This document shows positions 1 to 64,000 of a stretch of DNA of 64,000 nucleotides, in pieces. The notes under the pieces were generated by a model. The model did not search any database, had not been told where the DNA came from, and saw only the letters and a list, made by a program, of their open reading frames with translations. The stretch is taken from assembly GCF_030815405.1 (NCBI RefSeq), contig NZ_JAUSWX010000001.1:2790001-2854000 (forward strand), written 5' to 3'. This DNA comes from Agromyces albus (GTDB lineage: Bacteria > Actinomycetota > Actinomycetes > Actinomycetales > Microbacteriaceae). Each line of letters starts with the position of its first letter. Position 1 is the first letter of the stretch. Both the position numbers and the translations under genes were made by a program.

Positions 1-3000
1 AGGAGGTCGAGGACCTCGTCGAGCTGCGCGGGCGTCGTATCGCCTGCCGTGATGATCGGCGCCGAGTGACCGGCTGCGACCTCCGTCAGGATCGATTTGC
101 GCGAGGAGACGACGAGGATCGGCTCCTTGCGCCAGGCGAGCTGGTGCACGATCGCGGCGAGGGCGGAGGATCGGCCCGACTTGCGGCTGCCCGTCACCAC
201 GAATCCACCCTCGGCCGGCCAGTCGAGCGTCAGCTTGGAGAGCAGGTCGCCGCCGACCGCCACGACCGGGCCGTCGACCGGTCCGGAGTCGCCGAGCGGC
301 AGTTCATACGCGGCGGTGAGGGCGAGGTAGGCGGGAAGCGGATCGACCCGGAACGGCTGCGGGAGCTCTGCGAGCTGGTCGAACTGGTCGAAATGGTCGC
401 GCACGCGCTCGACCGTGCGCCTGAGGGCCGTCGTCTGCGCCTCGCCGCGCGTGTCACGGACCAGGACCGCGAGCTGCGCCTCGGTGCCCGTGGAGCCGTA
501 CAGCACGCGTCCGGGCGGGAGGTCGAGTGGGATGTCCTTGGCGAGGATCCCGGCGGTGCGATAGTCACTGATGTCGCGCATCGGCAGCACGTACTGCTCG
601 TCGATGAACGAGGTGATCTTGTCGCCGGAGATGCCGCGATCGCCGGTGATCAGCACCCGCACCCCGACGGCCGGCCCCTCACGCAGCACCCGCATGAACT
701 GGTCGCGGAAGGTGATCAGCTGGTCGGCGTTCATGGTCGAGAGCATGCGCTCCCAACCGTCCATCGCGAGGATCAGGTACGGCAGGGCTTCGGACGACGC
801 CGACTGCAAGCGCTGCTCGTTGATGTGTCCGACCCCTGCGGTCGAGAGGATCGCCTGACGCCGGCCGAGCTCCTCCAGGAGCCGCTGGAGGAGTCGTGGC
901 AGGCGATCCGCGTCGAGCTGCGTCACCACGGCGCCGCAGTGCGGGGCGTCGACGAACGGGAGGAGCGCTCCGTTGCCGAAGTCGATCACATACAGGTGAA
1001 GGTCGGCGGGCGAGAACTGCTGCACCACCTGGGCGAGCATCGTGCGGAGCGCCGTGGTACGCCCCGACATGGAGCCGCCGAGGTAGAGCACGTGGGATCC
1101 GTCGGCGACGTCCCAGGTCAGGCTGCGTTGCGACTGCTCTCCAGGCACATCCTCGAGCCCGAGGACGATGGAGGTCGGGGCGATCTGCTGATCCTCGAAC
1201 CGATCGAGCGGCAGGGTCGTCGGCAGGGGCAGCAGCCAAGGCGACGGGTTCTTCGCGATGCCGAGCTGCTGGGTCGCCGCCGTGATGAGGTTCACGAGGG
1301 CCCGGAGATCGGTGTCGTCGTGGTCGGTGTTCACCGCGTGCGTGGCCGCCGAGGCCGGGTACTTCGCCGGGAATCCGAGCGAGGTCCACTCGAGCGGCGC
1401 CTTCCGCGGCAGCACCTTCACCGTGCGCTGCACGCCCGGCCGGATGCCCGCGACGCGAGCGGTCTGGAACCCCGCGGGCGCGGCCGACGGGCCGAGTCGC
1501 ACGTAGCCGCGACCCGGAGTGGACGGACTGATGAAGGCGGCCTCACCGGAACCGAGGATGTCGGCCGAGTCCGAGCGATCGGTCACGCGAAGTGCCACGC
1601 GAAGGTTGATGTTCGACTGCATCTCGGGTGTCACCACGCCCGACGGACGTTGCGTGGCGAGCACGAGATTCACGCCGAGCGAACGACCGACTCGGGCGAT
1701 GCGCACGAGGCCGTCGATGAATTCGGGCAGCTCCGTCTTCAACTCGGCGAACTCGTCGATGACGATCATGAGCCTGGCGAGGCCGCGCCGGGCCGCGGTC
1801 TCCGCGTCTTTCGCCCACGCACCGTCGACGTCCTTCGCGTTCATGTCGCGGAGCACGCGCTCGCGTCGCTTCAGTTCTGCGTCGAGCGAGGCGAGCGCGC
1901 GCTCGGTCTCGCGGGCGTCGAGGTTCGTCACCATTCCGACGGTGTGGGGCAGTCGCTCGCAGTCCGCGAATGCCGACCCGCCCTTGTAGTCCACGAGCAC
2001 GAAGTTCAGCGCGTCGGGCCGATTGGCCATCGCCAGACTCACGACGAGCGCCTGCAGGAACTCGGACTTGCCCGACCCGGTCGTACCGGCGACGAGCGCG
2101 TGGGGGCCGTCGCGCGAAATGTCGAGGGCGAACTCGCCGTCGGCATTTGCGCCCACGACGACGAACGTGTTGCGCGGCTGGCGCTGCCAGCGCTGCACGA
2201 GCTGGCTCGGGTCGTCGAGGTCGATCTTCAGCAGGTCGACCATGCGCACGCTCGTCGGCAGCATCGCGTCGTCGCCGACGCCGCTGACGTGACGGATGGA
2301 GCAGAGGCTCCGCGCGAGCTCCTCGGCACGCACGAGCGAGAGACCGTCGAGGAGCACCGTCGGGAAGTACTCGGACCCCGTCTCGAATCGAGCGAGCGAG
2401 GGATCGACGGGATCGATGACGACGACGCTCTTCGCCTCCTCGGGAAGGCGCGCGCGCTCGGAGTCGAGGGCGATGACGTGCACGCCGTGCGCCGGGCCGT
2501 GCTCGAGCACCGGCACCATGCCCGGCAACATTCGGAAGTCGCGAGCGCCGTCGACGATGATGACGACGTCGCCGGGCGTCTCCATGCTGCGCTGGCCTGC
2601 AGCGCGCACCCGGTTCTCGACCATGACCGCCGCTTCGCGCAACCGCTCCCTGCGGCTGTCATCGGTGTTGCCGAACATCGCGGGGACCGAGCCGCCGGGT
2701 TGCGCATGCGGCAGCCACTGCGCCCATTCCCACGCCGCGGCATCGGCGTCACCGCAGATGACCATGACCTCCGCGTCGCGCGGTGACCGGAGGGCGACGA
2801 ACGACGCGAGCATCGCGCGTGCGGCATTGCGCGCGGCATCCGCTGGACCTGCGATGCCGACGACGCCCTTCCTGAGGTCTGCGGCGACGGGCACCGGGGT
2901 GACGCCGACCCGCGGGGTGGTCGTGCGGTCCTTGCCGCCACCTTCGAAACGAACGTCGAGCGCCACCTCGGTGACGCCCACCCGGAGCAGCAGCGCGTCG

Positions 3001-4013
3001 TCGTCACCGCGGCGGCGCTCCCAGAGCCGCGAGAGCGGCGCTGTGGCGATGTCGGCGATGATCACCGGGTCGGGGAGCCGGTACCACGCCTCGATTCGCT
3101 GGATGCGAGCGAGCTCAGCGATGCGCCGGCCGGCGGCCTTCACGTCGTCGATCCACTGGGCCTCGGTCTTCAGGCCCTTCTTCTTGGCCATCTTCCGATT
3201 CGCGATGAACGAGCCGATCACCATGATGGGGCTCGCCGCCGCCATCAGCAGCATGATGGCGCGTCCGAACACGATCGCCATCGTGACGCCCAGCACGACC
3301 GGGATGATCGCCGACAGCCACGGCATCGGCGATTGGTCGGGATCCTCCGGCTTGTCACCGGGAAGCTGGACCACCGGTTGCTCCTTCGACGGACGGATGC
3401 GCGACGGCCGGTTGAACCCTCGCGCTCCGAGGGCATCGCGGGTGAGGTCGGCATCGGGCGACGGGGCGATGCCGATGCGGAACATGCTGCTGCCGAGGTG
3501 GAAGAGATCGGCCGGCACGAGCTCGGTGGGCTCCTCGACGGGCTCGCCGTTCACCCAGATCGTCGCGCCCTCGACCGCCGCCGCGACCGTGGCGGTAAGC
3601 GGAGCGATGCGTCCATCGGCCGCGGCAGTCGGGGCACTCACGGCGAGTGTCGCGTGCACGGGCGCGAGGGCTGGGTCGGCGATGGTGATCGATGCACTGG
3701 TCGCCGTGCCGATGTCGTAGGACCCCCCGCGGGCGAGCGGCAGGGTCTCGCCCGCGAACGGGCCGCCCACGACCTCGAGGCGGAGGGTGCCGGGAGCCGC
3801 CGACGCGATCGGTGCGGCCGGCCGCGTCGCACCCGAGAGGAGGGGGGACTCGGCGAGCGGCGTCGTCGCCGGCGCCGCGCGGTCGAGGAGCGTGGACGGC
3901 ACGCCGAGGGATTCCGCGACCTCGCCGATGGTCGTGGCCTCGTCGGTCTCGAGCATCCAGGACGCCGGCCTGCCGTGCTGTGCCGGATCGTCGATCGTGA
4001 CGCGAACCGTCAT
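1..4013 (-). CDS. EccC/FtsK-SpoIIIE family ATPase with FHA domain, 3' end outside window
   Basis: Open frame of at least 1337 residues running off the left edge, starting at an ATG preceded by GGAGGG. Order: an FHA-like beta domain (about residues 70-190), two closely spaced hydrophobic segments (about 215-255) followed by a basic KKK stretch, then three FtsK/SpoIIIE ATPase modules. Module 1 has a canonical Walker A (GTTGSGKS, about residue 640) and Walker B (VIDEF, about 750). Modules 2 (GGSMSGRTT, about 980) and 3 (GSRKSGRSS, about 1270) have Arg in place of the Walker A lysine. Two N-terminal membrane helices plus three tandem ATPases is the layout of EccC, the motor of type VII (ESX/WXG100) secretion; the FHA domain suggests phosphopeptide recognition. 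It follows a secreted Ig-like gene by 22 bp, probably in one operon. No WXG100 substrate is visible here. Confidence 0.85.
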   Translation of the reverse strand, partial: MTVRVTIDDPAQHGRPASWMLETDEATTIGEVAESLGVPSTLLDRAAPATTPLAESPLLSGATRPAAPIASAAPGTLRLEVVGGPFAGETLPLARGGSYDIGTATSASITIADPALAPVHATLAVSAPTAAADGRIAPLTATVAAAVEGATIWVNGEPVEEPTELVPADLFHLGSSMFRIGIAPSPDADLTRDALGARGFNRPSRIRPSKEQPVVQLPGDKPEDPDQSPMPWLSAIIPVVLGVTMAIVFGRAIMLLMAAASPIMVIGSFIANRKMAKKKGLKTEAQWIDDVKAAGRRIAELARIQRIEAWYRLPDPVIIADIATAPLSRLWERRRGDDDALLLRVGVTEVALDVRFEGGGKDRTTTPRVGVTPVPVAADLRKGVVGIAGPADAARNAARAMLASFVALRSPRDAEVMVICGDADAAAWEWAQWLPHAQPGGSVPAMFGNTDDSRRERLREAAVMVENRVRAAGQRSMETPGDVVIIVDGARDFRMLPGMVPVLEHGPAHGVHVIALDSERARLPEEAKSVVVIDPVDPSLARFETGSEYFPTVLLDGLSLVRAEELARSLCSIRHVSGVGDDAMLPTSVRMVDLLKIDLDDPSQLVQRWQRQPRNTFVVVGANADGEFALDISRDGPHALVAGTTGSGKSEFLQALVVSLAMANRPDALNFVLVDYKGGSAFADCERLPHTVGMVTNLDARETERALASLDAELKRRERVLRDMNAKDVDGAWAKDAETAARRGLARLMIVIDEFAELKTELPEFIDGLVRIARVGRSLGVNLVLATQRPSGVVTPEMQSNINLRVALRVTDRSDSADILGSGEAAFISPSTPGRGYVRLGPSAAPAGFQTARVAGIRPGVQRTVKVLPRKAPLEWTSLGFPAKYPASAATHAVNTDHDDTDLRALVNLITAATQQLGIAKNPSPWLLPLPTTLPLDRFEDQQIAPTSIVLGLEDVPGEQSQRSLTWDVADGSHVLYLGGSMSGRTTALRTMLAQVVQQFSPADLHLYVIDFGNGALLPFVDAPHCGAVVTQLDADRLPRLLQRLLEELGRRQAILSTAGVGHINEQRLQSASSEALPYLILAMDGWERMLSTMNADQLITFRDQFMRVLREGPAVGVRVLITGDRGISGDKITSFIDEQYVLPMRDISDYRTAGILAKDIPLDLPPGRVLYGSTGTEAQLAVLVRDTRGEAQTTALRRTVERVRDHFDQFDQLAELPQPFRVDPLPAYLALTAAYELPLGDSGPVDGPVVAVGGDLLSKLTLDWPAEGGFVVTGSRKSGRSSALAAIVHQLAWRKEPILVVSSRKSILTEVAAGHSAPIITAGDTTPAQLDEVLDL

Positions 4014-4035
4014 GAGTTCCACCCTCCTACGGCGC

Positions 4036-5124
4036 TCATCGCGCGCCCACCCGGTTCAATGTGGCGATGAGCGCAGCGAAGGCGCCCTCGCATTCGTTGC
4101 TTCGGCTCTCGACGGGGACCGCCGGCACGATGACGGATGCCACGGGCTCATCGCCGCCGGTCGCCGCAGCCACGAGGCCGCCGGCCGGCCGCGCACCGTC
4201 GTCGACGACGAGCGTCACCGATCCCGTCGCCTGCTCGCCGTCGGCAGCGGCGACCCGGAAGCTGAACTGATCGATCGCAGCGCCGCCGGCCGGTGCATAC
4301 TCAGCCGTGCCATCGGGCCCGCACACGACCGTGCCGTGGACCGCGGACCCGCAGCCGACGAAGCGCAGCTCGCTGCCGCCGGTCGAGAACGCCAGCGAAC
4401 TGAGGTCGAGCGAGGTCGAGCCCGATGGTGCCAGGGGCGCGAAGACACTGAGCGCCACGAGGGCGTGCGATCCGGGACGGTAGACCGGCACGAGGTAGGT
4501 CTCCTCGCCCGACGGTGTGCCGAAGTCGTCGACGAAGCGGACGACGAGTTCGGCTTCACCCTCGAAGCCTGCTGCGGGCCGGAACACGGCGTGCGTCGAT
4601 GTCGCGCTCCCGGTGCCCGCGCCCTCTGGACGCACGCCGACGACCTCGAGCGCCCCGCCGTTCGCGCACACGGCGCACTCGATGCCGAGGTCGCTGATGG
4701 GCACCATCACGACCGACCCCGCCGCGGCGGGTGCGGCCGAACGGTTCGACGCCACCGACGGCGCCTCAGGGGGCGCCGTGGTGACGGTGTAGTCGAAGGC
4801 CAGGGACGTGCGCCCGTTCGAGAGCGAGACGGGAATGACGGTCGCACCCGCGTCTGGGTCGAACGTCGTCGCGGCGAGCTCGATGTGCTCGGCGTCGCAC
4901 CCGACGACGAGCGGTGAGGCGGCGGCCGGAACGCCGCAATCCACGATCTGCCAGCCCTCGGCGGGCTCGATCGATGCGGTGCCGAGATACGGGACCGCGA
5001 TGTCGGTGGGACCTGACGGCGACGGCGCCGACTCCGCCGCGACCGCCCCCGCGGGAGACGTGAGCATGACGACGACGAGCGTCACGACGGCGCCGCTGAT
5101 GCCGCGCCCGATCGCCCCCGCCAT
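4036..5124 (-). CDS. Secreted Ig-like/cadherin-like repeat protein
   Basis: 362 residues, start ATG chosen because GGGAG lies just upstream and a typical signal peptide follows (MAGAIGRG then a hydrophobic core ending AGAVAAES). An in-frame upstream extension exists but would bury the signal peptide. The mature part is Ser/Thr/Val-rich with repeated beta-sandwich blocks (FRPAAGFEGEAE; YAPAGGAAIDQFSF) resembling the Ig-like fold of bacterial adhesins and cadherin-like domains, plus paired cysteines. No sortase signal or membrane anchor is seen at the C terminus, so it may be released or held through partners. It lies directly upstream of the EccC-like ATPase and probably shares its transcript, which suggests a role at the cell surface linked to that secretion system. 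No enzyme motif recognised. Confidence 0.8.
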   Translation of the reverse strand: MAGAIGRGISGAVVTLVVVMLTSPAGAVAAESAPSPSGPTDIAVPYLGTASIEPAEGWQIVDCGVPAAASPLVVGCDAEHIELAATTFDPDAGATVIPVSLSNGRTSLAFDYTVTTAPPEAPSVASNRSAAPAAAGSVVMVPISDLGIECAVCANGGALEVVGVRPEGAGTGSATSTHAVFRPAAGFEGEAELVVRFVDDFGTPSGEETYLVPVYRPGSHALVALSVFAPLAPSGSTSLDLSSLAFSTGGSELRFVGCGSAVHGTVVCGPDGTAEYAPAGGAAIDQFSFRVAAADGEQATGSVTLVVDDGARPAGGLVAAATGGDEPVASVIVPAVPVESRSNECEGAFAALIATLNRVGAR

Positions 5125-5236
5125 CGTTCTCCCGTCGTCGCACTCGCTTCGAGCGACTGAGCGCTCGATATAGCATGGTACGCGGTCGGCGCCGGCCGAC
5201 CAGCCCGGCCGCTTGCGAGGTCGACGAAGGGGAGCG

Positions 5237-5791
5237 ATGTCCGACAGCCTGCGACCGCGGACGACAGCGGCCAAGACCGCGCTCGGATCGGCACCCGGGC
5301 AGACGCGCCTCGACACCGCAGCCGCCGCGCGCCCGCTCGGCACGACCGGCTCGGTGCTTCCGGAGCTCGCCGAAGCTCCCGTGCGCGAGCGCAAGTGGTG
5401 GCTGCATCCGGCGTTCATCGTCTCGATGAGTCTCACGGTGCTCGCGCTGCTCGGCGCCGCGACGTGGTTCATCATCTCCGCACTCACCGACGACTCCGTG
5501 CGCGTGAGCGGCGTGACCGTGAGCGATGACGCCGGCAACGCGCACCTCGACTGGAGCGGACCCGACGCGGCGTACGAGCTGTTCGCCGTGCACGGCGACG
5601 GCGAGATCGTCGATCTCAGCCAGCTCGTGCGCGGCACCGAGGCCTGGATCCCCGCTGCCGCAGGGCTCTACGACGACGACACGTGCTTCGTCGTGCGTCC
5701 GGCTTCGGTCGGCGGCGACGTCTCACTCGACGCGTCCACCCTCGACGGGCAGCGCGGGCAGAGCGCGTGCGTCGCCGACCTGGCGGAATGA
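5237..5791 (+). CDS. Single-pass membrane protein with extracytoplasmic beta domain
   Basis: 184 residues from an ATG preceded by GAAGGGGAG; an alternative start eight codons earlier lacks this site. About 60 cytoplasmic residues rich in Ala/Thr/Pro are followed by one transmembrane helix (FIVSMSLTVLALLGAATWFI) and a roughly 110-residue outer domain resembling fibronectin type III (VSDDAGNAHLDWSGPDAAYE). Transcribed divergently from the Ig-like/EccC genes and overlapping the following lipoprotein gene by an ATGA, so the two are translationally coupled. A TATAGC -10-like hexamer lies in the divergent region near 5170. Function unknown; its position next to the EccC-like locus hints at a cell-envelope role. 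Confidence 0.75.
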   Translation: MSDSLRPRTTAAKTALGSAPGQTRLDTAAAARPLGTTGSVLPELAEAPVRERKWWLHPAFIVSMSLTVLALLGAATWFIISALTDDSVRVSGVTVSDDAGNAHLDWSGPDAAYELFAVHGDGEIVDLSQLVRGTEAWIPAAAGLYDDDTCFVVRPASVGGDVSLDASTLDGQRGQSACVADLAE

Positions 5792-6555
5792 TGCGGATGC
5801 GGCATCCGGCCGTCGTCGCCCTCATCACCGTCGGCGTCCTTCCGCTGGCGGCGTGCAGCGGGGCATCGGCCGACCCACCTCCAGCGGCGAGCATCGACCT
5901 CGAGGCATTCGACGCGGCCGCGACCCCCGGCAACGGCCTCTGGATGTTGAGCGGATCCGCAGCCGCCGACGAGGTCGTCGCGGCGGCTCGCGCGGCCGGT
6001 TCGGTGCACTACACGGGCACCTTCACCGAGCTCACCCTCGGCACCCCTGAGACAGAGCCCGCCCCCGGCCGCACGCTCGCCGTCGACTTCACCGGGCGAC
6101 CCGGGGAGGCGATCGCGCGGATCACCGCGGGCGACGTCGCATTCGAGGCCGTGCTCGTCGACGGTCGCACCTACGTGCGCGGCAATGCCGCGTACGCTGC
6201 GCACACCGGACTCGCGGAGGTCGAGCACGGCTTCGTGTGCTCGATCGGCGAAGAGACCTTCCTCGAGGAGTGGGCACCGCTGCTGCGACCCGCGAATCTC
6301 GTCGCCGCATTGCTCGAGTCGAGCGAATCGCTCACCGTCGAGCCGCCGGCGGGCGAGGAGCCGACGGTCTCCGTCATCGTCGGGGCATCCGACGGGCCGG
6401 TCGGTTCCATGGCCGTGCAACGGTCCGGGCCGCCGCTGCCGGTGACGTTCACGGCCGGCGACGGCTCGGGCGACGGCAACTTCGCCTTCACGGCATGGGG
6501 CGAACCGGTCGCCGTGTCCGCACCGACCGACCCGGCCGTGGACTGCGCGTCCTGA
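5788..6555 (+). CDS. Secreted lipoprotein of unknown function
   Basis: 255 residues. The start is the ATG that overlaps the TGA of the previous gene (ATGA). An N-terminal signal with lipobox LAAC (VLPLAACSG) predicts lipidation at Cys around residue 24 and anchoring to the outer face of the membrane. The rest is soluble and contains stretches such as GRTLAVDFTG and DVAFEAVLVDGRTYVRG, reminiscent of the LppX/LprG-type or LolA-like lipoproteins of actinobacteria that bind hydrophobic ligands, but the resemblance is only by eye. Probably made together with the preceding membrane protein. Confidence 0.75.
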   Translation: MMRMRHPAVVALITVGVLPLAACSGASADPPPAASIDLEAFDAAATPGNGLWMLSGSAAADEVVAAARAAGSVHYTGTFTELTLGTPETEPAPGRTLAVDFTGRPGEAIARITAGDVAFEAVLVDGRTYVRGNAAYAAHTGLAEVEHGFVCSIGEETFLEEWAPLLRPANLVAALLESSESLTVEPPAGEEPTVSVIVGASDGPVGSMAVQRSGPPLPVTFTAGDGSGDGNFAFTAWGEPVAVSAPTDPAVDCAS

Positions 6556-6609
6556 GCCGAGGTGGGTCGACGGTCTGCGCCCTTGTACTCGCGGCCGGAC
6601 GGCTCAGGC

Positions 6610-7560
6610 TCAGTAGCGCTGCGCCTGCGGTCCGGCTGCGAGCTCGCGGTCGTATGCCTCGCGAGCGAGCCGGTTGCGTTCGGTGACCGTGCGCCCGCGC
6701 GCGGCGAGCCATCCGCCGAGCCAGATCGGGATCTCGCGGGCGATGATGAACGCGGCGATCGCGAACGGGTCGAGCCAGCGCTCTGCGATGAACTGGCCCG
6801 CCTCCTCGGACGTGAGGGTCCACGCCTCGACCGTGAGCAGCGAGCCTACGAGATAGGAGAAGTACACGAGGACGCCGACGAGCAGGCCGAAGACCGCGTA
6901 GTACCACCACGCCCCGCGGTTCACGATCGCCGCGAGCAGCGCGAAGCCGATGAAGAACGTGGCCACCGGCACCCAGAAGACCGGGCGCGCAAGGAACTCG
7001 GTGAAGACCTGGACGCCGTCGCCGTTCGCCGCCCCGTACCACGTGACGAGGAGGTAGGCGACCCCTGCGTAGACCAGCGCGAACACGACGGCGCCGATCA
7101 GCGCGACGAGGACGCCGAAGCCGCGATTTCCGCGTCGCTTCGGCGGAGTCGGCGCTTGCACGTAGATGGTCTGCGGACCAGCGGGCTGCGGCGCCACGGG
7201 CGCAACGGCCGGTTCTTCGGCGAGCGTCGCGGCGCCGGCCGCAGCGCCGGGCGCCATGGTCGCCGACGGAACGTACGTCTCGCGACGCACGGCATCGGCG
7301 GCGACGGGCTCGGCGTACGCATCGGCATCCGCCGCATCGTCATCGGCGGCATCGGTGGCGGGCGAATCGGATGCCGCAGCCTCCGCATTCGCGCGCTCGA
7401 CGGCCGCGTCGAGGCGAGCCGTTGCGTCGGGGCCGTCGCCCGAGTCGACGGACGCCGGGGTCGGGGCGCCGGGGTCGGATGCGGGCTCGACGTCGGGGGC
7501 GGTGTCGTCGACCGGCCGCTCTGCGTCGCCCGGCTCTGTTCCGGGAGTCGTGCTGCTCAT
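6610..7560 (-). CDS. Four-helix membrane protein with disordered N terminus
   Basis: 316 residues from an ATG with GGAAGGAG upstream. The first ~150 residues are Ala/Asp/Pro/Glu-rich and look disordered, ending in a basic KRRGNRG turn. Four hydrophobic segments follow (GVLVALIGAVVFALVYAGVA; VPVATFFIGFALLAAIV; YAVFGLLVGVLVYFSYLV; PFAIAAFIIAREIPIWLGG), then a short basic tail. The pattern is typical of actinobacterial hypothetical membrane proteins; no transporter or enzyme signature recognised. Convergent with the lipoprotein gene; the 54-bp gap shows no obvious terminator. Confidence 0.7.
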   Translation of the reverse strand: MSSTTPGTEPGDAERPVDDTAPDVEPASDPGAPTPASVDSGDGPDATARLDAAVERANAEAAASDSPATDAADDDAADADAYAEPVAADAVRRETYVPSATMAPGAAAGAATLAEEPAVAPVAPQPAGPQTIYVQAPTPPKRRGNRGFGVLVALIGAVVFALVYAGVAYLLVTWYGAANGDGVQVFTEFLARPVFWVPVATFFIGFALLAAIVNRGAWWYYAVFGLLVGVLVYFSYLVGSLLTVEAWTLTSEEAGQFIAERWLDPFAIAAFIIAREIPIWLGGWLAARGRTVTERNRLAREAYDRELAAGPQAQRY

Positions 7561-7674
7561 GATCGCGCTCCTTCCGGGCGCACTGCGCACCCGCGGTGCG
7601 GCCACTGTACCAACGAGCCGCGCCGGGAGCCGGCAGCCCGCGCCGCATGACGCGAGGCCGTGTCGAGGCGTGGA

Positions 7675-8391
7675 TCAGCCGAAGATCGCCGCGACGATGT
7701 CGTGCGTGTAGCCGTCGGGGCCGGCGTTGACCCACCACGTCGCGATCCAGACGCCGTCCCTGATGAAGTGGGATTCCCCTGATTGCCCGTCAGGACTCGG
7801 GGCGGACTCGATCAGGCACCTGGTGCCCTCCAACTCCTCGAAGCACGTGAACCCCGCGGAGGCGAAGTGCTCGAGCGTACTGGCGGCCTCGTCAGGAGCG
7901 ACTCGAGCGACATCCGTCGTGACGCCACGGTCCGAACCACCTCGCGGGTTCGCCCAGCTGCAGGTGAGCTCGGCCTTCGATTCGAGCAGCGCGACGGCAA
8001 CGTCGTCCTTCGAGCCCCGCCGCACACCGCTCCCGGGTTCGAGCGTCCACGCCGGATTGAGGACGAGACCATCGAAGTCCGCGGTCAAGTCGCGCGTGTA
8101 GATATCGACGCAGTCCGAGGGGATCATTGCGCCGGTCGGCGTCGGCGTGCCCTCGTCAGTCGGAGTCGGCTCGTCGCTCGGTGTCGGGCTGCTGGTCGGT
8201 TCGGGGCTGCTCGTCGGGGGCGCCGACGGCGGTGCGGTCGGGTCGGGGCCATTCGTCGACGCCAGTGTCATGCCGAGATACACCGCGATCGCGATGAGCA
8301 GCAGCACGATGGCGATGATCAGCCAGAACAGCGGTCTGCGCATGATCGGTCGCTGTTGAGCCGGCGGTTCGGGCGGTAGGGACTGAGTCAT
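7675..8391 (-). CDS. Membrane-anchored extracytoplasmic protein with Pro/Thr/Ser linker
   Basis: 238 residues; ATG preceded by GAAGGA. A short cytoplasmic Pro-rich start, one transmembrane helix (about residues 22-44, PLFWLIIAIVLLLIAIAVYL), a low-complexity linker of repeated PTSSPEPTSSP/PTPTDEGTPTP units (about 50-85), then a ~150-residue outer domain with four cysteines (SDCVDIY, LTCSWAN, FTCFEEL, TRCLIES), likely forming disulfides. The layout matches actinobacterial anchored sensor-like or septum-associated proteins, but no specific family is assigned. Confidence 0.7.
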   Translation of the reverse strand: MTQSLPPEPPAQQRPIMRRPLFWLIIAIVLLLIAIAVYLGMTLASTNGPDPTAPPSAPPTSSPEPTSSPTPSDEPTPTDEGTPTPTGAMIPSDCVDIYTRDLTADFDGLVLNPAWTLEPGSGVRRGSKDDVAVALLESKAELTCSWANPRGGSDRGVTTDVARVAPDEAASTLEHFASAGFTCFEELEGTRCLIESAPSPDGQSGESHFIRDGVWIATWWVNAGPDGYTHDIVAAIFG

Positions 8392-8570
8392 CGCGTGTCC
8401 TTCGATTCGGGCCGCATGAAGGTGTGCGCAGAGCGTATCGCCCCCGTGGGTGCCGAGTCATCAGGGCGCACCGATCGCTGCTCGACCCCCGCAACGTGCC
8501 TCGCCGTTGGTCGGATACGCTGGGCCTTCGAAAACGCCACCGCAGCCGTTCGACGGAAGGACCACCCACC

Positions 8571-9584
8571 GTGCCCCGCATTGACACCCCGATCGAGGAG
8601 TTCCGCCATCTGCGGCCCTCGGTCACCGAACCCGAGGACTTCGACGAGTTCTGGTCGACGACGCTGCGCGAATCCCGGTCGCTCGCTGCGCCGCCCAGGC
8701 TCACGCCGATCGACTCGCCGCTCTCGTCGTTCGACGTCTACGACGTCACGTTCAGCGGATTCGGCGGCGAGCCGGTACTCGCGTGGCTCGTGCTGCCGGC
8801 AGGGGCGACCGAGCCGCTCCCGGCGGTCGTCGAGTACGTCGGTTACGGCGGCGGGCGCGGCCTGCCGCACGAGCGGCTCGCGTGGGCGGCATCCGGATAC
8901 GCGCACTTCGTCATGGACACGCGCGGCCAGGGCAGCGCGTGGGGCTCGGGCGGCGGCACGGCCGATCCGCACGGCACCGGTGCATCGGTGCCCGGCTTCA
9001 TGACCCGGGGCATCCACGATCCCCACGACTACTACTACCGCCGCGTCTTCACCGACGCCGTGCTCGCCATCGACGCCGTGCGTTCGCTCGAGCAGGTCGA
9101 CGCGAGCCGCGTGGCGCTGTGCGGCGGCAGTCAGGGCGGCGGCATCACCTTGGCTGCGGCCGGGCTGTCGGAAGGACTCGTCGCGGCGATGCCCGACGTC
9201 CCCTTCCTCTGCCACTTCGAGCATGCCGTCGGACTCACCGGCAGCGACCCCTACCAGGAGATCGTGCGGTTCCTCTCGGTGCACCGCGACGCCGTGGAGA
9301 TGACGTTCCGCACGCTCTCGTACTTCGACGGCGTCAACTTCGCGAAGCGCGCGACGGCGCCCGCGTTGTTCTCCGTCGGACTCATGGACCCGGTGTGCCC
9401 GCCCTCGACCGTGTACGCCGCACGCAACCACTACGGTGCCCACGCCGACATCGTCGAGTACGCGTTCAACGAGCACGAGGGCGGGCAGGGCGTGCAGTGG
9501 CAGCGCCAGGCGGAGTGGCTCGCAGCGCGCGCAGCGGTGCTCGAGGAACGCAAGCCTGAGCGGATGCCGCCACGCGTCGCCTGA
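8571..9584 (+). CDS. Acetyl-xylan esterase / cephalosporin-C deacetylase family hydrolase
   Basis: 337 residues. The GTG at 8571 is chosen because GGAAGG lies 10 bases upstream and the protein then begins like the AXE1 family (PRIDTPIEEFRHLRP); the longer open frame upstream is intergenic. It is an alpha/beta hydrolase: a VEYVGYGGGRG oxyanion region, the nucleophile elbow GGSQGG (Ser about residue 188), a late Asp in GLMDPVCPP and a His in NEHEGG near the C terminus complete the triad. Family members remove acetyl groups from xylan oligosaccharides or cephalosporin C and form cytoplasmic oligomers. Convergent with rpoC, separated by a strong hairpin. Confidence 0.9.
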   Translation: MPRIDTPIEEFRHLRPSVTEPEDFDEFWSTTLRESRSLAAPPRLTPIDSPLSSFDVYDVTFSGFGGEPVLAWLVLPAGATEPLPAVVEYVGYGGGRGLPHERLAWAASGYAHFVMDTRGQGSAWGSGGGTADPHGTGASVPGFMTRGIHDPHDYYYRRVFTDAVLAIDAVRSLEQVDASRVALCGGSQGGGITLAAAGLSEGLVAAMPDVPFLCHFEHAVGLTGSDPYQEIVRFLSVHRDAVEMTFRTLSYFDGVNFAKRATAPALFSVGLMDPVCPPSTVYAARNHYGAHADIVEYAFNEHEGGQGVQWQRQAEWLAARAAVLEERKPERMPPRVA

Positions 9585-9617
9585 GCGGATGCCGCGGCAC
9601 TCCGCCGCAAGAACGCC

Positions 9618-9647
9618 GAAGGGCCCCGGATCGCTCCGGGGCCCTTC
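9618..9647. terminator. Bidirectional hairpin between esterase and rpoC
   Basis: Perfect 13-bp inverted repeat (GAAGGGCCCCGGA / TCCGGGGCCCTTC) with a TCGC loop, in the 77-bp gap between the convergent esterase gene and rpoC. The stem is very GC-rich and neither side has a long T run. It probably ends transcription from both directions, as is usual for actinobacterial intrinsic terminators. Confidence 0.8.
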
Positions 9648-9661
9648 AGTCGTTTCGGTGA

Positions 9662-13558
<3,897 letters not shown>

Positions 13559-13599
13559 TTTCTCTCCTAGAAAAGTCTCAGTCGTCGTTCTGGCCGGGT

Positions 13600-17091
<3,492 letters not shown>

Positions 17092-17246
17092 GTGAATTAA
17101 CCTCCATCGACCCCGTCGGGCCGGTTCACTGTCGGTAGCGGAGAGTGGTACCCCTCAGACGTATGCGAATGCTCGAGGTTCATAACCCCGGCACGCAAAG
17201 CCGACCGCAATATGAAGGCATGGTGGGTCTGGGAGCGCAAAGGTTA

Positions 17247-17275
17247 ACTATATGTCGATCGCGGCCCCGTGTCCA
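17247..17275 (-). promoter_or_regulatory. rpoBC housekeeping promoter
   Basis: On the minus strand TGGACA (17270-17275) and TATAGT (17247-17252) are separated by exactly 17 bp, a near-consensus sigma-70-type promoter. The predicted start site near 17240 gives a ~150-nt untranslated leader before the rpoB ATG. The -35 box is only 8 bp from that of the divergent promoter at 17284-17312. Confidence 0.75.
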
Positions 17276-17283
17276 GTCGAATC

Positions 17284-17312
17284 TTGACCTCTTCGCAAAA
17301 CTCGGGTATAAC
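17284..17312 (+). promoter_or_regulatory. Strong divergent promoter for the spermidine-synthase-like genes
   Basis: TTGACC (17284-17289), 17-bp spacer, TATAAC (17307-17312) on the plus strand, close to the sigma-70 consensus. Predicted start near 17319 and a leader of about 70 nt with a small inverted repeat (CCCGAA...TTCGGG) before the ATG at 17388. Confidence 0.75.
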
Positions 17313-17387
17313 CCAGCTTCGCCCCCCGAATGAGGGCTCCTTCGGGCGTTTTCCGCCGACCTGGGGACGTCGTGCCACGATGCATGC

Positions 17388-18146
17388 ATGGCCGAGCGCA
17401 TCGAGTTCGAGGCCGACGTGTTCACGCCGTCGGGCCTCACGCTGCTCGTCGACGGCACGGCGCAGTCGCACGTCGACCCCGTTGATCCGACGCGCCTCTT
17501 CTTCGAGTACGTCCGGCGCATCGGACACGTGCTCGACGCCATGCGGCCGGCACGGGAGCCGATCTCTGCGGTGCACCTCGGCGGCGGCGCGCTCACGCTT
17601 CCTCGGTACGTCGCCGCGACCCGGCCGGGCTCCACACAGCTCGTGGTCGACCACGACGCCGAGGTCATGGCGATCGTGCTGAGTCGGCTCCCCCTCCCAG
17701 TCGGCTCCGGCATCGAGATCCTCGTCGCGGATGCGCGCGAGGTGCTCCTTCCGCTCACGGAGCGGCCACCGGCTGATGTCGTCGTGGTCGATCTCTACGC
17801 CCGGCTCGAGGCGCCCGCGTTCGTCGACGAGCCGTCGTTCATGGCCGGATGCCTCGCCATCCTGGCGCCGTCGGGGCTCGTCGTCGTGAACGTCGCCGAC
17901 GCCCCCGGCCTCGCACGGCTCCGGGCGCAGGCTCGCGCCCTCGCCCGCGCCGACCCCAGGGCAGTGCTCCTGATCGCCGGCGACCCGGCGGTGCTGTCGG
18001 GCGCGGAGGAGGGCAACGCGATCCTCATCGCCGCGCCCGGAGGCCTCCCCGCCGGTCTCGAGGAGCGGCTGCTCGAGGCAGGACCGTTCCCCGCGGCCGT
18101 CCTCGCAGGGCATCGCCTCGACACGGTGCTGTGGAGCGCGTGCTGA
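17388..18146 (+). CDS. Spermidine-synthase-like methyltransferase-fold protein, copy 1
   Basis: 252 residues. Rossmann-type fold with the nucleotide-binding stretch VHLGGGALTLPRYVAATRPG (about residues 63-82), an acidic strand end (LVVDHDAEV) and a VADAREVL segment, the pattern of spermine/spermidine synthase-like proteins that occur widely in actinobacteria. It is shorter than true spermidine synthases and lacks their classical GGGDGG loop, so polyamine synthesis is unproven. The next gene is a clear paralogue and shares the VHLGGGALTLPRYVAATRPGS core, so the pair arose by tandem duplication. No good ribosome site precedes the ATG; expression comes from the strong promoter upstream. Confidence 0.75.
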   Translation: MAERIEFEADVFTPSGLTLLVDGTAQSHVDPVDPTRLFFEYVRRIGHVLDAMRPAREPISAVHLGGGALTLPRYVAATRPGSTQLVVDHDAEVMAIVLSRLPLPVGSGIEILVADAREVLLPLTERPPADVVVVDLYARLEAPAFVDEPSFMAGCLAILAPSGLVVVNVADAPGLARLRAQARALARADPRAVLLIAGDPAVLSGAEEGNAILIAAPGGLPAGLEERLLEAGPFPAAVLAGHRLDTVLWSAC

Positions 18147-18182
18147 GCGCGGGCGACGGCGCCCGCTCGCGCGGCGGGTAGC

Positions 18183-19052
18183 GTGGCATCCGTGCCAGAT
18201 CTCGAACGCCGCCTCGCCGTGAGCGGGCATCTCGCGCGCCTCGAGGAGTCCCGGCAGGTGACCGGCTCGTGGACGCTCTACGTCGACGGCACGCCGCAAT
18301 CGCACGTCGAGCTCGACCGGCCCGACTGGCTCGGCTTCGAATACGTGCGGCGCATCGGTCACGCCGTCGATCTCGTGCGGCCAGAGGGGCAGCCGATCAC
18401 GGCGGTGCACCTCGGCGGCGGCGCGCTCACGCTCCCGCGCTACGTCGCAGCGACGCGGCCCGGTTCGCGCCAGCAGGTGGTCGAGCTCGAGAGCGACCTC
18501 GTCGAGTTCGTGCGCGAGCACCTGCCACTCCCCCGCGGGGCGCAGGTGCGGGTGCGGCACGGCGATGCCCGCGAGGTGCTCGCGAAGCTGCCGGGCGGTC
18601 TCGACGGCGCCGTCGACATCGCGATCGTCGACATCTTCTCGGGCGCTCGCACTCCCGCGCACGTGACGAGCGCCGAGTTCTACGGCCTCGTGTCGCCCAG
18701 GCTCGCGCCCGGCGGCATCCTCGCCGTGAACGTGGCCGATGGCGCCGGCCTGGGTTTCGCGCGCTCGCAGGCAGCGACGCTCGCGCACGTGTTCGGGCAC
18801 CTGGCGATCGCGGCCGACACGTCGATGCTGAAGGGCCGGCGCTTCGGCAACGTCGTCATGTACGCCTCGCACGACGAGCTGCCGTTCGCAGGGATGCCGC
18901 GGCGGCTCGCGAGCGATCCTGCCCCCGCGAAGCTCGTCGACGGCGAGGAACTGCGCCGCTTCATCGCGGGCGCCCCGGTGGTGACGGATGCCACGGCGGT
19001 GCCCTCACCGCCGCCCGCGAGATCGGTGTTCCTCTCGAAGCCCCGCGGCTGA
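18183..19052 (+). CDS. Spermidine-synthase-like methyltransferase-fold protein, copy 2
   Basis: 289 residues from GTG 18183 (GTG 18192 also possible; neither has a strong ribosome site). Same fold and motifs as the preceding gene (FEYVRRIGHAVD, VHLGGGALTLPRYVAATRPG, RHGDAREVL, VDIFSGA), with a longer N terminus and a C-terminal extension of about 40 residues. The VDIFSGA...P segment after strand 4 corresponds to the acidic catalytic region of aminopropyltransferases, so this copy looks nearer to an active enzyme than copy 1. Substrate unknown. Convergent with pxpC. Confidence 0.8.
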   Translation: MASVPDLERRLAVSGHLARLEESRQVTGSWTLYVDGTPQSHVELDRPDWLGFEYVRRIGHAVDLVRPEGQPITAVHLGGGALTLPRYVAATRPGSRQQVVELESDLVEFVREHLPLPRGAQVRVRHGDAREVLAKLPGGLDGAVDIAIVDIFSGARTPAHVTSAEFYGLVSPRLAPGGILAVNVADGAGLGFARSQAATLAHVFGHLAIAADTSMLKGRRFGNVVMYASHDELPFAGMPRRLASDPAPAKLVDGEELRRFIAGAPVVTDATAVPSPPPARSVFLSKPRG

Positions 19053-19113
19053 CGGGGCATCCGCTCGTCGCCACGCTCGTACTCGCGTGCCGCGTTGCTG
19101 CGCGCTCGGCCGC

Positions 19114-19974
19114 TCACGCGTGCCGGAAGCGCAGCTCCTGCCCGGGCCGGAGCTGCGCGACCGCATCGAGCGAGCCCGGCGCGACGATCGCGATGACGGG
19201 GTAGCCGCCCGTCACGGGTCGGTCGGCGAGCAGGACCGTGGGGGCACCGCCGCCGGCCACCTGAATCGAGCCCGGCACCGTCGCCTCGCTCGCGAGCTCG
19301 CCCTGGATGCGACGCTCGAGCGGCGGGCCGACGAGCCGCGCCCCGATGCGGTCGGCCTGCTCGGAGAGCCGCCACGGCGAGTCGAAGAGCACGGCGAGCG
19401 CGGAATCGGTGAACCACTCGGCTCGGGGTCCGGGCAGTAGGGCGATCGTCACCTGGCCGTCGGGCGGCGGGAAGGCCGCCTCCTGGTCGAGCAGGGGCAC
19501 GGATGCCGCGGGCTCCGGCCCGATCGCGAGCACCTGCCCCGCCTCGACCGCGTCGGGCCCGATCGCGGCGAGGGTGTCGCGCGACCGCGAGCCGAGCACC
19601 GGCGGAACCTCGATGCCGCCGCGCACGCCGAGCACGTACCGGATGCCGCGTTCGGCCATGCCCACCTCGAGCACCGAGCCGTCGGTCGCCCTCGCCGCCG
19701 TGTAGGGCGCGACGGGTCGGCCGTCGAGCGTCACGGGACCCCACGCACCCGTCACCGCGAACCACGCCTCGCCGTCGAAGCGCGCCCGGAAGCCGCCGAC
19801 GAGGAGCTCGAGTGCGGCGAGCCCGTCGGGATTGCCGACGAGCCGGTTGGCGAGCCGCAGGGCGCCGCGGTCGAGCGCTCCCGAACCTGCGACGCCGAGA
19901 TGGGCGAGGCCGGGTCGCCCGACGTCCTCGACGAGGGCGAGCGGGCCGGGCTGCTCGACGCGCAGCCGGGTCAT
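19114..19974 (-). CDS. pxpC: 5-oxoprolinase subunit C (biotin-dependent carboxylase-like)
   Basis: 286 residues; its ATG overlaps the stop of pxpB (ATGA). N terminus LRVEQPGPLALVEDVGRPG is the hallmark of the KipA/AHS2 domain, followed by GSGALDRGALRLANRLVGN. With PxpA and PxpB it forms the prokaryotic ATP-dependent 5-oxoprolinase that opens pyroglutamate, a damage product of glutamine, to glutamate. Last gene of the pxpABC operon. Confidence 0.93.
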   Translation of the reverse strand: MTRLRVEQPGPLALVEDVGRPGLAHLGVAGSGALDRGALRLANRLVGNPDGLAALELLVGGFRARFDGEAWFAVTGAWGPVTLDGRPVAPYTAARATDGSVLEVGMAERGIRYVLGVRGGIEVPPVLGSRSRDTLAAIGPDAVEAGQVLAIGPEPAASVPLLDQEAAFPPPDGQVTIALLPGPRAEWFTDSALAVLFDSPWRLSEQADRIGARLVGPPLERRIQGELASEATVPGSIQVAGGGAPTVLLADRPVTGGYPVIAIVAPGSLDAVAQLRPGQELRFRHA

Positions 19975-20603
19975 CCTGCGCCGACCGCCTCGAACCGCAC
20001 GCGCCGGCCGGGCAGGAGGACCGCCGGGGGCTGCGCCTCGGGATTCCAGAGCTCGGCACCGGTGCGACCGATGAGCCGCCACCCGCCTGGACTCTGCCTC
20101 GGATAGACCCCGCCGAACGATCCGGCGAGCGCGACCGAACCGGCCGGCACGCGAGTGCGCGGCGCGTCGAGCCGGGGCACCTCGAAGGGCCAGTCGTCGC
20201 TCACGAGATAGCCGAAGCCGGGCGCGAATCCGCCGAACGCGACCCGCCACTCGATCGAGGAGTGGAGCTCGACGAGGGCGTCGGCCGTGACGCCGAGGAG
20301 CGAGGCGGTCGTGCGCAGGTCGGGCCCGTCGTAGGTCACCCGGATCGTGACACCGTCGGCGGCCCGACCGGCCGAACGGGCGGCCGCCTCCGCCGGGATG
20401 CGGCGCACCCACGTCGCAGCCGATTCGAGCGGCAGCGTTGCGGGGTCGACGGCGACGAGGATCGTGCGCGCCGCCGGCACGAGCTCGACGACGCCGGGCT
20501 GGTCGCTCGCGGCGAGGGCGTCGTGCAGTGCGAGCACCTCGTCGAGGCTGTCGCACTCGACGAGGAGGGCGGAATCGCCGCTCGGCAGCAGCCGGCGGCT
20601 CAC
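19971..20603 (-). CDS. pxpB: 5-oxoprolinase subunit B (KipI/AHS1 family)
   Basis: 210 residues. The GTG start overlaps the pxpA stop (GTGA) and begins SRRLLPSGDSALLVE, as expected for allophanate-hydrolase subunit 1-like proteins. The core motif FGGFAPGFGYL and the later PRTRVPAGSVALAGSFGGVYP are the family signatures. Works with PxpA and PxpC; the alternative reading as a KipI-type kinase inhibitor is less likely given the pxpABC context. Confidence 0.93.
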   Translation of the reverse strand: MSRRLLPSGDSALLVECDSLDEVLALHDALAASDQPGVVELVPAARTILVAVDPATLPLESAATWVRRIPAEAAARSAGRAADGVTIRVTYDGPDLRTTASLLGVTADALVELHSSIEWRVAFGGFAPGFGYLVSDDWPFEVPRLDAPRTRVPAGSVALAGSFGGVYPRQSPGGWRLIGRTGAELWNPEAQPPAVLLPGRRVRFEAVGAG

Positions 20604-21361
20604 GCGAACGCCTCGATCGCGATGCCGGCGCCTTCGAGCGCGGCGCGCACCGCGCGGGCGATCGCGACCGCCCCGGGGGTGTCGCCGTGCAGGCACAGCG
20701 AGTCGGGGGCGAGTTCGACACGGCTGCCGTCGTCGGCCGTGATGCCGCCCGTCTCGGCGAGCTCGAGGGCGCGGTCGGCGGCGGCGGCCGGGTCGTCGAC
20801 GATCGCGCCGGGTTCGCCCCGCGGCACGAGCGAGCCGTCGGCCACGTACCCGCGGTCGGCGAAGGCCTCGCGGGCGAACCGGAGTCCCGCGGCATCCGCG
20901 GCCCGCTCGAGTGCGCTCGACGGCGAGCCGAGCAGGGGCAGGGTCGGCTCGAAGGCGGCGACCGCCTCGGCGAACGCGTGTGCCGCCCGTTCGTCGGCGC
21001 CGAGACGGTGATAGAGCGCACCGTGCGCCTTCACGTAGCGCACCTGCACACCGACAGCCCGGGCGACGCCATCGAGCGCGCCGAGCTGCGCGAGGAGCTC
21101 GGCCGCGAGCTCGGCCGGGCTCGTGTCGAGCGCGCGCCGGCCGAACCCGGCGAGGTCGCGGTAGCCGGGGTGCGCCCCGAGGGCGACGTCGTGGCGGGCC
21201 GCGAGGCGGGCGCTCGAGAGCATCGTCACCGGGTCTCCGGCGTGGAAGCCGCACGCGACGTTGGCGCTCGAGACGAGGGCGAACATGGCCTCGTCGTCGC
21301 CGATGCGCCACGCGCCGAACGATTCGCCGAGGTCGCTGTTCAGGTCGATCGTCGGCTGCAT
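20600..21361 (-). CDS. pxpA: 5-oxoprolinase subunit A (LamB/YcsF family)
   Basis: 253 residues beginning MQPTIDLNSDLGESFG, the family hallmark, then SSANVACGFHAGDP and GAHPGYRDLAGFGRR (metal/substrate-binding loops) and VKAHGALYH. First gene of the operon with pxpB and pxpC, all overlapping by 4 bp, so the three subunits are likely made in equal amounts. Divergent from the sugar-dehydrogenase lipoprotein 49 bp away. Confidence 0.95.
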   Translation of the reverse strand: MQPTIDLNSDLGESFGAWRIGDDEAMFALVSSANVACGFHAGDPVTMLSSARLAARHDVALGAHPGYRDLAGFGRRALDTSPAELAAELLAQLGALDGVARAVGVQVRYVKAHGALYHRLGADERAAHAFAEAVAAFEPTLPLLGSPSSALERAADAAGLRFAREAFADRGYVADGSLVPRGEPGAIVDDPAAAADRALELAETGGITADDGSRVELAPDSLCLHGDTPGAVAIARAVRAALEGAGIAIEAFA

Positions 21362-21410
21362 GCTCCCATTCTGCCGCGCACGCGGGCAGACTTGGCGCGG
21401 GAGGATTCGG

Positions 21411-22604
21411 ATGCAGGGATTCGGCAGGGCGCGCGGCGGGGCACGAACCGTGGGCTCTCGCCGTGCGGCATCCGCTGCGATCGCCATCGCGACCCTGCTC
21501 GCCGTCGGCGCATGCACGGGCCCACCGGCACCGAACCCCTCGCCCTCGCCCGAGTCGTCGACGCCCGCGCCTGCGTCCGAGCCGCCCAGCACTCCCCCGC
21601 CGGTGCTGCAGCCGAGCGGCGCTCCACAGGTGATCGCAGAGGGACTCGACGCACCGTGGTCGATCCTCCGGCTGCCGAGCGGCGGCGTGCTCGTGAGCGA
21701 GCGCGACACCGCGAACATCGTCGAGGTGCTCGGCGACGGCTCCGTGCGGGTCGCGGGCACCGTGCCCGGCGTCGCTCCGGGCGGCGAGGGCGGGCTGCTC
21801 GGACTCGCATTCCTGCCGGGCGACGGCGACCGGCCCGACCTCGTCTACGCGTATCACACCGCGGCATCCGACAACCGGATCGTGCGGATGCCCCTCACGG
21901 GCGCCGTCGGCTCCCTCGCGCTCGGCGACCCGGAGCCGATCCTCACGGGCATCCCCGCGGCGGGGAACCACAACGGCGGCCGCATCGCGTTCGGGCCCGA
22001 CGGGTTCCTCTACGCCACCGCCGGCGACGCCGGCGATCGCGACGCCGCACAGGACCCAGGTGCCCTCGCCGGCAAGATCCTGCGGATGACGCCCGACGGC
22101 CAGGCAGCGCCCGGCAATCCGTTCGGCAATCTCACCTGGTCGTTCGGCCATCGCAACCCGCAGGGCATCGCCTGGGATGCCGCCGGCCAGCTGTGGGCGG
22201 CCGAGTTCGGCCAGAACGCCTGGGACGAGCTCAACCGCATCACGCCGGGCGGCAACTACGGCTGGCCCGTCGTGGAGGGCCAGGCGGGCGACGCCCGATT
22301 CACCGACCCCGTCGCGCAGTGGGGCACGGAGGAGGCGAGCCCGAGCGGACTTGCGATCGTCGGCGACACGCTCTTCCTCGCCGCGCTCCGCGGGGAGCGC
22401 TTGTGGACGATCGCGCCGGCCACCTCGGGCGCACCGCTCGCGACCGCGCCATGGTTCGTCGGCGAGCTGGGTCGCCTCCGCGACGTGACCGCCGGCCCCG
22501 ATGGCGACCTGTGGTTCATCAGCAACAACACCGACGGGCGCGGGTCGCCGCGAGAGGGCGACGATCGCCTGTACCGGGTGCCGCTCGTCCCGACGGACGG
22601 CTGA
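21411..22604 (+). CDS. PQQ-dependent sugar dehydrogenase (Gdh/HHIP-like) lipoprotein
   Basis: 397 residues from ATG 21411 with GCGGGAGG upstream. The signal peptide ends in lipobox VGAC, and a Pro/Ser-rich linker (about 35-60) leads to a six-bladed beta-propeller of the soluble glucose/sorbosone dehydrogenase family: GLDAPWSI, GEGGLLGLAF, NHNGGRIAFGPDG, HRNPQGIAWD, AEFGQNAWDELN, PGGNYGWP. The His and Arg/Asn positions that contact pyrroloquinoline quinone and substrate are conserved by eye. It probably oxidises a sugar at the outer membrane face; cofactor dependence is inferred from the family. Confidence 0.9.
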   Translation: MQGFGRARGGARTVGSRRAASAAIAIATLLAVGACTGPPAPNPSPSPESSTPAPASEPPSTPPPVLQPSGAPQVIAEGLDAPWSILRLPSGGVLVSERDTANIVEVLGDGSVRVAGTVPGVAPGGEGGLLGLAFLPGDGDRPDLVYAYHTAASDNRIVRMPLTGAVGSLALGDPEPILTGIPAAGNHNGGRIAFGPDGFLYATAGDAGDRDAAQDPGALAGKILRMTPDGQAAPGNPFGNLTWSFGHRNPQGIAWDAAGQLWAAEFGQNAWDELNRITPGGNYGWPVVEGQAGDARFTDPVAQWGTEEASPSGLAIVGDTLFLAALRGERLWTIAPATSGAPLATAPWFVGELGRLRDVTAGPDGDLWFISNNTDGRGSPREGDDRLYRVPLVPTDG

Positions 22605-22644
22605 AATCCGCGACACCGTCGGTGCGCGGGGATATTCTCATCCC

Positions 22645-23142
22645 ATGGCGGATCTCGAGCGGGTTCGGCGGTGGGCCGAGGCGCTCATCGTGCTGCACCT
22701 CGATCCCGCCGTCTGGAGCTTCGGCTTCGACAACGCCAAGAAGCGCGCCGGCCTCTGCAACTACACAGGCAAGCGCATCTCGGTCTCGAGGTACCTCGCG
22801 GCCCGCTACGACGACGACGAGATCCACCAGATCCTGTTGCACGAGGTCGCGCACGCGATGGCGGGCCCTCGCGCTGGGCACGGACCGAAATGGGCGACGA
22901 TCGCAGCCGAGCTCGGCTACGTCGGCCGGCGCACCCACGACGGCGAGGTCGCCGACGAGCTCGCGCCGTGGGTCGGGCACTGTCCATCGGGCCACGAGCA
23001 TTTCCGATACCGTGAACCGCAGCGACCGCTTAGCTGCGGTCTCTGCCAGCGCCGATTCGACCAGGCGAACCTCATCGTGTGGCGCCGGCGCGAGATCTCG
23101 GCGTCGGTGCGGCGCAAGGCTGCGAGCGCCGCCGCGGGATGA
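22645..23142 (+). CDS. SprT-like zinc metallopeptidase-domain protein
   Basis: 165 residues from ATG 22645. It contains the zinc-binding HEVAH motif with the following AMAGPRAGHGPKW (third ligand His), the signature of SprT/Spartan-like domains, then a small CGLCQRR zinc-ribbon-type pair near the end. SprT-like proteins in bacteria are poorly characterised; the eukaryotic relative Spartan cleaves DNA-protein crosslinks. No ribosome site stronger than GGGGA is seen upstream. Stands alone between unrelated genes. Confidence 0.85.
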   Translation: MADLERVRRWAEALIVLHLDPAVWSFGFDNAKKRAGLCNYTGKRISVSRYLAARYDDDEIHQILLHEVAHAMAGPRAGHGPKWATIAAELGYVGRRTHDGEVADELAPWVGHCPSGHEHFRYREPQRPLSCGLCQRRFDQANLIVWRRREISASVRRKAASAAAG

Positions 23143-23228
23143 CGTGCCTGCTGACGGCATGCCCCCGGTGGACATGTCACGGTCGCCGGCGCGCGGATGC
23201 GGCATCCGTAACCCCATAGGATGGTTGC

Positions 23229-23840
23229 ATGCCCGTCTCCACCGTCTCCATTCCCGTCGGGCAATGGTTCGTCTCACCCGAAGGCACCCGCTGGTGGTTC
23301 GACTCGGGCTCCTTCGCCCTCGACTTCGCCTACACCGGCCGCGTCGGCGACGAACCCGCGCTCGAGCAGCTGCACGCGCCCGACGACCTCACCGCGTGGC
23401 TCGGTGAACGCTTCCCGGTCGCGGTGAGCCCCGCGCGATCCCGCGACCTGTTCGACGCGATCTCGCTGCGCGACGCGATCGGCCGCATGGCCGTCGCCGC
23501 AAGCCGCGGCGCCGAGCCGAGAGCCGTCGACCTCGACCTCGTGAACCTCTACGCCGCCACCCCCGACATCCCGCCCGCCCTTGCGGGCGGGTCGCGCCAG
23601 GCCGGCCGTTCCGTGCACGCCGTCGGCCAGGCGCTCTCCACGATCGCGCGCGACGCCGTCGACCTCTTCGACGCCTCGAACGCCGACCGCATCAGGGAGT
23701 GCAGCGGCAGCGACTGCGCGTTCGTCTACCTCGACACCTCGCGCGCCGCGAGCCGGCGCTGGTGCTCGATGCAGCGCTGCGGCAACCGGGCGAAGGTGCG
23801 GGCGCACCGCGCGCGCAAGGCGGTACAGCCGGCCGCCTGA
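23229..23840 (+). CDS. CGNR zinc-finger (ABATE-domain) protein
   Basis: 203 residues. The N-terminal ~130 residues form the ABATE-type helical domain; the C-terminal zinc finger reads CSGSDCAFVYLDTSR...RRWCSMQRCGNRAKVRAHR, with the diagnostic CGNR. Proteins of this type are presumed DNA-binding regulators in actinobacteria. The ATG lies shortly after an octamer GGCATCCG that recurs through the window. Targets unknown. Confidence 0.88.
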   Translation: MPVSTVSIPVGQWFVSPEGTRWWFDSGSFALDFAYTGRVGDEPALEQLHAPDDLTAWLGERFPVAVSPARSRDLFDAISLRDAIGRMAVAASRGAEPRAVDLDLVNLYAATPDIPPALAGGSRQAGRSVHAVGQALSTIARDAVDLFDASNADRIRECSGSDCAFVYLDTSRAASRRWCSMQRCGNRAKVRAHRARKAVQPAA

Positions 23841-23937
23841 AGCGGATGCCGCGAGCGGCACGCGCGCGGCGGCGAACCCGACAGGCGACGAGTCGTCGAC
23901 CCGGCGCGCACCCCTCCGTGGCGACCCTGCAGCACCA

Positions 23938-24600
23938 TCAGGCGCGGAACGCCCCGTCGCCCAGCTCGGGCACGACTCGCGTGACATCGCGCTCGGTCGC
24001 GGGCCGCACCTCGTCGCGGCGTCCTGCGGCGGCGAGCACGACAGCGCTGCCCGACGCGCTCATGAGGTGGGATGCCGCGTGCTGCAGCCCTTCGAACGCC
24101 GCGCACGCGACGGCGGCCTCAGGTGAGGTGTGGTCGATGCCGATGCCGACGAGCGCGTCGATGACGGCGCCCGCGACGAGCTGGTCCTCGATCGCGAAGC
24201 GGATGCCGCCGCCGTCGGTTCCGGTGAGCGCGTCGGGCGGCTCGCTCGTCAGCTCGCCCGCCGCGACGACGGCGACGATGACGCGCTCACCCCGGTGCTC
24301 CTGCATCGCGAGGATCCGCTCGGCGACGGCGGTGCGGTTGCGCATCGCGGCCGCGAGCACGATCGCGCCGTCGGCGCCGAGTTCGAGCGCGAGCGCGCCC
24401 GTTCCACCGGAGGAGGCGGCATCCGACACGTCGGTGGCGGTGCCGTGCTCGGCCGCCACGACGACCGAGGTGGTGAACGACAGGGCATCGACGAGCACGA
24501 CGACGTGAGCACCGGGCAGGATGCGGCGGCTGCCGGCGGCACCCCAGTCGAACCGGACCTGGTACTTCGCCTGGCCGAAGGCAGCCGCGGAATCGCTCAC
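23938..24600 (-). CDS. 2-phosphosulfolactate phosphatase (ComB) family protein
   Basis: 220 residues matching the ComB fold: VRFDWGAAGSR, VVVLVDALSFTTSVVVAAEHG, LRLAAAMRN-type segment (VLAAAMRNRTAV), and FEGLQHAASHLMSASGSA. In archaea ComB dephosphorylates 2-phosphosulfolactate in coenzyme M synthesis; actinobacterial homologues occur without the rest of that pathway, and none of it is visible here, so the true substrate is unknown. Downstream of and co-oriented with the coiled-coil membrane protein gene. Confidence 0.85.
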   Translation of the reverse strand: MSDSAAAFGQAKYQVRFDWGAAGSRRILPGAHVVVLVDALSFTTSVVVAAEHGTATDVSDAASSGGTGALALELGADGAIVLAAAMRNRTAVAERILAMQEHRGERVIVAVVAAGELTSEPPDALTGTDGGGIRFAIEDQLVAGAVIDALVGIGIDHTSPEAAVACAAFEGLQHAASHLMSASGSAVVLAAAGRRDEVRPATERDVTRVVPELGDGAFRA

Positions 24601-24609
24601 CGCGACAGG

Positions 24610-25875
24610 CTAACGCGCACCGTGGCCCGAGTCCCACATCGCGAGGGCCTCGGCGTCGCTCGCCCGGGCCGACGCCCTGCGGGCGGCATCGAGGGCCGCC
24701 ACGGGGTCGGGCTCCTGGCGCGCGATGATGAGCTGGCGCTCAGCCTCGGCGAGCCGGGTGCGGGCATCTGCGCCGACGACGCCCCTGCCGCGCTCGACCG
24801 CCTCACGAGCGACGCGCAACTGGCTCTCGGCGATCGCCACGGCGCCGCCGAGGGCGCCACGGGCGCCGTCGAGCCGGCCCTGCGCGTTGCGTGCCGCAGC
24901 GCGAGCCACCTCGAGCCGGTCGCGCGCGGCGCGGAGGCGATCACGATCGGCGAACGGGTCGCCCGCGAGGTCGGCCCGCCCCGCCATCACCGCGGAGGCG
25001 TCGCCGACCGCCGCGCCGAGGGCGGCTGCGGCATCCGCGTCCTCCTGCCGATCGCGCTCGCGGCGCCCCTCGACGAGCTCTGCGTCCAGCAGCGCCGCAG
25101 CCTCCGCCGCCTCGGCCTGCGCCGACGCGAGCTCGAGCTCGATCCCCTCGATCGCGGCGAGGTCGCGGGCCGCCCGCTCGAGGCGGTCGCTCGCGAAGGC
25201 GAGCCGCTCGGCCGCGGGCTGCGAGGCCGCGATGCCACGCTGCGCCTCGGCGAGCGCTGCATCGGCATCGGCGAGCCCGGCGTCGATGCGAACGGATGAC
25301 GCGTGCACCCCGGCGAGGGCCGACGACGCGAATCGCGTGGCGAGCCGGTCGAGTGCCGCCCGCGCCTCATCGCGTCGGCGGCCGAGCCGCTCGGCGTCCT
25401 CGCGGAGTGCAGGTGCGTCGTCGCTCGCGCCGCGCTCGGCCCGGCGCCTGGCTGCGAGCGCGGCATCCGCTTCGTCGATCGCCCCGAGCGCCGATCGGCA
25501 GAGGCCCTCGATCCTCGCGCTCCAGGTGTGGCGCTCGGCGGCGGAGTCGGGTTCGGCGTCGTCGAGTTGTTGCTGCAGCAGGAACGCCTCTCGGAGCCAG
25601 CCCCGAGCCCGCGTGACGGCAGTGCGCACCTCGCGAGCCGCGGCCTCGCCGAACTGCGCCTCGGCGAACGCCACCTCGCGCTCGGCCTCTCGCGTCGCGT
25701 TGTCGGCCTGCACGATGAGTCCCTTCGCGCGCACCTCGAGCTCTCGCGTGCCCGTGAGCGCCCGACGCTCGCGACGCACGGCGAGCCTTCGGAACCCCAC
25801 GACCGACCCAGCGAGCAGCAGGCCTGCCAGCCCGAACACGACCACGGAGGGCAACCACCAGAGTGCGTCGGCCAT
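24610..25875 (-). CDS. Membrane-anchored long coiled-coil protein
   Basis: 421 residues from ATG 25875. One N-terminal transmembrane helix (LPSVVVFGLAGLLLAGSVVG, about residues 8-28) followed by almost 390 residues of Ala/Arg/Glu-rich helix with heptad character (AEREVAFAEAQFGEAAAREV; RLEVARAAARNAQGRL). This resembles the helical tail of actinobacterial TPM-domain proteins but has no TPM domain. Probably a cytoplasmic scaffold tethered to the membrane; no enzymatic motif. The longer upstream open frame is noncoding by content. Confidence 0.7.
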   Translation of the reverse strand: MADALWWLPSVVVFGLAGLLLAGSVVGFRRLAVRRERRALTGTRELEVRAKGLIVQADNATREAEREVAFAEAQFGEAAAREVRTAVTRARGWLREAFLLQQQLDDAEPDSAAERHTWSARIEGLCRSALGAIDEADAALAARRRAERGASDDAPALREDAERLGRRRDEARAALDRLATRFASSALAGVHASSVRIDAGLADADAALAEAQRGIAASQPAAERLAFASDRLERAARDLAAIEGIELELASAQAEAAEAAALLDAELVEGRRERDRQEDADAAAALGAAVGDASAVMAGRADLAGDPFADRDRLRAARDRLEVARAAARNAQGRLDGARGALGGAVAIAESQLRVAREAVERGRGVVGADARTRLAEAERQLIIARQEPDPVAALDAARRASARASDAEALAMWDSGHGAR

Positions 25876-26199
25876 GTGCGGGAGTCTAGGCCGTCGAGAT
25901 CGCACACGGCTGGGCGGCATGCACTGGCCCCGCGGCGACCGCGTCTTGGCCGCCGACGTGTTCGAGGAAAGCTCGAAACGGTACACCAGCGTCACGCGCA
26001 CGATACGTCCGCGAAATCTCGTGAACGCACACTTGCCAGAGCGAATGTAACAGGCATGTGAACACGGACTAACAACCCGGCACTGTGAGAAGTGACGACT
26101 CAGTGACCGAACCTTTACCTCGCATGGCGAGCGCGGAAACACGGCGCGAATAGCGTCCCTGACATCCGAGTTCCCACACTGCTCCCCCGGAGGCTCCAA
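25876..26199. promoter_or_regulatory. Intergenic control region upstream of narK
   Basis: 324 bp between divergent genes, less GC-rich than its flanks. Near 26047-26073 there are spaced AC-type half-sites (GTAAC, TGAAC, TAAC) loosely like the GlnR boxes that control nitrogen genes in actinomycetes, though the spacing departs from the strict 11-bp period. A ribosome site CGGAGG lies just before the narK ATG. No clear sigma-70 hexamer pair could be fixed. Confidence 0.35.
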
Positions 26200-27621
26200 A
26201 TGGCACTCACCACCGAACCCCAGACCACGCCCCCCGGCGTCCCGGCTTCGACCGACACCGCGACCAGCGAACTCGTCCACCGGCCAGGTCGCTGGATCGA
26301 CAACTGGAACCCCGAGGACACCTCGCAGTGGAACCTCGTGGGGCGTGCGATCGCCAAGCGCAACCTCGGCTGGTCGATCTTCGCCGAGTTCCTCGGCTTC
26401 GTCGTCTGGCAGCTCTGGAGCATCGTCGTCGTCTCGCTCCCGGCCGTCGGCTTCAACTTCGACACGGGGCAGACGTTCTGGCTCATCTCGATGCCCGCCC
26501 TCGTCGGCGCGACCCTGCGACTCCCCTACACCTTCATGGTGCCTCGCTTCGGCGGCCGCAACTGGACGATCGTCTCGGCAGGGCTCCTGCTGATCCCCGC
26601 GATCGGGCTCGGCATCGCGGTGTCCAACCCCGAGACGCCCTTCGGCGTCATGCTCCTCATGGCGGCGTTCGCCGGCTTCGGCGGCGGCAACTTCGCGAGC
26701 TCGATGGCGAACATCACGTTCTTCTTCCCGCAGCGGGAGAAGGGCTGGGCGCTCGGGCTCAACGCGGCCGGCGGCAACCTCGGCGCATCCGTGGCCCAGT
26801 TCGTCGTGCCGATCGCGATCACGATCGGTGCAGCGGCCACGCTCAACCTCCCGCTCGCGGGCTGGGTCTGGATCCCGCTGATCATCGCGGCGATGATCGG
26901 CGCCTACTTCTTCATGGACAACCTCTCGAGCGCGAAGGCCGACATCGCCGGCTCGCTCGCCGCGGTGCGCGAACCGCACATGTGGATCCTCGCGTTCCTC
27001 TACATCGGCACCTTCGGCTCCTTCATCGGCTTCGCGAGCGTGTTCCCGAAGCTCATCGCCGATCAGTTCCCCGACTTCTCAACCATCCAGGTCGGCTCGG
27101 CCTCGGTCGGGCTCGCCTTCCTCGGTGCGCTCGTCGGCTCGCTCGCCCGTCCCTACGGCGGCAAGCTCGCCGATCGCTTCGGCGGCGCCCTCATCACGGT
27201 GGTCACGTTCGGGGTCATGGCGCTCGGCGCGACGCTCGTGCTGCTGACCCTGCCGGCCGGGAACTTCTGGCTCTTCCTCGGCTGCTTCCTGCTGCTCTTC
27301 GTCGCGAGCGGCGTCGGCAACGGCTCGACCTACCGGATGATCCCCACGGTCTTCGCGGCCCGGGCCGGCACGGCGAACGCCCACGAGAACGCGGCAGACG
27401 TCGGCACGCAACGCAAGGCGGCCGCAGCACTCGGCATCATCTCGGCCGTCGGCGCCTACGGCGGCTTCGCGATCCCGCAGGTGCTCGGCGCCGCCAAGAC
27501 CGGCACCGGCAGCTACGACGCGGCCTTCATCGGCTTCATCGTCGCCTATGTGGTGTTCTCTGCCGTCACGGCCTTCTTCTACCTCCGCCGCGGCTCCTCG
27601 GTGGCGGGGCAGCGCATCTAG
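26200..27621 (+). CDS. narK: Nitrate/nitrite transporter, NarK/NasA family (MFS)
   Basis: 473 residues with about 12 transmembrane helices. Family signatures: the nitrate-signature-like AGFGGGNFASSMANITFFFP (about 165-184) and the second GVGNGSTYRMIP motif (about 370), plus conserved Arg in helix 2 (LRLPYTF). It carries nitrate in (or exchanges nitrate and nitrite). First gene of the cluster with nitrate reductase and its electron-transfer partner, so assimilatory use is likely. Confidence 0.93.
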   Translation: MALTTEPQTTPPGVPASTDTATSELVHRPGRWIDNWNPEDTSQWNLVGRAIAKRNLGWSIFAEFLGFVVWQLWSIVVVSLPAVGFNFDTGQTFWLISMPALVGATLRLPYTFMVPRFGGRNWTIVSAGLLLIPAIGLGIAVSNPETPFGVMLLMAAFAGFGGGNFASSMANITFFFPQREKGWALGLNAAGGNLGASVAQFVVPIAITIGAAATLNLPLAGWVWIPLIIAAMIGAYFFMDNLSSAKADIAGSLAAVREPHMWILAFLYIGTFGSFIGFASVFPKLIADQFPDFSTIQVGSASVGLAFLGALVGSLARPYGGKLADRFGGALITVVTFGVMALGATLVLLTLPAGNFWLFLGCFLLLFVASGVGNGSTYRMIPTVFAARAGTANAHENAADVGTQRKAAAALGIISAVGAYGGFAIPQVLGAAKTGTGSYDAAFIGFIVAYVVFSAVTAFFYLRRGSSVAGQRI

Positions 27622-27663
27622 CACCACCAGCACCATGCACCCGATCCACCTGGAGTACCACTC

Positions 27664-29778
27664 GTGACCATCGCCTCCGGCGTCGCCGACACCCATTGCC
27701 CGTACTGCGCCCTGCAGTGCGCCATGACGGTGACGGCGGCGCCGGATGCGGCCGTTCCCGGGCCAGCCGCCACGATCGCCGGGCGCTTCTTCCCGACGAA
27801 TCGCGGCGGCCTCTGCAAGAAGGGCTGGACCTCGGCCGAGTTGCTCGGCTCGACCGAACGGCTCACGAGCCCGCTCCGCCGCCGCGCCGACGGCGGCTTC
27901 GACGAGATCAGCTGGCACGAAGCGCTCGATGAGATCGCCGAGACCCTCCGCCGCAGCCGCGCCGAGCACGGCGCCGACTCCGTCGGCGTGTTCGGGGGCG
28001 GCGGACTCACGAACGAGAAGTCCTACCTGCTCGGCAAGTTCGCCCGCGTCGCGCTCGGCACCTCGCGCATCGACTACAACGGCCGCTACTGCATGTCGTC
28101 GGCGGCGGCAGCCGGCAACCGCGCCTTCGGCGTCGATCGCGGCCTGCCGTTCCCGGTGACCGACCTCGACGACGCCGACACGATCCTGATCCTCGGCTCG
28201 AACGTCGCCGAGACGATGCCGCCGTTCATCGGCCACCTCGAGGGCGCCCGAGCCGCGGGCGGGCTCATCGTCGTCGACCCTCGAGTAAGCGCCACCGCGC
28301 GTCTCACCCACGACGGCGGCGGGATGCACCTGCAGCCCACGCCCGGCAGCGACCTCGTGCTCCTGCTCGGGCTCATCCACATCGTCATCGCCGAGGGCCT
28401 CGTCGACGAGGAGTACGTGGCCCGGCGCACCGTGGGTGCCGCGAGCCTCGCCCGGAGCGTCAGCCAGTGGTGGCCCGAGCGCGTACAGGAGCACACGGGC
28501 GTGCCCGCATGGGAGCTTCGCTCGGTCGCGCGCCGCCTTGCCGCGAGTAACGGCAGCTACATCCTCACCGGCCGCGGCGTCGAGCAGCACGTCGACGGCA
28601 CCGACACCGCAACCGCGGCGATCAACCTCGCGCTCCTCCTCGGCCTTCCCGGCACCGGCCGATCGGGCTACGGCACCCTCACCGGCCAGGGCAACGGCCA
28701 AGGCGGTCGCGAGCACGGCCAGAAGGCCGACCAGCTCCCGGGCTACCGGAAGATCACCGACCCCGACGCCCGCGCCCACGTCGCCCGAGTGTGGGGCATC
28801 GACCCCGACTCGCTTCCCGGCGCCGGCCTTCCCGCCGTGCAACTCCTCGCGTCCCTCGGACAGCCCGACGGCGTGCGCTGCCTGCTCGTGCACGGCTCGA
28901 ATCTCGTGATCTCCTCGCCCGACGTCACCGCGGTGCGTGCGGGCATCGAACGGCTCGACCTGCTCGTCGTCTGCGACTTCTTCTTCACCGAGACGGCCTC
29001 GCTCGCCGATCTCGTGCTGCCCGTCACGCAATGGGCCGAGGAGGAGGGCACGATGACCTCCCTCGAGGGCCGCGTCCTCCGCCGCCGGGCCGCCCTCGCG
29101 CCGCCCGCCGGGGTGCGCGACGAGCTCTGGATCCTCAGCGAGCTCGCGCGGCGACTCGACGCACCCTCGACGTTCAGCGACCGGCCCGAGGAGGTCTTCG
29201 AGGAGCTGCGGCTCGCCTCCGAGGGCGGCCTCGCCGACTACTCCGGCATCAGCTACGAGGCGCTCGACCGGGGTGAGGAGGCCTACTGGCCGTATCCGCG
29301 CGGCTCGGCGGGCACGCCTCGACTCTTCCTCGACCGGTTCGCCCACCCCGACGGACTCGCGCGCATCGTGCCCGTGCGCCCGTCGGCCAAGGCCGAGCCG
29401 CTGCACCAGGGCGGTGCGCTCACGCTCATCACCGGCCGCGTGCTCGAGCACTACCAGTCGGGCGCGCAGACCCGGCGCGTCGACGAGCTCCAGTCCGCCC
29501 AGCCCGAAGCGCGAGTGCAGTTGCATCCGGCGACCGCCTCCCGACTGGGCATCGAGGACGGCGGCTGGATCGAGCTCGAGACGGCGCGCGGCACCGCCCG
29601 CGGTCGCGCCGCGATCACGGGTGACATCCGTCAGGACACCGTCTTCATGCCGTTCCACTTCCCCGGCGACCAGACCGCGAACCTGCTCACGCTCTCGGCC
29701 ACCGACCCGATCTCGGGAATGCCCGAGTTCAAGACCGCCGCGGTGCACGTGCGCCCGATCCCGGAGGCGATCTCATGA
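27664..29778 (+). CDS. Assimilatory nitrate reductase catalytic subunit (molybdopterin, [4Fe-4S])
   Basis: 704 residues from GTG 27664 (TGGAG upstream). The N-terminal [4Fe-4S] site is HCPYCALQC with the fourth Cys in GLCKKGW; next come the molybdopterin oxidoreductase core (YNGRYCMSSAAAAGNRAFG, with the Mo-ligand Cys) and the C-terminal dinucleotide-binding domain (LITGRVLEHYQSGAQTRR). This is the Nas/NarB-type cytoplasmic nitrate reductase; there is no Tat signal. It overlaps the FAD/[2Fe-2S] gene by ATGA and so probably receives electrons from it. No nitrite reductase gene is in the window. Confidence 0.92.
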   Translation: MTIASGVADTHCPYCALQCAMTVTAAPDAAVPGPAATIAGRFFPTNRGGLCKKGWTSAELLGSTERLTSPLRRRADGGFDEISWHEALDEIAETLRRSRAEHGADSVGVFGGGGLTNEKSYLLGKFARVALGTSRIDYNGRYCMSSAAAAGNRAFGVDRGLPFPVTDLDDADTILILGSNVAETMPPFIGHLEGARAAGGLIVVDPRVSATARLTHDGGGMHLQPTPGSDLVLLLGLIHIVIAEGLVDEEYVARRTVGAASLARSVSQWWPERVQEHTGVPAWELRSVARRLAASNGSYILTGRGVEQHVDGTDTATAAINLALLLGLPGTGRSGYGTLTGQGNGQGGREHGQKADQLPGYRKITDPDARAHVARVWGIDPDSLPGAGLPAVQLLASLGQPDGVRCLLVHGSNLVISSPDVTAVRAGIERLDLLVVCDFFFTETASLADLVLPVTQWAEEEGTMTSLEGRVLRRRAALAPPAGVRDELWILSELARRLDAPSTFSDRPEEVFEELRLASEGGLADYSGISYEALDRGEEAYWPYPRGSAGTPRLFLDRFAHPDGLARIVPVRPSAKAEPLHQGGALTLITGRVLEHYQSGAQTRRVDELQSAQPEARVQLHPATASRLGIEDGGWIELETARGTARGRAAITGDIRQDTVFMPFHFPGDQTANLLTLSATDPISGMPEFKTAAVHVRPIPEAIS

Positions 29779-31391
29779 CCACCCCCCTTCGCGTGCTCGT
29801 CGTGGGCTTCGGCCCCGTCGCGGCACGATTCGCCGAAGACCTACTGCCTGCGCTCGAGTCGGGGGCGATCGAGCTCACGATCGTGGGCGCCGAGGCATCC
29901 GATGCCTACAACCGCGTGCTCGTCGCCGAGTACGCCGTCGGTCATGCCACGCTCGCCGGAATGGAGATCGCCGACACCGTCGCGTTGCGCGGGGCCGGTG
30001 CGAGCGTGCGCACCGGCGTCGCCGTGCGATCCATCGATCGCCGCGCCCGCACCGCGACGCTGAGCGACGACTCCGTCGAGCCGTGGGACCGCCTCGTCTT
30101 CGCGACCGGCGCCCGTGCCCTCATCCCACCGCTCGGCGGCCTCGAGCAGTCTCGCCTCATGAACGACCGCGAGCGCGAGGAGCTGCTGCTCCGATCCAAC
30201 GACCAGGAGCTCGCCGACGGCGTGACCGCGTTACGCGACCTCGCCGACGCCGACGCGGTGCGTCTCGCGGTGCGTGACCGGCGCCGCGTCATCGTGCTCG
30301 GCGCCGGCGTGCTCGGCCTCGAGATCGCGCTCGCCGCCGCTCGCGAGGGGGCCGACGTCTGCGTCGTGCACACCGGCGGGTTCCCGATGGGCCGCAACCT
30401 CGACCGGGGCGCAGGGCACGTGCTCACCGCCGCGGCTCGCGCAGCGGGCGTCAGCCTCATCGCGCACAGCCGCATCGAAGACGTGGTCTACACCCACGAC
30501 GAACAGGGCAGGGCCCACTTCGACGCGCTGCTCTCCTCCGACGGCAAGATGATCCACGGCGACCTGCTCATCCTCTCGTGCGGCGTGCGGGCGCGCACCG
30601 AGCTCGCCCGCAGCGCACGCCTGCCCGTGGCATCCGGCATCCTCGTCGACCGCGACCTCTCGAGCTGGGGCGACGCCGACGTGTTCGCGATCGGCGATTG
30701 CGCCCAGGTGCTCGCGAAGCCCGACGAGCTCATCGACCTCGAGAACGCGCCGGGTGCGCCGTCGGGACTCATCGGGCCGGGCTGGCGCCAGGCCGAGTGG
30801 CTCGCTGCGCGCCTTCGCGCCGAGGTCGCCGGACTCCCCGCACCCGAGCTGCTGCCGATCGAGTCGCCGTCGGTCGTGACGCTGAAGGCCGAGGGCGTCG
30901 ATGTCGTCGCCGCGGGCGACGTGTCTGCCGAGCCGTGGGACGACGACCCGGTCACGACCGGCGCGCCGCGACGAGTCGCCCAGTGGGCGGATCCCGAGCA
31001 CGGCCGTTACGTGAAGCTCGTGACTCGCGACGGCGTGCTCGAGGCGATGGCGTGCGTCGGGATGCCGCGCACCGCGGCCGAGCTCACCCTGCTCTACCAG
31101 CGACGCGGCGAGTTGCCGGCCGACCGCTCGGTGCTGTTGCGGCACGACGGTCCCGACCATGTCGCCGCGGCGGCATCCGACGACCCGGCCGCAACGGTCT
31201 GCTGGTGCAACGGCGTCAGCGCCGGGCGCATCACCGAGGTCGCCGCAGAGGGCCACACGACCGTCGAGAGCGTCGGCGCGTGCACGCGGGCGGGCACCGG
31301 TTGCGGCGGCTGCAAGTCGCGCATCGGGGAGCTGCTCGAGGCGTACCTCGAGTCGAGCGCAGCGGCGGGCGCGGAAGAGGTCGCGGTCTGA
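29775..31391 (+). CDS. FAD-dependent oxidoreductase with BFD-like [2Fe-2S] domain (nitrate reductase electron-transfer subunit)
   Basis: 538 residues. Two Rossmann folds: FAD-binding VLVVGFGPVAARF (about 7-19) and NAD(P)-binding VIVLGAGVLGLEIALAAAREG (about 175), with the FAD motif DVFAIGDCA. A C-terminal BFD-like cluster has CWCNG and, later, CTRAGTGCGGCKSR (about 475-515). The same arrangement is seen in NasB-type subunits and in the N-terminal half of NirB, which move electrons from NAD(P)H to nitrate or nitrite reductase. Translationally coupled to the nitrate reductase by ATGA. Confidence 0.88.
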   Translation: MTTPLRVLVVGFGPVAARFAEDLLPALESGAIELTIVGAEASDAYNRVLVAEYAVGHATLAGMEIADTVALRGAGASVRTGVAVRSIDRRARTATLSDDSVEPWDRLVFATGARALIPPLGGLEQSRLMNDREREELLLRSNDQELADGVTALRDLADADAVRLAVRDRRRVIVLGAGVLGLEIALAAAREGADVCVVHTGGFPMGRNLDRGAGHVLTAAARAAGVSLIAHSRIEDVVYTHDEQGRAHFDALLSSDGKMIHGDLLILSCGVRARTELARSARLPVASGILVDRDLSSWGDADVFAIGDCAQVLAKPDELIDLENAPGAPSGLIGPGWRQAEWLAARLRAEVAGLPAPELLPIESPSVVTLKAEGVDVVAAGDVSAEPWDDDPVTTGAPRRVAQWADPEHGRYVKLVTRDGVLEAMACVGMPRTAAELTLLYQRRGELPADRSVLLRHDGPDHVAAAASDDPAATVCWCNGVSAGRITEVAAEGHTTVESVGACTRAGTGCGGCKSRIGELLEAYLESSAAAGAEEVAV

Positions 31392-31459
31392 GGCTCGGCG
31401 GGCTCTGAGGCAGGCGCTGAGGGGCTCTGAGGCGAGCCCGCAGGCTCACCGCCGCGGCG

Positions 31460-32644
31460 TCACCACGGCAGCGGCAGCGCCGCGACGCGCTCGCCCCGAC
31501 GCGCGCCACCGGTTGGCACGATGAGCAGACCCTCCGCCTCGGCCAGGCCGCGCAGCATGCCCGATCCCTGCCGCTGCGTCGGCACCGCCCCGCCCGGCTC
31601 GCGGCGGTAGGCGACGAAGCGCGTCACGCGCGCACCCGCGAGGTCGGCCCCGAGCTCGATCTCGTGCGGAGGCGCGGCGGGCCGCCCGAGCATGCCGTCG
31701 AGGAGCGGCACGCCGAGCACGATGAAGGCCACCATCGCCGCCATCGGGTTGCCGGGCAGGCAGAGCACGGCGCGCTCGGGGCCGAGCCGGGCGAGCATGG
31801 TCGGATGCCCCGGCCGCATGGCGATGCCGTCGACCTCGAGCTCGGCCCGCGCGGCCTCGAGCGCAGCGCGCAGGTGGTCGGAGGCGCCGCGCGCAGTGCC
31901 GCCCGTGCAGATGAGCAGCCGCCCGTCGCCCGCTCGCAACGCATCGACGGTGCGATCGAGGAGGTCGGGCACGCGCTCGACCGAGCCGACGTCGGCGCCG
32001 AGCGAGGCGAGCAGGCCCGGGAGCTGGACGCCGTAGGCGTCGCGCACCGAGCCCGGCTCGGGGATGCCGCGGGTGACGACCTCGTCGCCGAGGAACGCGA
32101 GGTCGACCACGGGCCGCTCGCGCACGGGCAGGAGGTCGTGCCCGGCGACGGCGGCGAGCGCGAGGCGCGGCGGGGTGAGCACGGCACCGGCCGCGATGAG
32201 GATCTCGCCCGAGGCGCTCTCCTCGCCCGCGGGGCGGATGTGCTCGCGCACGCGAGGCTCGTCGGCCCGCGCGTCGGGGCCGCGATACAGCACGCCGTCG
32301 GCGACCGCGCCGTGCTCGGAGCGGAGCACCCCCACTTCACCAGACGGCGTGGGCGCCCCCGAGGCGACCGGACGGGCAAGTCCCGCCGTGAGCGGCCGTG
32401 GCGGCGGATCGCCCGCGCGGAGCGGCTCGGCGAGACGCCACGGCGGGTCGCCCGCGACGACCCAGCCGTCCATGGCCGAGGTGTCGTGCGCCGGGATCGC
32501 CGCGTGCGCCTGCACGTCGAGAGCGAGGGTGCGTCCGAGCGCGCCGGGAGCGAGCTCGACGTGCTCGGCGGGCGTCAGCAGGGCTGATCCCACTCGATGG
32601 GCGGCCGCCCGCGCGGCATCCCAGGCCACGTGCCGCAGGTTCAC
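31460..32644 (-). CDS. moeA: Molybdopterin molybdenumtransferase
   Basis: 394 residues from GTG 32644, which overlaps the stop of the upstream DUF6457 gene (GTGA). MoeA landmarks: HDTSAMDGWVV in domain I, VASGAPTP/GVLYRGPDARAD in place of the usual segment, TPPRLALAAVAGHDLLPV, and the MoaB-like domain LICTGGTARGASDH, LPGNPMAA. It inserts molybdate into adenylated molybdopterin. It faces the nitrate reductase genes, whose enzyme needs this cofactor. Confidence 0.92.
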   Translation of the reverse strand: MNLRHVAWDAARAAAHRVGSALLTPAEHVELAPGALGRTLALDVQAHAAIPAHDTSAMDGWVVAGDPPWRLAEPLRAGDPPPRPLTAGLARPVASGAPTPSGEVGVLRSEHGAVADGVLYRGPDARADEPRVREHIRPAGEESASGEILIAAGAVLTPPRLALAAVAGHDLLPVRERPVVDLAFLGDEVVTRGIPEPGSVRDAYGVQLPGLLASLGADVGSVERVPDLLDRTVDALRAGDGRLLICTGGTARGASDHLRAALEAARAELEVDGIAMRPGHPTMLARLGPERAVLCLPGNPMAAMVAFIVLGVPLLDGMLGRPAAPPHEIELGADLAGARVTRFVAYRREPGGAVPTQRQGSGMLRGLAEAEGLLIVPTGGARRGERVAALPLPW

Positions 32645-32904
32645 CCGGCCTGGCTCGTCTCGGCGATCAGGGCGGTGACGGCGGCCGACGCGCGCCGAAC
32701 GGCCTCCGCGTCTCCGCCGGCCCGCCCGGCGGCGATGCCGACGAGCAGGGTGGTGAGCGGTGCCGCGGGGCGCATCACGGCGTGGGCTGCGTCGCGGGCG
32801 ACGTCGAGCGCGAGCTCGATGTCGACCGGATAGTCGGCGCCGAGGTCGAGCGCCTCGGCGACGCGCCGCGCCCATTGCTCGAGCGTCATGCTGTCGTCGG
32901 TCAT
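32641..32904 (-). CDS. DUF6457 small helical protein
   Basis: 87 residues from ATG 32904 with GGGAGG upstream; the earlier in-frame start lacks a site. All-helical, beginning MTDDSMTLEQWARRVAEAL, a form of actinobacterial DUF6457 typically found beside molybdenum-cofactor genes. It is sandwiched between mobA and moeA, overlapping moeA by 4 bp, so it probably acts in cofactor assembly or delivery. No catalytic motif. Confidence 0.8.
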   Translation of the reverse strand: MTDDSMTLEQWARRVAEALDLGADYPVDIELALDVARDAAHAVMRPAAPLTTLLVGIAAGRAGGDAEAVRRASAAVTALIAETSQAG

Positions 32905-32945
32905 GACCGTTCCTCCCGTCGACGTGCCGAGGGCACGCAATCAGC

Positions 32946-33569
32946 CTATGGCGTGCCGTTCCCGGGTGACGTTCGGAGTCGGATGCCGGCGCGCGCCGCG
33001 TCGTCGGGAGTGTCGACGTCGTCGGTGAGACCGGGCTGCAGCGCCACGTCGGCGAGGTCGAGCCCGGCGAGCACCCGACGGAGTGAGAGGTTCTCGAGGC
33101 CGCCGCGGGCGTACGCCGCGTCGACGGCAGCACGGAGGGCCGCGGCGCGGTAGACCGCGAGGAGCGGCTGGCGCACTCCGTCGGCGTCGACCGCGACGCA
33201 TCCGTCGGGCCCGGTCGCCGCAGCGAGCAGAGGGCCGATCGCTTCATCGGCGCGCGGGAGGTCGACGGCGAGCACCACCACGCGCTCAGGCGTCTCGGGC
33301 AGCGCCGCGAGACCCGCTGCGAGCGCGGCGGCCGGTCCGCCCCACCGCGGCAACTCGCTCACGGCGCGGACCCCGGCCTGGAAGCGGTCGTCGTCGAGAC
33401 CCGCGGCACCGACGACGACGATGGCGGATGCCCCGGCCATGGCATCGAGCGCCCGATCGAGCAGCCGGCGACCCTCGAACTCCAGCTCGGCCTTGCTCCG
33501 GCCGCCGAGCCGGCTGCCTCGTCCGCCGGCGAGCACGATCGCCGCCCAGTCGCCGTCGCGCATCTCCAC
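32946..33569 (-). CDS. mobA: Molybdenum cofactor guanylyltransferase-like nucleotidyltransferase
   Basis: 207 residues (GTG 33569; the ATG two codons later is an equal choice). The nucleotide-binding loop LAGGRGSRLGGRSKAEL (about 14-30) is the MobA signature and LAVDLPR carries the Mg-binding Asp. MobA links GMP to the molybdenum cofactor, giving the bis-MGD form used by the nitrate reductase encoded nearby. First gene of the mobA-DUF6457-moeA operon. Confidence 0.9.
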   Translation of the reverse strand: MEMRDGDWAAIVLAGGRGSRLGGRSKAELEFEGRRLLDRALDAMAGASAIVVVGAAGLDDDRFQAGVRAVSELPRWGGPAAALAAGLAALPETPERVVVLAVDLPRADEAIGPLLAAATGPDGCVAVDADGVRQPLLAVYRAAALRAAVDAAYARGGLENLSLRRVLAGLDLADVALQPGLTDDVDTPDDAARAGIRLRTSPGNGTP

Positions 33570-33649
33570 GAGGCCTACGGTACGCCCGTGCAGCGCTGGG
33601 AATCGCAGCGGAGCTTGGCAGCGGCATCCGACCGCCTTACTCTCGGCTC

Positions 33650-34210
33650 ATGAGGGTGCTTCTGAAACTCACGCTCGACTGCACGCCCGACGCGGCGTGG
33701 CGGGCCCTCAAGAGCCCTGCCGTGCTGCGCGAGGTCGTGGCGCCGTGGCTCGACTTCACTTCACTCGAAACCGGCGGACTGCCCACCGAGTGGCCCGAGG
33801 GCGAGCATCGGGTGCGCACGCTCGCCTTCCGCCGCTGGCCCGCAGGCGAGGAACTCGTCGACGTGAGCTACCCGGGCGGGCTGCCCGCCGGGGTCCGGAT
33901 GCTCCGCGACGCCGGCGGCGCCATCACGGGGCCGTTCGCCGCCTTCGACCGCTGGGATCACCGCATGGCCGTCTCGGCCCTCCCCGACGGGCGCACCCTC
34001 TACCGCGACCGCCTGCTCGCGAGCGCCGGCGCCCTCGACGTGCTCGCGTGGTATCCCACGTGGGCGTTCTGGCAGTGGCGCGGGATGCGGCTCCGCCAGC
34101 TCGCGCCGGGCTGGGCCTACGACCCGCCGGGAACAGCGGATGCCGCGGCAGCCGAGCACTCCTCGCCGGTCGCCGGAGCAGTCACGCGAGACGGCGAGGC
34201 GCCCGCATGA
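33650..34210 (+). CDS. SRPBCC-like (START-domain fold) conserved protein
   Basis: 186 residues from ATG 33650. The N terminus MRVLLKLTLDCTPDAAWRALKSP resembles the beta-strand-helix opening of polyketide cyclase/SRPBCC proteins, and FDRWDHRMAVSALPDGRTLYRDRL fits the central sheet. No catalytic residues are known for this group. Overlaps the next gene by ATGA, so the pair is translated together. Confidence 0.65.
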   Translation: MRVLLKLTLDCTPDAAWRALKSPAVLREVVAPWLDFTSLETGGLPTEWPEGEHRVRTLAFRRWPAGEELVDVSYPGGLPAGVRMLRDAGGAITGPFAAFDRWDHRMAVSALPDGRTLYRDRLLASAGALDVLAWYPTWAFWQWRGMRLRQLAPGWAYDPPGTADAAAAEHSSPVAGAVTRDGEAPA

Positions 34211-34836
34211 GCAGTTCGATCGGAGCGCTCCAGCTCGCCGACTGGCGCCGCCGGGTGTTCGGCCTGTACGCGGGAGTGCGACAGCTCAGCGTGCACGACC
34301 CGGCGGCCGGCCACGAGCTCTGGACCTCGGCACGTGACGAGCTCTTCGCGGGGCATCCGCAATCCCCGCTGCTGCCCGACGACCGGGCCGACTTCACCGG
34401 CCTCAGGGTCACGCGCTACGACCCCGACTGGCGGTTCGAGGTCGAGGTGCGCCGCGCCGACGAGCCGCTGCGCATCACGGTCGACAGCGCGACCGACGGG
34501 CCGATCCCCTTCTCGCTCGTCGGCGTCGTGCGGCTCCCCTACGTCGGCACGCTCGACGTGTGGCGGCTCACGGGCTACGGCGGCGGCCTGTTCCTGCCCG
34601 TGAAGGACGCGCTCGCCGGTAAGCCCGGCGGCACCTACGGCGGCGGGCGATACCTCCTCGACACGGTGAAGGGCGCCGACCTCGGCACGGGCGCCGACGA
34701 CGACACGCTCGTCATCGACTTCAACTTCGCCTACAACCCATCGTGCGCGTACGACCCATCTTGGTCGTGCCCGCTCGCGCAAGCGGGCAACACGGTGCGC
34801 GAGGAGATCCCGGTGGGCGAGCGGATGCCGCGGTGA
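34207..34836 (+). CDS. DUF1684 family protein
   Basis: 209 residues. Matches the DUF1684 pattern: DWRRRVFGLYAGVR at the start, LWTSARDELFAGHPQSPL in the first third, GGGRYLLDTVKGAD, then IDFNFAYNPSCAYD and CPLA near the end, where conserved Cys/Asp residues cluster. Function unknown. Followed by a structured intergenic element that may terminate the pair. Confidence 0.8.
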   Translation: MSSSIGALQLADWRRRVFGLYAGVRQLSVHDPAAGHELWTSARDELFAGHPQSPLLPDDRADFTGLRVTRYDPDWRFEVEVRRADEPLRITVDSATDGPIPFSLVGVVRLPYVGTLDVWRLTGYGGGLFLPVKDALAGKPGGTYGGGRYLLDTVKGADLGTGADDDTLVIDFNFAYNPSCAYDPSWSCPLAQAGNTVREEIPVGERMPR

Positions 34837-34861
34837 GCTTGCTCGCTCGACCACGTTTCAG

Positions 34862-34937
34862 AATTCAGGAGCCGATCGGCGTGTCGCGCCGGTCCGCTCG
34901 GCGTGTCGCGCCGACACGCCGAGCCCGTTCCTGAATT
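34862..34937. repeat. Nested palindrome with internal direct repeat
   Basis: Outer arms AATTCAGGA (34862-34870) and TCCTGAATT (34929-34937) enclose a perfect inner hairpin of 12-bp arms (34897-34908 and 34912-34923, CTCGGCGTGTCG) with a 3-nt loop. A 15-bp direct repeat TCGGCGTGTCGCGCC (34876-34890, 34898-34912) lets the upstream copy form an alternative stem with the same right arm. It could be a terminator for the DUF1684 gene, a mobile miniature repeat, or a two-state RNA structure. The remaining 256 bp to the helicase start holds a GGTGCAC direct repeat and a TACAGT -10-like hexamer, but no ORF. Confidence 0.7.
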
Positions 34938-35193
34938 GTGGCGGCTCTATGGGTGCACAGGGTGCACGCAGGGGACGTGCGCTACAGTGGGTGATGGCGA
35001 GCGCGATGACCGCGCCGCTCGCGTCGTAGAAACGCTTCCCGGGCACTGTGCTTTTCGTGCAGGAGCCCGTTGACTCTCATACGGCGAACGGATGTGCCGA
35101 CCGGCACCTTCGCCACTTCCCCATCGTCGGGGTTCCGACACGGCTGCTCCGCGGCCGGCTCGACCGCCGATGGTTTCTGCCTGAAAGGCACCA

Positions 35194-36705
35194 GTGACCG
35201 ACACCACCTTCAGCACGCTCGGCGTGCCCGCTCCCCTCGTCGCGGCTCTCGCCGCCGATGGGATCACCTCCCCGTTCCCGATCCAGGTCGACACCCTGCC
35301 CGACACGCTCGCCGGACGCGACGTGCTCGGCCGCGGCAAGACCGGCTCGGGCAAGACCCTCGCCTTCTCGATCCCGATGGCCGCGCGCCTCGGTGGCGTG
35401 CTCGCGGGCGGCACACGTCGCCCCGGCCGTCCCCTCGGCCTCGTGCTCGCCCCCACCCGTGAGCTCGCGACCCAGATCGACGCGGTGCTGGCACCGCTCG
35501 CCGCGGCCTACGGCATGAAGACCACGACGATCTTCGGCGGCATCAGCCAGAAGCGCCAGGTCGACGCACTGCGCGCCGGCGTCGACATCGTCGTCGCCTG
35601 CCCCGGGCGCCTCGAAGACCTCATGAAGCAGGGTCACGTCTCGCTCGACGCGATCGAGATCACCGTGCTCGACGAGGCCGACCACATGGCCGACCTCGGC
35701 TTCCTCCCGGTCGTCACCCGCATCATGGACAAGACGCCCACCGGCGGTCAGCGCCTGCTGTTCTCGGCGACGCTCGACAACGGCGTGGACAAGCTCGTCA
35801 AGCGCTTCCTCCAGAACCAGGTGCTGCACTCGGTCGACGAGGCCAACTCGCACGTCGCCGCGATGACCCACCACGTGTTCGAGGTCGACGACGTCGACCA
35901 GAAGAACGAGCTCATCAGCACGCTCGCTTCGGGCACCGGCCGCCGCATCCTCTTCATGCGCACCAAGCACCACGCGAAGAAGCTCGCGAAGAAGCTCACC
36001 GACCAGGGCATCCCCGCGGTCGACCTGCACGGCAACCTGTCGCAGCCGCAGCGCGACCGCAACCTCGCCGCGTTCGGCGACGGCTCGGTCAAGGTGCTGG
36101 TGGCCACGGATGTCGCGGCGCGCGGCGTGCACGTCGACGACGTCGAGCTCGTCATCCACGTCGACCCGCCCACCGAGCACAAGGCGTACCTGCACCGCTC
36201 GGGCCGCACGGCTCGCGCCGGCAGCGCGGGCGATGTCGTGACGATCAGCCTGCCCGCCCAGAAGCAGGACCTGAAGACGCTGCTCCGCAAGGCCGCCATC
36301 ACGGTGACCCCGCAGCGCGTCACCGCCACGTCGGCCCCTGTCACCACCCTCGTCGGCGACGTGGCCCCCTACGTGAAGCCTGCTCCTCGCGAGCAGTACC
36401 AGCAGCAGGGCGGCGGCCGCTCGCAGGGCGCCAACGCGCAGCGCAAGCGGTCAGCTCGCTCCGGCGAAGGCCGCGGCCAGTCGGATGTCGGCACGGCATC
36501 GCCTCGCCGCGACCGCTCCGGCCGCACCGCCGAGACCAAGGCGCAGGCGCCGAAGCAGGGCGGCGGCCACAGCCGCGGCGCGCAGACGACGGGCGCCCAG
36601 CGCGGCACCTCGGCGCGTTCGGGCTCGGCCAAGCAGCCGATCCGCGTTGGTAGCCTCGTGTCGCCGTCGCGCAACGACCGCGGCAACCGGCGCGCGCAGG
36701 GCTAG
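35194..36705 (+). CDS. DEAD-box ATP-dependent RNA helicase
   Basis: 503 residues from a GTG, with a long leader. All core motifs are present: Q motif (FPIQVDTLP), motif I GKTGSGKT, motif Ia PTRELATQ, motif II DEAD, motif III SAT, motif V ATDVAARGVHVD and motif VI HRSGRTARAG. A ~120-residue basic Gly/Gln/Arg/Ser-rich disordered tail (about 385-503) follows, typical of RhlE-like actinobacterial helicases that remodel rRNA or mRNA in the cold. A decayed copy of this tail lies at 39204-39481. Followed by a strong terminator. Confidence 0.94.
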   Translation: MTDTTFSTLGVPAPLVAALAADGITSPFPIQVDTLPDTLAGRDVLGRGKTGSGKTLAFSIPMAARLGGVLAGGTRRPGRPLGLVLAPTRELATQIDAVLAPLAAAYGMKTTTIFGGISQKRQVDALRAGVDIVVACPGRLEDLMKQGHVSLDAIEITVLDEADHMADLGFLPVVTRIMDKTPTGGQRLLFSATLDNGVDKLVKRFLQNQVLHSVDEANSHVAAMTHHVFEVDDVDQKNELISTLASGTGRRILFMRTKHHAKKLAKKLTDQGIPAVDLHGNLSQPQRDRNLAAFGDGSVKVLVATDVAARGVHVDDVELVIHVDPPTEHKAYLHRSGRTARAGSAGDVVTISLPAQKQDLKTLLRKAAITVTPQRVTATSAPVTTLVGDVAPYVKPAPREQYQQQGGGRSQGANAQRKRSARSGEGRGQSDVGTASPRRDRSGRTAETKAQAPKQGGGHSRGAQTTGAQRGTSARSGSAKQPIRVGSLVSPSRNDRGNRRAQG

Positions 36706-36725
36706 TCGCCCACGCAGTTCAGAAC

Positions 36726-36757
36726 GGCCCCGATGAGTTCGCTCATCGGGGTCGTTT
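36726..36757 (+). terminator. Intrinsic terminator of the helicase gene
   Basis: Perfect 10-bp stem (CCCCGATGAG / CTCATCGGGG) with a stable TTCG tetraloop at 36738-36741, followed by TCGTTT. It starts about 20 bp after the helicase stop codon. Confidence 0.88.
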
Positions 36758-36823
36758 CGCATGTGAGGGCGTGAGGGCGCACGCGTCTGCGCGAGCGCAC
36801 GACGCCCGACCGGGAAATCCGCT

Positions 36824-36857
36824 GGGGTCCTGGCGTGCGATCGCCCGCCAGGACCCC
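36824..36857. terminator. Perfect 12-bp inverted repeat downstream of the small ORF
   Basis: Arms GGGGTCCTGGCG (36824-36835) and CGCCAGGACCCC (36846-36857) around a 10-nt loop. It lies about 100 bp past the stop of the minus-strand 39-residue ORF and overlaps the start of direct repeat 1. It may terminate that transcript; it has no T run, and the repeat-2 copy lacks the left arm. Confidence 0.55.
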
Positions 36858-36923
36858 ATCCGTCGGGCGACGACCCCCATCGCCGCCCTCGGTCCCCGCC
36901 ATTGAGGCGGGGGATCGGGCCGT
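36841..36923. repeat. Direct repeat R1 bordering the ECF sigma island
   Basis: About 83 bp similar to 39121-39203, exactly 2280 bp away and in the same orientation. Identical cores are 36871-36900 with 39151-39180 (30 bp) and 36906-36923 with 39186-39203 (18 bp); the rest differs by a few substitutions and two single-base gaps. Each copy contains a small hairpin (CCCCGCC-N5-GGCGGGG). The two repeats enclose the small ORF, crystallin-like, anti-sigma and sigma genes. Confidence 0.85.
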
Positions 36924-36959
36924 TCCCCCTGATCGGCCCTGGTCTTCATCAGCCGGGCA

Positions 36960-37079
36960 TCACCAGGCGCCCATCATCGCGCGCCCGATCTCGCCGCCCA
37001 CGAGCACCGCCACGGCGACCGCCATCCCGGAGCCCGCGGCGAGCGCCGCGACGGCCGCCCATGTCTTCGTGCGCCTCAT
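36960..37079 (-). CDS. 39-residue single-pass membrane protein
   Basis: Small ORF from ATG 37079 to TGA 36960. It has a strong ribosome site (GAGGGGG, 5 bases upstream) and sits about 20 nt after the predicted start site of the minus-strand GGAACC-N16-ACATAC promoter at 37107-37133. The peptide begins MRRTKTWAAVAALAAG, a positively charged start plus a hydrophobic stretch rich in Ala/Val/Gly running to about residue 31, ending GRAMMGAW. It could be a membrane-inserted micropeptide or a cleaved signal-like peptide. The dedicated promoter and ribosome site argue that it is real. It is divergent from the crystallin-like gene and shares its regulation. Confidence 0.6.
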   Translation of the reverse strand: MRRTKTWAAVAALAAGSGMAVAVAVLVGGEIGRAMMGAW

Positions 37080-37106
37080 GCTGCCCCCTCGATCCGTTCA
37101 CAGGGG

Positions 37107-37133
37107 TATGTCCGGCAACTCGCATCGGGTTCC
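37107..37133 (-). promoter_or_regulatory. ECF-type promoter for the 39-residue membrane protein
   Basis: On the minus strand GGAACC (37128-37133), 16-bp spacer, ACATA (37107-37111). A GGAACC-type -35 box is typical of ECF sigma promoters. The same arrangement occurs at 37147-37173 (+) and 39073-39100 (-), all next to genes of the sigma island. Because this site and the next are divergent, they also form a 9-bp inverted repeat (TATGTCCGG...CCGGACATA). Confidence 0.72.
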
Positions 37134-37146
37134 CTCGGCCGGATCG

Positions 37147-37173
37147 CGAACCTGTGAGCCCTCACCGGACATA
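37147..37173 (+). promoter_or_regulatory. ECF-type promoter for the crystallin-like gene
   Basis: CGAACC (37147-37152), 16-bp spacer, ACATA (37169-37173) on the plus strand, one base different from the -35 of the two sister promoters. Predicted start near 37180 gives a ~43-nt leader with ribosome site GAAGGGAA before the ATG at 37223. Confidence 0.7.
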
Positions 37174-37222
37174 TGAGTGTGAGGATGCGGCGCGCCCGGC
37201 GCCGACCGACGAAGGGAACCCG

Positions 37223-37777
37223 ATGAAGCTGCAGACGATCGGCGCAGTACTCGCGACCGTGATCGCATTCGCCCCCGGCAACGGCCTGAGTCAGGCCCCC
37301 GAGGTCGGCCCACCGGCGGCATCCGACATCGTGCACTGTGCTGTCGAGGTACAGCCCACCGACGCGAGGTCGACCGCTGGGCGCGCGCCGGCCGAGCCGG
37401 TGTGCTTCGGCACCCGCGCCGAGGTAGACGGCTACCTCGACGGCGTCCTGCGCGCCGACGACGGCCGGATGAGCACCGCCTCGGCGTCGACGATCCTGGG
37501 CCGGGTCTACACCGACGTGAACGGCGGCGGCTCGAGCCTCGCGTTCTGGGGATCGAGCGGATGCTACGGAGTCACGTTCGGGTTCGCGAGCCTGCCCTCG
37601 GGCTGGAACAACACCATCAGCTCGGCGGGCGGGTCGAACGGGTGCTGGGTGACGCTCTACACCGAGACCTCCTACGGCGGGAGCCGGCTGAACTGCACGC
37701 CGTGGTGCGGCAGCATCGGGACCCTCAACGATCGGGTGAGGTCGCTCGTCTTCCGCCCGACCGGCACGTTCGGCTAA
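37223..37777 (+). CDS. Secreted beta/gamma-crystallin-like (inhibitor I36-like) protein
   Basis: 184 residues from ATG 37223 after GAAGGGAA. An N-terminal signal peptide (MKLQTIGAVLATVIAFAPG, cleavage about residue 24) precedes a ~65-residue spacer with two Cys, then a Greek-key domain: VYTDVNGGGSSLAFWG, GCYGVTFGFASLPSGWNN, then CWVTLYTETSYGGSRLNC and SIGTLNDRVRSLVF. The Y-x-D-x-N-x-G and Y-x-x-x-x-Y-G-G turns are the crystallin/SMPI-type pattern of Streptomyces metalloproteinase inhibitors (I36). Several Cys suggest disulfides outside the cell. Driven by the ECF-type promoter upstream, so probably an effector of the adjacent sigma factor. Its stop codon overlaps the stop of the convergent anti-sigma-like gene. 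Confidence 0.75.
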   Translation: MKLQTIGAVLATVIAFAPGNGLSQAPEVGPPAASDIVHCAVEVQPTDARSTAGRAPAEPVCFGTRAEVDGYLDGVLRADDGRMSTASASTILGRVYTDVNGGGSSLAFWGSSGCYGVTFGFASLPSGWNNTISSAGGSNGCWVTLYTETSYGGSRLNCTPWCGSIGTLNDRVRSLVFRPTGTFG

Positions 37778-38289
37778 TCGCCGGGGGCGAGGGGGGCGAG
37801 GCCGAGTGCCGCACAGACCGACTCGTTCGGCGACGGCACCACGGCCGCGCTCCCGTCGTCCATCACGCAGACCTGCAGTTCTTCGGGAACGCGACCCGGT
37901 GGGTTGCTCGCCGCCGTGGGGTCGAACTCGTCGTCGAGCACGCCCTGCTCCCACATGAGCGTGCACATGGCCGTGGCATCCGCGACCCGCCCTTCGCCGC
38001 TGGGCGAGGAGATCGTCGCGGCAGAGCCCGGATAGCTGCCGTCGGCGTTGCGCTCGGCGGCGCTCAGGCAGTGGACCAGCTCGGTGTTCGAGACATCGGC
38101 CGGCGGCATGAGCATGGCGCCCGCGGTCGCGGCGACGCCGAGCGCGAGCACGCCGGCGCTGCCCCAGCCGATGAGCCGAAGCCGGAGCTCACGCGCCCGA
38201 CGAGCCGGCTCGGAGCGGACGTGGTCGAGCAGCATCGCCCGGGTCGCGGCATCGCGGGCCGAGGGCCGCTCGTTCGACGATTCGTTCAA
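37774..38289 (-). CDS. Membrane protein, probable anti-sigma factor
   Basis: 171 residues; its ATG overlaps the sigma-factor stop (ATGA). About 37 cytoplasmic charged residues (SSNERPSARDAATRAMLLDH), one transmembrane helix (about 39-63), then a ~105-residue outer domain with four cysteines (VHCLS, AMCTLM, QVCVMD, SVCAAL). Its position and topology fit an anti-sigma factor, but it lacks the zinc-binding HxxxCxxC (ZAS) motif and the cytoplasmic part is unusually short. The outer Cys could form disulfides and sense redox or envelope stress. Anti-sigma function is inferred from context. Confidence 0.65.
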   Translation of the reverse strand: MNESSNERPSARDAATRAMLLDHVRSEPARRARELRLRLIGWGSAGVLALGVAATAGAMLMPPADVSNTELVHCLSAAERNADGSYPGSAATISSPSGEGRVADATAMCTLMWEQGVLDDEFDPTAASNPPGRVPEELQVCVMDDGSAAVVPSPNESVCAALGLAPLAPGD

Positions 38290-38918
38290 CTCTGCACCTC
38301 CAGGCCTTCGGCGTGAGCAGGCGCAGGCCCGTGGGCGGGTGCCGGCTCGGCCCTTGCTCCTCGGCGATCGCCGAGCGCCTCCCGCAGCTTCGCGCGGGCA
38401 CGGTGGAGCCGTGACTTCACCGTGCCGATCGGGAGGTCGAGCACGCTCGCGACCGACGCCATCGGCAGCTCCTCGACGAGGCAGAGCTCCACTACGCGCT
38501 GTTCGACCGGATTGAGCCGGCGCAGCGCCGCCGAGAGCTCCTTCGACGCCGGTTCACCGTCGAGGCGCTCGGTGATCTCGAGGCTCGGGTCGTCGACATG
38601 CTCGGCCGGCGGGAGCTTCGCGAGCAGCCGGCGATAGCGCCGACCCGAGCGCTCGCTGTTGAGCGAGACGTTCGTCGTGACGACGAGGAGCCACGGGAGC
38701 AGGGACCCGTCGACGAAGCGGACCGACGAGCGGCGACGCCAAGCCTCGAGGAACACCATCGCGACGATGTCCTCCGCCTCGGAGACGTCGAGCACGCGCG
38801 AATGCGCCTTGCGGAAGATGCGGGCGCGGTACCGGTCGTAGATCACGCCGAACGACTCCTCTGTACCGGATGTCGCCTCGAGCCAGAGGGCCGCGTCTGA
38901 TCGCTCTTCCTCAACCAT
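38286..38918 (-). CDS. ECF RNA polymerase sigma factor
   Basis: 210 residues from ATG 38918 (GTG 38966 would add 16 residues). Region 2 (about 20-85) has FGVIYDRYRARIFRKAHSRV and DIVAMVFLEAWRRRSSVRF; region 4 (about 125-175) has LNPVEQRVVELCLVEELPMA and the helix-turn-helix LDLPIGTVKSRLHRARAKLR. Belongs to the SigE/SigK-like ECF group. It is the first gene of a two-gene operon with the membrane partner and has the promoter GGAACC-N16-ACATAT upstream, so it very likely directs its own transcription and that of the crystallin-like and 39-residue genes. Confidence 0.92.
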   Translation of the reverse strand: MVEEERSDAALWLEATSGTEESFGVIYDRYRARIFRKAHSRVLDVSEAEDIVAMVFLEAWRRRSSVRFVDGSLLPWLLVVTTNVSLNSERSGRRYRRLLAKLPPAEHVDDPSLEITERLDGEPASKELSAALRRLNPVEQRVVELCLVEELPMASVASVLDLPIGTVKSRLHRARAKLREALGDRRGARAEPAPAHGPAPAHAEGLEVQS

Positions 38919-39072
38919 GTGCCGCCCAGCATATCCGCGCGGCCCGGCGACCCGTGTCTCGTCCACCCCCTGGCACGGGTCACCGTTTCTCGCGTCGGAT
39001 GCACCGACTCCCCGCCTTCACCGCCCACGCCGATCCCTTCGTCGGGGCCCCCATTGTGTTGTCCCTGCACAG

Positions 39073-39100
39073 ATATGTCCGCATCATGCGCTTCGGTTCC
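39073..39100 (-). promoter_or_regulatory. ECF-type autoregulatory promoter of the sigma operon
   Basis: On the minus strand GGAACC (39095-39100), 16-bp spacer, ACATAT (39073-39078). This matches the two promoters of the crystallin/39-residue divergent region in -35, spacing and -10. Predicted start near 39066, leaving a leader of roughly 100-150 nt. Confidence 0.75.
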
Positions 39101-39120
39101 CCGCGCCGCCGGTCGATTCG

Positions 39121-39203
39121 TCGCGGGCAGATCCCCATCCGTCGGGGCGGCGACCCCCATCGCCGCCCTCGGTCCCCGCCGTGACGGCGGGGGATCGGGC
39201 CGT
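39121..39203. repeat. Direct repeat R2 bordering the ECF sigma island
   Basis: Second copy of the ~83-bp repeat described at 36841-36923, same orientation. It abuts the decayed helicase tail with no gap, whereas R1 lies about 185 bp after the corresponding point of the intact helicase gene. The interval 38967-39482 contains this repeat, the sigma promoter and the helicase relic, and no intact gene. Confidence 0.85.
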
Positions 39204-39481
39204 CCAGTCGCAGGGTGGCGGCGGACGCTCGAATGGCGCCAACGCGCAGCGCAAGCGCGCGCACCACGCGACGGCGAGGGCCGCGGGCGCGGCCAGGCGG
39301 ATGTCGCCCCAGCGATCCCGCGTCGTGACCACTCCGGCCGCGCGGCCGAGACGAAGGCGCACGCGCCGAAGCAGGGGGCGGGCCACTGCCGCGGCGCCCA
39401 GACCTCGGGCGCCCAGCGCGGGGCATCCGCTCACGGTGGCGCGAAGCAGCCGATGCGCGTCGGCAGCCTTCAGTCGAAATC
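39204..39481 (+). pseudogene. Decayed copy of the DEAD-box helicase C-terminal tail
   Basis: The sequence parallels 36400-36656 of the intact helicase. One frame starts QGGGGRSNGANAQRKR (helicase: QGGGRSQGANAQRKR); after a frameshift near 39258 a second frame continues with PRRDHSGRAAETKAHAPKQG and AKQPMRVGSL (helicase: PRRDRSGRTAETKAQAPKQG, AKQPIRVGSL). None of the helicase core is present. It is a relic of a duplication or of a recombination that displaced the original gene end. Confidence 0.85.
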
Positions 39482-39482
39482 G

Positions 39483-39749
39483 TCAGTAGCTCGCGTAGAA
39501 GCTGCTGAGCACGCGGTCGACCGCGTCGAAGTCGGCGTCGCTGATGGCCTGTGCCGCGACGATGATCGAGTAGGTGCCCGAGTTGTCGTTCGCGCCGACG
39601 ATGACGTAGGTGGCCTCGCCACCGCATCCGGTGAAGGTCTCCCAGACGCCGACGTGCAGCCCGTCATCGAACGGCTCACGGCCCGTGGAGACGCAACCGT
39701 GCGCGGCGAGATCGCCCGTCACGAGGTCGGCTGCAGCATCCGGCGCCAT
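39483..39749 (-). pseudogene. Out-of-frame C-terminal end of the trypsin-like lipoprotein
   Basis: An 88-residue reading frame (MAPDAAADLVTGDLAAHGC...VLSSFYASY) that continues the fold of the preceding protease once one G is removed from the GGGG run at 39784-39787. Restored, the join reads WSTPGVTIYASQAAASMAPD. It holds a pair of Cys and ends in a natural stop. Either a sequencing error or a real frameshift separates it from the main gene. Confidence 0.75.
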
Positions 39750-40983
39750 CGAGGCCGCCGCCTGCGAGGCGTAGATCGTGACGCCCCGGCGTCGACCAGG
39801 TGCCCTCGTAGCCGGCGAGGTCGGGGGCGGCCGAGACAGCGTCCCAAGTCGTCCCGTTCGTGTCGGTGACGGGTGCGCCGTCGATCTGACTCCAGCTGGC
39901 GGGAACTTCGAGGCTGATCGAACCCGAGTCGTCCGTGATACTCACGTACTCGCCGGATGCCGGATCGTCGGTGCCGCCGCCCACGACCGGGACGGCCGTG
40001 ATCGCGTCACCGTTGAACTGGCCGCGGTAGTACGAGTCCTCGGCGGGTCGGTACAGCTCCACGGAGATCGTCGCGTCCTGGCCGTGGGTGCGCAGCACGT
40101 CGCAGTACTCTCTCATCGTGCCGTCGACGGCGAGGCTCACGCCCTCCATGCGGGTGAGCAGGTCGCCGGGTTCGACGCCCACCTTGTCGGCGGCCGACCC
40201 GGACTTCACCGAGTTCACCCACACGCCGATGCCGGCGCCGTCCTCGTCGACAAGGGCCTCGCCGTTGATGCCGAGGCTCAGCACGTCCTTGCCGTCGACG
40301 AGGTCGCCGATGACCTCGAGCACCTCGTCGCGGTGGATGGCGAAGTTGTAGTCGAGCTCGTCATTGCCGGCGTAGTTCACGCCGACGACCGCGCCCGCGC
40401 TGTCGACCAGCGGTCCGCCCGAGTTGCCGCCGCGGATGCGGGCGTCGTGCTCGATCACGCCGTCGATCGATGCCCACGGTGTCTCGCCGCTCGTGAGCGC
40501 CTTCGATACGATGCCCTTGGTCTCGGTGAAGGTCGGGTCGCCGAGCGGGTAGCCGGCGGCGTAGACGTCGAGCGCGGTCTCGATCTCGCCCTTCCGCCAG
40601 TCCATGAACGGATAATTGCCCCGCTCGAGCTGCACGACGGCGAGGTCGAGACACTCGGAGGAGCCGAGGACCTTTGCGCTGAGCTCATTCGTCGTGTCGC
40701 CGCCGCGCCAGACCTTGAGGGTGCCGGCGCCGGTGACGACGTGGTTGTTGGTGAGGGCCAGTCCGTCGGGGGTGATGATGAAGCCCGAGCCGCGGCCGGC
40801 AGACTCCAAGCCGCCCTCCTCGGGCGAGACGAACGTGCCGACGGCTTCGAGCTGGATGGTCGCGGACTGCACGCCGTCGAAGCCGACGGGCGCGTTCGCC
40901 GCAGTGGTGACGCAGCCCGCGAGCACGATGACGCTTGCCGTTGCACCCACGAGCAGGCTGATTTTAGCGGTGTTCTCAGGCAT
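39676..40983 (-). CDS. Trypsin-like serine protease lipoprotein with PDZ domain (frameshifted 3' end)
   Basis: 435 residues as read, but the last ~35 are out of frame; the restored protein would run to 39483 (about 499 residues). Signal peptide with lipobox LAGC (VIVLAGCVTT). The protease domain has GSGFIITPDGLALTNNHVV (catalytic His), SECLDLAVVQLE (Asp) and RIRGGNSGGPLVD (Ser). A PDZ-like domain follows (GIGVWVNSVKSGSAADKVGV), then a C-terminal beta domain. HtrA/DegP-type architecture anchored outside the cell, probably for envelope protein quality control. It sits next to the ECF sigma island, but no shared promoter was seen. Confidence 0.85.
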   Translation of the reverse strand: MPENTAKISLLVGATASVIVLAGCVTTAANAPVGFDGVQSATIQLEAVGTFVSPEEGGLESAGRGSGFIITPDGLALTNNHVVTGAGTLKVWRGGDTTNELSAKVLGSSECLDLAVVQLERGNYPFMDWRKGEIETALDVYAAGYPLGDPTFTETKGIVSKALTSGETPWASIDGVIEHDARIRGGNSGGPLVDSAGAVVGVNYAGNDELDYNFAIHRDEVLEVIGDLVDGKDVLSLGINGEALVDEDGAGIGVWVNSVKSGSAADKVGVEPGDLLTRMEGVSLAVDGTMREYCDVLRTHGQDATISVELYRPAEDSYYRGQFNGDAITAVPVVGGGTDDPASGEYVSITDDSGSISLEVPASWSQIDGAPVTDTNGTTWDAVSAAPDLAGYEGTWSTPGRHDLRLAGGGLDGAGCCSRPRDGRSRRARLRLHGP

Positions 40984-41120
40984 GATCCCAACCGTACGGT
41001 CGATGGTGCATGCGGCAGTAGCGTGCTACCACCGGGAACTGTGCGGGGGCTGGCACTGAGGTGCGGCCGCCGGATGCCCGTCGATTTCGTCTCCAGCGCG
41101 GCCTGGCTTAGCCTCGTGAC

Positions 41121-41624
41121 ATGAGCACCAATGTGGTTGTCGAAGCCGTCGTTCGTCCCATCCGCGATTCCGATGTGGAGGCCCTCGGCCGCGTCCACGC
41201 CACCTGCTGGCACGAGACATACGATCACCTTATCAGCGCAGCGGCGTTTGAGCACCTGTCACCGCGCCGCATGGCGGAGCTCTGGACCCACATGGCCGCC
41301 CGCGGCGAGGAGTACTCGCAGTTCGCTGCGCTCGTCAACGGCGAGATCGTCGGCTTCGTCGGATCCGGCCCCGCGCGCGACGAGAACCCTCCGCGTGAGC
41401 GCGAGCTCTTCTTCATCTACCTGCTCGACGCCTACCACGGCACGGGCATCGGCCAGAAGCTCTTCGACGCGGCGGTCGGCACCAATCCCGTCTACCTGTG
41501 GGTCGCGTCCGACAACCCGCGGGCGCACCGTTTCTACGCCCGCAACGGCTTCGTCGCCGACGGAGCCGAGCAGGTGCAGCCGTTCCTCGGCGAGGAGATC
41601 CACGAAGTCCGACTCGTGCGCTGA
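41121..41624 (+). CDS. GNAT family N-acetyltransferase
   Basis: 167 residues. Acetyl-CoA-binding region FFIYLLDAYHGTGIGQKLFDAAV (motif A with the Q/R-x-x-G-x-G/A-like loop GTGIGQKL) and the C-terminal NPRAHRFYARNGF motif are diagnostic. Substrate not predictable; small monomeric acetyltransferase. Divergent from the protease gene. Confidence 0.9.
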   Translation: MSTNVVVEAVVRPIRDSDVEALGRVHATCWHETYDHLISAAAFEHLSPRRMAELWTHMAARGEEYSQFAALVNGEIVGFVGSGPARDENPPRERELFFIYLLDAYHGTGIGQKLFDAAVGTNPVYLWVASDNPRAHRFYARNGFVADGAEQVQPFLGEEIHEVRLVR

Positions 41625-41709
41625 ACCCTCGGCGGTTCCATCTCGCGGTGGGGGTCGGTAGCGTGAGCCACGTCGGTGATCGATCGACGGATGCCTCGGG
41701 AGGACCTCG

Positions 41710-43074
41710 ATGAACGACGCAGCGTCCCACGCCGCGCTCGACTCGCTCGGCACGAGTCTCGGCGATCGACTCACGTTCCCCGGCGACCCCCTCTGGGACG
41801 CCGTGCGCTCGCCGTGGAACCTCGCGGTCGACCAGCGCCCCGCCGCGGTCGCCGTTCCCGCCGACGTCGACGAGGTGCGCGCTCTGCTCGAGGCCGCGCG
41901 GGCCGACGGCCTGCAGCTCGCCGTGCAGCCCTCGGGCCACGGCGCATCCGGCTCCCTCGAGGGCACGGTGCTCGTGCGCACCTCGGCGTTCCGCGACGTC
42001 GAGGTCGACACCGAAGCCCGGGTGGCCCGCGTCGGCGCAGGGGCCAGCTGGGGCGCTGTGCTCGACGCGCTCGCCGGCAGCGGGCTCGTCCCGGTCACCG
42101 GCACGAGCCGCATCGTCAACGCCACCGCCTTCACGCTCGCGGGCGGCAACTCCTGGTTCGCCCGCTCGCTCGGGTTCGCCTCGAGCTCGCTGCGCGCGGT
42201 CGAGCTCCTCACCGCCGATGGGCGACACCGGTGGGTGCGCGACGCCGACGAGCCCGAGCTCATGTGGGCGCTGCGCGGCGCCGGCGGGGCGTTCGGCATC
42301 GCGACCGCGATCGAGATCGACCTGCACCCGGCGCCCGTGATCTCGGGTGGCCGCATCGTCTTCGACGGATCCGATGTCGCGGCGGTGTTCCGCGCCGTCG
42401 TTGCAGCCGGCCGTACTGCACCCGACTCGCTCGCCCTGCATGCCGGTGCGATGCGCCTGCCCGACATCGCGCAGGTGCCGCTGCACTTGCGCGGCACCAC
42501 CGTCGTGACCGTCGAGACGGTGCAGCTCGGCGAGCCCGAGGCGGCCGCCGCGGCACTCGATTCGATCCGATCCTCCGGCACCGTCGTGCTCGACACCGTC
42601 GGGCGCGTCGACGTCGAGCTCCTCGGCGTCGTCGCCGAGGAACCGACCGATCCGTCTCCGGGCTTCGCATGGTCTGCGCTCGCCGAGCTCGACGACGAGG
42701 TCATCACCCGCCTGGTGACGACGTGGGAGTCAGCCGAGTCGCGCGCCGTCGTAGCGATCTCGCTCCGCATGCTCGGCGGTGCACTCGCGGCGCCGCCGCA
42801 GCGCCCCGGCATTGCTGGCGTCGTGAGCGCGCCCCACTTCGTGAGGGCTCGTGCGATCGGCCGGCCCGAGTTCGAGGCTGCCGCCGAGCAGGGCTTCACG
42901 GCCTTGCGCGCGGCGCTCGGGCCCGCGGCATCCGACCGCACGCTCTGCACCTTCCTCGCGCCCGGCGTCGGCTATGCGGGCGCCTACGCGCGGGCCGATG
43001 TCGCTCGCGCTGCCCGGGTCAAGGCCACGATCGACCCCGAAGACCGCTTCCGCGGCAATCGCGACTTCGTCTGA
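41710..43074 (+). CDS. FAD-binding oxidoreductase (PCMH/berberine-bridge type)
   Basis: 454 residues from ATG 41710, which follows AGGACCTCG. The FAD-binding PCMH domain includes VAVPADVDEVRALLEAARAD, the flavin-linking loop QPSGHGASG (His about residue 78), VGAGASWGAVLDAL and LAGGNSWFARSLGF. The C terminus (VKATIDPEDRFRGNRDF) is the BBE-type end. Such enzymes oxidise sugars, alcohols or small aromatics; no Tat signal, so probably cytoplasmic. Substrate unknown. Confidence 0.88.
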   Translation: MNDAASHAALDSLGTSLGDRLTFPGDPLWDAVRSPWNLAVDQRPAAVAVPADVDEVRALLEAARADGLQLAVQPSGHGASGSLEGTVLVRTSAFRDVEVDTEARVARVGAGASWGAVLDALAGSGLVPVTGTSRIVNATAFTLAGGNSWFARSLGFASSSLRAVELLTADGRHRWVRDADEPELMWALRGAGGAFGIATAIEIDLHPAPVISGGRIVFDGSDVAAVFRAVVAAGRTAPDSLALHAGAMRLPDIAQVPLHLRGTTVVTVETVQLGEPEAAAAALDSIRSSGTVVLDTVGRVDVELLGVVAEEPTDPSPGFAWSALAELDDEVITRLVTTWESAESRAVVAISLRMLGGALAAPPQRPGIAGVVSAPHFVRARAIGRPEFEAAAEQGFTALRAALGPAASDRTLCTFLAPGVGYAGAYARADVARAARVKATIDPEDRFRGNRDFV

Positions 43075-43132
43075 GCAGCGCCATGGGTTCGTGGCCCGCG
43101 ACGACCCACGTCGAGGCGGTTAGGGTGAACGG

Positions 43133-44134
43133 ATGACCATTCCCGTGATCCTCGACGTCGACACGGGAGTCGACGACGCCCTCGCGATCCTCGTCGCAGT
43201 GCGGCATCCCGGCATCGACGTGCTCGGCATCTCGTGCGTCGCCGGCAACGCCTCGCTCGCCCAAGTCGTCGACAACACGCTCCGCGTGCTCGACGCCGCG
43301 GGGGCACCAGAGATCCCCGTCGCCGCGGGTGCAGCCCGGCCGCTCCTCGAACCCCCGCGCTCCGCGTCGCACGTGCACGGCGCCGACGGCCTCGGCGGCA
43401 CCGCCCTGCCGCCCACCGAGCGGCGAGCAGAGCAGGCCGGCGCCGTCGAGCTCATGCGCCGGCTCATCCTCGAGCACCCCACGCCCGTCACCCTCGTGGC
43501 ACTCGCTCCGCAGACGAACCTCGCGCTCCTGCTGCGCACCCACCCCGAGGTCGCCGGGCGAATCGAGCGGATCGTCTTCATGGGCGGCTCGGCGAGCGTC
43601 GGCAACGCGAGCGCGGTCGCCGAGTTCAACGTCTGGCACGACCCCGAGGCCGCCGCGATCGTGCTCGACTCGGGCGTGCCCACCTACATGTACGGCCTCG
43701 ACGTCTTCAACCGGGTGGCGATCGAGCACAAGCTCGCGCAATCGCTCGAGCACGGCGACGACGCGCTCGGCCGCGTGGTCGGCGCGTTGCTCGGCCATCG
43801 CATCGCCCTCTCGGCAGACGAGTCCGCCGAGTACACGGGTCTCATCGGCGACGCCGGGGCCGTGTGCTCCCTCGTCGACCCGGGCGCGCTCCGCACCGAA
43901 CTGCGGCCCGTGCGCGTCGAGCTCGCCGGATACGCGCGCGGCCAGACGCTCGTCGACCTCCGCACGCATCCGGGCCAGGAGATCGGGCTCACGCCCGCCG
44001 ACGAGTGGGCAGCCGTCGAGATCGCCCTCGACGTCGACGAGGCGCGCCTCACCGGTGTGTTCCTCGATGCGCTCGGGCTGGCCGCCTCGCGTTCCGGCGC
44101 CGGCGCTTCGCCGTCGCCCACGGCGGCCGCCTAG
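43133..44134 (+). CDS. Inosine/uridine-preferring nucleoside hydrolase
   Basis: 333 residues. The calcium-binding DVDTGVDDA motif at residue 8, GNASLAQVVDNTLRVL, then VFMGGSASVGNASAVAEFNVWHDPEAA are the family signatures. It splits nucleosides to base and ribose for salvage. The gene follows the flavoprotein by 58 bp and may be cotranscribed. The C-terminal ~20 residues are Ala/Ser-rich and disordered. Confidence 0.93.
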   Translation: MTIPVILDVDTGVDDALAILVAVRHPGIDVLGISCVAGNASLAQVVDNTLRVLDAAGAPEIPVAAGAARPLLEPPRSASHVHGADGLGGTALPPTERRAEQAGAVELMRRLILEHPTPVTLVALAPQTNLALLLRTHPEVAGRIERIVFMGGSASVGNASAVAEFNVWHDPEAAAIVLDSGVPTYMYGLDVFNRVAIEHKLAQSLEHGDDALGRVVGALLGHRIALSADESAEYTGLIGDAGAVCSLVDPGALRTELRPVRVELAGYARGQTLVDLRTHPGQEIGLTPADEWAAVEIALDVDEARLTGVFLDALGLAASRSGAGASPSPTAAA

Positions 44135-44156
44135 CTCCCCTACAGGGGCTTCGGAC

Positions 44157-44738
44157 TCAGGGCAGCGCGCCGACCGAGGCGAGCGCCTGCCGCAGCAGTG
44201 CGCCGCGACCGCCCTCCATCTCGGCCGTGATCGATTCGCTCGCCGCTTCGGCCGGCGTCATCCAGGTCACCTCGAGCGCGTCCTGCCGCGGCTCGCACGT
44301 GCCGGTGACCGGCACGATGAACGCGAGCGACACGGCGTGCTGCCGTTCGTCGGTGAACGGCGAGATGCCCGGCATCGGGAAGTACTCGGCGACGACGCAC
44401 GGCACCTGGCTCGCCGGCAGCATCGGGAACGCCATCGGCCCGAGGTCCTTCTCGAGGTGGCGGAACAGCGCATCGCGAATGGTCTCGCCGTACATGACGC
44501 GCCCCGACACGAGGGTGCGCGTCATCTCGCCGACCGCGTTCGCGCGCAGCAGCACGCCGACCTCGGTCACCTGGCCGAGTCCGTCGACGCGCACCGGCAC
44601 CGCCTCGACGTAGAGGAGCGGCAGCCGGCCGCGCACCTCGGCGAGTTCGAGGTCGGTGAGCCAGCCCGGATTCGCGGGCGGCCGCACGACGGGTTCGTCG
44701 TCTGGGTTCCAGTCCGGGTCAGGGGTGCGCACGCTCAT
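44157..44738 (-). CDS. DUF4916 Nudix-fold protein
   Basis: 193 residues from ATG 44738 with GAGG upstream. It has a Nudix-like segment G-x5-E-x7-R (GRVMYGETIRDALFR), but the usual catalytic REUxEExGU is R-H-L-E-K-D-L-G, so the glutamate pair is replaced and classic Nudix hydrolysis is doubtful. This matches actinobacterial DUF4916 proteins. Convergent with the nucleoside hydrolase. Confidence 0.8.
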   Translation of the reverse strand: MSVRTPDPDWNPDDEPVVRPPANPGWLTDLELAEVRGRLPLLYVEAVPVRVDGLGQVTEVGVLLRANAVGEMTRTLVSGRVMYGETIRDALFRHLEKDLGPMAFPMLPASQVPCVVAEYFPMPGISPFTDERQHAVSLAFIVPVTGTCEPRQDALEVTWMTPAEAASESITAEMEGGRGALLRQALASVGALP

Positions 44739-44862
44739 GGCTCGATTCTGCCTCACCCGCGCGCCGGGCGCGCAGGTCGGGGCGGGCAACCGCGCCGGGT
44801 ACTGTCGAAGTCGGAGCGGTCGCGACGGCCCGCGGCATCCGCTCGACCCGATCGGAGGACCC

Positions 44863-45510
44863 ATGACCGACGTGCGCATCGACGACGAGGCAGTGCTCTG
44901 GTCGGCCTCCGCAGCCGATCGCGAGGGGCGGCCGCTGCTCGTGCTGCTGCACGGCTACAACTCGAACGAGGGCGATCTCTTCGGGCTCACGCCCTACCTG
45001 CCGCTCGAACCGGCGGTCGCCTCGCTGCGTGCGCCGATCTTCACGGGCTACGGCCACGCCTGGTTCTCGCTCGTCGCCGAGGGCGCCGAGCTCTCGATCG
45101 AGGGCGCGGAGCTCGCGACGGCCGCGATCGTCGCGTGGCTCGACCGGGTGGCGCCCGATGCGAGCTCCGTCGGGCTGCTCGGCTTCTCGCAGGGCGGTGC
45201 GATGGCCATCGAGCTGCTCCGGCACGCGCCCGAGCGCTTCGCGTTCGCGGTGAGCCTCGCGGGATTCGCGCTCCCCGGCGATCGAGCAGGCGATGAGCGG
45301 ATGTCGCAGCTCGCCCCGCCCGTCTTCTGGGGCCGCGGCACCGCCGACGACGTCATCCCCGCGGCATCCGTCGTGCGCACGCAGGCCTGGCTGCCGACGC
45401 ACGCGGATCTCGACGAGCGCATCTACGAAGGGCTCGGCCACTCGGTGTCGGAGCGCGAGCTCGCCGACGCCGCGGCGTTCCTGCGGGCCCGGTACAGGCC
45501 GGCGGCCTGA
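44863..45510 (+). CDS. Alpha/beta hydrolase, phospholipase/carboxylesterase family
   Basis: 215 residues from ATG 44863 with GGAGGA upstream. LVLLHGYNSNEGDLF (oxyanion HGxxS/N region), nucleophile GFSQGG (Ser about 108), Asp in GTADDVIP, His in GLGHSVS. Same layout as YpfH/YbfK-type esterases that act on short acyl esters or lysophospholipids. Divergent from the DUF4916 gene. Confidence 0.88.
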   Translation: MTDVRIDDEAVLWSASAADREGRPLLVLLHGYNSNEGDLFGLTPYLPLEPAVASLRAPIFTGYGHAWFSLVAEGAELSIEGAELATAAIVAWLDRVAPDASSVGLLGFSQGGAMAIELLRHAPERFAFAVSLAGFALPGDRAGDERMSQLAPPVFWGRGTADDVIPAASVVRTQAWLPTHADLDERIYEGLGHSVSERELADAAAFLRARYRPAA

Positions 45511-45563
45511 CCGGCCGAGTGCGAGCGCGAATACGAGCGCGACTGCGAATGCGGAGCGAGAGC

Positions 45564-45974
45564 TCAGACGCCCGCGCCGCCGCCGCCGCCACCGGGATTG
45601 CGGGCAGCGCGCTCGGCGTCACGCTCGACGACGCGGCGCTTCTCGGCGCGCACCGCGGCTTGCGTCGCCCGCTCGGTGACGAGCCACTGGGGCGGCGCGA
45701 CGAGCAGGTCTTTGATCTGGGCGGTCGTGAGCGGCTCGGTGAGGCCGCCGCGAGCGAGGCCGGAGTTCGAGATGCCGAGCTTCGCGGCGACGACCGGTCG
45801 CGGGTGCGGGCCCTCGCGGCGCAGCACCTGCAGCCACTCGGGCGGGTCGGCGAGGAGCGCGTTCAGCTCGTCTCGCGTGACGACGCCCGTGCGGAACTCC
45901 TCGGGTGCAGCCTCGAGGAGGATGCCGAGCTTCTTGGCAGCGGTCTCGGGTTTCATCGTCTGGTCCTGGCTCAC
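45564..45974 (-). CDS. DUF5997 family protein
   Basis: 136 residues from GTG 45974; ATG 45956 (MKPETAAKKLG) is the alternative. A compact helical N terminus, the GISNSGLARGGLTEPLTTAQI segment and an RNPGGGGGGAGV tail are typical of the actinobacterial DUF5997. It is usually the neighbour of a LysR-effector-domain gene, as here (divergent). Function unknown; a DNA-linked role is suggested by the conserved pairing. Confidence 0.8.
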   Translation of the reverse strand: MSQDQTMKPETAAKKLGILLEAAPEEFRTGVVTRDELNALLADPPEWLQVLRREGPHPRPVVAAKLGISNSGLARGGLTEPLTTAQIKDLLVAPPQWLVTERATQAAVRAEKRRVVERDAERAARNPGGGGGGAGV

Positions 45975-46088
45975 CCTCACACCGTAGCCCGTTCGGCTGG
46001 ATGTGCCCACCGAGCCGCCCGTACGGCGATCGTCTACGCTGTGAGCAGGCCGCTCCACGTGTGGCCGCGACACGAGACGGGGGCCGAG

Positions 46089-46926
46089 GTGACGCTCAGG
46101 CTGCGCTACGTCGCCGGGGTGAGCCCAGCCAAGTGGCTCCGCGCCTGGGGCGATCGACGACCTGACCTGCCGGTCGAGGCGCTCCGCGTCGAGGAGCCCG
46201 CACAGCTCGTCGAACTCGTCGCCGGTGAGGCCGACCTCGCCTTCGTGCGGCTGCCAATCGACCTGACGGGCCTGCACTCGGTGCAGCTGTGGGAGGAGCT
46301 CGCCGTCGCGGTGCTGCCCAAGGAGCATCCGCTCGCCGAAGCCGAGGCGCTCACGGTCGCCGATCTCAAGGGCGAGCCGCTCGCACCCGCCCAGCCCGAC
46401 GCGGCGATGACCATGGAGCTCATCGCGGCCGGCACCGGCCACGCGATCATGCCGCACGGCGTCGCACGGTTGCATCACCGCCGCGATGTCGTGGGCAGTG
46501 CCGGTGACGGATGCCGCTCCCACGCGCATCGCGCTCGTCTGGCGCGTCGATCGCGATGACGCCGACATCCAGGAGTTCGTGGCCGTCGTGCGCGGGCGCA
46601 CGGCGCGCAGCTCGCGCCGCGAGGAAGACGAGGCGGCGGATGCAGAGGCCGCCGAGGCGGACGCCGACGGCAAGGGCAAGCCAGCCGGCAAAGGCGCGGG
46701 CAAGGGCGGCTCTGGCAAGGGCGGCGAGAAGGCCGGCTCGGGCAAGGGCGGCTCGGGCAAGGCCGGCTCGGGTGGCGCCAAGCCTCGCACGGGCGGCAAG
46801 GCGGCGAACCGCGGAGGGCGCGGCGCTGGAGGCGGCACCAAGAGCGGCCGGCCGGGCAAGGGCAGCAAGGGCGGCGCGCACGGCGGCGGCAAGGGCGGTC
46901 GAGGCCGAGGAGGCCGCGGCAGATGA
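46089..46926 (+). pseudogene. LysR substrate-binding-domain protein, frameshifted
   Basis: Starts at GTG 46089 (GTG 46041 possible). The first frame carries a LysR-type effector domain without a helix-turn-helix: LRLRYVAGVSPAKWLRAW, ADLAFVRLPID, AVAVLPKEHPLAE, and GHAIMPHGVARLHHRRDVV. Removing one G from the GGG run at 46493-46495 joins it to VPVTDAAPTRIALVWRVDRDD and a long Lys/Gly/Ala-rich tail ending GRGGRGR. As read, frame 1 stops at 46559 and frame 2 runs to 46926. Paired with DUF5997 as in relatives. The defect may be real or a homopolymer error. The basic tail suggests nucleic-acid binding. Confidence 0.7.
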
Positions 46927-47657
46927 GACCGTTCCTCTTCCTCTCGGCACGACCCGAGGTCGAGGCGGTCGGCCCCGAGTACGAGTCGGTGCGCCGCGCG
47001 ATGGGCGTCGATGCCGGCCGGCTCGAGCACGTGCGCCTCGACATCGATCCGCTCGGCGACGTCCGTCTCGATTCCTTCGCGGGCATCGTCGTCGGCGGCA
47101 GCCCCTACAACGTCACGACGCCTGAAGACGGCAAGCACCCCGTGCAGCGCCGCGTCGAGTCCGACCTCGCCCGCCTCGCCGAGCAGGCGCTCGAGGCCGA
47201 CCACCCGGTGCTCTTCACGTGCTACGGCATCGGCGTGCTCACGCGAGTGCTCGGCGGCACCGTCGGCACGCTGCACGGCGAGGACGCCGCCGCCGTCGAG
47301 GTCACGCTCACCGACGAGGGCTCGGCCGATCCGCTCGTCGGCGCGCTGTCCGAGCGATTCGACGCGCTCGTCGGCCACAAGGAGGCGACCGAGCGGCTTC
47401 CCGGCGACGCCGTGCTGCTCGCGTTCTCGGCCGGTTGCCCCGTGCAGATCTACCGCGTCGGGCGCAACGTCTACGCCACGCAGTTCCATCCCGAGGTCAG
47501 CGCGCAGGACTTCGTCGCCCGCGCGCACGTGTACCGCCATCACGGCTACTTCCCGGCGAGCGAGTTACGCGAGGTGAGCGAGCGGCTGGCTGCGGCATCC
47601 GTCACCGAACCGCAGCGCCTGCTGCACCGCTTCGTGCAGCTCGCCGACCACCGCTGA
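46923..47657 (+). CDS. Class I glutamine amidotransferase-like protein
   Basis: 244 residues; ATG overlaps the preceding stop (ATGA). The triad is visible: nucleophile Cys in FTCYGIG (about residue 100), His and Glu in QFHPE (about 183). GGSPYNV corresponds to the oxyanion loop. Family members are GMP-synthase-like or gamma-glutamyl-hydrolase-like; no synthetase partner is adjacent, so the acceptor is unknown. Confidence 0.88.
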   Translation: MRPFLFLSARPEVEAVGPEYESVRRAMGVDAGRLEHVRLDIDPLGDVRLDSFAGIVVGGSPYNVTTPEDGKHPVQRRVESDLARLAEQALEADHPVLFTCYGIGVLTRVLGGTVGTLHGEDAAAVEVTLTDEGSADPLVGALSERFDALVGHKEATERLPGDAVLLAFSAGCPVQIYRVGRNVYATQFHPEVSAQDFVARAHVYRHHGYFPASELREVSERLAAASVTEPQRLLHRFVQLADHR

Positions 47658-47682
47658 GCGCAGTGCTCCTCGGGGCCGGGAG

Positions 47683-48684
47683 CTAGAACTGGAAGCCGGT
47701 GGGGAACGGGTCGGCGGGGTCGAGCAGGTACTGGCCGGTGCCGGTCACCCACGCCCGGCCGGTGATCGTCGGGACGACCGCGGGTCGGCCGGCGACCTCG
47801 GTCTCGGCGATGAGGCGCCCGATGAAGCGGCTGCCGATGAACGACTCGTTCACGAAGTCGGTGTCGAGGGCGAGCTCGCCGCGAGCCCACAGCTCGGCCA
47901 TGCGAGCCGAGGTGCCCGTGCCGCACGGCGAGCGATCGAACCAACCGGGGTGGATCGCCATGGCGTGGCGGGAGTGCTTCGCGTCGGAACCCGGCGCGAT
48001 GAACTCGACGTGATTGCAGCGGTCGACCCCTTCGATCGACGGATGCCGCGGCGGCGCTGCCTCGTTGATCACCGCCATGATGGAGAGCCCCGCCGCGAGG
48101 ATCTCCTGCTGGCTCGAGCGGTCGAACGGCAACCCGACGGCATCGAGGTCGACCATCGCGTAGAAGTTGCCGCCGAACGCCATGGAGTACGGCACGGTGC
48201 CGTAACCCGGCACCTCGATCGAGGCGTCGAGCACATCGACGTAGCTCGGCACGTTCTCGATGGTCACCGAGTCGGCATGGCCGTCGGAGACCTCCACTCG
48301 CGCGATGACGAGACCGGCCGGCGTGTCGAGCCGGATCTCGGTGACCGGCTCGACGACCTCGACCATGCCGGTTTCGACGAGCACGGTCGCGACGCCGATC
48401 GTGCCGTGGCCGCACATCGGGAGGCAACCCGAGACCTCGATGAACACGACGCCCCAGTCGCAATCGGGGCGCGTGGCCGGCTGCAGGATGGCGCCGCTCA
48501 TCGCGGCGTGCCCGCGCGGCTCGTTCATGAGGAAGAGCCGCAGGTCGTCGAGGTGCTCCATGAAGTGGAGACGCTTCTCGTTCATGGTCGCACCAGGGAT
48601 CACGCCGACGCCGCCCGTGACGACGCGCGTCGGCATGCCCTCCGTATGCGAGTCGACGGCGCTGATGATTCGCTTCGACTGCAC
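47683..48684 (-). CDS. 4-hydroxyproline epimerase / proline racemase family
   Basis: 333 residues from GTG 48684, 8 bp after the stop of the upstream gene and behind GAGGA. Both catalytic cysteines are present: MCGHGTIG (about residue 92) and CGTGTSARMA (about 250). Two Cys mean a true racemase/epimerase rather than the Thr-containing dehydratase branch. VDSHTEGMPTRVV and DRCNHVEFI agree with 4-hydroxyproline 2-epimerase. Last gene of the five-gene operon; it converts trans-4-hydroxy-L-proline to cis-4-hydroxy-D-proline. Confidence 0.9.
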   Translation of the reverse strand: MQSKRIISAVDSHTEGMPTRVVTGGVGVIPGATMNEKRLHFMEHLDDLRLFLMNEPRGHAAMSGAILQPATRPDCDWGVVFIEVSGCLPMCGHGTIGVATVLVETGMVEVVEPVTEIRLDTPAGLVIARVEVSDGHADSVTIENVPSYVDVLDASIEVPGYGTVPYSMAFGGNFYAMVDLDAVGLPFDRSSQQEILAAGLSIMAVINEAAPPRHPSIEGVDRCNHVEFIAPGSDAKHSRHAMAIHPGWFDRSPCGTGTSARMAELWARGELALDTDFVNESFIGSRFIGRLIAETEVAGRPAVVPTITGRAWVTGTGQYLLDPADPFPTGFQF

Positions 48685-48691
48685 AATGTCC

Positions 48692-49624
48692 TCAGCCCAC
48701 CCGCGACGAGCGGGTCGCGATGTAGTCGAGCGCGTTCTGGGTGTCGCGGCGCACTCGCGCCTCGTGCTCGGCCGACAGGGGCCCGCGCGGCGGTCGCGTC
48801 GGTCCACCGTAACTCTGCCCCGCCAGGTCGATCGAGAGCTTGATGGCCTGCACGAACTCGGTCTTCGAGTCCCACCGGAACACCGGAACGAGGTTGCGGT
48901 AGAGCTCGCGCGCCTCGTCGATCCGGCCGTCCGTGACGAGCGTGTAGATCTCGACGGCCTCCTTCGGGAAGGCGTTCGGGTATCCCGCGAACCATCCGGT
49001 GGCGCCCACGACGAGCGACTCGAAGAGCAGGTCGTCTGCGCCGGCGATGACGTCGATATCGCACAGCTCCTGGATCTCGAGCACCCGCCGGATGTCGGTC
49101 GTGAACTCCTTGATCGCCACGACGTTCTCGAGCTGTGCGAGCTCGGCGACGAGGTCGGGCGTGAGGTCGACCTTCGTGTCGATGGGGTTGTTGTAGAGCA
49201 TGATCGGCAGCCCCACTTCGTTCACCCTCGAGTAGTGCTCGATGACCTCGGCACGATTGGCGCGATAGATCGTGGGCGGCAGCAGGAGCACCCCGTCGGC
49301 GCCGTCCTCCTTCGCGTACTCGGCCCACTTGACGGCTTGGTGCCAGCCGACGCCGTGCACGCCGGCGACGACGAGACCCCGCCCTCCGACGGCCTCGACC
49401 GCGACCTTGATGACGTTGCGGCGCTCCTCGTCGGTCAGTGAGGAGTACTCGCCGAGCGATCCGTTGGGACCGACGCCGCGGCATCCGTTCTCGATCAGGA
49501 AATCGCAGTGCGCGGCGAACCGGTCGTAGTCGACGGCGAGCCCAGCGGGGGCCGAAGGGTCGGGGGTGAAGGCGAGCGTCGTGGCAACGACGACACCGCC
49601 GAGGTCGAACTTCTGCGTGGTCAT
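48692..49624 (-). CDS. DHDPS/NAL family protein, probable 1-pyrroline-4-hydroxy-2-carboxylate deaminase
   Basis: 310 residues; ATG overlaps the upstream stop. A class I lyase barrel: GPNGSLGEYSSLTDEER (GxxGE loop), LPIMLYNNPIDTKVDL (Tyr) and Schiff-base Lys in VAIKEFTTD (about residue 165). In hydroxyproline pathways this family provides the deaminase that yields 2-oxoglutarate semialdehyde. That assignment is from context; a generic aldolase or dihydrodipicolinate synthase paralogue is possible. Confidence 0.85.
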   Translation of the reverse strand: MTTQKFDLGGVVVATTLAFTPDPSAPAGLAVDYDRFAAHCDFLIENGCRGVGPNGSLGEYSSLTDEERRNVIKVAVEAVGGRGLVVAGVHGVGWHQAVKWAEYAKEDGADGVLLLPPTIYRANRAEVIEHYSRVNEVGLPIMLYNNPIDTKVDLTPDLVAELAQLENVVAIKEFTTDIRRVLEIQELCDIDVIAGADDLLFESLVVGATGWFAGYPNAFPKEAVEIYTLVTDGRIDEARELYRNLVPVFRWDSKTEFVQAIKLSIDLAGQSYGGPTRPPRGPLSAEHEARVRRDTQNALDYIATRSSRVG

Positions 49625-51111
49625 GCGTGTCCTTTCGTGGACGTCGGTGCGTGGGAGCCGGCCTCGGCCGCGGGTCGGTCGGATGCTTCGCCGGCGGCGA
49701 GTTCGCCGAGGCGGATCGGTGCGGCGATGGGGCGTCGGTCGGTCGTGGATGCGTCGATGAGGCCGAGACGGCCGGATGCAGCATCCGTCGCCGCCTCGCC
49801 GAGGAGCGCCTCGACGGTGCGGCCGCAGATGCGGCCCTGGCAGATGCCGAGGCCGGCGCGAGTGGTGAGCTTCAGGGATCGCAGGCCGCTCGAGCTCGTG
49901 GCGGCTGCCGTGGCCATCAGGCGTCCATGGGACACCTCCTCGCAGCGGCACACGACCGTGTCGTCGGTGAGCCACCCGGTCCAGCCGGGCCGGATGCCGT
50001 GGGCGGCATCGAGGCGCGCGGCGAACGCGGCGAAGGTGCGCCGGGCCGCGGATGCCGCGCGCACGGCAGGATCGTCAGCGCGCCCGCCCGCTGCGCAGTG
50101 CCCGGCGAGCGTCCCCTCGGCGAGCGCGGCATCGGCGCCCCCGATGCCCGTGATCTCGCCCGCGGCGTACACGCCGGCGACGCTCGAGCACTGGGCGTCG
50201 TCGACGATCACGAACCGGTCGGGCGAGATTTCGCAACCGGCCGCAATGGGCAGCTCGAGTCGCGGAGTGAAGCCGTGGCTCACGCACGCGGCATCGGCTG
50301 CGACCCGCACCTCACTGCCGGGAATCGGATGCCACTGCGCATCGAGGTGCGCAACGGTCACGGACTCCACATGGTCCGTGCCGTGCGCGGCGACGACCGC
50401 ACAACCGAGGCGATAGGGGATGCGGTGGCGCACGTGACTCGCGGCATAACCGGCGAGCTCGCCGCCCTTGGCCGCGACGCCGAGGAGCTCCCATGGCCGC
50501 GACAGCCAGCCGCGCGCGAGGGTCGTCGCGCGGGCGGCCTCGAACACGCCCGCGACCTGGGCGCCGGTGGCCACGAGCGACGCGGCGACGGGCAGCAGGA
50601 ATGGGCCCGCGCCCGCGACCACGACGCGCCGGCCGATCGCGACGCGCTCGCCCTTGGCGAGCGCTTGCGCGGCGCCCGCCGTGAACACGCCCGGCAGGTC
50701 CCAGCCGGGGAACGGGAGCGTGCGATCGTGGGCGCCGGTCGCGAGCACGAGCGCGTCGGGGCGGAGCGTGCGAGGGATGCGATCGGTGCCGTCGGGCGGA
50801 CCGATGAGCGCGTGCACGACGACCGCGCCGTCCGCGAGCTCGCCGGTCTCGATCGCCCACACCTGCGCACTCGTGACGATCTCGCAGCCGCGATCGGCCT
50901 CGAGTGCCGCTCGCAGCCTGGTGAACCTGCGCCAGCCGTGGTGAAGCCGCTGCTCGCGAGCGGAGGGACGCGACTCGGGCAGGTGCCGCCAGTATTGGCC
51001 GCCAACCTGGTCTGCGGCGTCGAGCAGGACGACGGATGCCCCGCGTTCGCGGGCGGCCCGCGCGGCGGCGAGCCCGGCGGGGCCCGCGCCGATCACGACG
51101 ACGGTGCTCAT
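49621..51111 (-). CDS. FAD/NAD(P)-binding oxidoreductase with BFD-like [2Fe-2S] domain
   Basis: 496 residues. FAD motif VVVIGAGPAGLAAARAA at the N terminus, LATGAHDRTLPFPGW, a second nucleotide motif VVVAGAGPFLLPVA, and a C-terminal BFD-like cluster (VVCRCEEV, then GLGICQGRICGR, about 400-450). This is the large subunit type of three-component D-hydroxyproline or octopine/nopaline dehydrogenases (HcnB/LhpE-like). Overlaps both neighbours by 4 bp. Confidence 0.9.
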   Translation of the reverse strand: MSTVVVIGAGPAGLAAARAARERGASVVLLDAADQVGGQYWRHLPESRPSAREQRLHHGWRRFTRLRAALEADRGCEIVTSAQVWAIETGELADGAVVVHALIGPPDGTDRIPRTLRPDALVLATGAHDRTLPFPGWDLPGVFTAGAAQALAKGERVAIGRRVVVAGAGPFLLPVAASLVATGAQVAGVFEAARATTLARGWLSRPWELLGVAAKGGELAGYAASHVRHRIPYRLGCAVVAAHGTDHVESVTVAHLDAQWHPIPGSEVRVAADAACVSHGFTPRLELPIAAGCEISPDRFVIVDDAQCSSVAGVYAAGEITGIGGADAALAEGTLAGHCAAGGRADDPAVRAASAARRTFAAFAARLDAAHGIRPGWTGWLTDDTVVCRCEEVSHGRLMATAAATSSSGLRSLKLTTRAGLGICQGRICGRTVEALLGEAATDAASGRLGLIDASTTDRRPIAAPIRLGELAAGEASDRPAAEAGSHAPTSTKGHA

Positions 51112-51431
51112 GCGTTCGCCTCGGGGAGCCGGTCGTACTGGCTCGCGACGGCGTCGCCGTCGACGGCACGCCGCTGGCAGGCGCGAACATCGCGTTCGCC
51201 GTTCACGATCACGAGGCAGTCGAAGCACACGCCGATGCCGCAGAAGAGGCCCCGCGGACGGCCGCCGACGCTCGTGCGGCGCCACGCCAGCCGTCCGCTC
51301 GCGAGCACGATGCCCGCGATCGTCTGCCCCTGCACCCCGGTCATCGCCTCGCCATCGAGGATGATCTCCACCGCGTCGACCGGGGCGGGGCGGATCGGAT
51401 CGTCGTCGGGGCGCAGCATCCGCGCCGTCAT
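51108..51431 (-). CDS. (2Fe-2S)-binding small subunit
   Basis: 107 residues with a plant-type ferredoxin cluster: FCGIGVCFDC and, further on, RACQR. Forms the small subunit with the two FAD proteins of the operon (HcnA/LhpF-like). Overlaps both neighbouring genes by ATGA, which implies fixed stoichiometry. Confidence 0.9.
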   Translation of the reverse strand: MTARMLRPDDDPIRPAPVDAVEIILDGEAMTGVQGQTIAGIVLASGRLAWRRTSVGGRPRGLFCGIGVCFDCLVIVNGERDVRACQRRAVDGDAVASQYDRLPEANA

Positions 51432-52615
51432 GGCGCCGCCTCGGCGAGGTGGCGCTGCAGGGTCGGCCGGTCGAGGCGGAACGGCGCGGCATCCGTCGGT
51501 ACGGCACCACCGGTGAACCCGGCCGCGAGCATCGCGGCGGTCGCGAGCGACAGGCCGATGCCGGCGCCTTCGTGCCCGCTCGCATGCCAGAGCCCGGGCA
51601 CGCGAGGGTCGGCGCCGATGACCGGCAGGTGATCTGGCATGTACGGTCGAAAGCCGCCATAGCTGCGCATGATGCTCGCGGCGGCGAGGAACGGGAACAG
51701 CCGCAGCGCCTTCGCCGCGAGCTCCCGCAACACGGCCACCCGGAGCCGTTCGTCGAACCCCACCTGCTCGCGACTCGAGCCGATGAGCACCGTGCCCGAC
51801 GGGGTCGACTCCACGACGCTCGATGTCTGCAGCGCCGCGTCGCTCGATTGCGTGGCCGCGAAGTAGTCACCGTCGTAGACCTTGTGGAAGATCGCGTGCG
51901 GCATGCGCGTCGTGACGAGCACGACGCCGCGTCGCGGGCGCATCGGCAGGTCGGCGCCGAATGCCCGGGCGACCTCACCCGACCACGGGCCTGCCGCCAC
52001 GAGCACCGAGCCGGCGGCGACGTCACCCGCCGTCGTGCGGACGCCCGTGATGCGTCCTGAGGCATCGCGGAGCGCACCCGTGACCGTGACGCCGACGCGC
52101 ACCTCCGCGCCGCGCAGTCGCGCCGAGGCGAGCAGGGCCTCGGTCGCGATGACGGGCTGCACCTGGGCGTCGTCGGGGTAGTGCACGGCGGCGGTGATCG
52201 CGGGGTTCAACTGGGGCTCGAGGGCGCGGGTCTCGTCGACGTCGAGCGCGCGTGCGTCGACGCCGGCGGCACGTTGCGACGCCGCGAAGGCGAGCAAAGG
52301 CGCGGCACCGGCATCCGTCGTCGCGACCACGAGCCCACCCTTGCGCTCGTACTCGATCGCGGGGAACGAGGTGCCGAGCTCATCGGCGAGCTCGTCGGCG
52401 ACCACGGGCCAGAGCGACGCCGCGAACTGCGCGAGACGCAACTCGGGGCCCGGCGCCTTGTCGGAGACCAGGAGGTTGCCCTCGCCGCGGGCGCTCGTGC
52501 CGGATGCCGCGGCCCCGCGCTCGAGCACGGTGACGCGCAGTCCGGCCATGGCGAGCGCACGCGCGCACGCGGCGCCGACGATGCCGGCACCCACGATCAC
52601 GACGTCGCTCGACAT
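51428..52615 (-). CDS. FAD-dependent amino-acid oxidase/dehydrogenase (DadA-like subunit)
   Basis: 395 residues from ATG 52615 with TTTTGGAG upstream; the TTG three codons earlier is less likely. VVIVGAGIVGAACARALAMAG binds FAD; GEGNLLVSDK and YGGFRPYMPDHLPVIG with GHEGAGIGLS are typical of the DAAO/glycine-oxidase superfamily. As first gene of the operon it likely supplies the catalytic subunit that oxidises cis-4-hydroxy-D-proline (HcnC/LhpB-like). Confidence 0.88.
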   Translation of the reverse strand: MSSDVVIVGAGIVGAACARALAMAGLRVTVLERGAAASGTSARGEGNLLVSDKAPGPELRLAQFAASLWPVVADELADELGTSFPAIEYERKGGLVVATTDAGAAPLLAFAASQRAAGVDARALDVDETRALEPQLNPAITAAVHYPDDAQVQPVIATEALLASARLRGAEVRVGVTVTGALRDASGRITGVRTTAGDVAAGSVLVAAGPWSGEVARAFGADLPMRPRRGVVLVTTRMPHAIFHKVYDGDYFAATQSSDAALQTSSVVESTPSGTVLIGSSREQVGFDERLRVAVLRELAAKALRLFPFLAAASIMRSYGGFRPYMPDHLPVIGADPRVPGLWHASGHEGAGIGLSLATAAMLAAGFTGGAVPTDAAPFRLDRPTLQRHLAEAAP

Positions 52616-52675
52616 GCGCTCCAAAATATCCCCTACGACGCGCCCGCCGATGCACCGCCGCGGCCGGAGACGGGA

Positions 52676-52709
52676 ATGGGCGGATGCCTCCGAAGAGACA
52701 TCCGCCCAT
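52676..52709 (-). terminator. Hairpin downstream of the GlsB-like gene
   Basis: 11-bp perfect arms ATGGGCGGATG and CATCCGCCCAT around a 12-nt loop, about 25 bp past the stop of the GlsB-like gene and upstream of the hydroxyproline operon. It would insulate the two minus-strand units. No T run. Confidence 0.7.
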
Positions 52710-52732
52710 GGCGGTTGGAGCTGTGGTGTCGA

Positions 52733-53005
52733 CTAGGCCGTCCGGTCGCGGCTTCCGCGAGTGATGAGCCCGTAGATCAGCAGCACGATGATCGCGCCGC
52801 CGATCGCAAGAAGCCAGGTGCCGAGGTCCCAGAACTCTTCGAGGCCGACCCCGAAGAGGAGACTGCCGATCCAGCCTCCGAGGAGGGCCCCGACGACGCC
52901 GAGCAGCAGTGTGACGAACCAGCCGCCGCCTTGCCTGCCGGGCAGGATCAACTTGGCGATGGCTCCGGCGATGAGGCCGAGGATCAAGAACGCGAGGAAA
53001 CCCAT
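52733..53005 (-). CDS. GlsB/YeaQ/YmgE family stress-response membrane protein
   Basis: 90 residues from ATG 53005 with GAAGGAG upstream; the earlier in-frame start is not supported. Gly-rich three-helix membrane protein: FLILGLIAGAIAKLILPGRQGG then WFVTLLLGVVGALLGGWIG, both hallmarks of the transglycosylase-associated protein family. Role unknown beyond general stress. Confidence 0.92.
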   Translation of the reverse strand: MGFLAFLILGLIAGAIAKLILPGRQGGGWFVTLLLGVVGALLGGWIGSLLFGVGLEEFWDLGTWLLAIGGAIIVLLIYGLITRGSRDRTA

Positions 53006-53136
53006 GCGATGCTCCTTCGTTTCGGGGTGTGTGCTCACGAAATCACAGTGAAAAAACGGCGGCAACCCCTTGTCCGAAGGCCTCGATTCGCGCTAGTGAG
53101 CCCGGAATCCCGCGGATCGGCTTGTTCGAGGGGCCG

Positions 53137-53919
53137 TCAGGCGGTCCGCGCCTCCGGAAGGGGGTACGCGCGCCGCAGCACCACGCGCTGCGCGAGCGTC
53201 CACGCCACCGTGACGAGGAGGTAGAGCGCCGCCGCGAGCGGTACGAAGACCGCGATCACCGCCGTGATGAACTGCAACAGCCCGAGCACGCGCGCCGCGC
53301 CGGGCCCCGCGAGCGGGGACGCGGGTGCTCCGGCCGGACGAGCCGCGGCGGCGGCATCCGGTCGAAGTGCGAACACCCGCCGCGTGGCCTCGCCGACGAG
53401 CACGATGCCCACGATGACGACGGCGAACACCATGACCGCGCCCGGTGCGAGGGAGCCGGCAACGACCGAGCCCGCGAGGCTCGAGCCGAGCGGAACCCCG
53501 AACAGGGTCTGCGCGAGGAGCTCGTTCGGATGACCTGCGATCGTCGGCAGGATGAAGAGCGCGTAGATGATGCCGACGATCGGCGCCTGGATGAGCATCG
53601 GCAGACAGCCGGCCAGCGGGGAGGTGCCCTCGTCGGAGTAGAGCGCCATCATCTCGCGTTGCAGGCGCTCGGGATTCTGCTTGTGGCGTCGCTGCAACTC
53701 GGCGAGCTTCGGGGCGAGGCGGGCGCGAGTGCGCTCCGCCTTCGCTTGCGAGATGCCCACGGGGATGAGCGCGGCGCGCACGAGCAGGGTGACGAGCACG
53801 ACGGCTGCGGCTGCGCTCGAGACGCCGATGAGCGGTTCGAGCAGGCCGGCGAGGCCCATGAGCACGGTGTGGGCGCCGTCGAGAAAGGCGGCGATGGGCG
53901 GGAGGGCAGAGAGGTCCAT
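53137..53919 (-). CDS. yidC: YidC/Oxa1 family membrane protein insertase (short paralogue)
   Basis: 260 residues. VLVTLLVRAALIPVGISQAKAE (first family helix), then the coiled cytoplasmic loop LAPKLAELQRRHKQNPERLQ, MMALYSDEGTSPLAGCLPML and IQAPIVGIIYALF. It lacks a large periplasmic domain, as expected for Gram-positive YidC. Such short paralogues often lie outside the rnpA-oriC locus. Followed upstream by a DUF6412 gene. Confidence 0.9.
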   Translation of the reverse strand: MDLSALPPIAAFLDGAHTVLMGLAGLLEPLIGVSSAAAAVVLVTLLVRAALIPVGISQAKAERTRARLAPKLAELQRRHKQNPERLQREMMALYSDEGTSPLAGCLPMLIQAPIVGIIYALFILPTIAGHPNELLAQTLFGVPLGSSLAGSVVAGSLAPGAVMVFAVVIVGIVLVGEATRRVFALRPDAAAAARPAGAPASPLAGPGAARVLGLLQFITAVIAVFVPLAAALYLLVTVAWTLAQRVVLRRAYPLPEARTA

Positions 53920-54019
53920 GAGGGTTCCTTGCGGTCGAGGGATGTCGGAATCCGTCTGGCCGCGCGGTCACCTCATCGCCTCGTCGATGCGAGGTCGTGA
54001 GGGTCGACGCCGGATGTCG

Positions 54020-54316
54020 CTACGCGGCCGGGATGCCGCGGCCCGGCGCCCTCGGGCGGGCACGCCCCGGCGCGTCGGGCGTGATCTGCGCGAGCAACCG
54101 CCAGGGTTCGAGCGACTGCTTGAACCTCGTCGCGGCGCCGCTCGGGTCGGCCGCGACGATCGCCGGCAGCGCGTGGCAGGCCGTGACGACGATCGCGACG
54201 GCGGCGGCGCCGACGACGCCGACGCCGATGAGCAGGAGCGTCGCCTGCAGGTTCGACGCGAGCGAGACCTCGAGCGACGGCTGCGCGTAGCGGAACAGGG
54301 CCGTGAGCAGTTCCAT
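54020..54316 (-). CDS. DUF6412 small membrane protein
   Basis: 98 residues from ATG 54316 with GGAAGG upstream (a GTG one codon earlier is possible). One long hydrophobic segment (TLLLIGVGVVGAAAVAIVVT, about 28-47) with a short cytoplasmic tail; matches DUF6412, which occurs beside yidC paralogues in Microbacteriaceae. Divergent from the GH43 gene. Confidence 0.75.
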   Translation of the reverse strand: MELLTALFRYAQPSLEVSLASNLQATLLLIGVGVVGAAAVAIVVTACHALPAIVAADPSGAATRFKQSLEPWRLLAQITPDAPGRARPRAPGRGIPAA

Positions 54317-54432
54317 CACACGCCTTCCGTTCCGGTGCGCCGCGCCCGTCGAGAACCTCGGTGCGACAACGGTAACACCGCGCGAAGCTTGCGACCCTGG
54401 ACGTCACACGCTCGTGCGACCCGGATAACGTG

Positions 54433-54473
54433 TGCTAGCTTCTCCCCAGACAACACGATGTTTACGTGAACAT
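54433..54473 (+). promoter_or_regulatory. Extended -10 promoter with LacI-type operator
   Basis: TGCTAGCTT (54433-54441) is an extended -10 box; the -35 region is poor. A 16-bp near-palindrome ATGTTTACGTGAACAT (54458-54473) with central ACGT lies just past the predicted start site. This is the form of LacI/GalR-family operators, and it would block transcription of the secreted GH43 gene until a sugar inducer is present. It overlaps an upstream in-frame GTG, so translation is assigned to the ATG at 54511. Confidence 0.7.
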
Positions 54474-54510
54474 GCTCACGTCGACATTCGCAACGGCGCG
54501 GAGGTTCTCC

Positions 54511-57500
54511 ATGGGTTCGGCTCGACGTACGCGGTTCTTGGCATCGGCGGTGACCGCAGTGCTCCTGGGCCTGACGGCCGCGACGCTGTCACCGGTATCC
54601 GGCGCTTCGGCGGCGGTGCCCACGACGGATGCCCCGCCCACCTATGACCGCTACCAGGCGGTCACCGATCCCGGCCTCACGGCGCCGGGCTACTTCCAGC
54701 CGTACTGGTATGACACCGAAGGTCGTCACATCCAGGCGCACGGCGGCCAGCTCGTCGCGGGCATCGAGCTCGGCGTCGAGACCGACGAGATCTCCGCCGG
54801 CGAGGAGAACGGCCGGGCCGTCTACTACTGGTATGGCGAAGACCGCTCGAACGGCTACTACAACAGCCCCGGGGTCGCCGTGTACAAGTCGTACGACACG
54901 CTGAACTGGTCGAACGAGGGCGTCGCGCTCCGCTCGGTCACGAGCAAGACCGAGCTGCAGGGCGAGTACTTCGATGCGCTCTACGACACCGTCGACGACG
55001 CCGGAAACCCGAACACCGCGACCATCGACGAGCTCTTCTACTACCTGAACGTCAGCCAATTCGAAGCCGACGGCACGACGCCCCGCATCCAGGCGATCTT
55101 CGAACGGCCGAAGGCGCTCTACAACTCCACGACCCAGAAGTGGGTGATGTGGTGGCACGCCGACGGCAGCACGTCACCCGGCGGAAGCAACTACGCGCGG
55201 TCACTCGCCGCCGTCGCGACATCCGACAGCCCAACCGGTCCGTTCACGCTGCAGGGCGCCTTCCGCCTCTACAACGAGCCGACGTATCGCACGGCCTGCA
55301 ACCAGAACGGCGCGGTGCCCGGCGGCGCGCGAGACATGACCGTCTTCCAGGACACCGACGGGAACGCGTACGTCTCGTACTCCTCGGAGGAGAACCGCTC
55401 GCTCTACATCGCGAAGCTCAACGCCGAGTACACGAATGTGGAGAAGACCACCACGACCGACCCCACGGGCATCCAGTTCTCGGCCGACGGACGGTACCCG
55501 TACATCTTCGCCGACGGCACCGCGGGTGCTCCGCAGAATCACGTCGACTACACCATCGTGAAGCGTTGCGGCCTGCTCGAGGCGCCCGCGATCTTCGTGC
55601 ACGACGGGCGCTACTACCTCGTGGCATCCGGCGCCACCGGATGGCGGCCGAACCCGCAGACCTACTACACCGCCGACAGCATCCTCGGCGGGTGGATCCG
55701 CGGCGTCCAGCCAGGCGACGCCCACGAGGCGGTCTCCTACGACACGATCCCCGAGGGTGGCGACGGACTACTCTCCGTCGGCGACTCGCGCAAGACCTCG
55801 TTCGGCTCGCAATCGACGAACGTCTTCCCGCTTGACGCCGCGAAGGGCCACTACATCTACATGGGCGACCGGTGGAACTCGGGCGCCGCGGACTCCACCT
55901 ATGTCTGGCTGCCGATCACGATCGGGGAGGACGGCAGGCTCCAGATGCGCAACCCCGCCGCCGAGAACGCGAAGTGGGCGACCGGCTGGGACGCTTCCTA
56001 CTGGGACGACAAGGGCGCAGGCCCCTACATCTGGAACGTGACGGATGCCGGGTTGCCGGCCACGGCTCGAACGAACCAGGACCTGACCTCGCTCCTGCCG
56101 GCCACCGTCGAGGTGACCGCGAACGGCCAGGCCACCCAGGTGCCGGTCACGTGGAACACGACCCTCTTCACGGCACCCGGGCGCCAGACCATCACCGGCA
56201 CGCTCGCAGCCGACGGCACCTACACGGCGGGGCGCACGTTCACGCGCACGATCGACGTCGAGGGTCGTGGCCTGTTCAACATCGCGCCCGCGGCATCCGC
56301 CGGCGCCTCGAGCCGCACCAATCTCGCGGCGACGACGAACGACGGGAGCACCGTGAAGGGCTGGGACGACTGGGCGACGAACTCGGCATACCCGCTGAGC
56401 AGCTGGCTCAGCTACACGTGGAACGAGCCGCGAACGCTCGCGAGCGTCAAGGTGCACGCGTTCAAGGACGGCTCGACCGCCACGTGGCCCTCGAAGGTGG
56501 CGGTGCAGTACCGCAACGGCGCCGGCCAGTGGGTCGACACGTCAGTCTCTGCGACCGTCGAGCAGAACAACGCCTCCCCCGCCCCGGTCATCGAACTCGA
56601 CGTCACCGCGCTGCCGGCGACCACCGCGATCCGCCTCAACCTGACGACGCAGACCCGTACGTGGCAGTCGATCAGCGAAGTGGAGATCTTCGGGTACGGC
56701 TCGAGTGCGGCGACCGCGCTCAGCGACCTGCAGGTCGACGGGGCGACCGTGCCCGGATTCTCCCCGGCCACGTGGAGCTACACCGTCGTCGGCAAGAACC
56801 CCGCCGAGCGCGTCGTGACGGCGACGCCGGGCAACGTCTCGTCGCGAGTGTCGATCGTGCAGGCCTCGGCGGCCGATCCGTTCGCGTATGCCACGGTCGC
56901 CGAGTTCGACGCCTCGGGCATCGCGGCGGTGCAGACCTACCGGGTCGGGTTCATCACTCCCGCAACCGACGCGACGCTCTCCTCGATCACCGTCAACGGC
57001 CAGCCGTTGACCGGCTTCTCGCCGGGCACGACCTCGTATGACGGGATCCCCATCCCCGATGGGTCGACCCCGACGGTGGCCGCGACCACCACCGACGGCA
57101 AGGCCATCGCCGCGGTCGGCGCGTTCGACCCGGCGAGCGGCAAGCTCGTCATCTCGGTCACCGCGGAGGATCCCGCCGTGACGAAGACGTACACCCTCGG
57201 GTTCACGTACGACTCGCGATCCACCGACGCGAGCCTCGGCGCCCTGACGGTGAACGGCAGCGCGGTCGCCGGGTTCTCCCCCGACACGCTCGCCTACACC
57301 GTACCCATCGGGGCGTGGGGCGCAGTGCCCGTCGTGGAGGCCACCGCTCGCACCGCGGCGGCATCCGTCACGAAGCGCGTCGACCTCTCGACCGCGGTGA
57401 TCACCGTCACGGCGGAGCATCCGTCGTACTCGAAGCGCTACGTGCTCACGTTCAGCACGCCTGGCGGATGCGCCGACACCACCATCGACGCGCCCTGGCG

Positions 57501-59076
57501 CTCGGCGGCGTGGGGCACCGCGGCGAACGCCTCGTTCTGCGAGGCCGCCGGATCATCGTTCCGGATCTCGGATGCCAACGACGGGGCGTGGACGACGAAG
57601 GACAACCTGAGCGTCATCTCCCAACCCGAAGCGGTCGCCGTCGGCGATGCCATCGAGACGTACGTGTCGACGGTCGACAAGGGCAGCAACACCGACCCAC
57701 GCGCGGGACTCGTGCTGCGCAATGACCTCACGATCGCCGGCAAGGCGAGCGCGAAGGGCTACGTCATCCTGACGACGAGCCCCATGGGCGCCTACCTGCA
57801 GTTCGACGCCAACAACAACGGCTACATCGACGCGCAGACGACGAACGTCGCCGCCGGCGCCTGGCCGGTGCACCTGAAGCTCGAGTACACGAGCAGCACC
57901 ACGGCGACGGGCTACTACCGCACGGCGGCATCCGACCCGTGGAAGGTCGTCGGGACCGCGACCCTGTCGGCCCCCGACGCGAAGCTCGACGCGGGGGTGT
58001 TCGCCGCCGGCAACAACGGCAAGGGCGCCTCGGTCGCGTCACTGCTCGACACGCGGCTCTCGCCGAAGCCGGTCACGGTGACGTCGGTGGACCCGGTGGC
58101 GGCCGAGACGACCGCCGGTGTCGCCCCCGTGCTGCCGCCGTCGGTCACGGTCGGGCTGAGCGATGGCTCGACCGAGTCGCGAGAGGTCACGTGGGATGCG
58201 ATCGACGCCGCGCAGTATGCGGCGGCGGGCAGCTTCTCGGTGCATGGATCCGTCGCCGGCACCGAGGTCGCTTCGATCGCCACGGTCACGGTGCATCCGG
58301 CAGCGGTCACGGTGACCTCGGTCGTTCCCGTGAGCGCGGAGACCACGGCCGGGCAGCCCCCGGTGCTGCCCGGCACGGTGATCGTCGTGCTGAGCGACGA
58401 CAGCACCGAGCCGCGCGCCGTCGTCTGGCCAGACATCCCGGCTGAGAGCTATGCGACGGCGGGCTCGTTCACGATCGAGGGTTCGGTGGACGGCACGGAG
58501 CTGACGGCGACCGCCACCATCACGGTCTCGGCCGCGCCGGTGACCGTCACGTCGATCCCGCCGGTCGAGGTGCAGACGACGGTCGGCACGGCACCCGAGC
58601 TTCCGGCCGCGGTGCCGGTGGTCCTCAGCGACGGCGGCACCGAGGAGCGCGCGGTCGTCTGGGAGCCGGTCGAGCCGTCGGCGTACGAGGCCGCCGGATC
58701 GTTCACCGTCTCGGGCAGCGTCGAGGGAACCGAGCTGCGCGCCGCCGCGGTGGTGTCGGTCACCGCAGTGCCGTTCATCACCACGACGACGAAGCTCGAC
58801 GCGCCGGCGCCGGCGCCCGGCAAGCCCGGCACCGCGGTCGTGATGGTGAGTGCCGCCGACAAGACGACGGCGTCGGGCACGGTGATCGTGACCGTCTATC
58901 GCGGCTCCGAGGTCGTCGCCACGGCGACCGCCGAGCTCGCGAAGGGCAAGGCGAAGCTCTCGATCGCGGCGCTTCCCGTCGGCGCGTACTCGGTGGTCGC
59001 CGAGTACCAGGGCACCTCGACGTTCAAGCCGTCGAGTTCTCCATCGATCGCCTACGTCATCGGGAAGGCGAAGTAG
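54511..59076 (+). CDS. Secreted multidomain GH43 glycosidase, probable exo-beta-1,3-galactanase
   Basis: 1521 residues from ATG 54511 (GGAGG, 7-base spacing). Signal peptide to about residue 35 (ending SGASAA). Domains in order: five-bladed GH43-type propeller (~40-510) with QAHGGQLVAGIELG and YYWYGEDRSNG, as in GH43_24 beta-1,3-galactanases; Big_4 Ig-like (~528-580); F5/8C-like carbohydrate-binding domain (~587-730); three cadherin-like beta-sandwiches (~735-980; LSSITVNGQPLTGFSPG type); a jelly-roll/laminin-like domain (~987-1184); three Big_4 repeats (~1187-1424); a final Ig-like 3 domain (~1425-1520). No LPxTG or membrane anchor. Probably degrades plant arabinogalactan. Specificity is by motif resemblance only. 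Confidence 0.85.
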   Translation: MGSARRTRFLASAVTAVLLGLTAATLSPVSGASAAVPTTDAPPTYDRYQAVTDPGLTAPGYFQPYWYDTEGRHIQAHGGQLVAGIELGVETDEISAGEENGRAVYYWYGEDRSNGYYNSPGVAVYKSYDTLNWSNEGVALRSVTSKTELQGEYFDALYDTVDDAGNPNTATIDELFYYLNVSQFEADGTTPRIQAIFERPKALYNSTTQKWVMWWHADGSTSPGGSNYARSLAAVATSDSPTGPFTLQGAFRLYNEPTYRTACNQNGAVPGGARDMTVFQDTDGNAYVSYSSEENRSLYIAKLNAEYTNVEKTTTTDPTGIQFSADGRYPYIFADGTAGAPQNHVDYTIVKRCGLLEAPAIFVHDGRYYLVASGATGWRPNPQTYYTADSILGGWIRGVQPGDAHEAVSYDTIPEGGDGLLSVGDSRKTSFGSQSTNVFPLDAAKGHYIYMGDRWNSGAADSTYVWLPITIGEDGRLQMRNPAAENAKWATGWDASYWDDKGAGPYIWNVTDAGLPATARTNQDLTSLLPATVEVTANGQATQVPVTWNTTLFTAPGRQTITGTLAADGTYTAGRTFTRTIDVEGRGLFNIAPAASAGASSRTNLAATTNDGSTVKGWDDWATNSAYPLSSWLSYTWNEPRTLASVKVHAFKDGSTATWPSKVAVQYRNGAGQWVDTSVSATVEQNNASPAPVIELDVTALPATTAIRLNLTTQTRTWQSISEVEIFGYGSSAATALSDLQVDGATVPGFSPATWSYTVVGKNPAERVVTATPGNVSSRVSIVQASAADPFAYATVAEFDASGIAAVQTYRVGFITPATDATLSSITVNGQPLTGFSPGTTSYDGIPIPDGSTPTVAATTTDGKAIAAVGAFDPASGKLVISVTAEDPAVTKTYTLGFTYDSRSTDASLGALTVNGSAVAGFSPDTLAYTVPIGAWGAVPVVEATARTAAASVTKRVDLSTAVITVTAEHPSYSKRYVLTFSTPGGCADTTIDAPWRSAAWGTAANASFCEAAGSSFRISDANDGAWTTKDNLSVISQPEAVAVGDAIETYVSTVDKGSNTDPRAGLVLRNDLTIAGKASAKGYVILTTSPMGAYLQFDANNNGYIDAQTTNVAAGAWPVHLKLEYTSSTTATGYYRTAASDPWKVVGTATLSAPDAKLDAGVFAAGNNGKGASVASLLDTRLSPKPVTVTSVDPVAAETTAGVAPVLPPSVTVGLSDGSTESREVTWDAIDAAQYAAAGSFSVHGSVAGTEVASIATVTVHPAAVTVTSVVPVSAETTAGQPPVLPGTVIVVLSDDSTEPRAVVWPDIPAESYATAGSFTIEGSVDGTELTATATITVSAAPVTVTSIPPVEVQTTVGTAPELPAAVPVVLSDGGTEERAVVWEPVEPSAYEAAGSFTVSGSVEGTELRAAAVVSVTAVPFITTTTKLDAPAPAPGKPGTAVVMVSAADKTTASGTVIVTVYRGSEVVATATAELAKGKAKLSIAALPVGAYSVVAEYQGTSTFKPSSSPSIAYVIGKAK

Positions 59077-60181
59077 CTCGGCTCCGCATCCACTCCGATT
59101 GCGGTGTGAGGGGCACCGGCTCGGGCCGGTCGACCGACGTGGTGAGCTCCAGTCGCCGACCGACCCGAGCCGATTCGAGCAGCGCCGTCATGATCTCGAG
59201 GCTGTGCAGCGCGACATCCGCTCCGGCGCGCGGCCGACGGCCGTCGCCGGCGCTCACGAAGTCGAGCAGCCCGGCGCCGCGAGTGGCCGCGACGTAGCCC
59301 GCCGACGGCTCGAGCTCGCGCCAGCCCGGCCCCTCGATCGTCGCGAGCCGCACCTCGCCATCGAAGTTGTTGGGATCGGGCACGGCGAGCGTACCCAGTT
59401 CGCCGTGCACCTCGATCGGCGCGGCGGCCGTCGCGATGCCGTCGAAGCTCGTCGTGATCGTCGAGAGGGCGCCGTTGACGTGTTCGAGGATGCCGGCGAC
59501 GTGGGTGTCGACCTCGACCGGGATCCGCTCACCCGCCCGCAGTCCGGTGGCGATCACGCGTTCGGCGCGGAGGCGACTGGAGGCGCCGGTGACCGATCGC
59601 ACCGGGCCGAGCAGCTGGATGAGCGAGGCGACGTAGTACGGCCCCATATCGAGCAGGGGCCCGCCGCCCTCGCGGTAGTAGAAGTCGGGGTTCGGGTGCC
59701 ACCGCTCGTGGCCGGCCGTGACCATCACGGCGGATGCCGCGAACGGACGTCCGATCACGCCGCCGTCGATCGCCGCCCTGGCCGTCTGCGTGCCGGTGCC
59801 GAGCACGGTGTCGGGCGCGCAGCCGAGGCGCACACCGGCGACATCCGCTGCATCGACGACCTCGCGTGCTTGCGCGAACGACGCCGCGAGCGGCTTCTCG
59901 CCGTAGACGTGCTTGCCGTTGGCGATCGCCGCGAGCGCGATCTCGGCATGCGCTGCCGGGATCGTCAGGTTGAGCACGGTGTCGACCTCGGAGCTGCTGA
60001 GCAGCTCGTCGACCGCCATTGCGCGCGCATCGGGGAGCTCGGCAGCAACGGCCTCGGCACGCGCGGCATCGAGGTCGGCGACCGCGGTGATGCGCACGGA
60101 TGGAGCACCGGCGAGCGTGTCGAGGTACGCCCGGGAGATGACCCCGAGTCCTATGATGCCGATGCGGTGCGGGTCGCCCAC
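59057..60181 (-). CDS. Gfo/Idh/MocA family oxidoreductase
   Basis: 374 residues from GTG 60181. NAD(P)-binding IGIIGLGVISRAYL at the N terminus, VYGEKPLA (catalytic Lys region, about 98) and GPLLDMGPYYVASL in the C-terminal substrate domain. A sugar dehydrogenase of unknown substrate. It converges on and overlaps the GH43 stop by 20 bp and overlaps ThuA by 31 bp, so it is probably cotranscribed with ThuA for sugar catabolism. Confidence 0.92.
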   Translation of the reverse strand: MGDPHRIGIIGLGVISRAYLDTLAGAPSVRITAVADLDAARAEAVAAELPDARAMAVDELLSSSEVDTVLNLTIPAAHAEIALAAIANGKHVYGEKPLAASFAQAREVVDAADVAGVRLGCAPDTVLGTGTQTARAAIDGGVIGRPFAASAVMVTAGHERWHPNPDFYYREGGGPLLDMGPYYVASLIQLLGPVRSVTGASSRLRAERVIATGLRAGERIPVEVDTHVAGILEHVNGALSTITTSFDGIATAAAPIEVHGELGTLAVPDPNNFDGEVRLATIEGPGWRELEPSAGYVAATRGAGLLDFVSAGDGRRPRAGADVALHSLEIMTALLESARVGRRLELTTSVDRPEPVPLTPQSEWMRSRATSPSR

Positions 60182-60864
60182 AGCATTCCCCTTTCGATGA
60201 TGGTGCGAACGTTGGCGTCGCGGAGGATGTCAGGGCTGTGCCCGGGCGTCGTCACGACGATGCGCCCGTCGCCCCAGAGGCGGGTCCAGATGGTGGGCGA
60301 GGTGATCGGCCGGTGCCACGGATGCCACGGCTGCACGGGATGCGTCGTCGTGGCGAGCACGTCGATCAGGTCGTCGTGCAGCACCCAGTACTGCTCGGTC
60401 GTGAGCTCGAAGTCGCCGATTCCCTCGGTGATCGGATGCCGCCGGCCGAGGTCGGTCAGGTCGACCGAGTAGGTGAGGTAGTTGTTCTCCTCAGAGCCCT
60501 CGCGCAGCTGCGACGGCTCCTTGCTCGGGTGGGTGGCGAATTGCCCGCCCACGAGCTGCAGGTAGTCGGATGACGCGCGGTAGGAGTCGGCGATGCCGCC
60601 GTGCCATCCGGTAAGTCCGGTGCCTGCCGCGACCGCCGCGCGGAGGCCCATGACCTGCTCGTGCGTGATCTCGGACATCGTCACGCTCTGCACGATGAGG
60701 TCGACCTCGGCCATGGCGGCCGCGTCGGCGTAGATCTCGGGAGACTCCTCGACCTGTACGTCGTAGTCGTTCGCTTCGAGGAACGGGATGAACAGTTCGG
60801 TGCTCTCGACCGGGTGGTGGCCGTCCCAGCCGCCGCGGACGACGAGCGCTCGGTGTTGCGTCAT
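60151..60864 (-). CDS. ThuA-domain protein
   Basis: 237 residues. RALVVRGGWDGHHPVEST is the ThuA opening; GTGLTGWHGGIADSYR and the later WGDGRIVVTTPGHSP match the ThuA/glutamine-amidotransferase-like fold. Family members act with Gfo/Idh dehydrogenases in disaccharide (trehalose) utilisation. Its ATG overlaps the stop of the truncated Gfo/Idh remnant, suggesting it once followed a full-length partner. Confidence 0.9.
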   Translation of the reverse strand: MTQHRALVVRGGWDGHHPVESTELFIPFLEANDYDVQVEESPEIYADAAAMAEVDLIVQSVTMSEITHEQVMGLRAAVAAGTGLTGWHGGIADSYRASSDYLQLVGGQFATHPSKEPSQLREGSEENNYLTYSVDLTDLGRRHPITEGIGDFELTTEQYWVLHDDLIDVLATTTHPVQPWHPWHRPITSPTIWTRLWGDGRIVVTTPGHSPDILRDANVRTIIERGMLWATRTASAS

Positions 60865-60995
60865 GCGTGGTGCCTTTCGACGGGCGTCGCCCGCGATCTG
60901 TCGGATGCGCTTGCCTCGACTGAAGCGAGCACGCGTTGCACGTCGAGCATGAAGGCGGTTCCGATCATGGCGACCCGCAACGAGTCCTTCGTCAT
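60861..60995 (-). pseudogene. 44-codon remnant of a Gfo/Idh/MocA oxidoreductase gene
   Basis: ATG 60995 (GAGG upstream). The first residues MTKDSLRVAMIGTAFM are the nucleotide-binding start of a Gfo/Idh enzyme; residue 17 onward (LDVQRVLASVEASASDRSR) reads like the last helix of the same family. About 330 internal codons seem to have been deleted in frame. The stop overlaps the ThuA ATG, so the short ORF still couples translation to ThuA. Not likely functional as an enzyme. Confidence 0.65.
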
Positions 60996-61056
60996 CTTCG
61001 ACCTCTTTCCATACGCCCTGTCGAGGATCCCAGCAGGCGGCGCGGACTTCCAATCC

Positions 61057-61064
61057 TTGCGCAA
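61057..61064. promoter_or_regulatory. Candidate LacI-type operator core
   Basis: TTGCGCAA palindrome within CTTTTGCGCAAGGA (minus strand), about 60 bp upstream of the Gfo remnant/ThuA operon. The core matches the centre of LacI-family operators; flanking symmetry is weak. Confidence 0.35.
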
Positions 61065-61092
61065 AAGAGGCGCCTATTCACTCCTCCTCGGA

Positions 61093-61647
61093 CTACCGCA
61101 CGTAGCGCTCGCGCTGCCCGTCGAGCGAGGCGAGGGTCTCGTCAGCCCACTCGATCGCGGCCCGTGCGCTGTACTCTCCTGCGGAGATGGTGATGAGCCA
61201 GTAGGCCTGGTGCTCGGGGAACGCCGTCTCCGATTCGACGGTCGCGCGCACGCCCTCGTACGCTGCGAGCTGCTGGCGCGCCGAGTCCCTCGCTCGTTCG
61301 ACGAGTTCCCTGCAGGCGTCGGGTCCGAGCACGCGGCCGAAGAAGAGGCGCAGCATGAGGCCGTCACGGCGTGGAGCCGGGGCATCCGGCTCCTTGAGCA
61401 ATTGCACGAGGCGCGCGCGGCCGTCGGACGTGAGCGAGTAGGTGGATGAACCTGCCCTCGTGCCCTCGTGGCGCTCGACGAGCCCGGTTCGTTCGAGCTC
61501 GGCCAGGGCGGGATAGATCTGGCCGAAGCTCTCGCTCCAGAAGAACCCGAGCTGTTCGCGGATCGCCGCTCGCACGGCGTACCCCGTCATGGGCTGCACG
61601 CCGAGCACGCAGAGCACCGCGAGTTCGGTCTGCTTCACTCTTGCCAT
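61093..61647 (-). CDS. PadR family transcriptional regulator
   Basis: 184 residues. Winged-helix domain: TELAVLCVLGVQPMTGYAV, FFWSESFGQIYPALAELERTGLVE, STYSLTSDGRARL; then an all-helical C-terminal dimerisation domain (Vir_act_alpha_C type). PadR proteins repress neighbouring genes and release DNA on ligand binding. Divergent from a four-helix membrane protein with a double palindrome between the two. Confidence 0.92.
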   Translation of the reverse strand: MARVKQTELAVLCVLGVQPMTGYAVRAAIREQLGFFWSESFGQIYPALAELERTGLVERHEGTRAGSSTYSLTSDGRARLVQLLKEPDAPAPRRDGLMLRLFFGRVLGPDACRELVERARDSARQQLAAYEGVRATVESETAFPEHQAYWLITISAGEYSARAAIEWADETLASLDGQRERYVR

Positions 61648-61657
61648 CCGCCGTACC

Positions 61658-61683
61658 TATCTGTTAGATATATCTTCAAGATA
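61658..61683. promoter_or_regulatory. Double 13-bp palindrome, probable PadR operator
   Basis: Two abutting palindromes, TATCTGTTAGATA (61658-61670) and TATCTTCAAGATA (61671-61683), both of the form TATCTnnnAGATA. They form an AT-rich islet in a GC-rich region between divergent padR and the membrane-protein gene. Tandem dyads of this type suit binding of two PadR dimers and control of both genes. Confidence 0.7.
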
Positions 61684-61716
61684 CTTCGCTTCAGCCTACA
61701 CAAGAGGATGCCCGTG

Positions 61717-62166
61717 ATGAAGACCCAGCTCGATCCCCTGCCCGCGCGCCGGTTCGCCCGGCCCGCCGCGGTCGCCGTCGCCATCCTGTTCGGCGGGCTG
61801 TCCGCGTTCGAGATCGCCCTCGCCGCCGGAGTGCCATGGGGCGAAGCGGCGTTCGGCGGAGCATCGGCCGTGCTCGAGCCGGGGCTGCGCGTCGCTGCCG
61901 GTGTCACCGCGGTCGTGTGGGCGGCGGCCGCCCTCATCGTCCTGCGCCGCGCCGGGCATCCGGTCTGGGCGCCGTTGCCGCGCCGTGCGCTCCCGGTGGC
62001 CGTGTGGGTGCTCGCCGGCTACACCGCGCTCGGTGTGCTGACGAACGCCATCTCGCCGAGCCCGGTCGAACGAGCCATCTGGGTGCCGGCGACGATCGCG
62101 ATGTCGGCGCTCTGCTTCGGGGTCGCCATCGCCCTGCGCGGGCGGCAGGCGACGCGCGCGAGCTGA
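61717..62166 (+). CDS. Four-helix membrane protein, probable PadR target
   Basis: 149 residues from ATG 61717 (AGAGG 9 bases upstream; ATG 61708 has no site). Four hydrophobic segments: AAVAVAILFGGLSAFEIALA, VAAGVTAVVWAAAALIVL, LPVAVWVLAGYTALGVLTNA, IWVPATIAMSALCFGVAIAL. Resembles small actinobacterial membrane proteins adjacent to PadR genes. Likely repressed by PadR. Confidence 0.75.
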   Translation: MKTQLDPLPARRFARPAAVAVAILFGGLSAFEIALAAGVPWGEAAFGGASAVLEPGLRVAAGVTAVVWAAAALIVLRRAGHPVWAPLPRRALPVAVWVLAGYTALGVLTNAISPSPVERAIWVPATIAMSALCFGVAIALRGRQATRAS

Positions 62167-62207
62167 AAACCGGCACCGATCCGCACCGGTGTCGACAGAA
62201 TGGTCCT

Positions 62208-63287
62208 GTGAGCCAACGCCGGAGCTCCTGGGTGCTGCACGTCGACCTCGATCAGTTCATCGCGGCCGTCGAGGTGCTCCGGCGTCCCGAGCTCGCGGGC
62301 AAGCCGGTGATCATCGGCGGGCGGGGCGACCCGACCGAGCGGGCAGTAGTCTCGACCGCGTCCTACGAGGCCCGCGAGTTCGGAGTCGGTTCAGGGATGC
62401 CTCTGCGGATCGCCGCTCGCAAGGCACCCGATGCGGTGATCCTCCCGGTCGACGCCGAGGCCTACCTCGCGGCATCCGAGGAGGTCATGGCGACGCTTCG
62501 CGCGCAACCGGGAGCAACCGTGCAGGTACTCGGCTGGGATGAGGCGTTCATCGGCGTGGAGACCGACGATCCCGAGGCGTACGCCCGCCGGCTGCAGCAG
62601 GCGGTGCTCGAACGCACCCGACTGCACTGCAGTGTCGGCATCGGCGACACCCTCGTGCGGGCCAAGGTCGCGACCGGGTTCGGCAAGCCCCGCGGGGTGT
62701 TCCGGCTCACCGCCGACAACTGGCTCGAGGTGATGGGCGACCGGCCCACCATCGACCTGTGGGGCGTGGGGACGAAGATCTCCCGCCGCCTCGCGGGGCA
62801 CGGCATCAAAACCGTCGCCGAATTGGCCGCCACCGACCCCGACAGCCTCGTGGCCGAGTTCGGCCCGCGGATGGGCCCGTGGTACGCCCAGCTCGGCCGG
62901 GGCGAAGGCGCACACGTCGTCGACGACACGCCCTGGGTGGCCCGCGGCCACAGCCGGGAGACCACGTACCAGCAGGACCTCACCGAGCCCGCACAGGTCG
63001 AAGCTGCCGTGCGGGAGCTCGCGGCCAAGGTGCTCGAAGACATCGCGGCCGAAGGCCGGCCGGTGATCGGGCTCACGCTCAAGGTGCGCTACGCGCCGTT
63101 CATCACAAAGGTCTTCACCAGGAGAATCTCCGAGACGTTCGACCGCGACGTCGTGTTGGCCGGTGCGCTCGGCCTCGTCGGCAGGATCGAGCCCGGCCGG
63201 CCGATCAGACTGCTGGGACTGCGGGCGGAGATGCCCATGCCCGAGGACGCCCGCGAGGGACACACGCCGACGCGCGGCGGCTGGTGA
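62208..63287 (+). CDS. dinB: Y-family DNA polymerase, DinB2-like (atypical steric gate)
   Basis: 359 residues from GTG 62208. Palm/finger motifs HVDLDQFIAAVE (residues about 10-21), SYEAREFGVGSGMPLR and GWDEAF (catalytic Asp/Glu), then SVGIGDTLVRAKVATGFGKP and the little-finger domain. In canonical DinB the first motif ends F-F or F-Y before the small residues, with the aromatic acting as the ribonucleotide steric gate; here that position is Ile. This matches the DinB2 branch of mycobacteria, where a Leu gate allows ribonucleotide use. Translesion or ribonucleotide-tolerant repair synthesis is inferred. Confidence 0.9.
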   Translation: MSQRRSSWVLHVDLDQFIAAVEVLRRPELAGKPVIIGGRGDPTERAVVSTASYEAREFGVGSGMPLRIAARKAPDAVILPVDAEAYLAASEEVMATLRAQPGATVQVLGWDEAFIGVETDDPEAYARRLQQAVLERTRLHCSVGIGDTLVRAKVATGFGKPRGVFRLTADNWLEVMGDRPTIDLWGVGTKISRRLAGHGIKTVAELAATDPDSLVAEFGPRMGPWYAQLGRGEGAHVVDDTPWVARGHSRETTYQQDLTEPAQVEAAVRELAAKVLEDIAAEGRPVIGLTLKVRYAPFITKVFTRRISETFDRDVVLAGALGLVGRIEPGRPIRLLGLRAEMPMPEDAREGHTPTRGGW

Positions 63288-63350
63288 GCGCCCGATTCCT
63301 CCAAGCGATGAGCCATGCGTCCACTTCTTACGCAGCTTCGGCATCCGCGT

Positions 63351-63386
63351 TTGGCTCAGAAGTTAGCTAAGGCTAGGCTCACCTGG
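63351..63386 (+). promoter_or_regulatory. Iron-regulated promoter with DtxR/IdeR box
   Basis: TTGGCT (63351-63356), 17-bp spacer and TAGGCT (63374-63379) form a sigma-70-type promoter. The 19-bp site 63368-63386 (TAAGGCTAGGCTCACCTGG) agrees with the DtxR/IdeR consensus TnAGGnTAGnCTnACCTnA at every fixed position except the last base, and covers the -10 box. The downstream operon should therefore be repressed by iron. Confidence 0.82.
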
Positions 63387-63426
63387 TTGCATCACCCGCC
63401 CCCAGAGTGATCGGAGACACTCCAGC

Positions 63427-63474
63427 ATGCCCATGCTCGTGCGCTTCGACCACCTCGCCAGCGGGAGTGAGTGA
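63427..63474 (+). CDS. 15-codon leader ORF coupled to the adenylation gene
   Basis: ATG 63427 with GGAG about 10 bases upstream encodes MPMLVRFDHLASGSE and stops at TGA 63472-63474, which overlaps the ATG of the next gene (TGATG). The ribosome site of the next gene lies inside this ORF. It could be a leader peptide that couples translation to the adenylation enzyme. Confidence 0.5.
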   Translation: MPMLVRFDHLASGSE

Positions 63475-64000
63475 TGGCTGAGACGACTGCCGCCGTCCGT
63501 TTCCTGATGCCCACGCGGCCCGATGTGGGGCTCGACCTCCTCGCGGTCGGTGCCGACGACGACCTCGCGATCACCACGGCAGAGCGCACGATGACGCGAG
63601 CTGAGCTGCGAGACCGGGTCGACGACACCCGACGCTTGCTCGGAGACATCCGCCGGCTCGTCTTCGTCTCCTGCACCAACACCGTCGACTCGCTCGTGGC
63701 CTACCTCGCCGCCGTCGCCGGCGGGCACCCGGTGCTGCTCCTCGACGGCTCGGGCAGCGAGCAGGCTGAAGCGCATCGCCGCAACCTCGTCGACCGCTTC
63801 GACCCCGACGTGATCGTCGACGGCAGCGGCGAGGGCGACGTGATCGTCGACGGCAGCGGCGAGGGCGACGGCGGCTTGCGGTTCGAGGAGCGCCGGCCCG
63901 GCACGCGCCACGCACTGCACCCCGAGCTCGCGATGCTCACGAGCACGTCGGGTTCCACGGGGTCGCCGAAGCTCGTGCGGCTCTCGCGCCGCAATCTCAA
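63474..64000 (+). CDS. AMP-forming acyl/aryl-CoA or siderophore adenylation enzyme, 5' part
   Basis: At least 175 residues, running off the right edge. ATG 63474 with GGGAG upstream. The core A3 motif MLTSTSGSTGSPKLVRLSRRNL (about residues 153-174) identifies an AMP-binding ligase/adenylation domain. It contains an in-frame 10-residue duplication (DVIVDGSGEG twice, about 112-131). The iron-box promoter suggests siderophore assembly or another iron-limited pathway; the product cannot be fixed without the missing 3' part. Confidence 0.82.
   Translation, partial: MAETTAAVRFLMPTRPDVGLDLLAVGADDDLAITTAERTMTRAELRDRVDDTRRLLGDIRRLVFVSCTNTVDSLVAYLAAVAGGHPVLLLDGSGSEQAEAHRRNLVDRFDPDVIVDGSGEGDVIVDGSGEGDGGLRFEERRPGTRHALHPELAMLTSTSGSTGSPKLVRLSRRNL
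63807..63866. repeat. 30-bp tandem duplication inside the adenylation gene
   Basis: Two identical 30-bp units (63807-63836 and 63837-63866) starting GACGTGATCG. They add ten codons in frame to a surface loop. Perfect identity suggests a recent event or copy-number variation. Confidence 0.9.

Follow-up and report, generated by a model that had tools for sequence, protein, structure and literature searches.

A module of the ECF sigma factor type, which very likely regulates its own expression, was found in the soil bacterium Agromyces albus, within a stretch of 64,000 nucleotides (hereafter, the window). This assignment, which comes from sequence comparison, concerns the regulatory circuit of sigma factor and putative anti-sigma factor and excludes the roles of the effectors. 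The module is considered to be probably autoregulated because the sigma operon has its own conserved promoter of the shared type.

Promoter sites and genes of the module

A preliminary description of this region had claimed three sites of the form GAACC-N16-ACATA, and pattern searches of the window and the genome located each of them as claimed. On the minus strand, GGAACC-N13-CGGACATA (37107..37133; core 37107-37132; inferred start at about 37099) precedes a tiny ORF, while on the plus strand, CGAACC-N13-CGGACATA (37147..37173; core 37148-37173; inferred start at about 37181) precedes a crystallin/I36 gene. The third site, again GGAACC-N13-CGGACATA on the minus strand (39074..39100; core 39074-39099; inferred start at about 39066), lies before the sigma/anti-sigma operon. 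The -35 element is thus GGAACC at two sites and CGAACC at the plus-strand site, and the downstream genes are as had been described, namely a 39-residue ORF, a secreted crystallin-like gene and the sigma operon. Promoter, regulator and outputs are packed into about 2 kb. The -10 element had been given as ACATA; these letters are present at all three sites, but the conserved block is longer, CGGACAT, and the last base is variable.

The same description had proposed searching for the motif in the whole genome and in relatives. In the 4.27-Mb genome, GAACC-N16-ACATA yielded exactly three matches, every one inside the module, and the reversed control pattern yielded none. In shuffled versions of the window, GAACC/ACATA matches with spacers of 15-17 averaged 0.01. 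When up to two mismatches to GGAACC-N13-CGGACATA were allowed, 12 genome sites were obtained, including those three, with one for the reversed control. Only one single-mismatch site lies outside the module; because it spans the apparent start (as read by eye) of an opposite-strand ORF of about 60 codons and points away from that ORF, it is an unlikely promoter.

The sigma gene (38286..38918, minus strand) encodes a 210-residue protein in which Pfam Sigma70_r2 (residues 26-94) and r4_2 (residues 127-178) score above cutoff and region 3 is unmatched, the combination that characterizes ECF factors. PDB profile matches were to SigW, SigL, SigE and SigK, and a search of this genome with the sigma factor yielded a single match at E<=1e-30. 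Overlapping this gene by 4 nt is that of the putative anti-sigma factor (171 residues; 37774..38289, minus strand), so assigned from its architecture, i.e., a cytoplasmic helix of about 40 residues, one hydrophobic segment (by eye) and an ectodomain with four cysteines invariant in an alignment of 19 sequences. The structural model presents one cytoplasmic helix (residues 11-40; pLDDT about 55), and NCBIfam CU044_5270 was matched weakly, below cutoff. No curated anti-sigma family was detected above threshold in Pfam, in NCBIfam or in a family search with the 19 homologs; moreover, the Hx3Cx2C motif of zinc-type class I (ASDI) proteins was, by eye, not seen in the N-terminal portion of any of the 19 sequences, although single His or Cys residues occur there. 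Among the 20 sigma loci that were fetched, 18 have an anti-sigma homolog next to the sigma gene.

Convergent with the anti-sigma gene is the crystallin/I36 gene (37223..37777, plus strand), encoding a 184-residue protein with a signal peptide read by eye. PF03995 (Inhibitor_I36) was matched at 24.4 bits, relative to a cutoff of 21.1. In Foldseek comparisons, the model (mean pLDDT 72.5) matched 1nps and 3i9h with a probability of 1.00 across 95-105 columns (TMt 0.64-0.68), with E-values of only 0.004-0.005 and none below 0.001; betagamma-crystallin profiles were matched with E-values of 4e-4 to 1e-3. Together with an alignment of 15 sequences, the model points to a double Greek-key betagamma-crystallin fold.

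The tiny ORF (36960..37079, minus strand) encodes a predicted 39-residue membrane protein containing the motif GGEIGRA. In an alignment of 12 genomes, its start, stop, length (37-42 residues), hydrophobic span and M.R...IGR are retained, and the family has no Pfam or NCBIfam match. All strong matches among 60 Agromyces genomes fall in sigma-bearing genomes, with none in the other 48. It is highly improbable that this ORF is not a protein gene and that the third promoter instead drives a small RNA or leader. Although the whole-ORF pN/pS of 0.81 (below 1 in 58 of 66 pairs) is nearly equaled in one shifted frame (0.89; 47 of 66 pairs), the other shift giving 1.20, an 11-codon C-terminal block differs by codon position (0.215/0.052/0.292; this block is without a shifted-frame control), and the conserved features and restricted distribution listed above likewise argue for a coding sequence.

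Distribution of the motif and the module

Of the 60 Agromyces genomes compared, 14 contain a sigma ortholog and 46 do not. This comparison refined the motif to GGAACC-N13-CGGACAT(A) and revealed that it co-occurs with the sigma factor, with 33 of 34 CGGACATA-type sites being found in ortholog genomes. Such a site is present in 12 of the 14 ortholog genomes vs. one of the 46 others (Fisher p 8e-10, indicative only, given that the genomes are related); that one genome, G009, has a site despite having no sigma factor, an occurrence that appears chance-like. With small variants counted, a motif-type site stands before the sigma gene in 13 of 14 orthologs, before the crystallin/I36 gene in 13 of 13 and before the tiny ORF in 12 of 12. 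As such, the comparison renders probable the proposed autoregulated ECF module with three promoters of its own and bears out its proposed effector set, namely a crystallin-fold protein that is secreted and a tiny membrane protein that is conserved; the response to envelope stress that had also been proposed would be a candidate role. The sigma gene of G044 has no site immediately before it; the closest one, GGAACC-N12-CGGACATC, is found some 440 nt upstream, and a 77-residue ORF intervenes.

When the divergent intergenic region was aligned across 12 genomes, its sole long invariant blocks were the two promoters; 23 of 27 ungapped motif columns are invariant vs. eight of 94 other columns. Two tests did not presuppose CGG: CGGACAT does not vary among the 12 aligned genomes, and CGG precedes ACATA in 34 of 48 GAACC-N16-ACATA sites. 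A matrix of 42 sites was built from sites picked with the CGGACAT core. The GGAACT variant seen at I36 occurs eight times in the 60 genomes, always in ortholog genomes and in seven cases as the I36 promoter. The module had also been called self-contained, which holds in A. albus, where all three exact sites lie within it, but not in several relatives (G012, G015, G023, G026 and G049) that have distal sites. Genes behind these distal sites include those for a beta-lactamase-fold protein, lipoprotein-like proteins, a LuxR-type regulator and a MOSC protein, and the distal targets look to be mostly of the surface type.

A candidate case of sigma-promoter co-change, which was weakened on recheck, was a clade of paralogous sigma factors whose sites would read GCAACC instead of GGAACC. 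The pattern had been chosen after it was sighted at three paralog loci, and paralogs were set by 51-57% identity, with no tree. A genus scan revealed 11 GCAACC sites in eight genomes, corresponding to five of six paralog genomes and three of 54 others; four of the 11 come from genomes that lack the paralog. The site is far from the paralogous sigma gene in two genomes, being on another contig in G018, where no site was found at the paralog locus, and about 14 kb away in G046, where the paralog's I36 gene has GGAACC-N12-CGGACATC. In G047, a GGAACC site is present as well. Because this evidence is mixed, confidence in the autoregulated circuit was lowered slightly.

Among the 41 Agromyces genomes with no match to the sigma factor, loci were examined in 16. 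At E<1e-5, these short loci contained no sigma factor, anti-sigma factor, I36 protein or tiny ORF. A helicase match lies beside a GNAT gene in 12 of the 16 and an S1/PDZ protease match is found in four, one of which is a fragment of about 35 residues that occurs together with the helicase; in L220, neither occurs within the flank. Longer stretches were compared for seven genomes; as to gain or loss of the module, a DNA comparison of the two helicase tails is compatible with more than one origin of these tails.

The order sigma, anti-sigma and convergent crystallin gene was found at 23 of 80 loci, 11 of these outside Agromyces. GGAACC-N12/13-CGGACAT lies just upstream of the sigma gene at 13 of 66 non-Agromyces loci; because the strict motif is absent from the other 53, sigma specificity there has presumably drifted or is different. 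With one family match (L197), these 13 loci make 14, and spacing was measured in 13. In 10 of those 13, the ATG is exactly 8 nt after CGGACAT, which is where the promoter of a leaderless or near-leaderless transcript should be expected. The exact motif is present in three of 299 family genomes (six being Agromyces); in the only one outside Agromyces, it lies upstream of a sigma gene whose product shares 45% identity with one of the sequences in alignment A4.

Proposed circuit and alternative readings

As its architecture suggests, the membrane-anchored anti-sigma factor would hold the sigma factor through the short cytoplasmic helix. An extracytoplasmic signal read by the four-cysteine ectodomain would free the sigma factor, the relay probably involving proteolysis or conformational change. 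Judging from comparative genomics, RNA polymerase with the freed sigma factor would transcribe from GGAACC-N13-CGGACAT promoters, the outputs here being the sigma/anti-sigma operon, the secreted I36-type protein and the 39-residue single-span membrane protein. Tentatively, these outputs may act at the cell surface, either in protection or in feedback.

It is very unlikely that the boxes are read by another sigma factor or a DNA-binding regulator, with the neighbouring sigma factor merely being under the same control. ECF sigma factors can share promoters, as sections of one paper describe for Bacillus subtilis (PMC6767563), the link between sigma factor and boxes comes from comparing sequences, and G009 offers a motif without the sigma factor. 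However, the sites co-occur with this sigma factor across 60 genomes, the -35/-10 spacing is ECF-like, and the distance to the sigma start codon is fixed in most of the distant loci measured, all of which argue for the encoded sigma factor as reader.

As for the secreted product, betagamma-crystallins bind Ca2+ through the motif N/D-N/D-X-X-S/T-S. NNTISS of the window protein fits this motif and lines up with the identical stretch of protein S, yet the second motif, NDRVRS, has R at the fifth place, and the leading residues of the first vary among relatives; a Ca2+-binding crystallin that reinforces the cell surface or matrix is a doubtful candidate. That the protein is a protease inhibitor, with the circuit sensing attack by extracellular proteases on the ectodomain of the anti-sigma factor and the I36 protein both protecting the surface and switching the signal off, is rather unlikely. 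Inhibitor_I36 is matched in eight of 15 homologs (E<=0.01), the trio arrangement is conserved, and a lysozyme-sensing anti-sigma factor, RsiV, is a known parallel (PMC5014341). Still, the match is one of fold only, and the I36 name is an annotation; the solved relatives among the matches listed are betagamma-crystallins, and the Streptomyces metalloproteinase inhibitor is neither among the best 50 of 244 structure matches nor among the 30 profile matches listed. Distinctly unlikely, taken as a whole, is a reading in which a separate ECF group, with CGGACAT as its own -10 element, would run an extracellular feedback circuit, where the I36/crystallin protein would block the protease destroying the anti-sigma ectodomain, resetting the switch, and the tiny membrane protein would tune the same step in Agromyces. 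The I36/crystallin gene of this reading lies convergent beside the anti-sigma gene across several actinobacterial genera.

Comparison with known systems

The secreted protein resembles I36 proteins and betagamma-crystallins in its PF03995 match and betagamma-crystallin-like fold, and differs from them by an additional N-terminal domain, in which a helix and conserved Cys are present. In class II (CnrY-like) anti-sigma factors, two short helices wrap sigma2 and sigma4. The putative anti-sigma factor is like CnrY of the CnrY/CnrH pair in having a short helical cytoplasmic part followed by one membrane span, but here a large Cys-containing ectodomain is fused to the span and there is no significant family match, PF17524 (CnrY) being matched weakly (E 0.03) in one of 19 homologs.

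The module shares with ECF (group IV sigma-70) systems a sigma factor having sigma2 and sigma4 only, an adjacent membrane anti-sigma gene (putative here), a promoter of its own before the operon, a GGAAC-type -35 element and ECF-like spacing. The Streptomyces coelicolor SigE envelope-stress regulon (PMC6767563) is likewise that of an actinobacterial ECF factor; its targets belong to the cell envelope, and its spacer is 16-17 bp long. By contrast, the module here brings together three promoters, a tiny membrane protein and a product of crystallin fold; the main text of that report does not contain the word "crystallin". Classical ECF promoters, according to excerpts of PMC8103513, carry AAC in the -35 element and a CGT-type -10 element; the three sites have the AAC, whereas CGGACAT, which contains no CGT, replaces the CGT-type -10.

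The module represents a very small, self-labelled regulon, the unusual conserved -10 element of which bears on ECF promoter choice, and a secreted I36/crystallin-type family and a tiny membrane family are tied to a definite regulator, making their functions testable. A limited literature search turned up no paper containing both "peptidase inhibitor family I36" and "ECF sigma", and no description of the unusual -10 element with these outputs. In this manner, what is known is the type of system, that of ECF sigma factors, and what appears to be new is the unusual -10 element CGGACAT and the outputs.

Organization of the module and its promoters

The ECF sigma factor gene (38286-38918, minus strand), whose product contains Sigma70 regions 2 and 4 (Pfam), overlaps by 4 nt a gene for a 171-residue protein (37774-38289, minus strand), considered a putative anti-sigma factor on the basis of its architecture, namely some 45 cytoplasmic residues, a single hydrophobic stretch (read by eye) and an ectodomain. 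Ectodomain Cys 74, 109, 141 and 159 are invariant in an alignment of 19 sequences. The predicted model showed a pLDDT near 95 over most of the ectodomain, for which comparison with the PDB revealed no clear relative. Convergent to this gene is that of a 184-residue secreted protein (37223-37777, plus strand) matching Pfam Inhibitor_I36 (24.4 bits; cutoff 21.1), here termed I36, the predicted model of which resembles betagamma-crystallins (1nps, 3i9h; E 0.004-0.005), with the N-terminal domain being extra to the crystallin-like part. A 39-residue ORF (36960-37079, minus strand) is divergent from the I36 gene.

A preliminary description had taken GAACC, a 16-bp spacer and ACATA at three sites to define a self-contained ECF sigma regulon. 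The three sites are real (37107-37132, minus; 37148-37173, plus; 39074-39099, minus) and, when searched for genome-wide in Agromyces albus (4,268,800 bases, one contig), GAACC-N16-ACATA occurred exactly three times, each time in the module, as compared to zero for a reversed control pattern. Across 60 Agromyces genomes, 48 copies were counted; the 14 without the CGGACATA ending point to a likely chance rate for this looser pattern of about 0.23 per genome.

In a 12-genome alignment of the region between the I36 and tiny-ORF start codons, the long invariant blocks were ATGTCCGG, GGTTC, GAAC and CGGACAT, corresponding to the two -10 and two -35 boxes. Invariant ungapped columns made up 23 of 27 positions in the motif versus 8 of 94 elsewhere (Fisher p 3e-14, indicative only, the sequences being related). 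As shown by comparison of genomes, the sigma factor, promoter boxes and outputs travel together, with the boxes being under selection.

Distribution of the motif and its predicted targets in Agromyces

The sigma factor was matched (E<=1e-30) in 19 of the 60 Agromyces genomes, 14 of which contain orthologs (60% identity or more). A motif matrix of 42 sites selected with a CGGACAT core sharpened the motif to GGAACC-N13-CGGACAT, followed by A in 33 of the 42. The ACATA previously proposed as the -10 is present at the three sites, but the conserved block is the longer CGGACAT, the A after it being only usual. Sites with the CGGACATA ending numbered 34; 33 of these are spread over 12 of the 14 genomes having an ortholog, and one lies among the other 46 (Fisher p 8e-10, indicative only, as genomes are related).

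With small variants counted, a site precedes the sigma gene in 13 of 14 orthologs (in genome G049 with a spacer one base longer, in G053 with one base shorter and TGAACC), I36 in all 13 having that gene at the locus (the G045 locus gave no I36 match) and the tiny ORF in 12 of 12 genomes. The exception is G044, where the nearest site lies about 440 nt upstream of sigma, past a 77-residue ORF. At locus L124, from 4562 (plus strand), in Agromyces sp. Soil535, a GGAACC-N12-CGGACATC site precedes a different small membrane-like 77-residue ORF lying just upstream of sigma. GGAACT replaces the -35 at 8 of 13 I36 sites, once with a spacer one base shorter. GGAACT-N13-CGGACATA, tested genus-wide after its first sighting at I36, occurs eight times in the 60 genomes, always in ortholog genomes; seven copies are I36 promoters and the eighth is in G013.

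The predicted regulon is self-contained in A. albus, where all three exact sites belong to the module, but relatives present further candidate target sites. A serine-hydrolase gene with a lipobox discerned by eye is preceded by a site in G012, G015 and G049 (assigned to PF00144 by scanning those of G012 and G049; that of G015 was judged alike by eye). G049 additionally has sites before a MOSC gene and two lipoprotein-like genes, G026 has them before a LuxR-type regulator and one lipoprotein-like gene, and G023 has one before the same regulator (by eye). The surface-protein targets would fit, rather than show, an envelope function; the MOSC and LuxR-type targets are not surface proteins.

An HMM of the tiny protein matched 12 of 60 genomes (E<1e-11), all with a sigma ortholog; as it was built from these 12, the informative part is the other 48, in which no strong match was obtained. 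The weaker matches, four in number (E 8e-4 to 0.0065), sit inside open frames of 389-635 codons. Tblastn with the 12 members against the best 80 of 94 sigma loci gave no match outside Agromyces loci. Whole-length pN/pS was 0.81 versus 0.89 and 1.20 for the two frame shifts, which amounts to a weak signal. Within the C-terminal block of 11 codons, differences of 0.215, 0.052 and 0.292 at codon positions 1, 2 and 3 are as would be expected of hydrophobic coding sequence.

Related sigma factors and genomic setting

Six Agromyces genomes contain a sigma gene of a second group (51-57% identity), beside an anti-sigma match in five and an I36 match in four. GCAACC-N13-MGGACATC, a pattern picked after being sighted at three second-group loci, was found in 5/6 second-group genomes versus 3/54 others, with a GCAACC-type site preceding I36 at loci L139 and L138, the spacer at the latter being 12 bases. 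Against this, the G046 copy has GGAACC-N12 before its I36 and two of the GCAACC genome hits lie far from the second-group sigma; no site was found near the G018 sigma. With such mixed evidence, a change in sigma-promoter specificity is possible, and is offered as a lead, not a result. Paralogous sigma/anti-sigma modules exist elsewhere in Agromyces genomes (L071, L072, L074-L076), some with their own I36 gene and some with GCAACC- or GGAACC-type sites nearby.

A scan of named genomes yielded 94 related stretches. The order sigma, anti-sigma, convergent I36 was seen in 23 of the best 80, of which 12 are Agromyces loci and 11 are not (Leifsonia, Naasia, Microbacterium, Cryobacterium, Pseudoclavibacter, another Microbacteriaceae, one MAG and, weakly, Terrabacter and Humibacillus); for two of the 23 the I36 match is short only, and a single Microbacterium contig accounts for two, one at each end. 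Among the 66 non-Agromyces loci in these 80, strict GGAACC-N12/13-CGGACAT directly precedes sigma in 13 and is absent upstream of it in 53. With L197 from a family scan, 14 loci contain the motif. Distances were taken for 13 and, in ten (L141, L144, L151, L157, L159, L161, L163, L168, L171 and L197; several close relatives of one another), ATG lies exactly 8 nt after CGGACAT, suggesting these distant sigma mRNAs to be leaderless or nearly so. At L140, outside the 13, sigma starts 117 nt downstream of the site. If those transcripts are leaderless, starting 9 nt past the T of CGGACAT, then starts in the window are predicted near 37181 (plus), 37099 (minus) and 39066 (minus). Exact GGAACC-N13-CGGACATA occurs in 3 of 299 family genomes (six being Agromyces); the only non-Agromyces hit (G161) is upstream of a sigma gene with 45% identity to a member of sigma alignment A4.

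The 3' end of a DEAD-box helicase gene (36402-36663) and a nearby stretch (36865-36923) have diverged second copies across the module (39210-39476 and 39145-39203, respectively), 81-92% identical and in swapped order; the second helicase tail is readable in two different frames. A trypsin-like/PDZ protease gene (39483-40983, minus strand) lies between sigma and a GNAT gene, its frame being broken near 39790 by a real change or sequencing error. In sigma-less L230, L231 and L232, the protease lies between helicase and GNAT genes without the module. At empty sites in sigma-less Agromyces (L214, L215, L218, L223 and L226-L229), some 100-300 nt separate the helicase 3' end and the GNAT gene, and the module gave no match.

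Proposed mechanism and relation to known systems

The putative anti-sigma would hold the sigma factor until the latter is released by an extracytoplasmic signal, with the outputs presumably acting at the cell surface. A limited literature search, with the main ECF classification outside its scope, found no published description of the module. The module is, by its architecture, an ECF sigma/membrane anti-sigma system. The putative anti-sigma lacks the zinc motif of class I zinc anti-sigmas, and shows at most a resemblance to class II (CnrY; PMC7406223). Given that PMC8103513 describes classical ECF promoter boxes as AAC/CGT and some 55% of ECFs as autoregulated, autoregulation would be ordinary, while the CGGACAT -10 and the output set would not.
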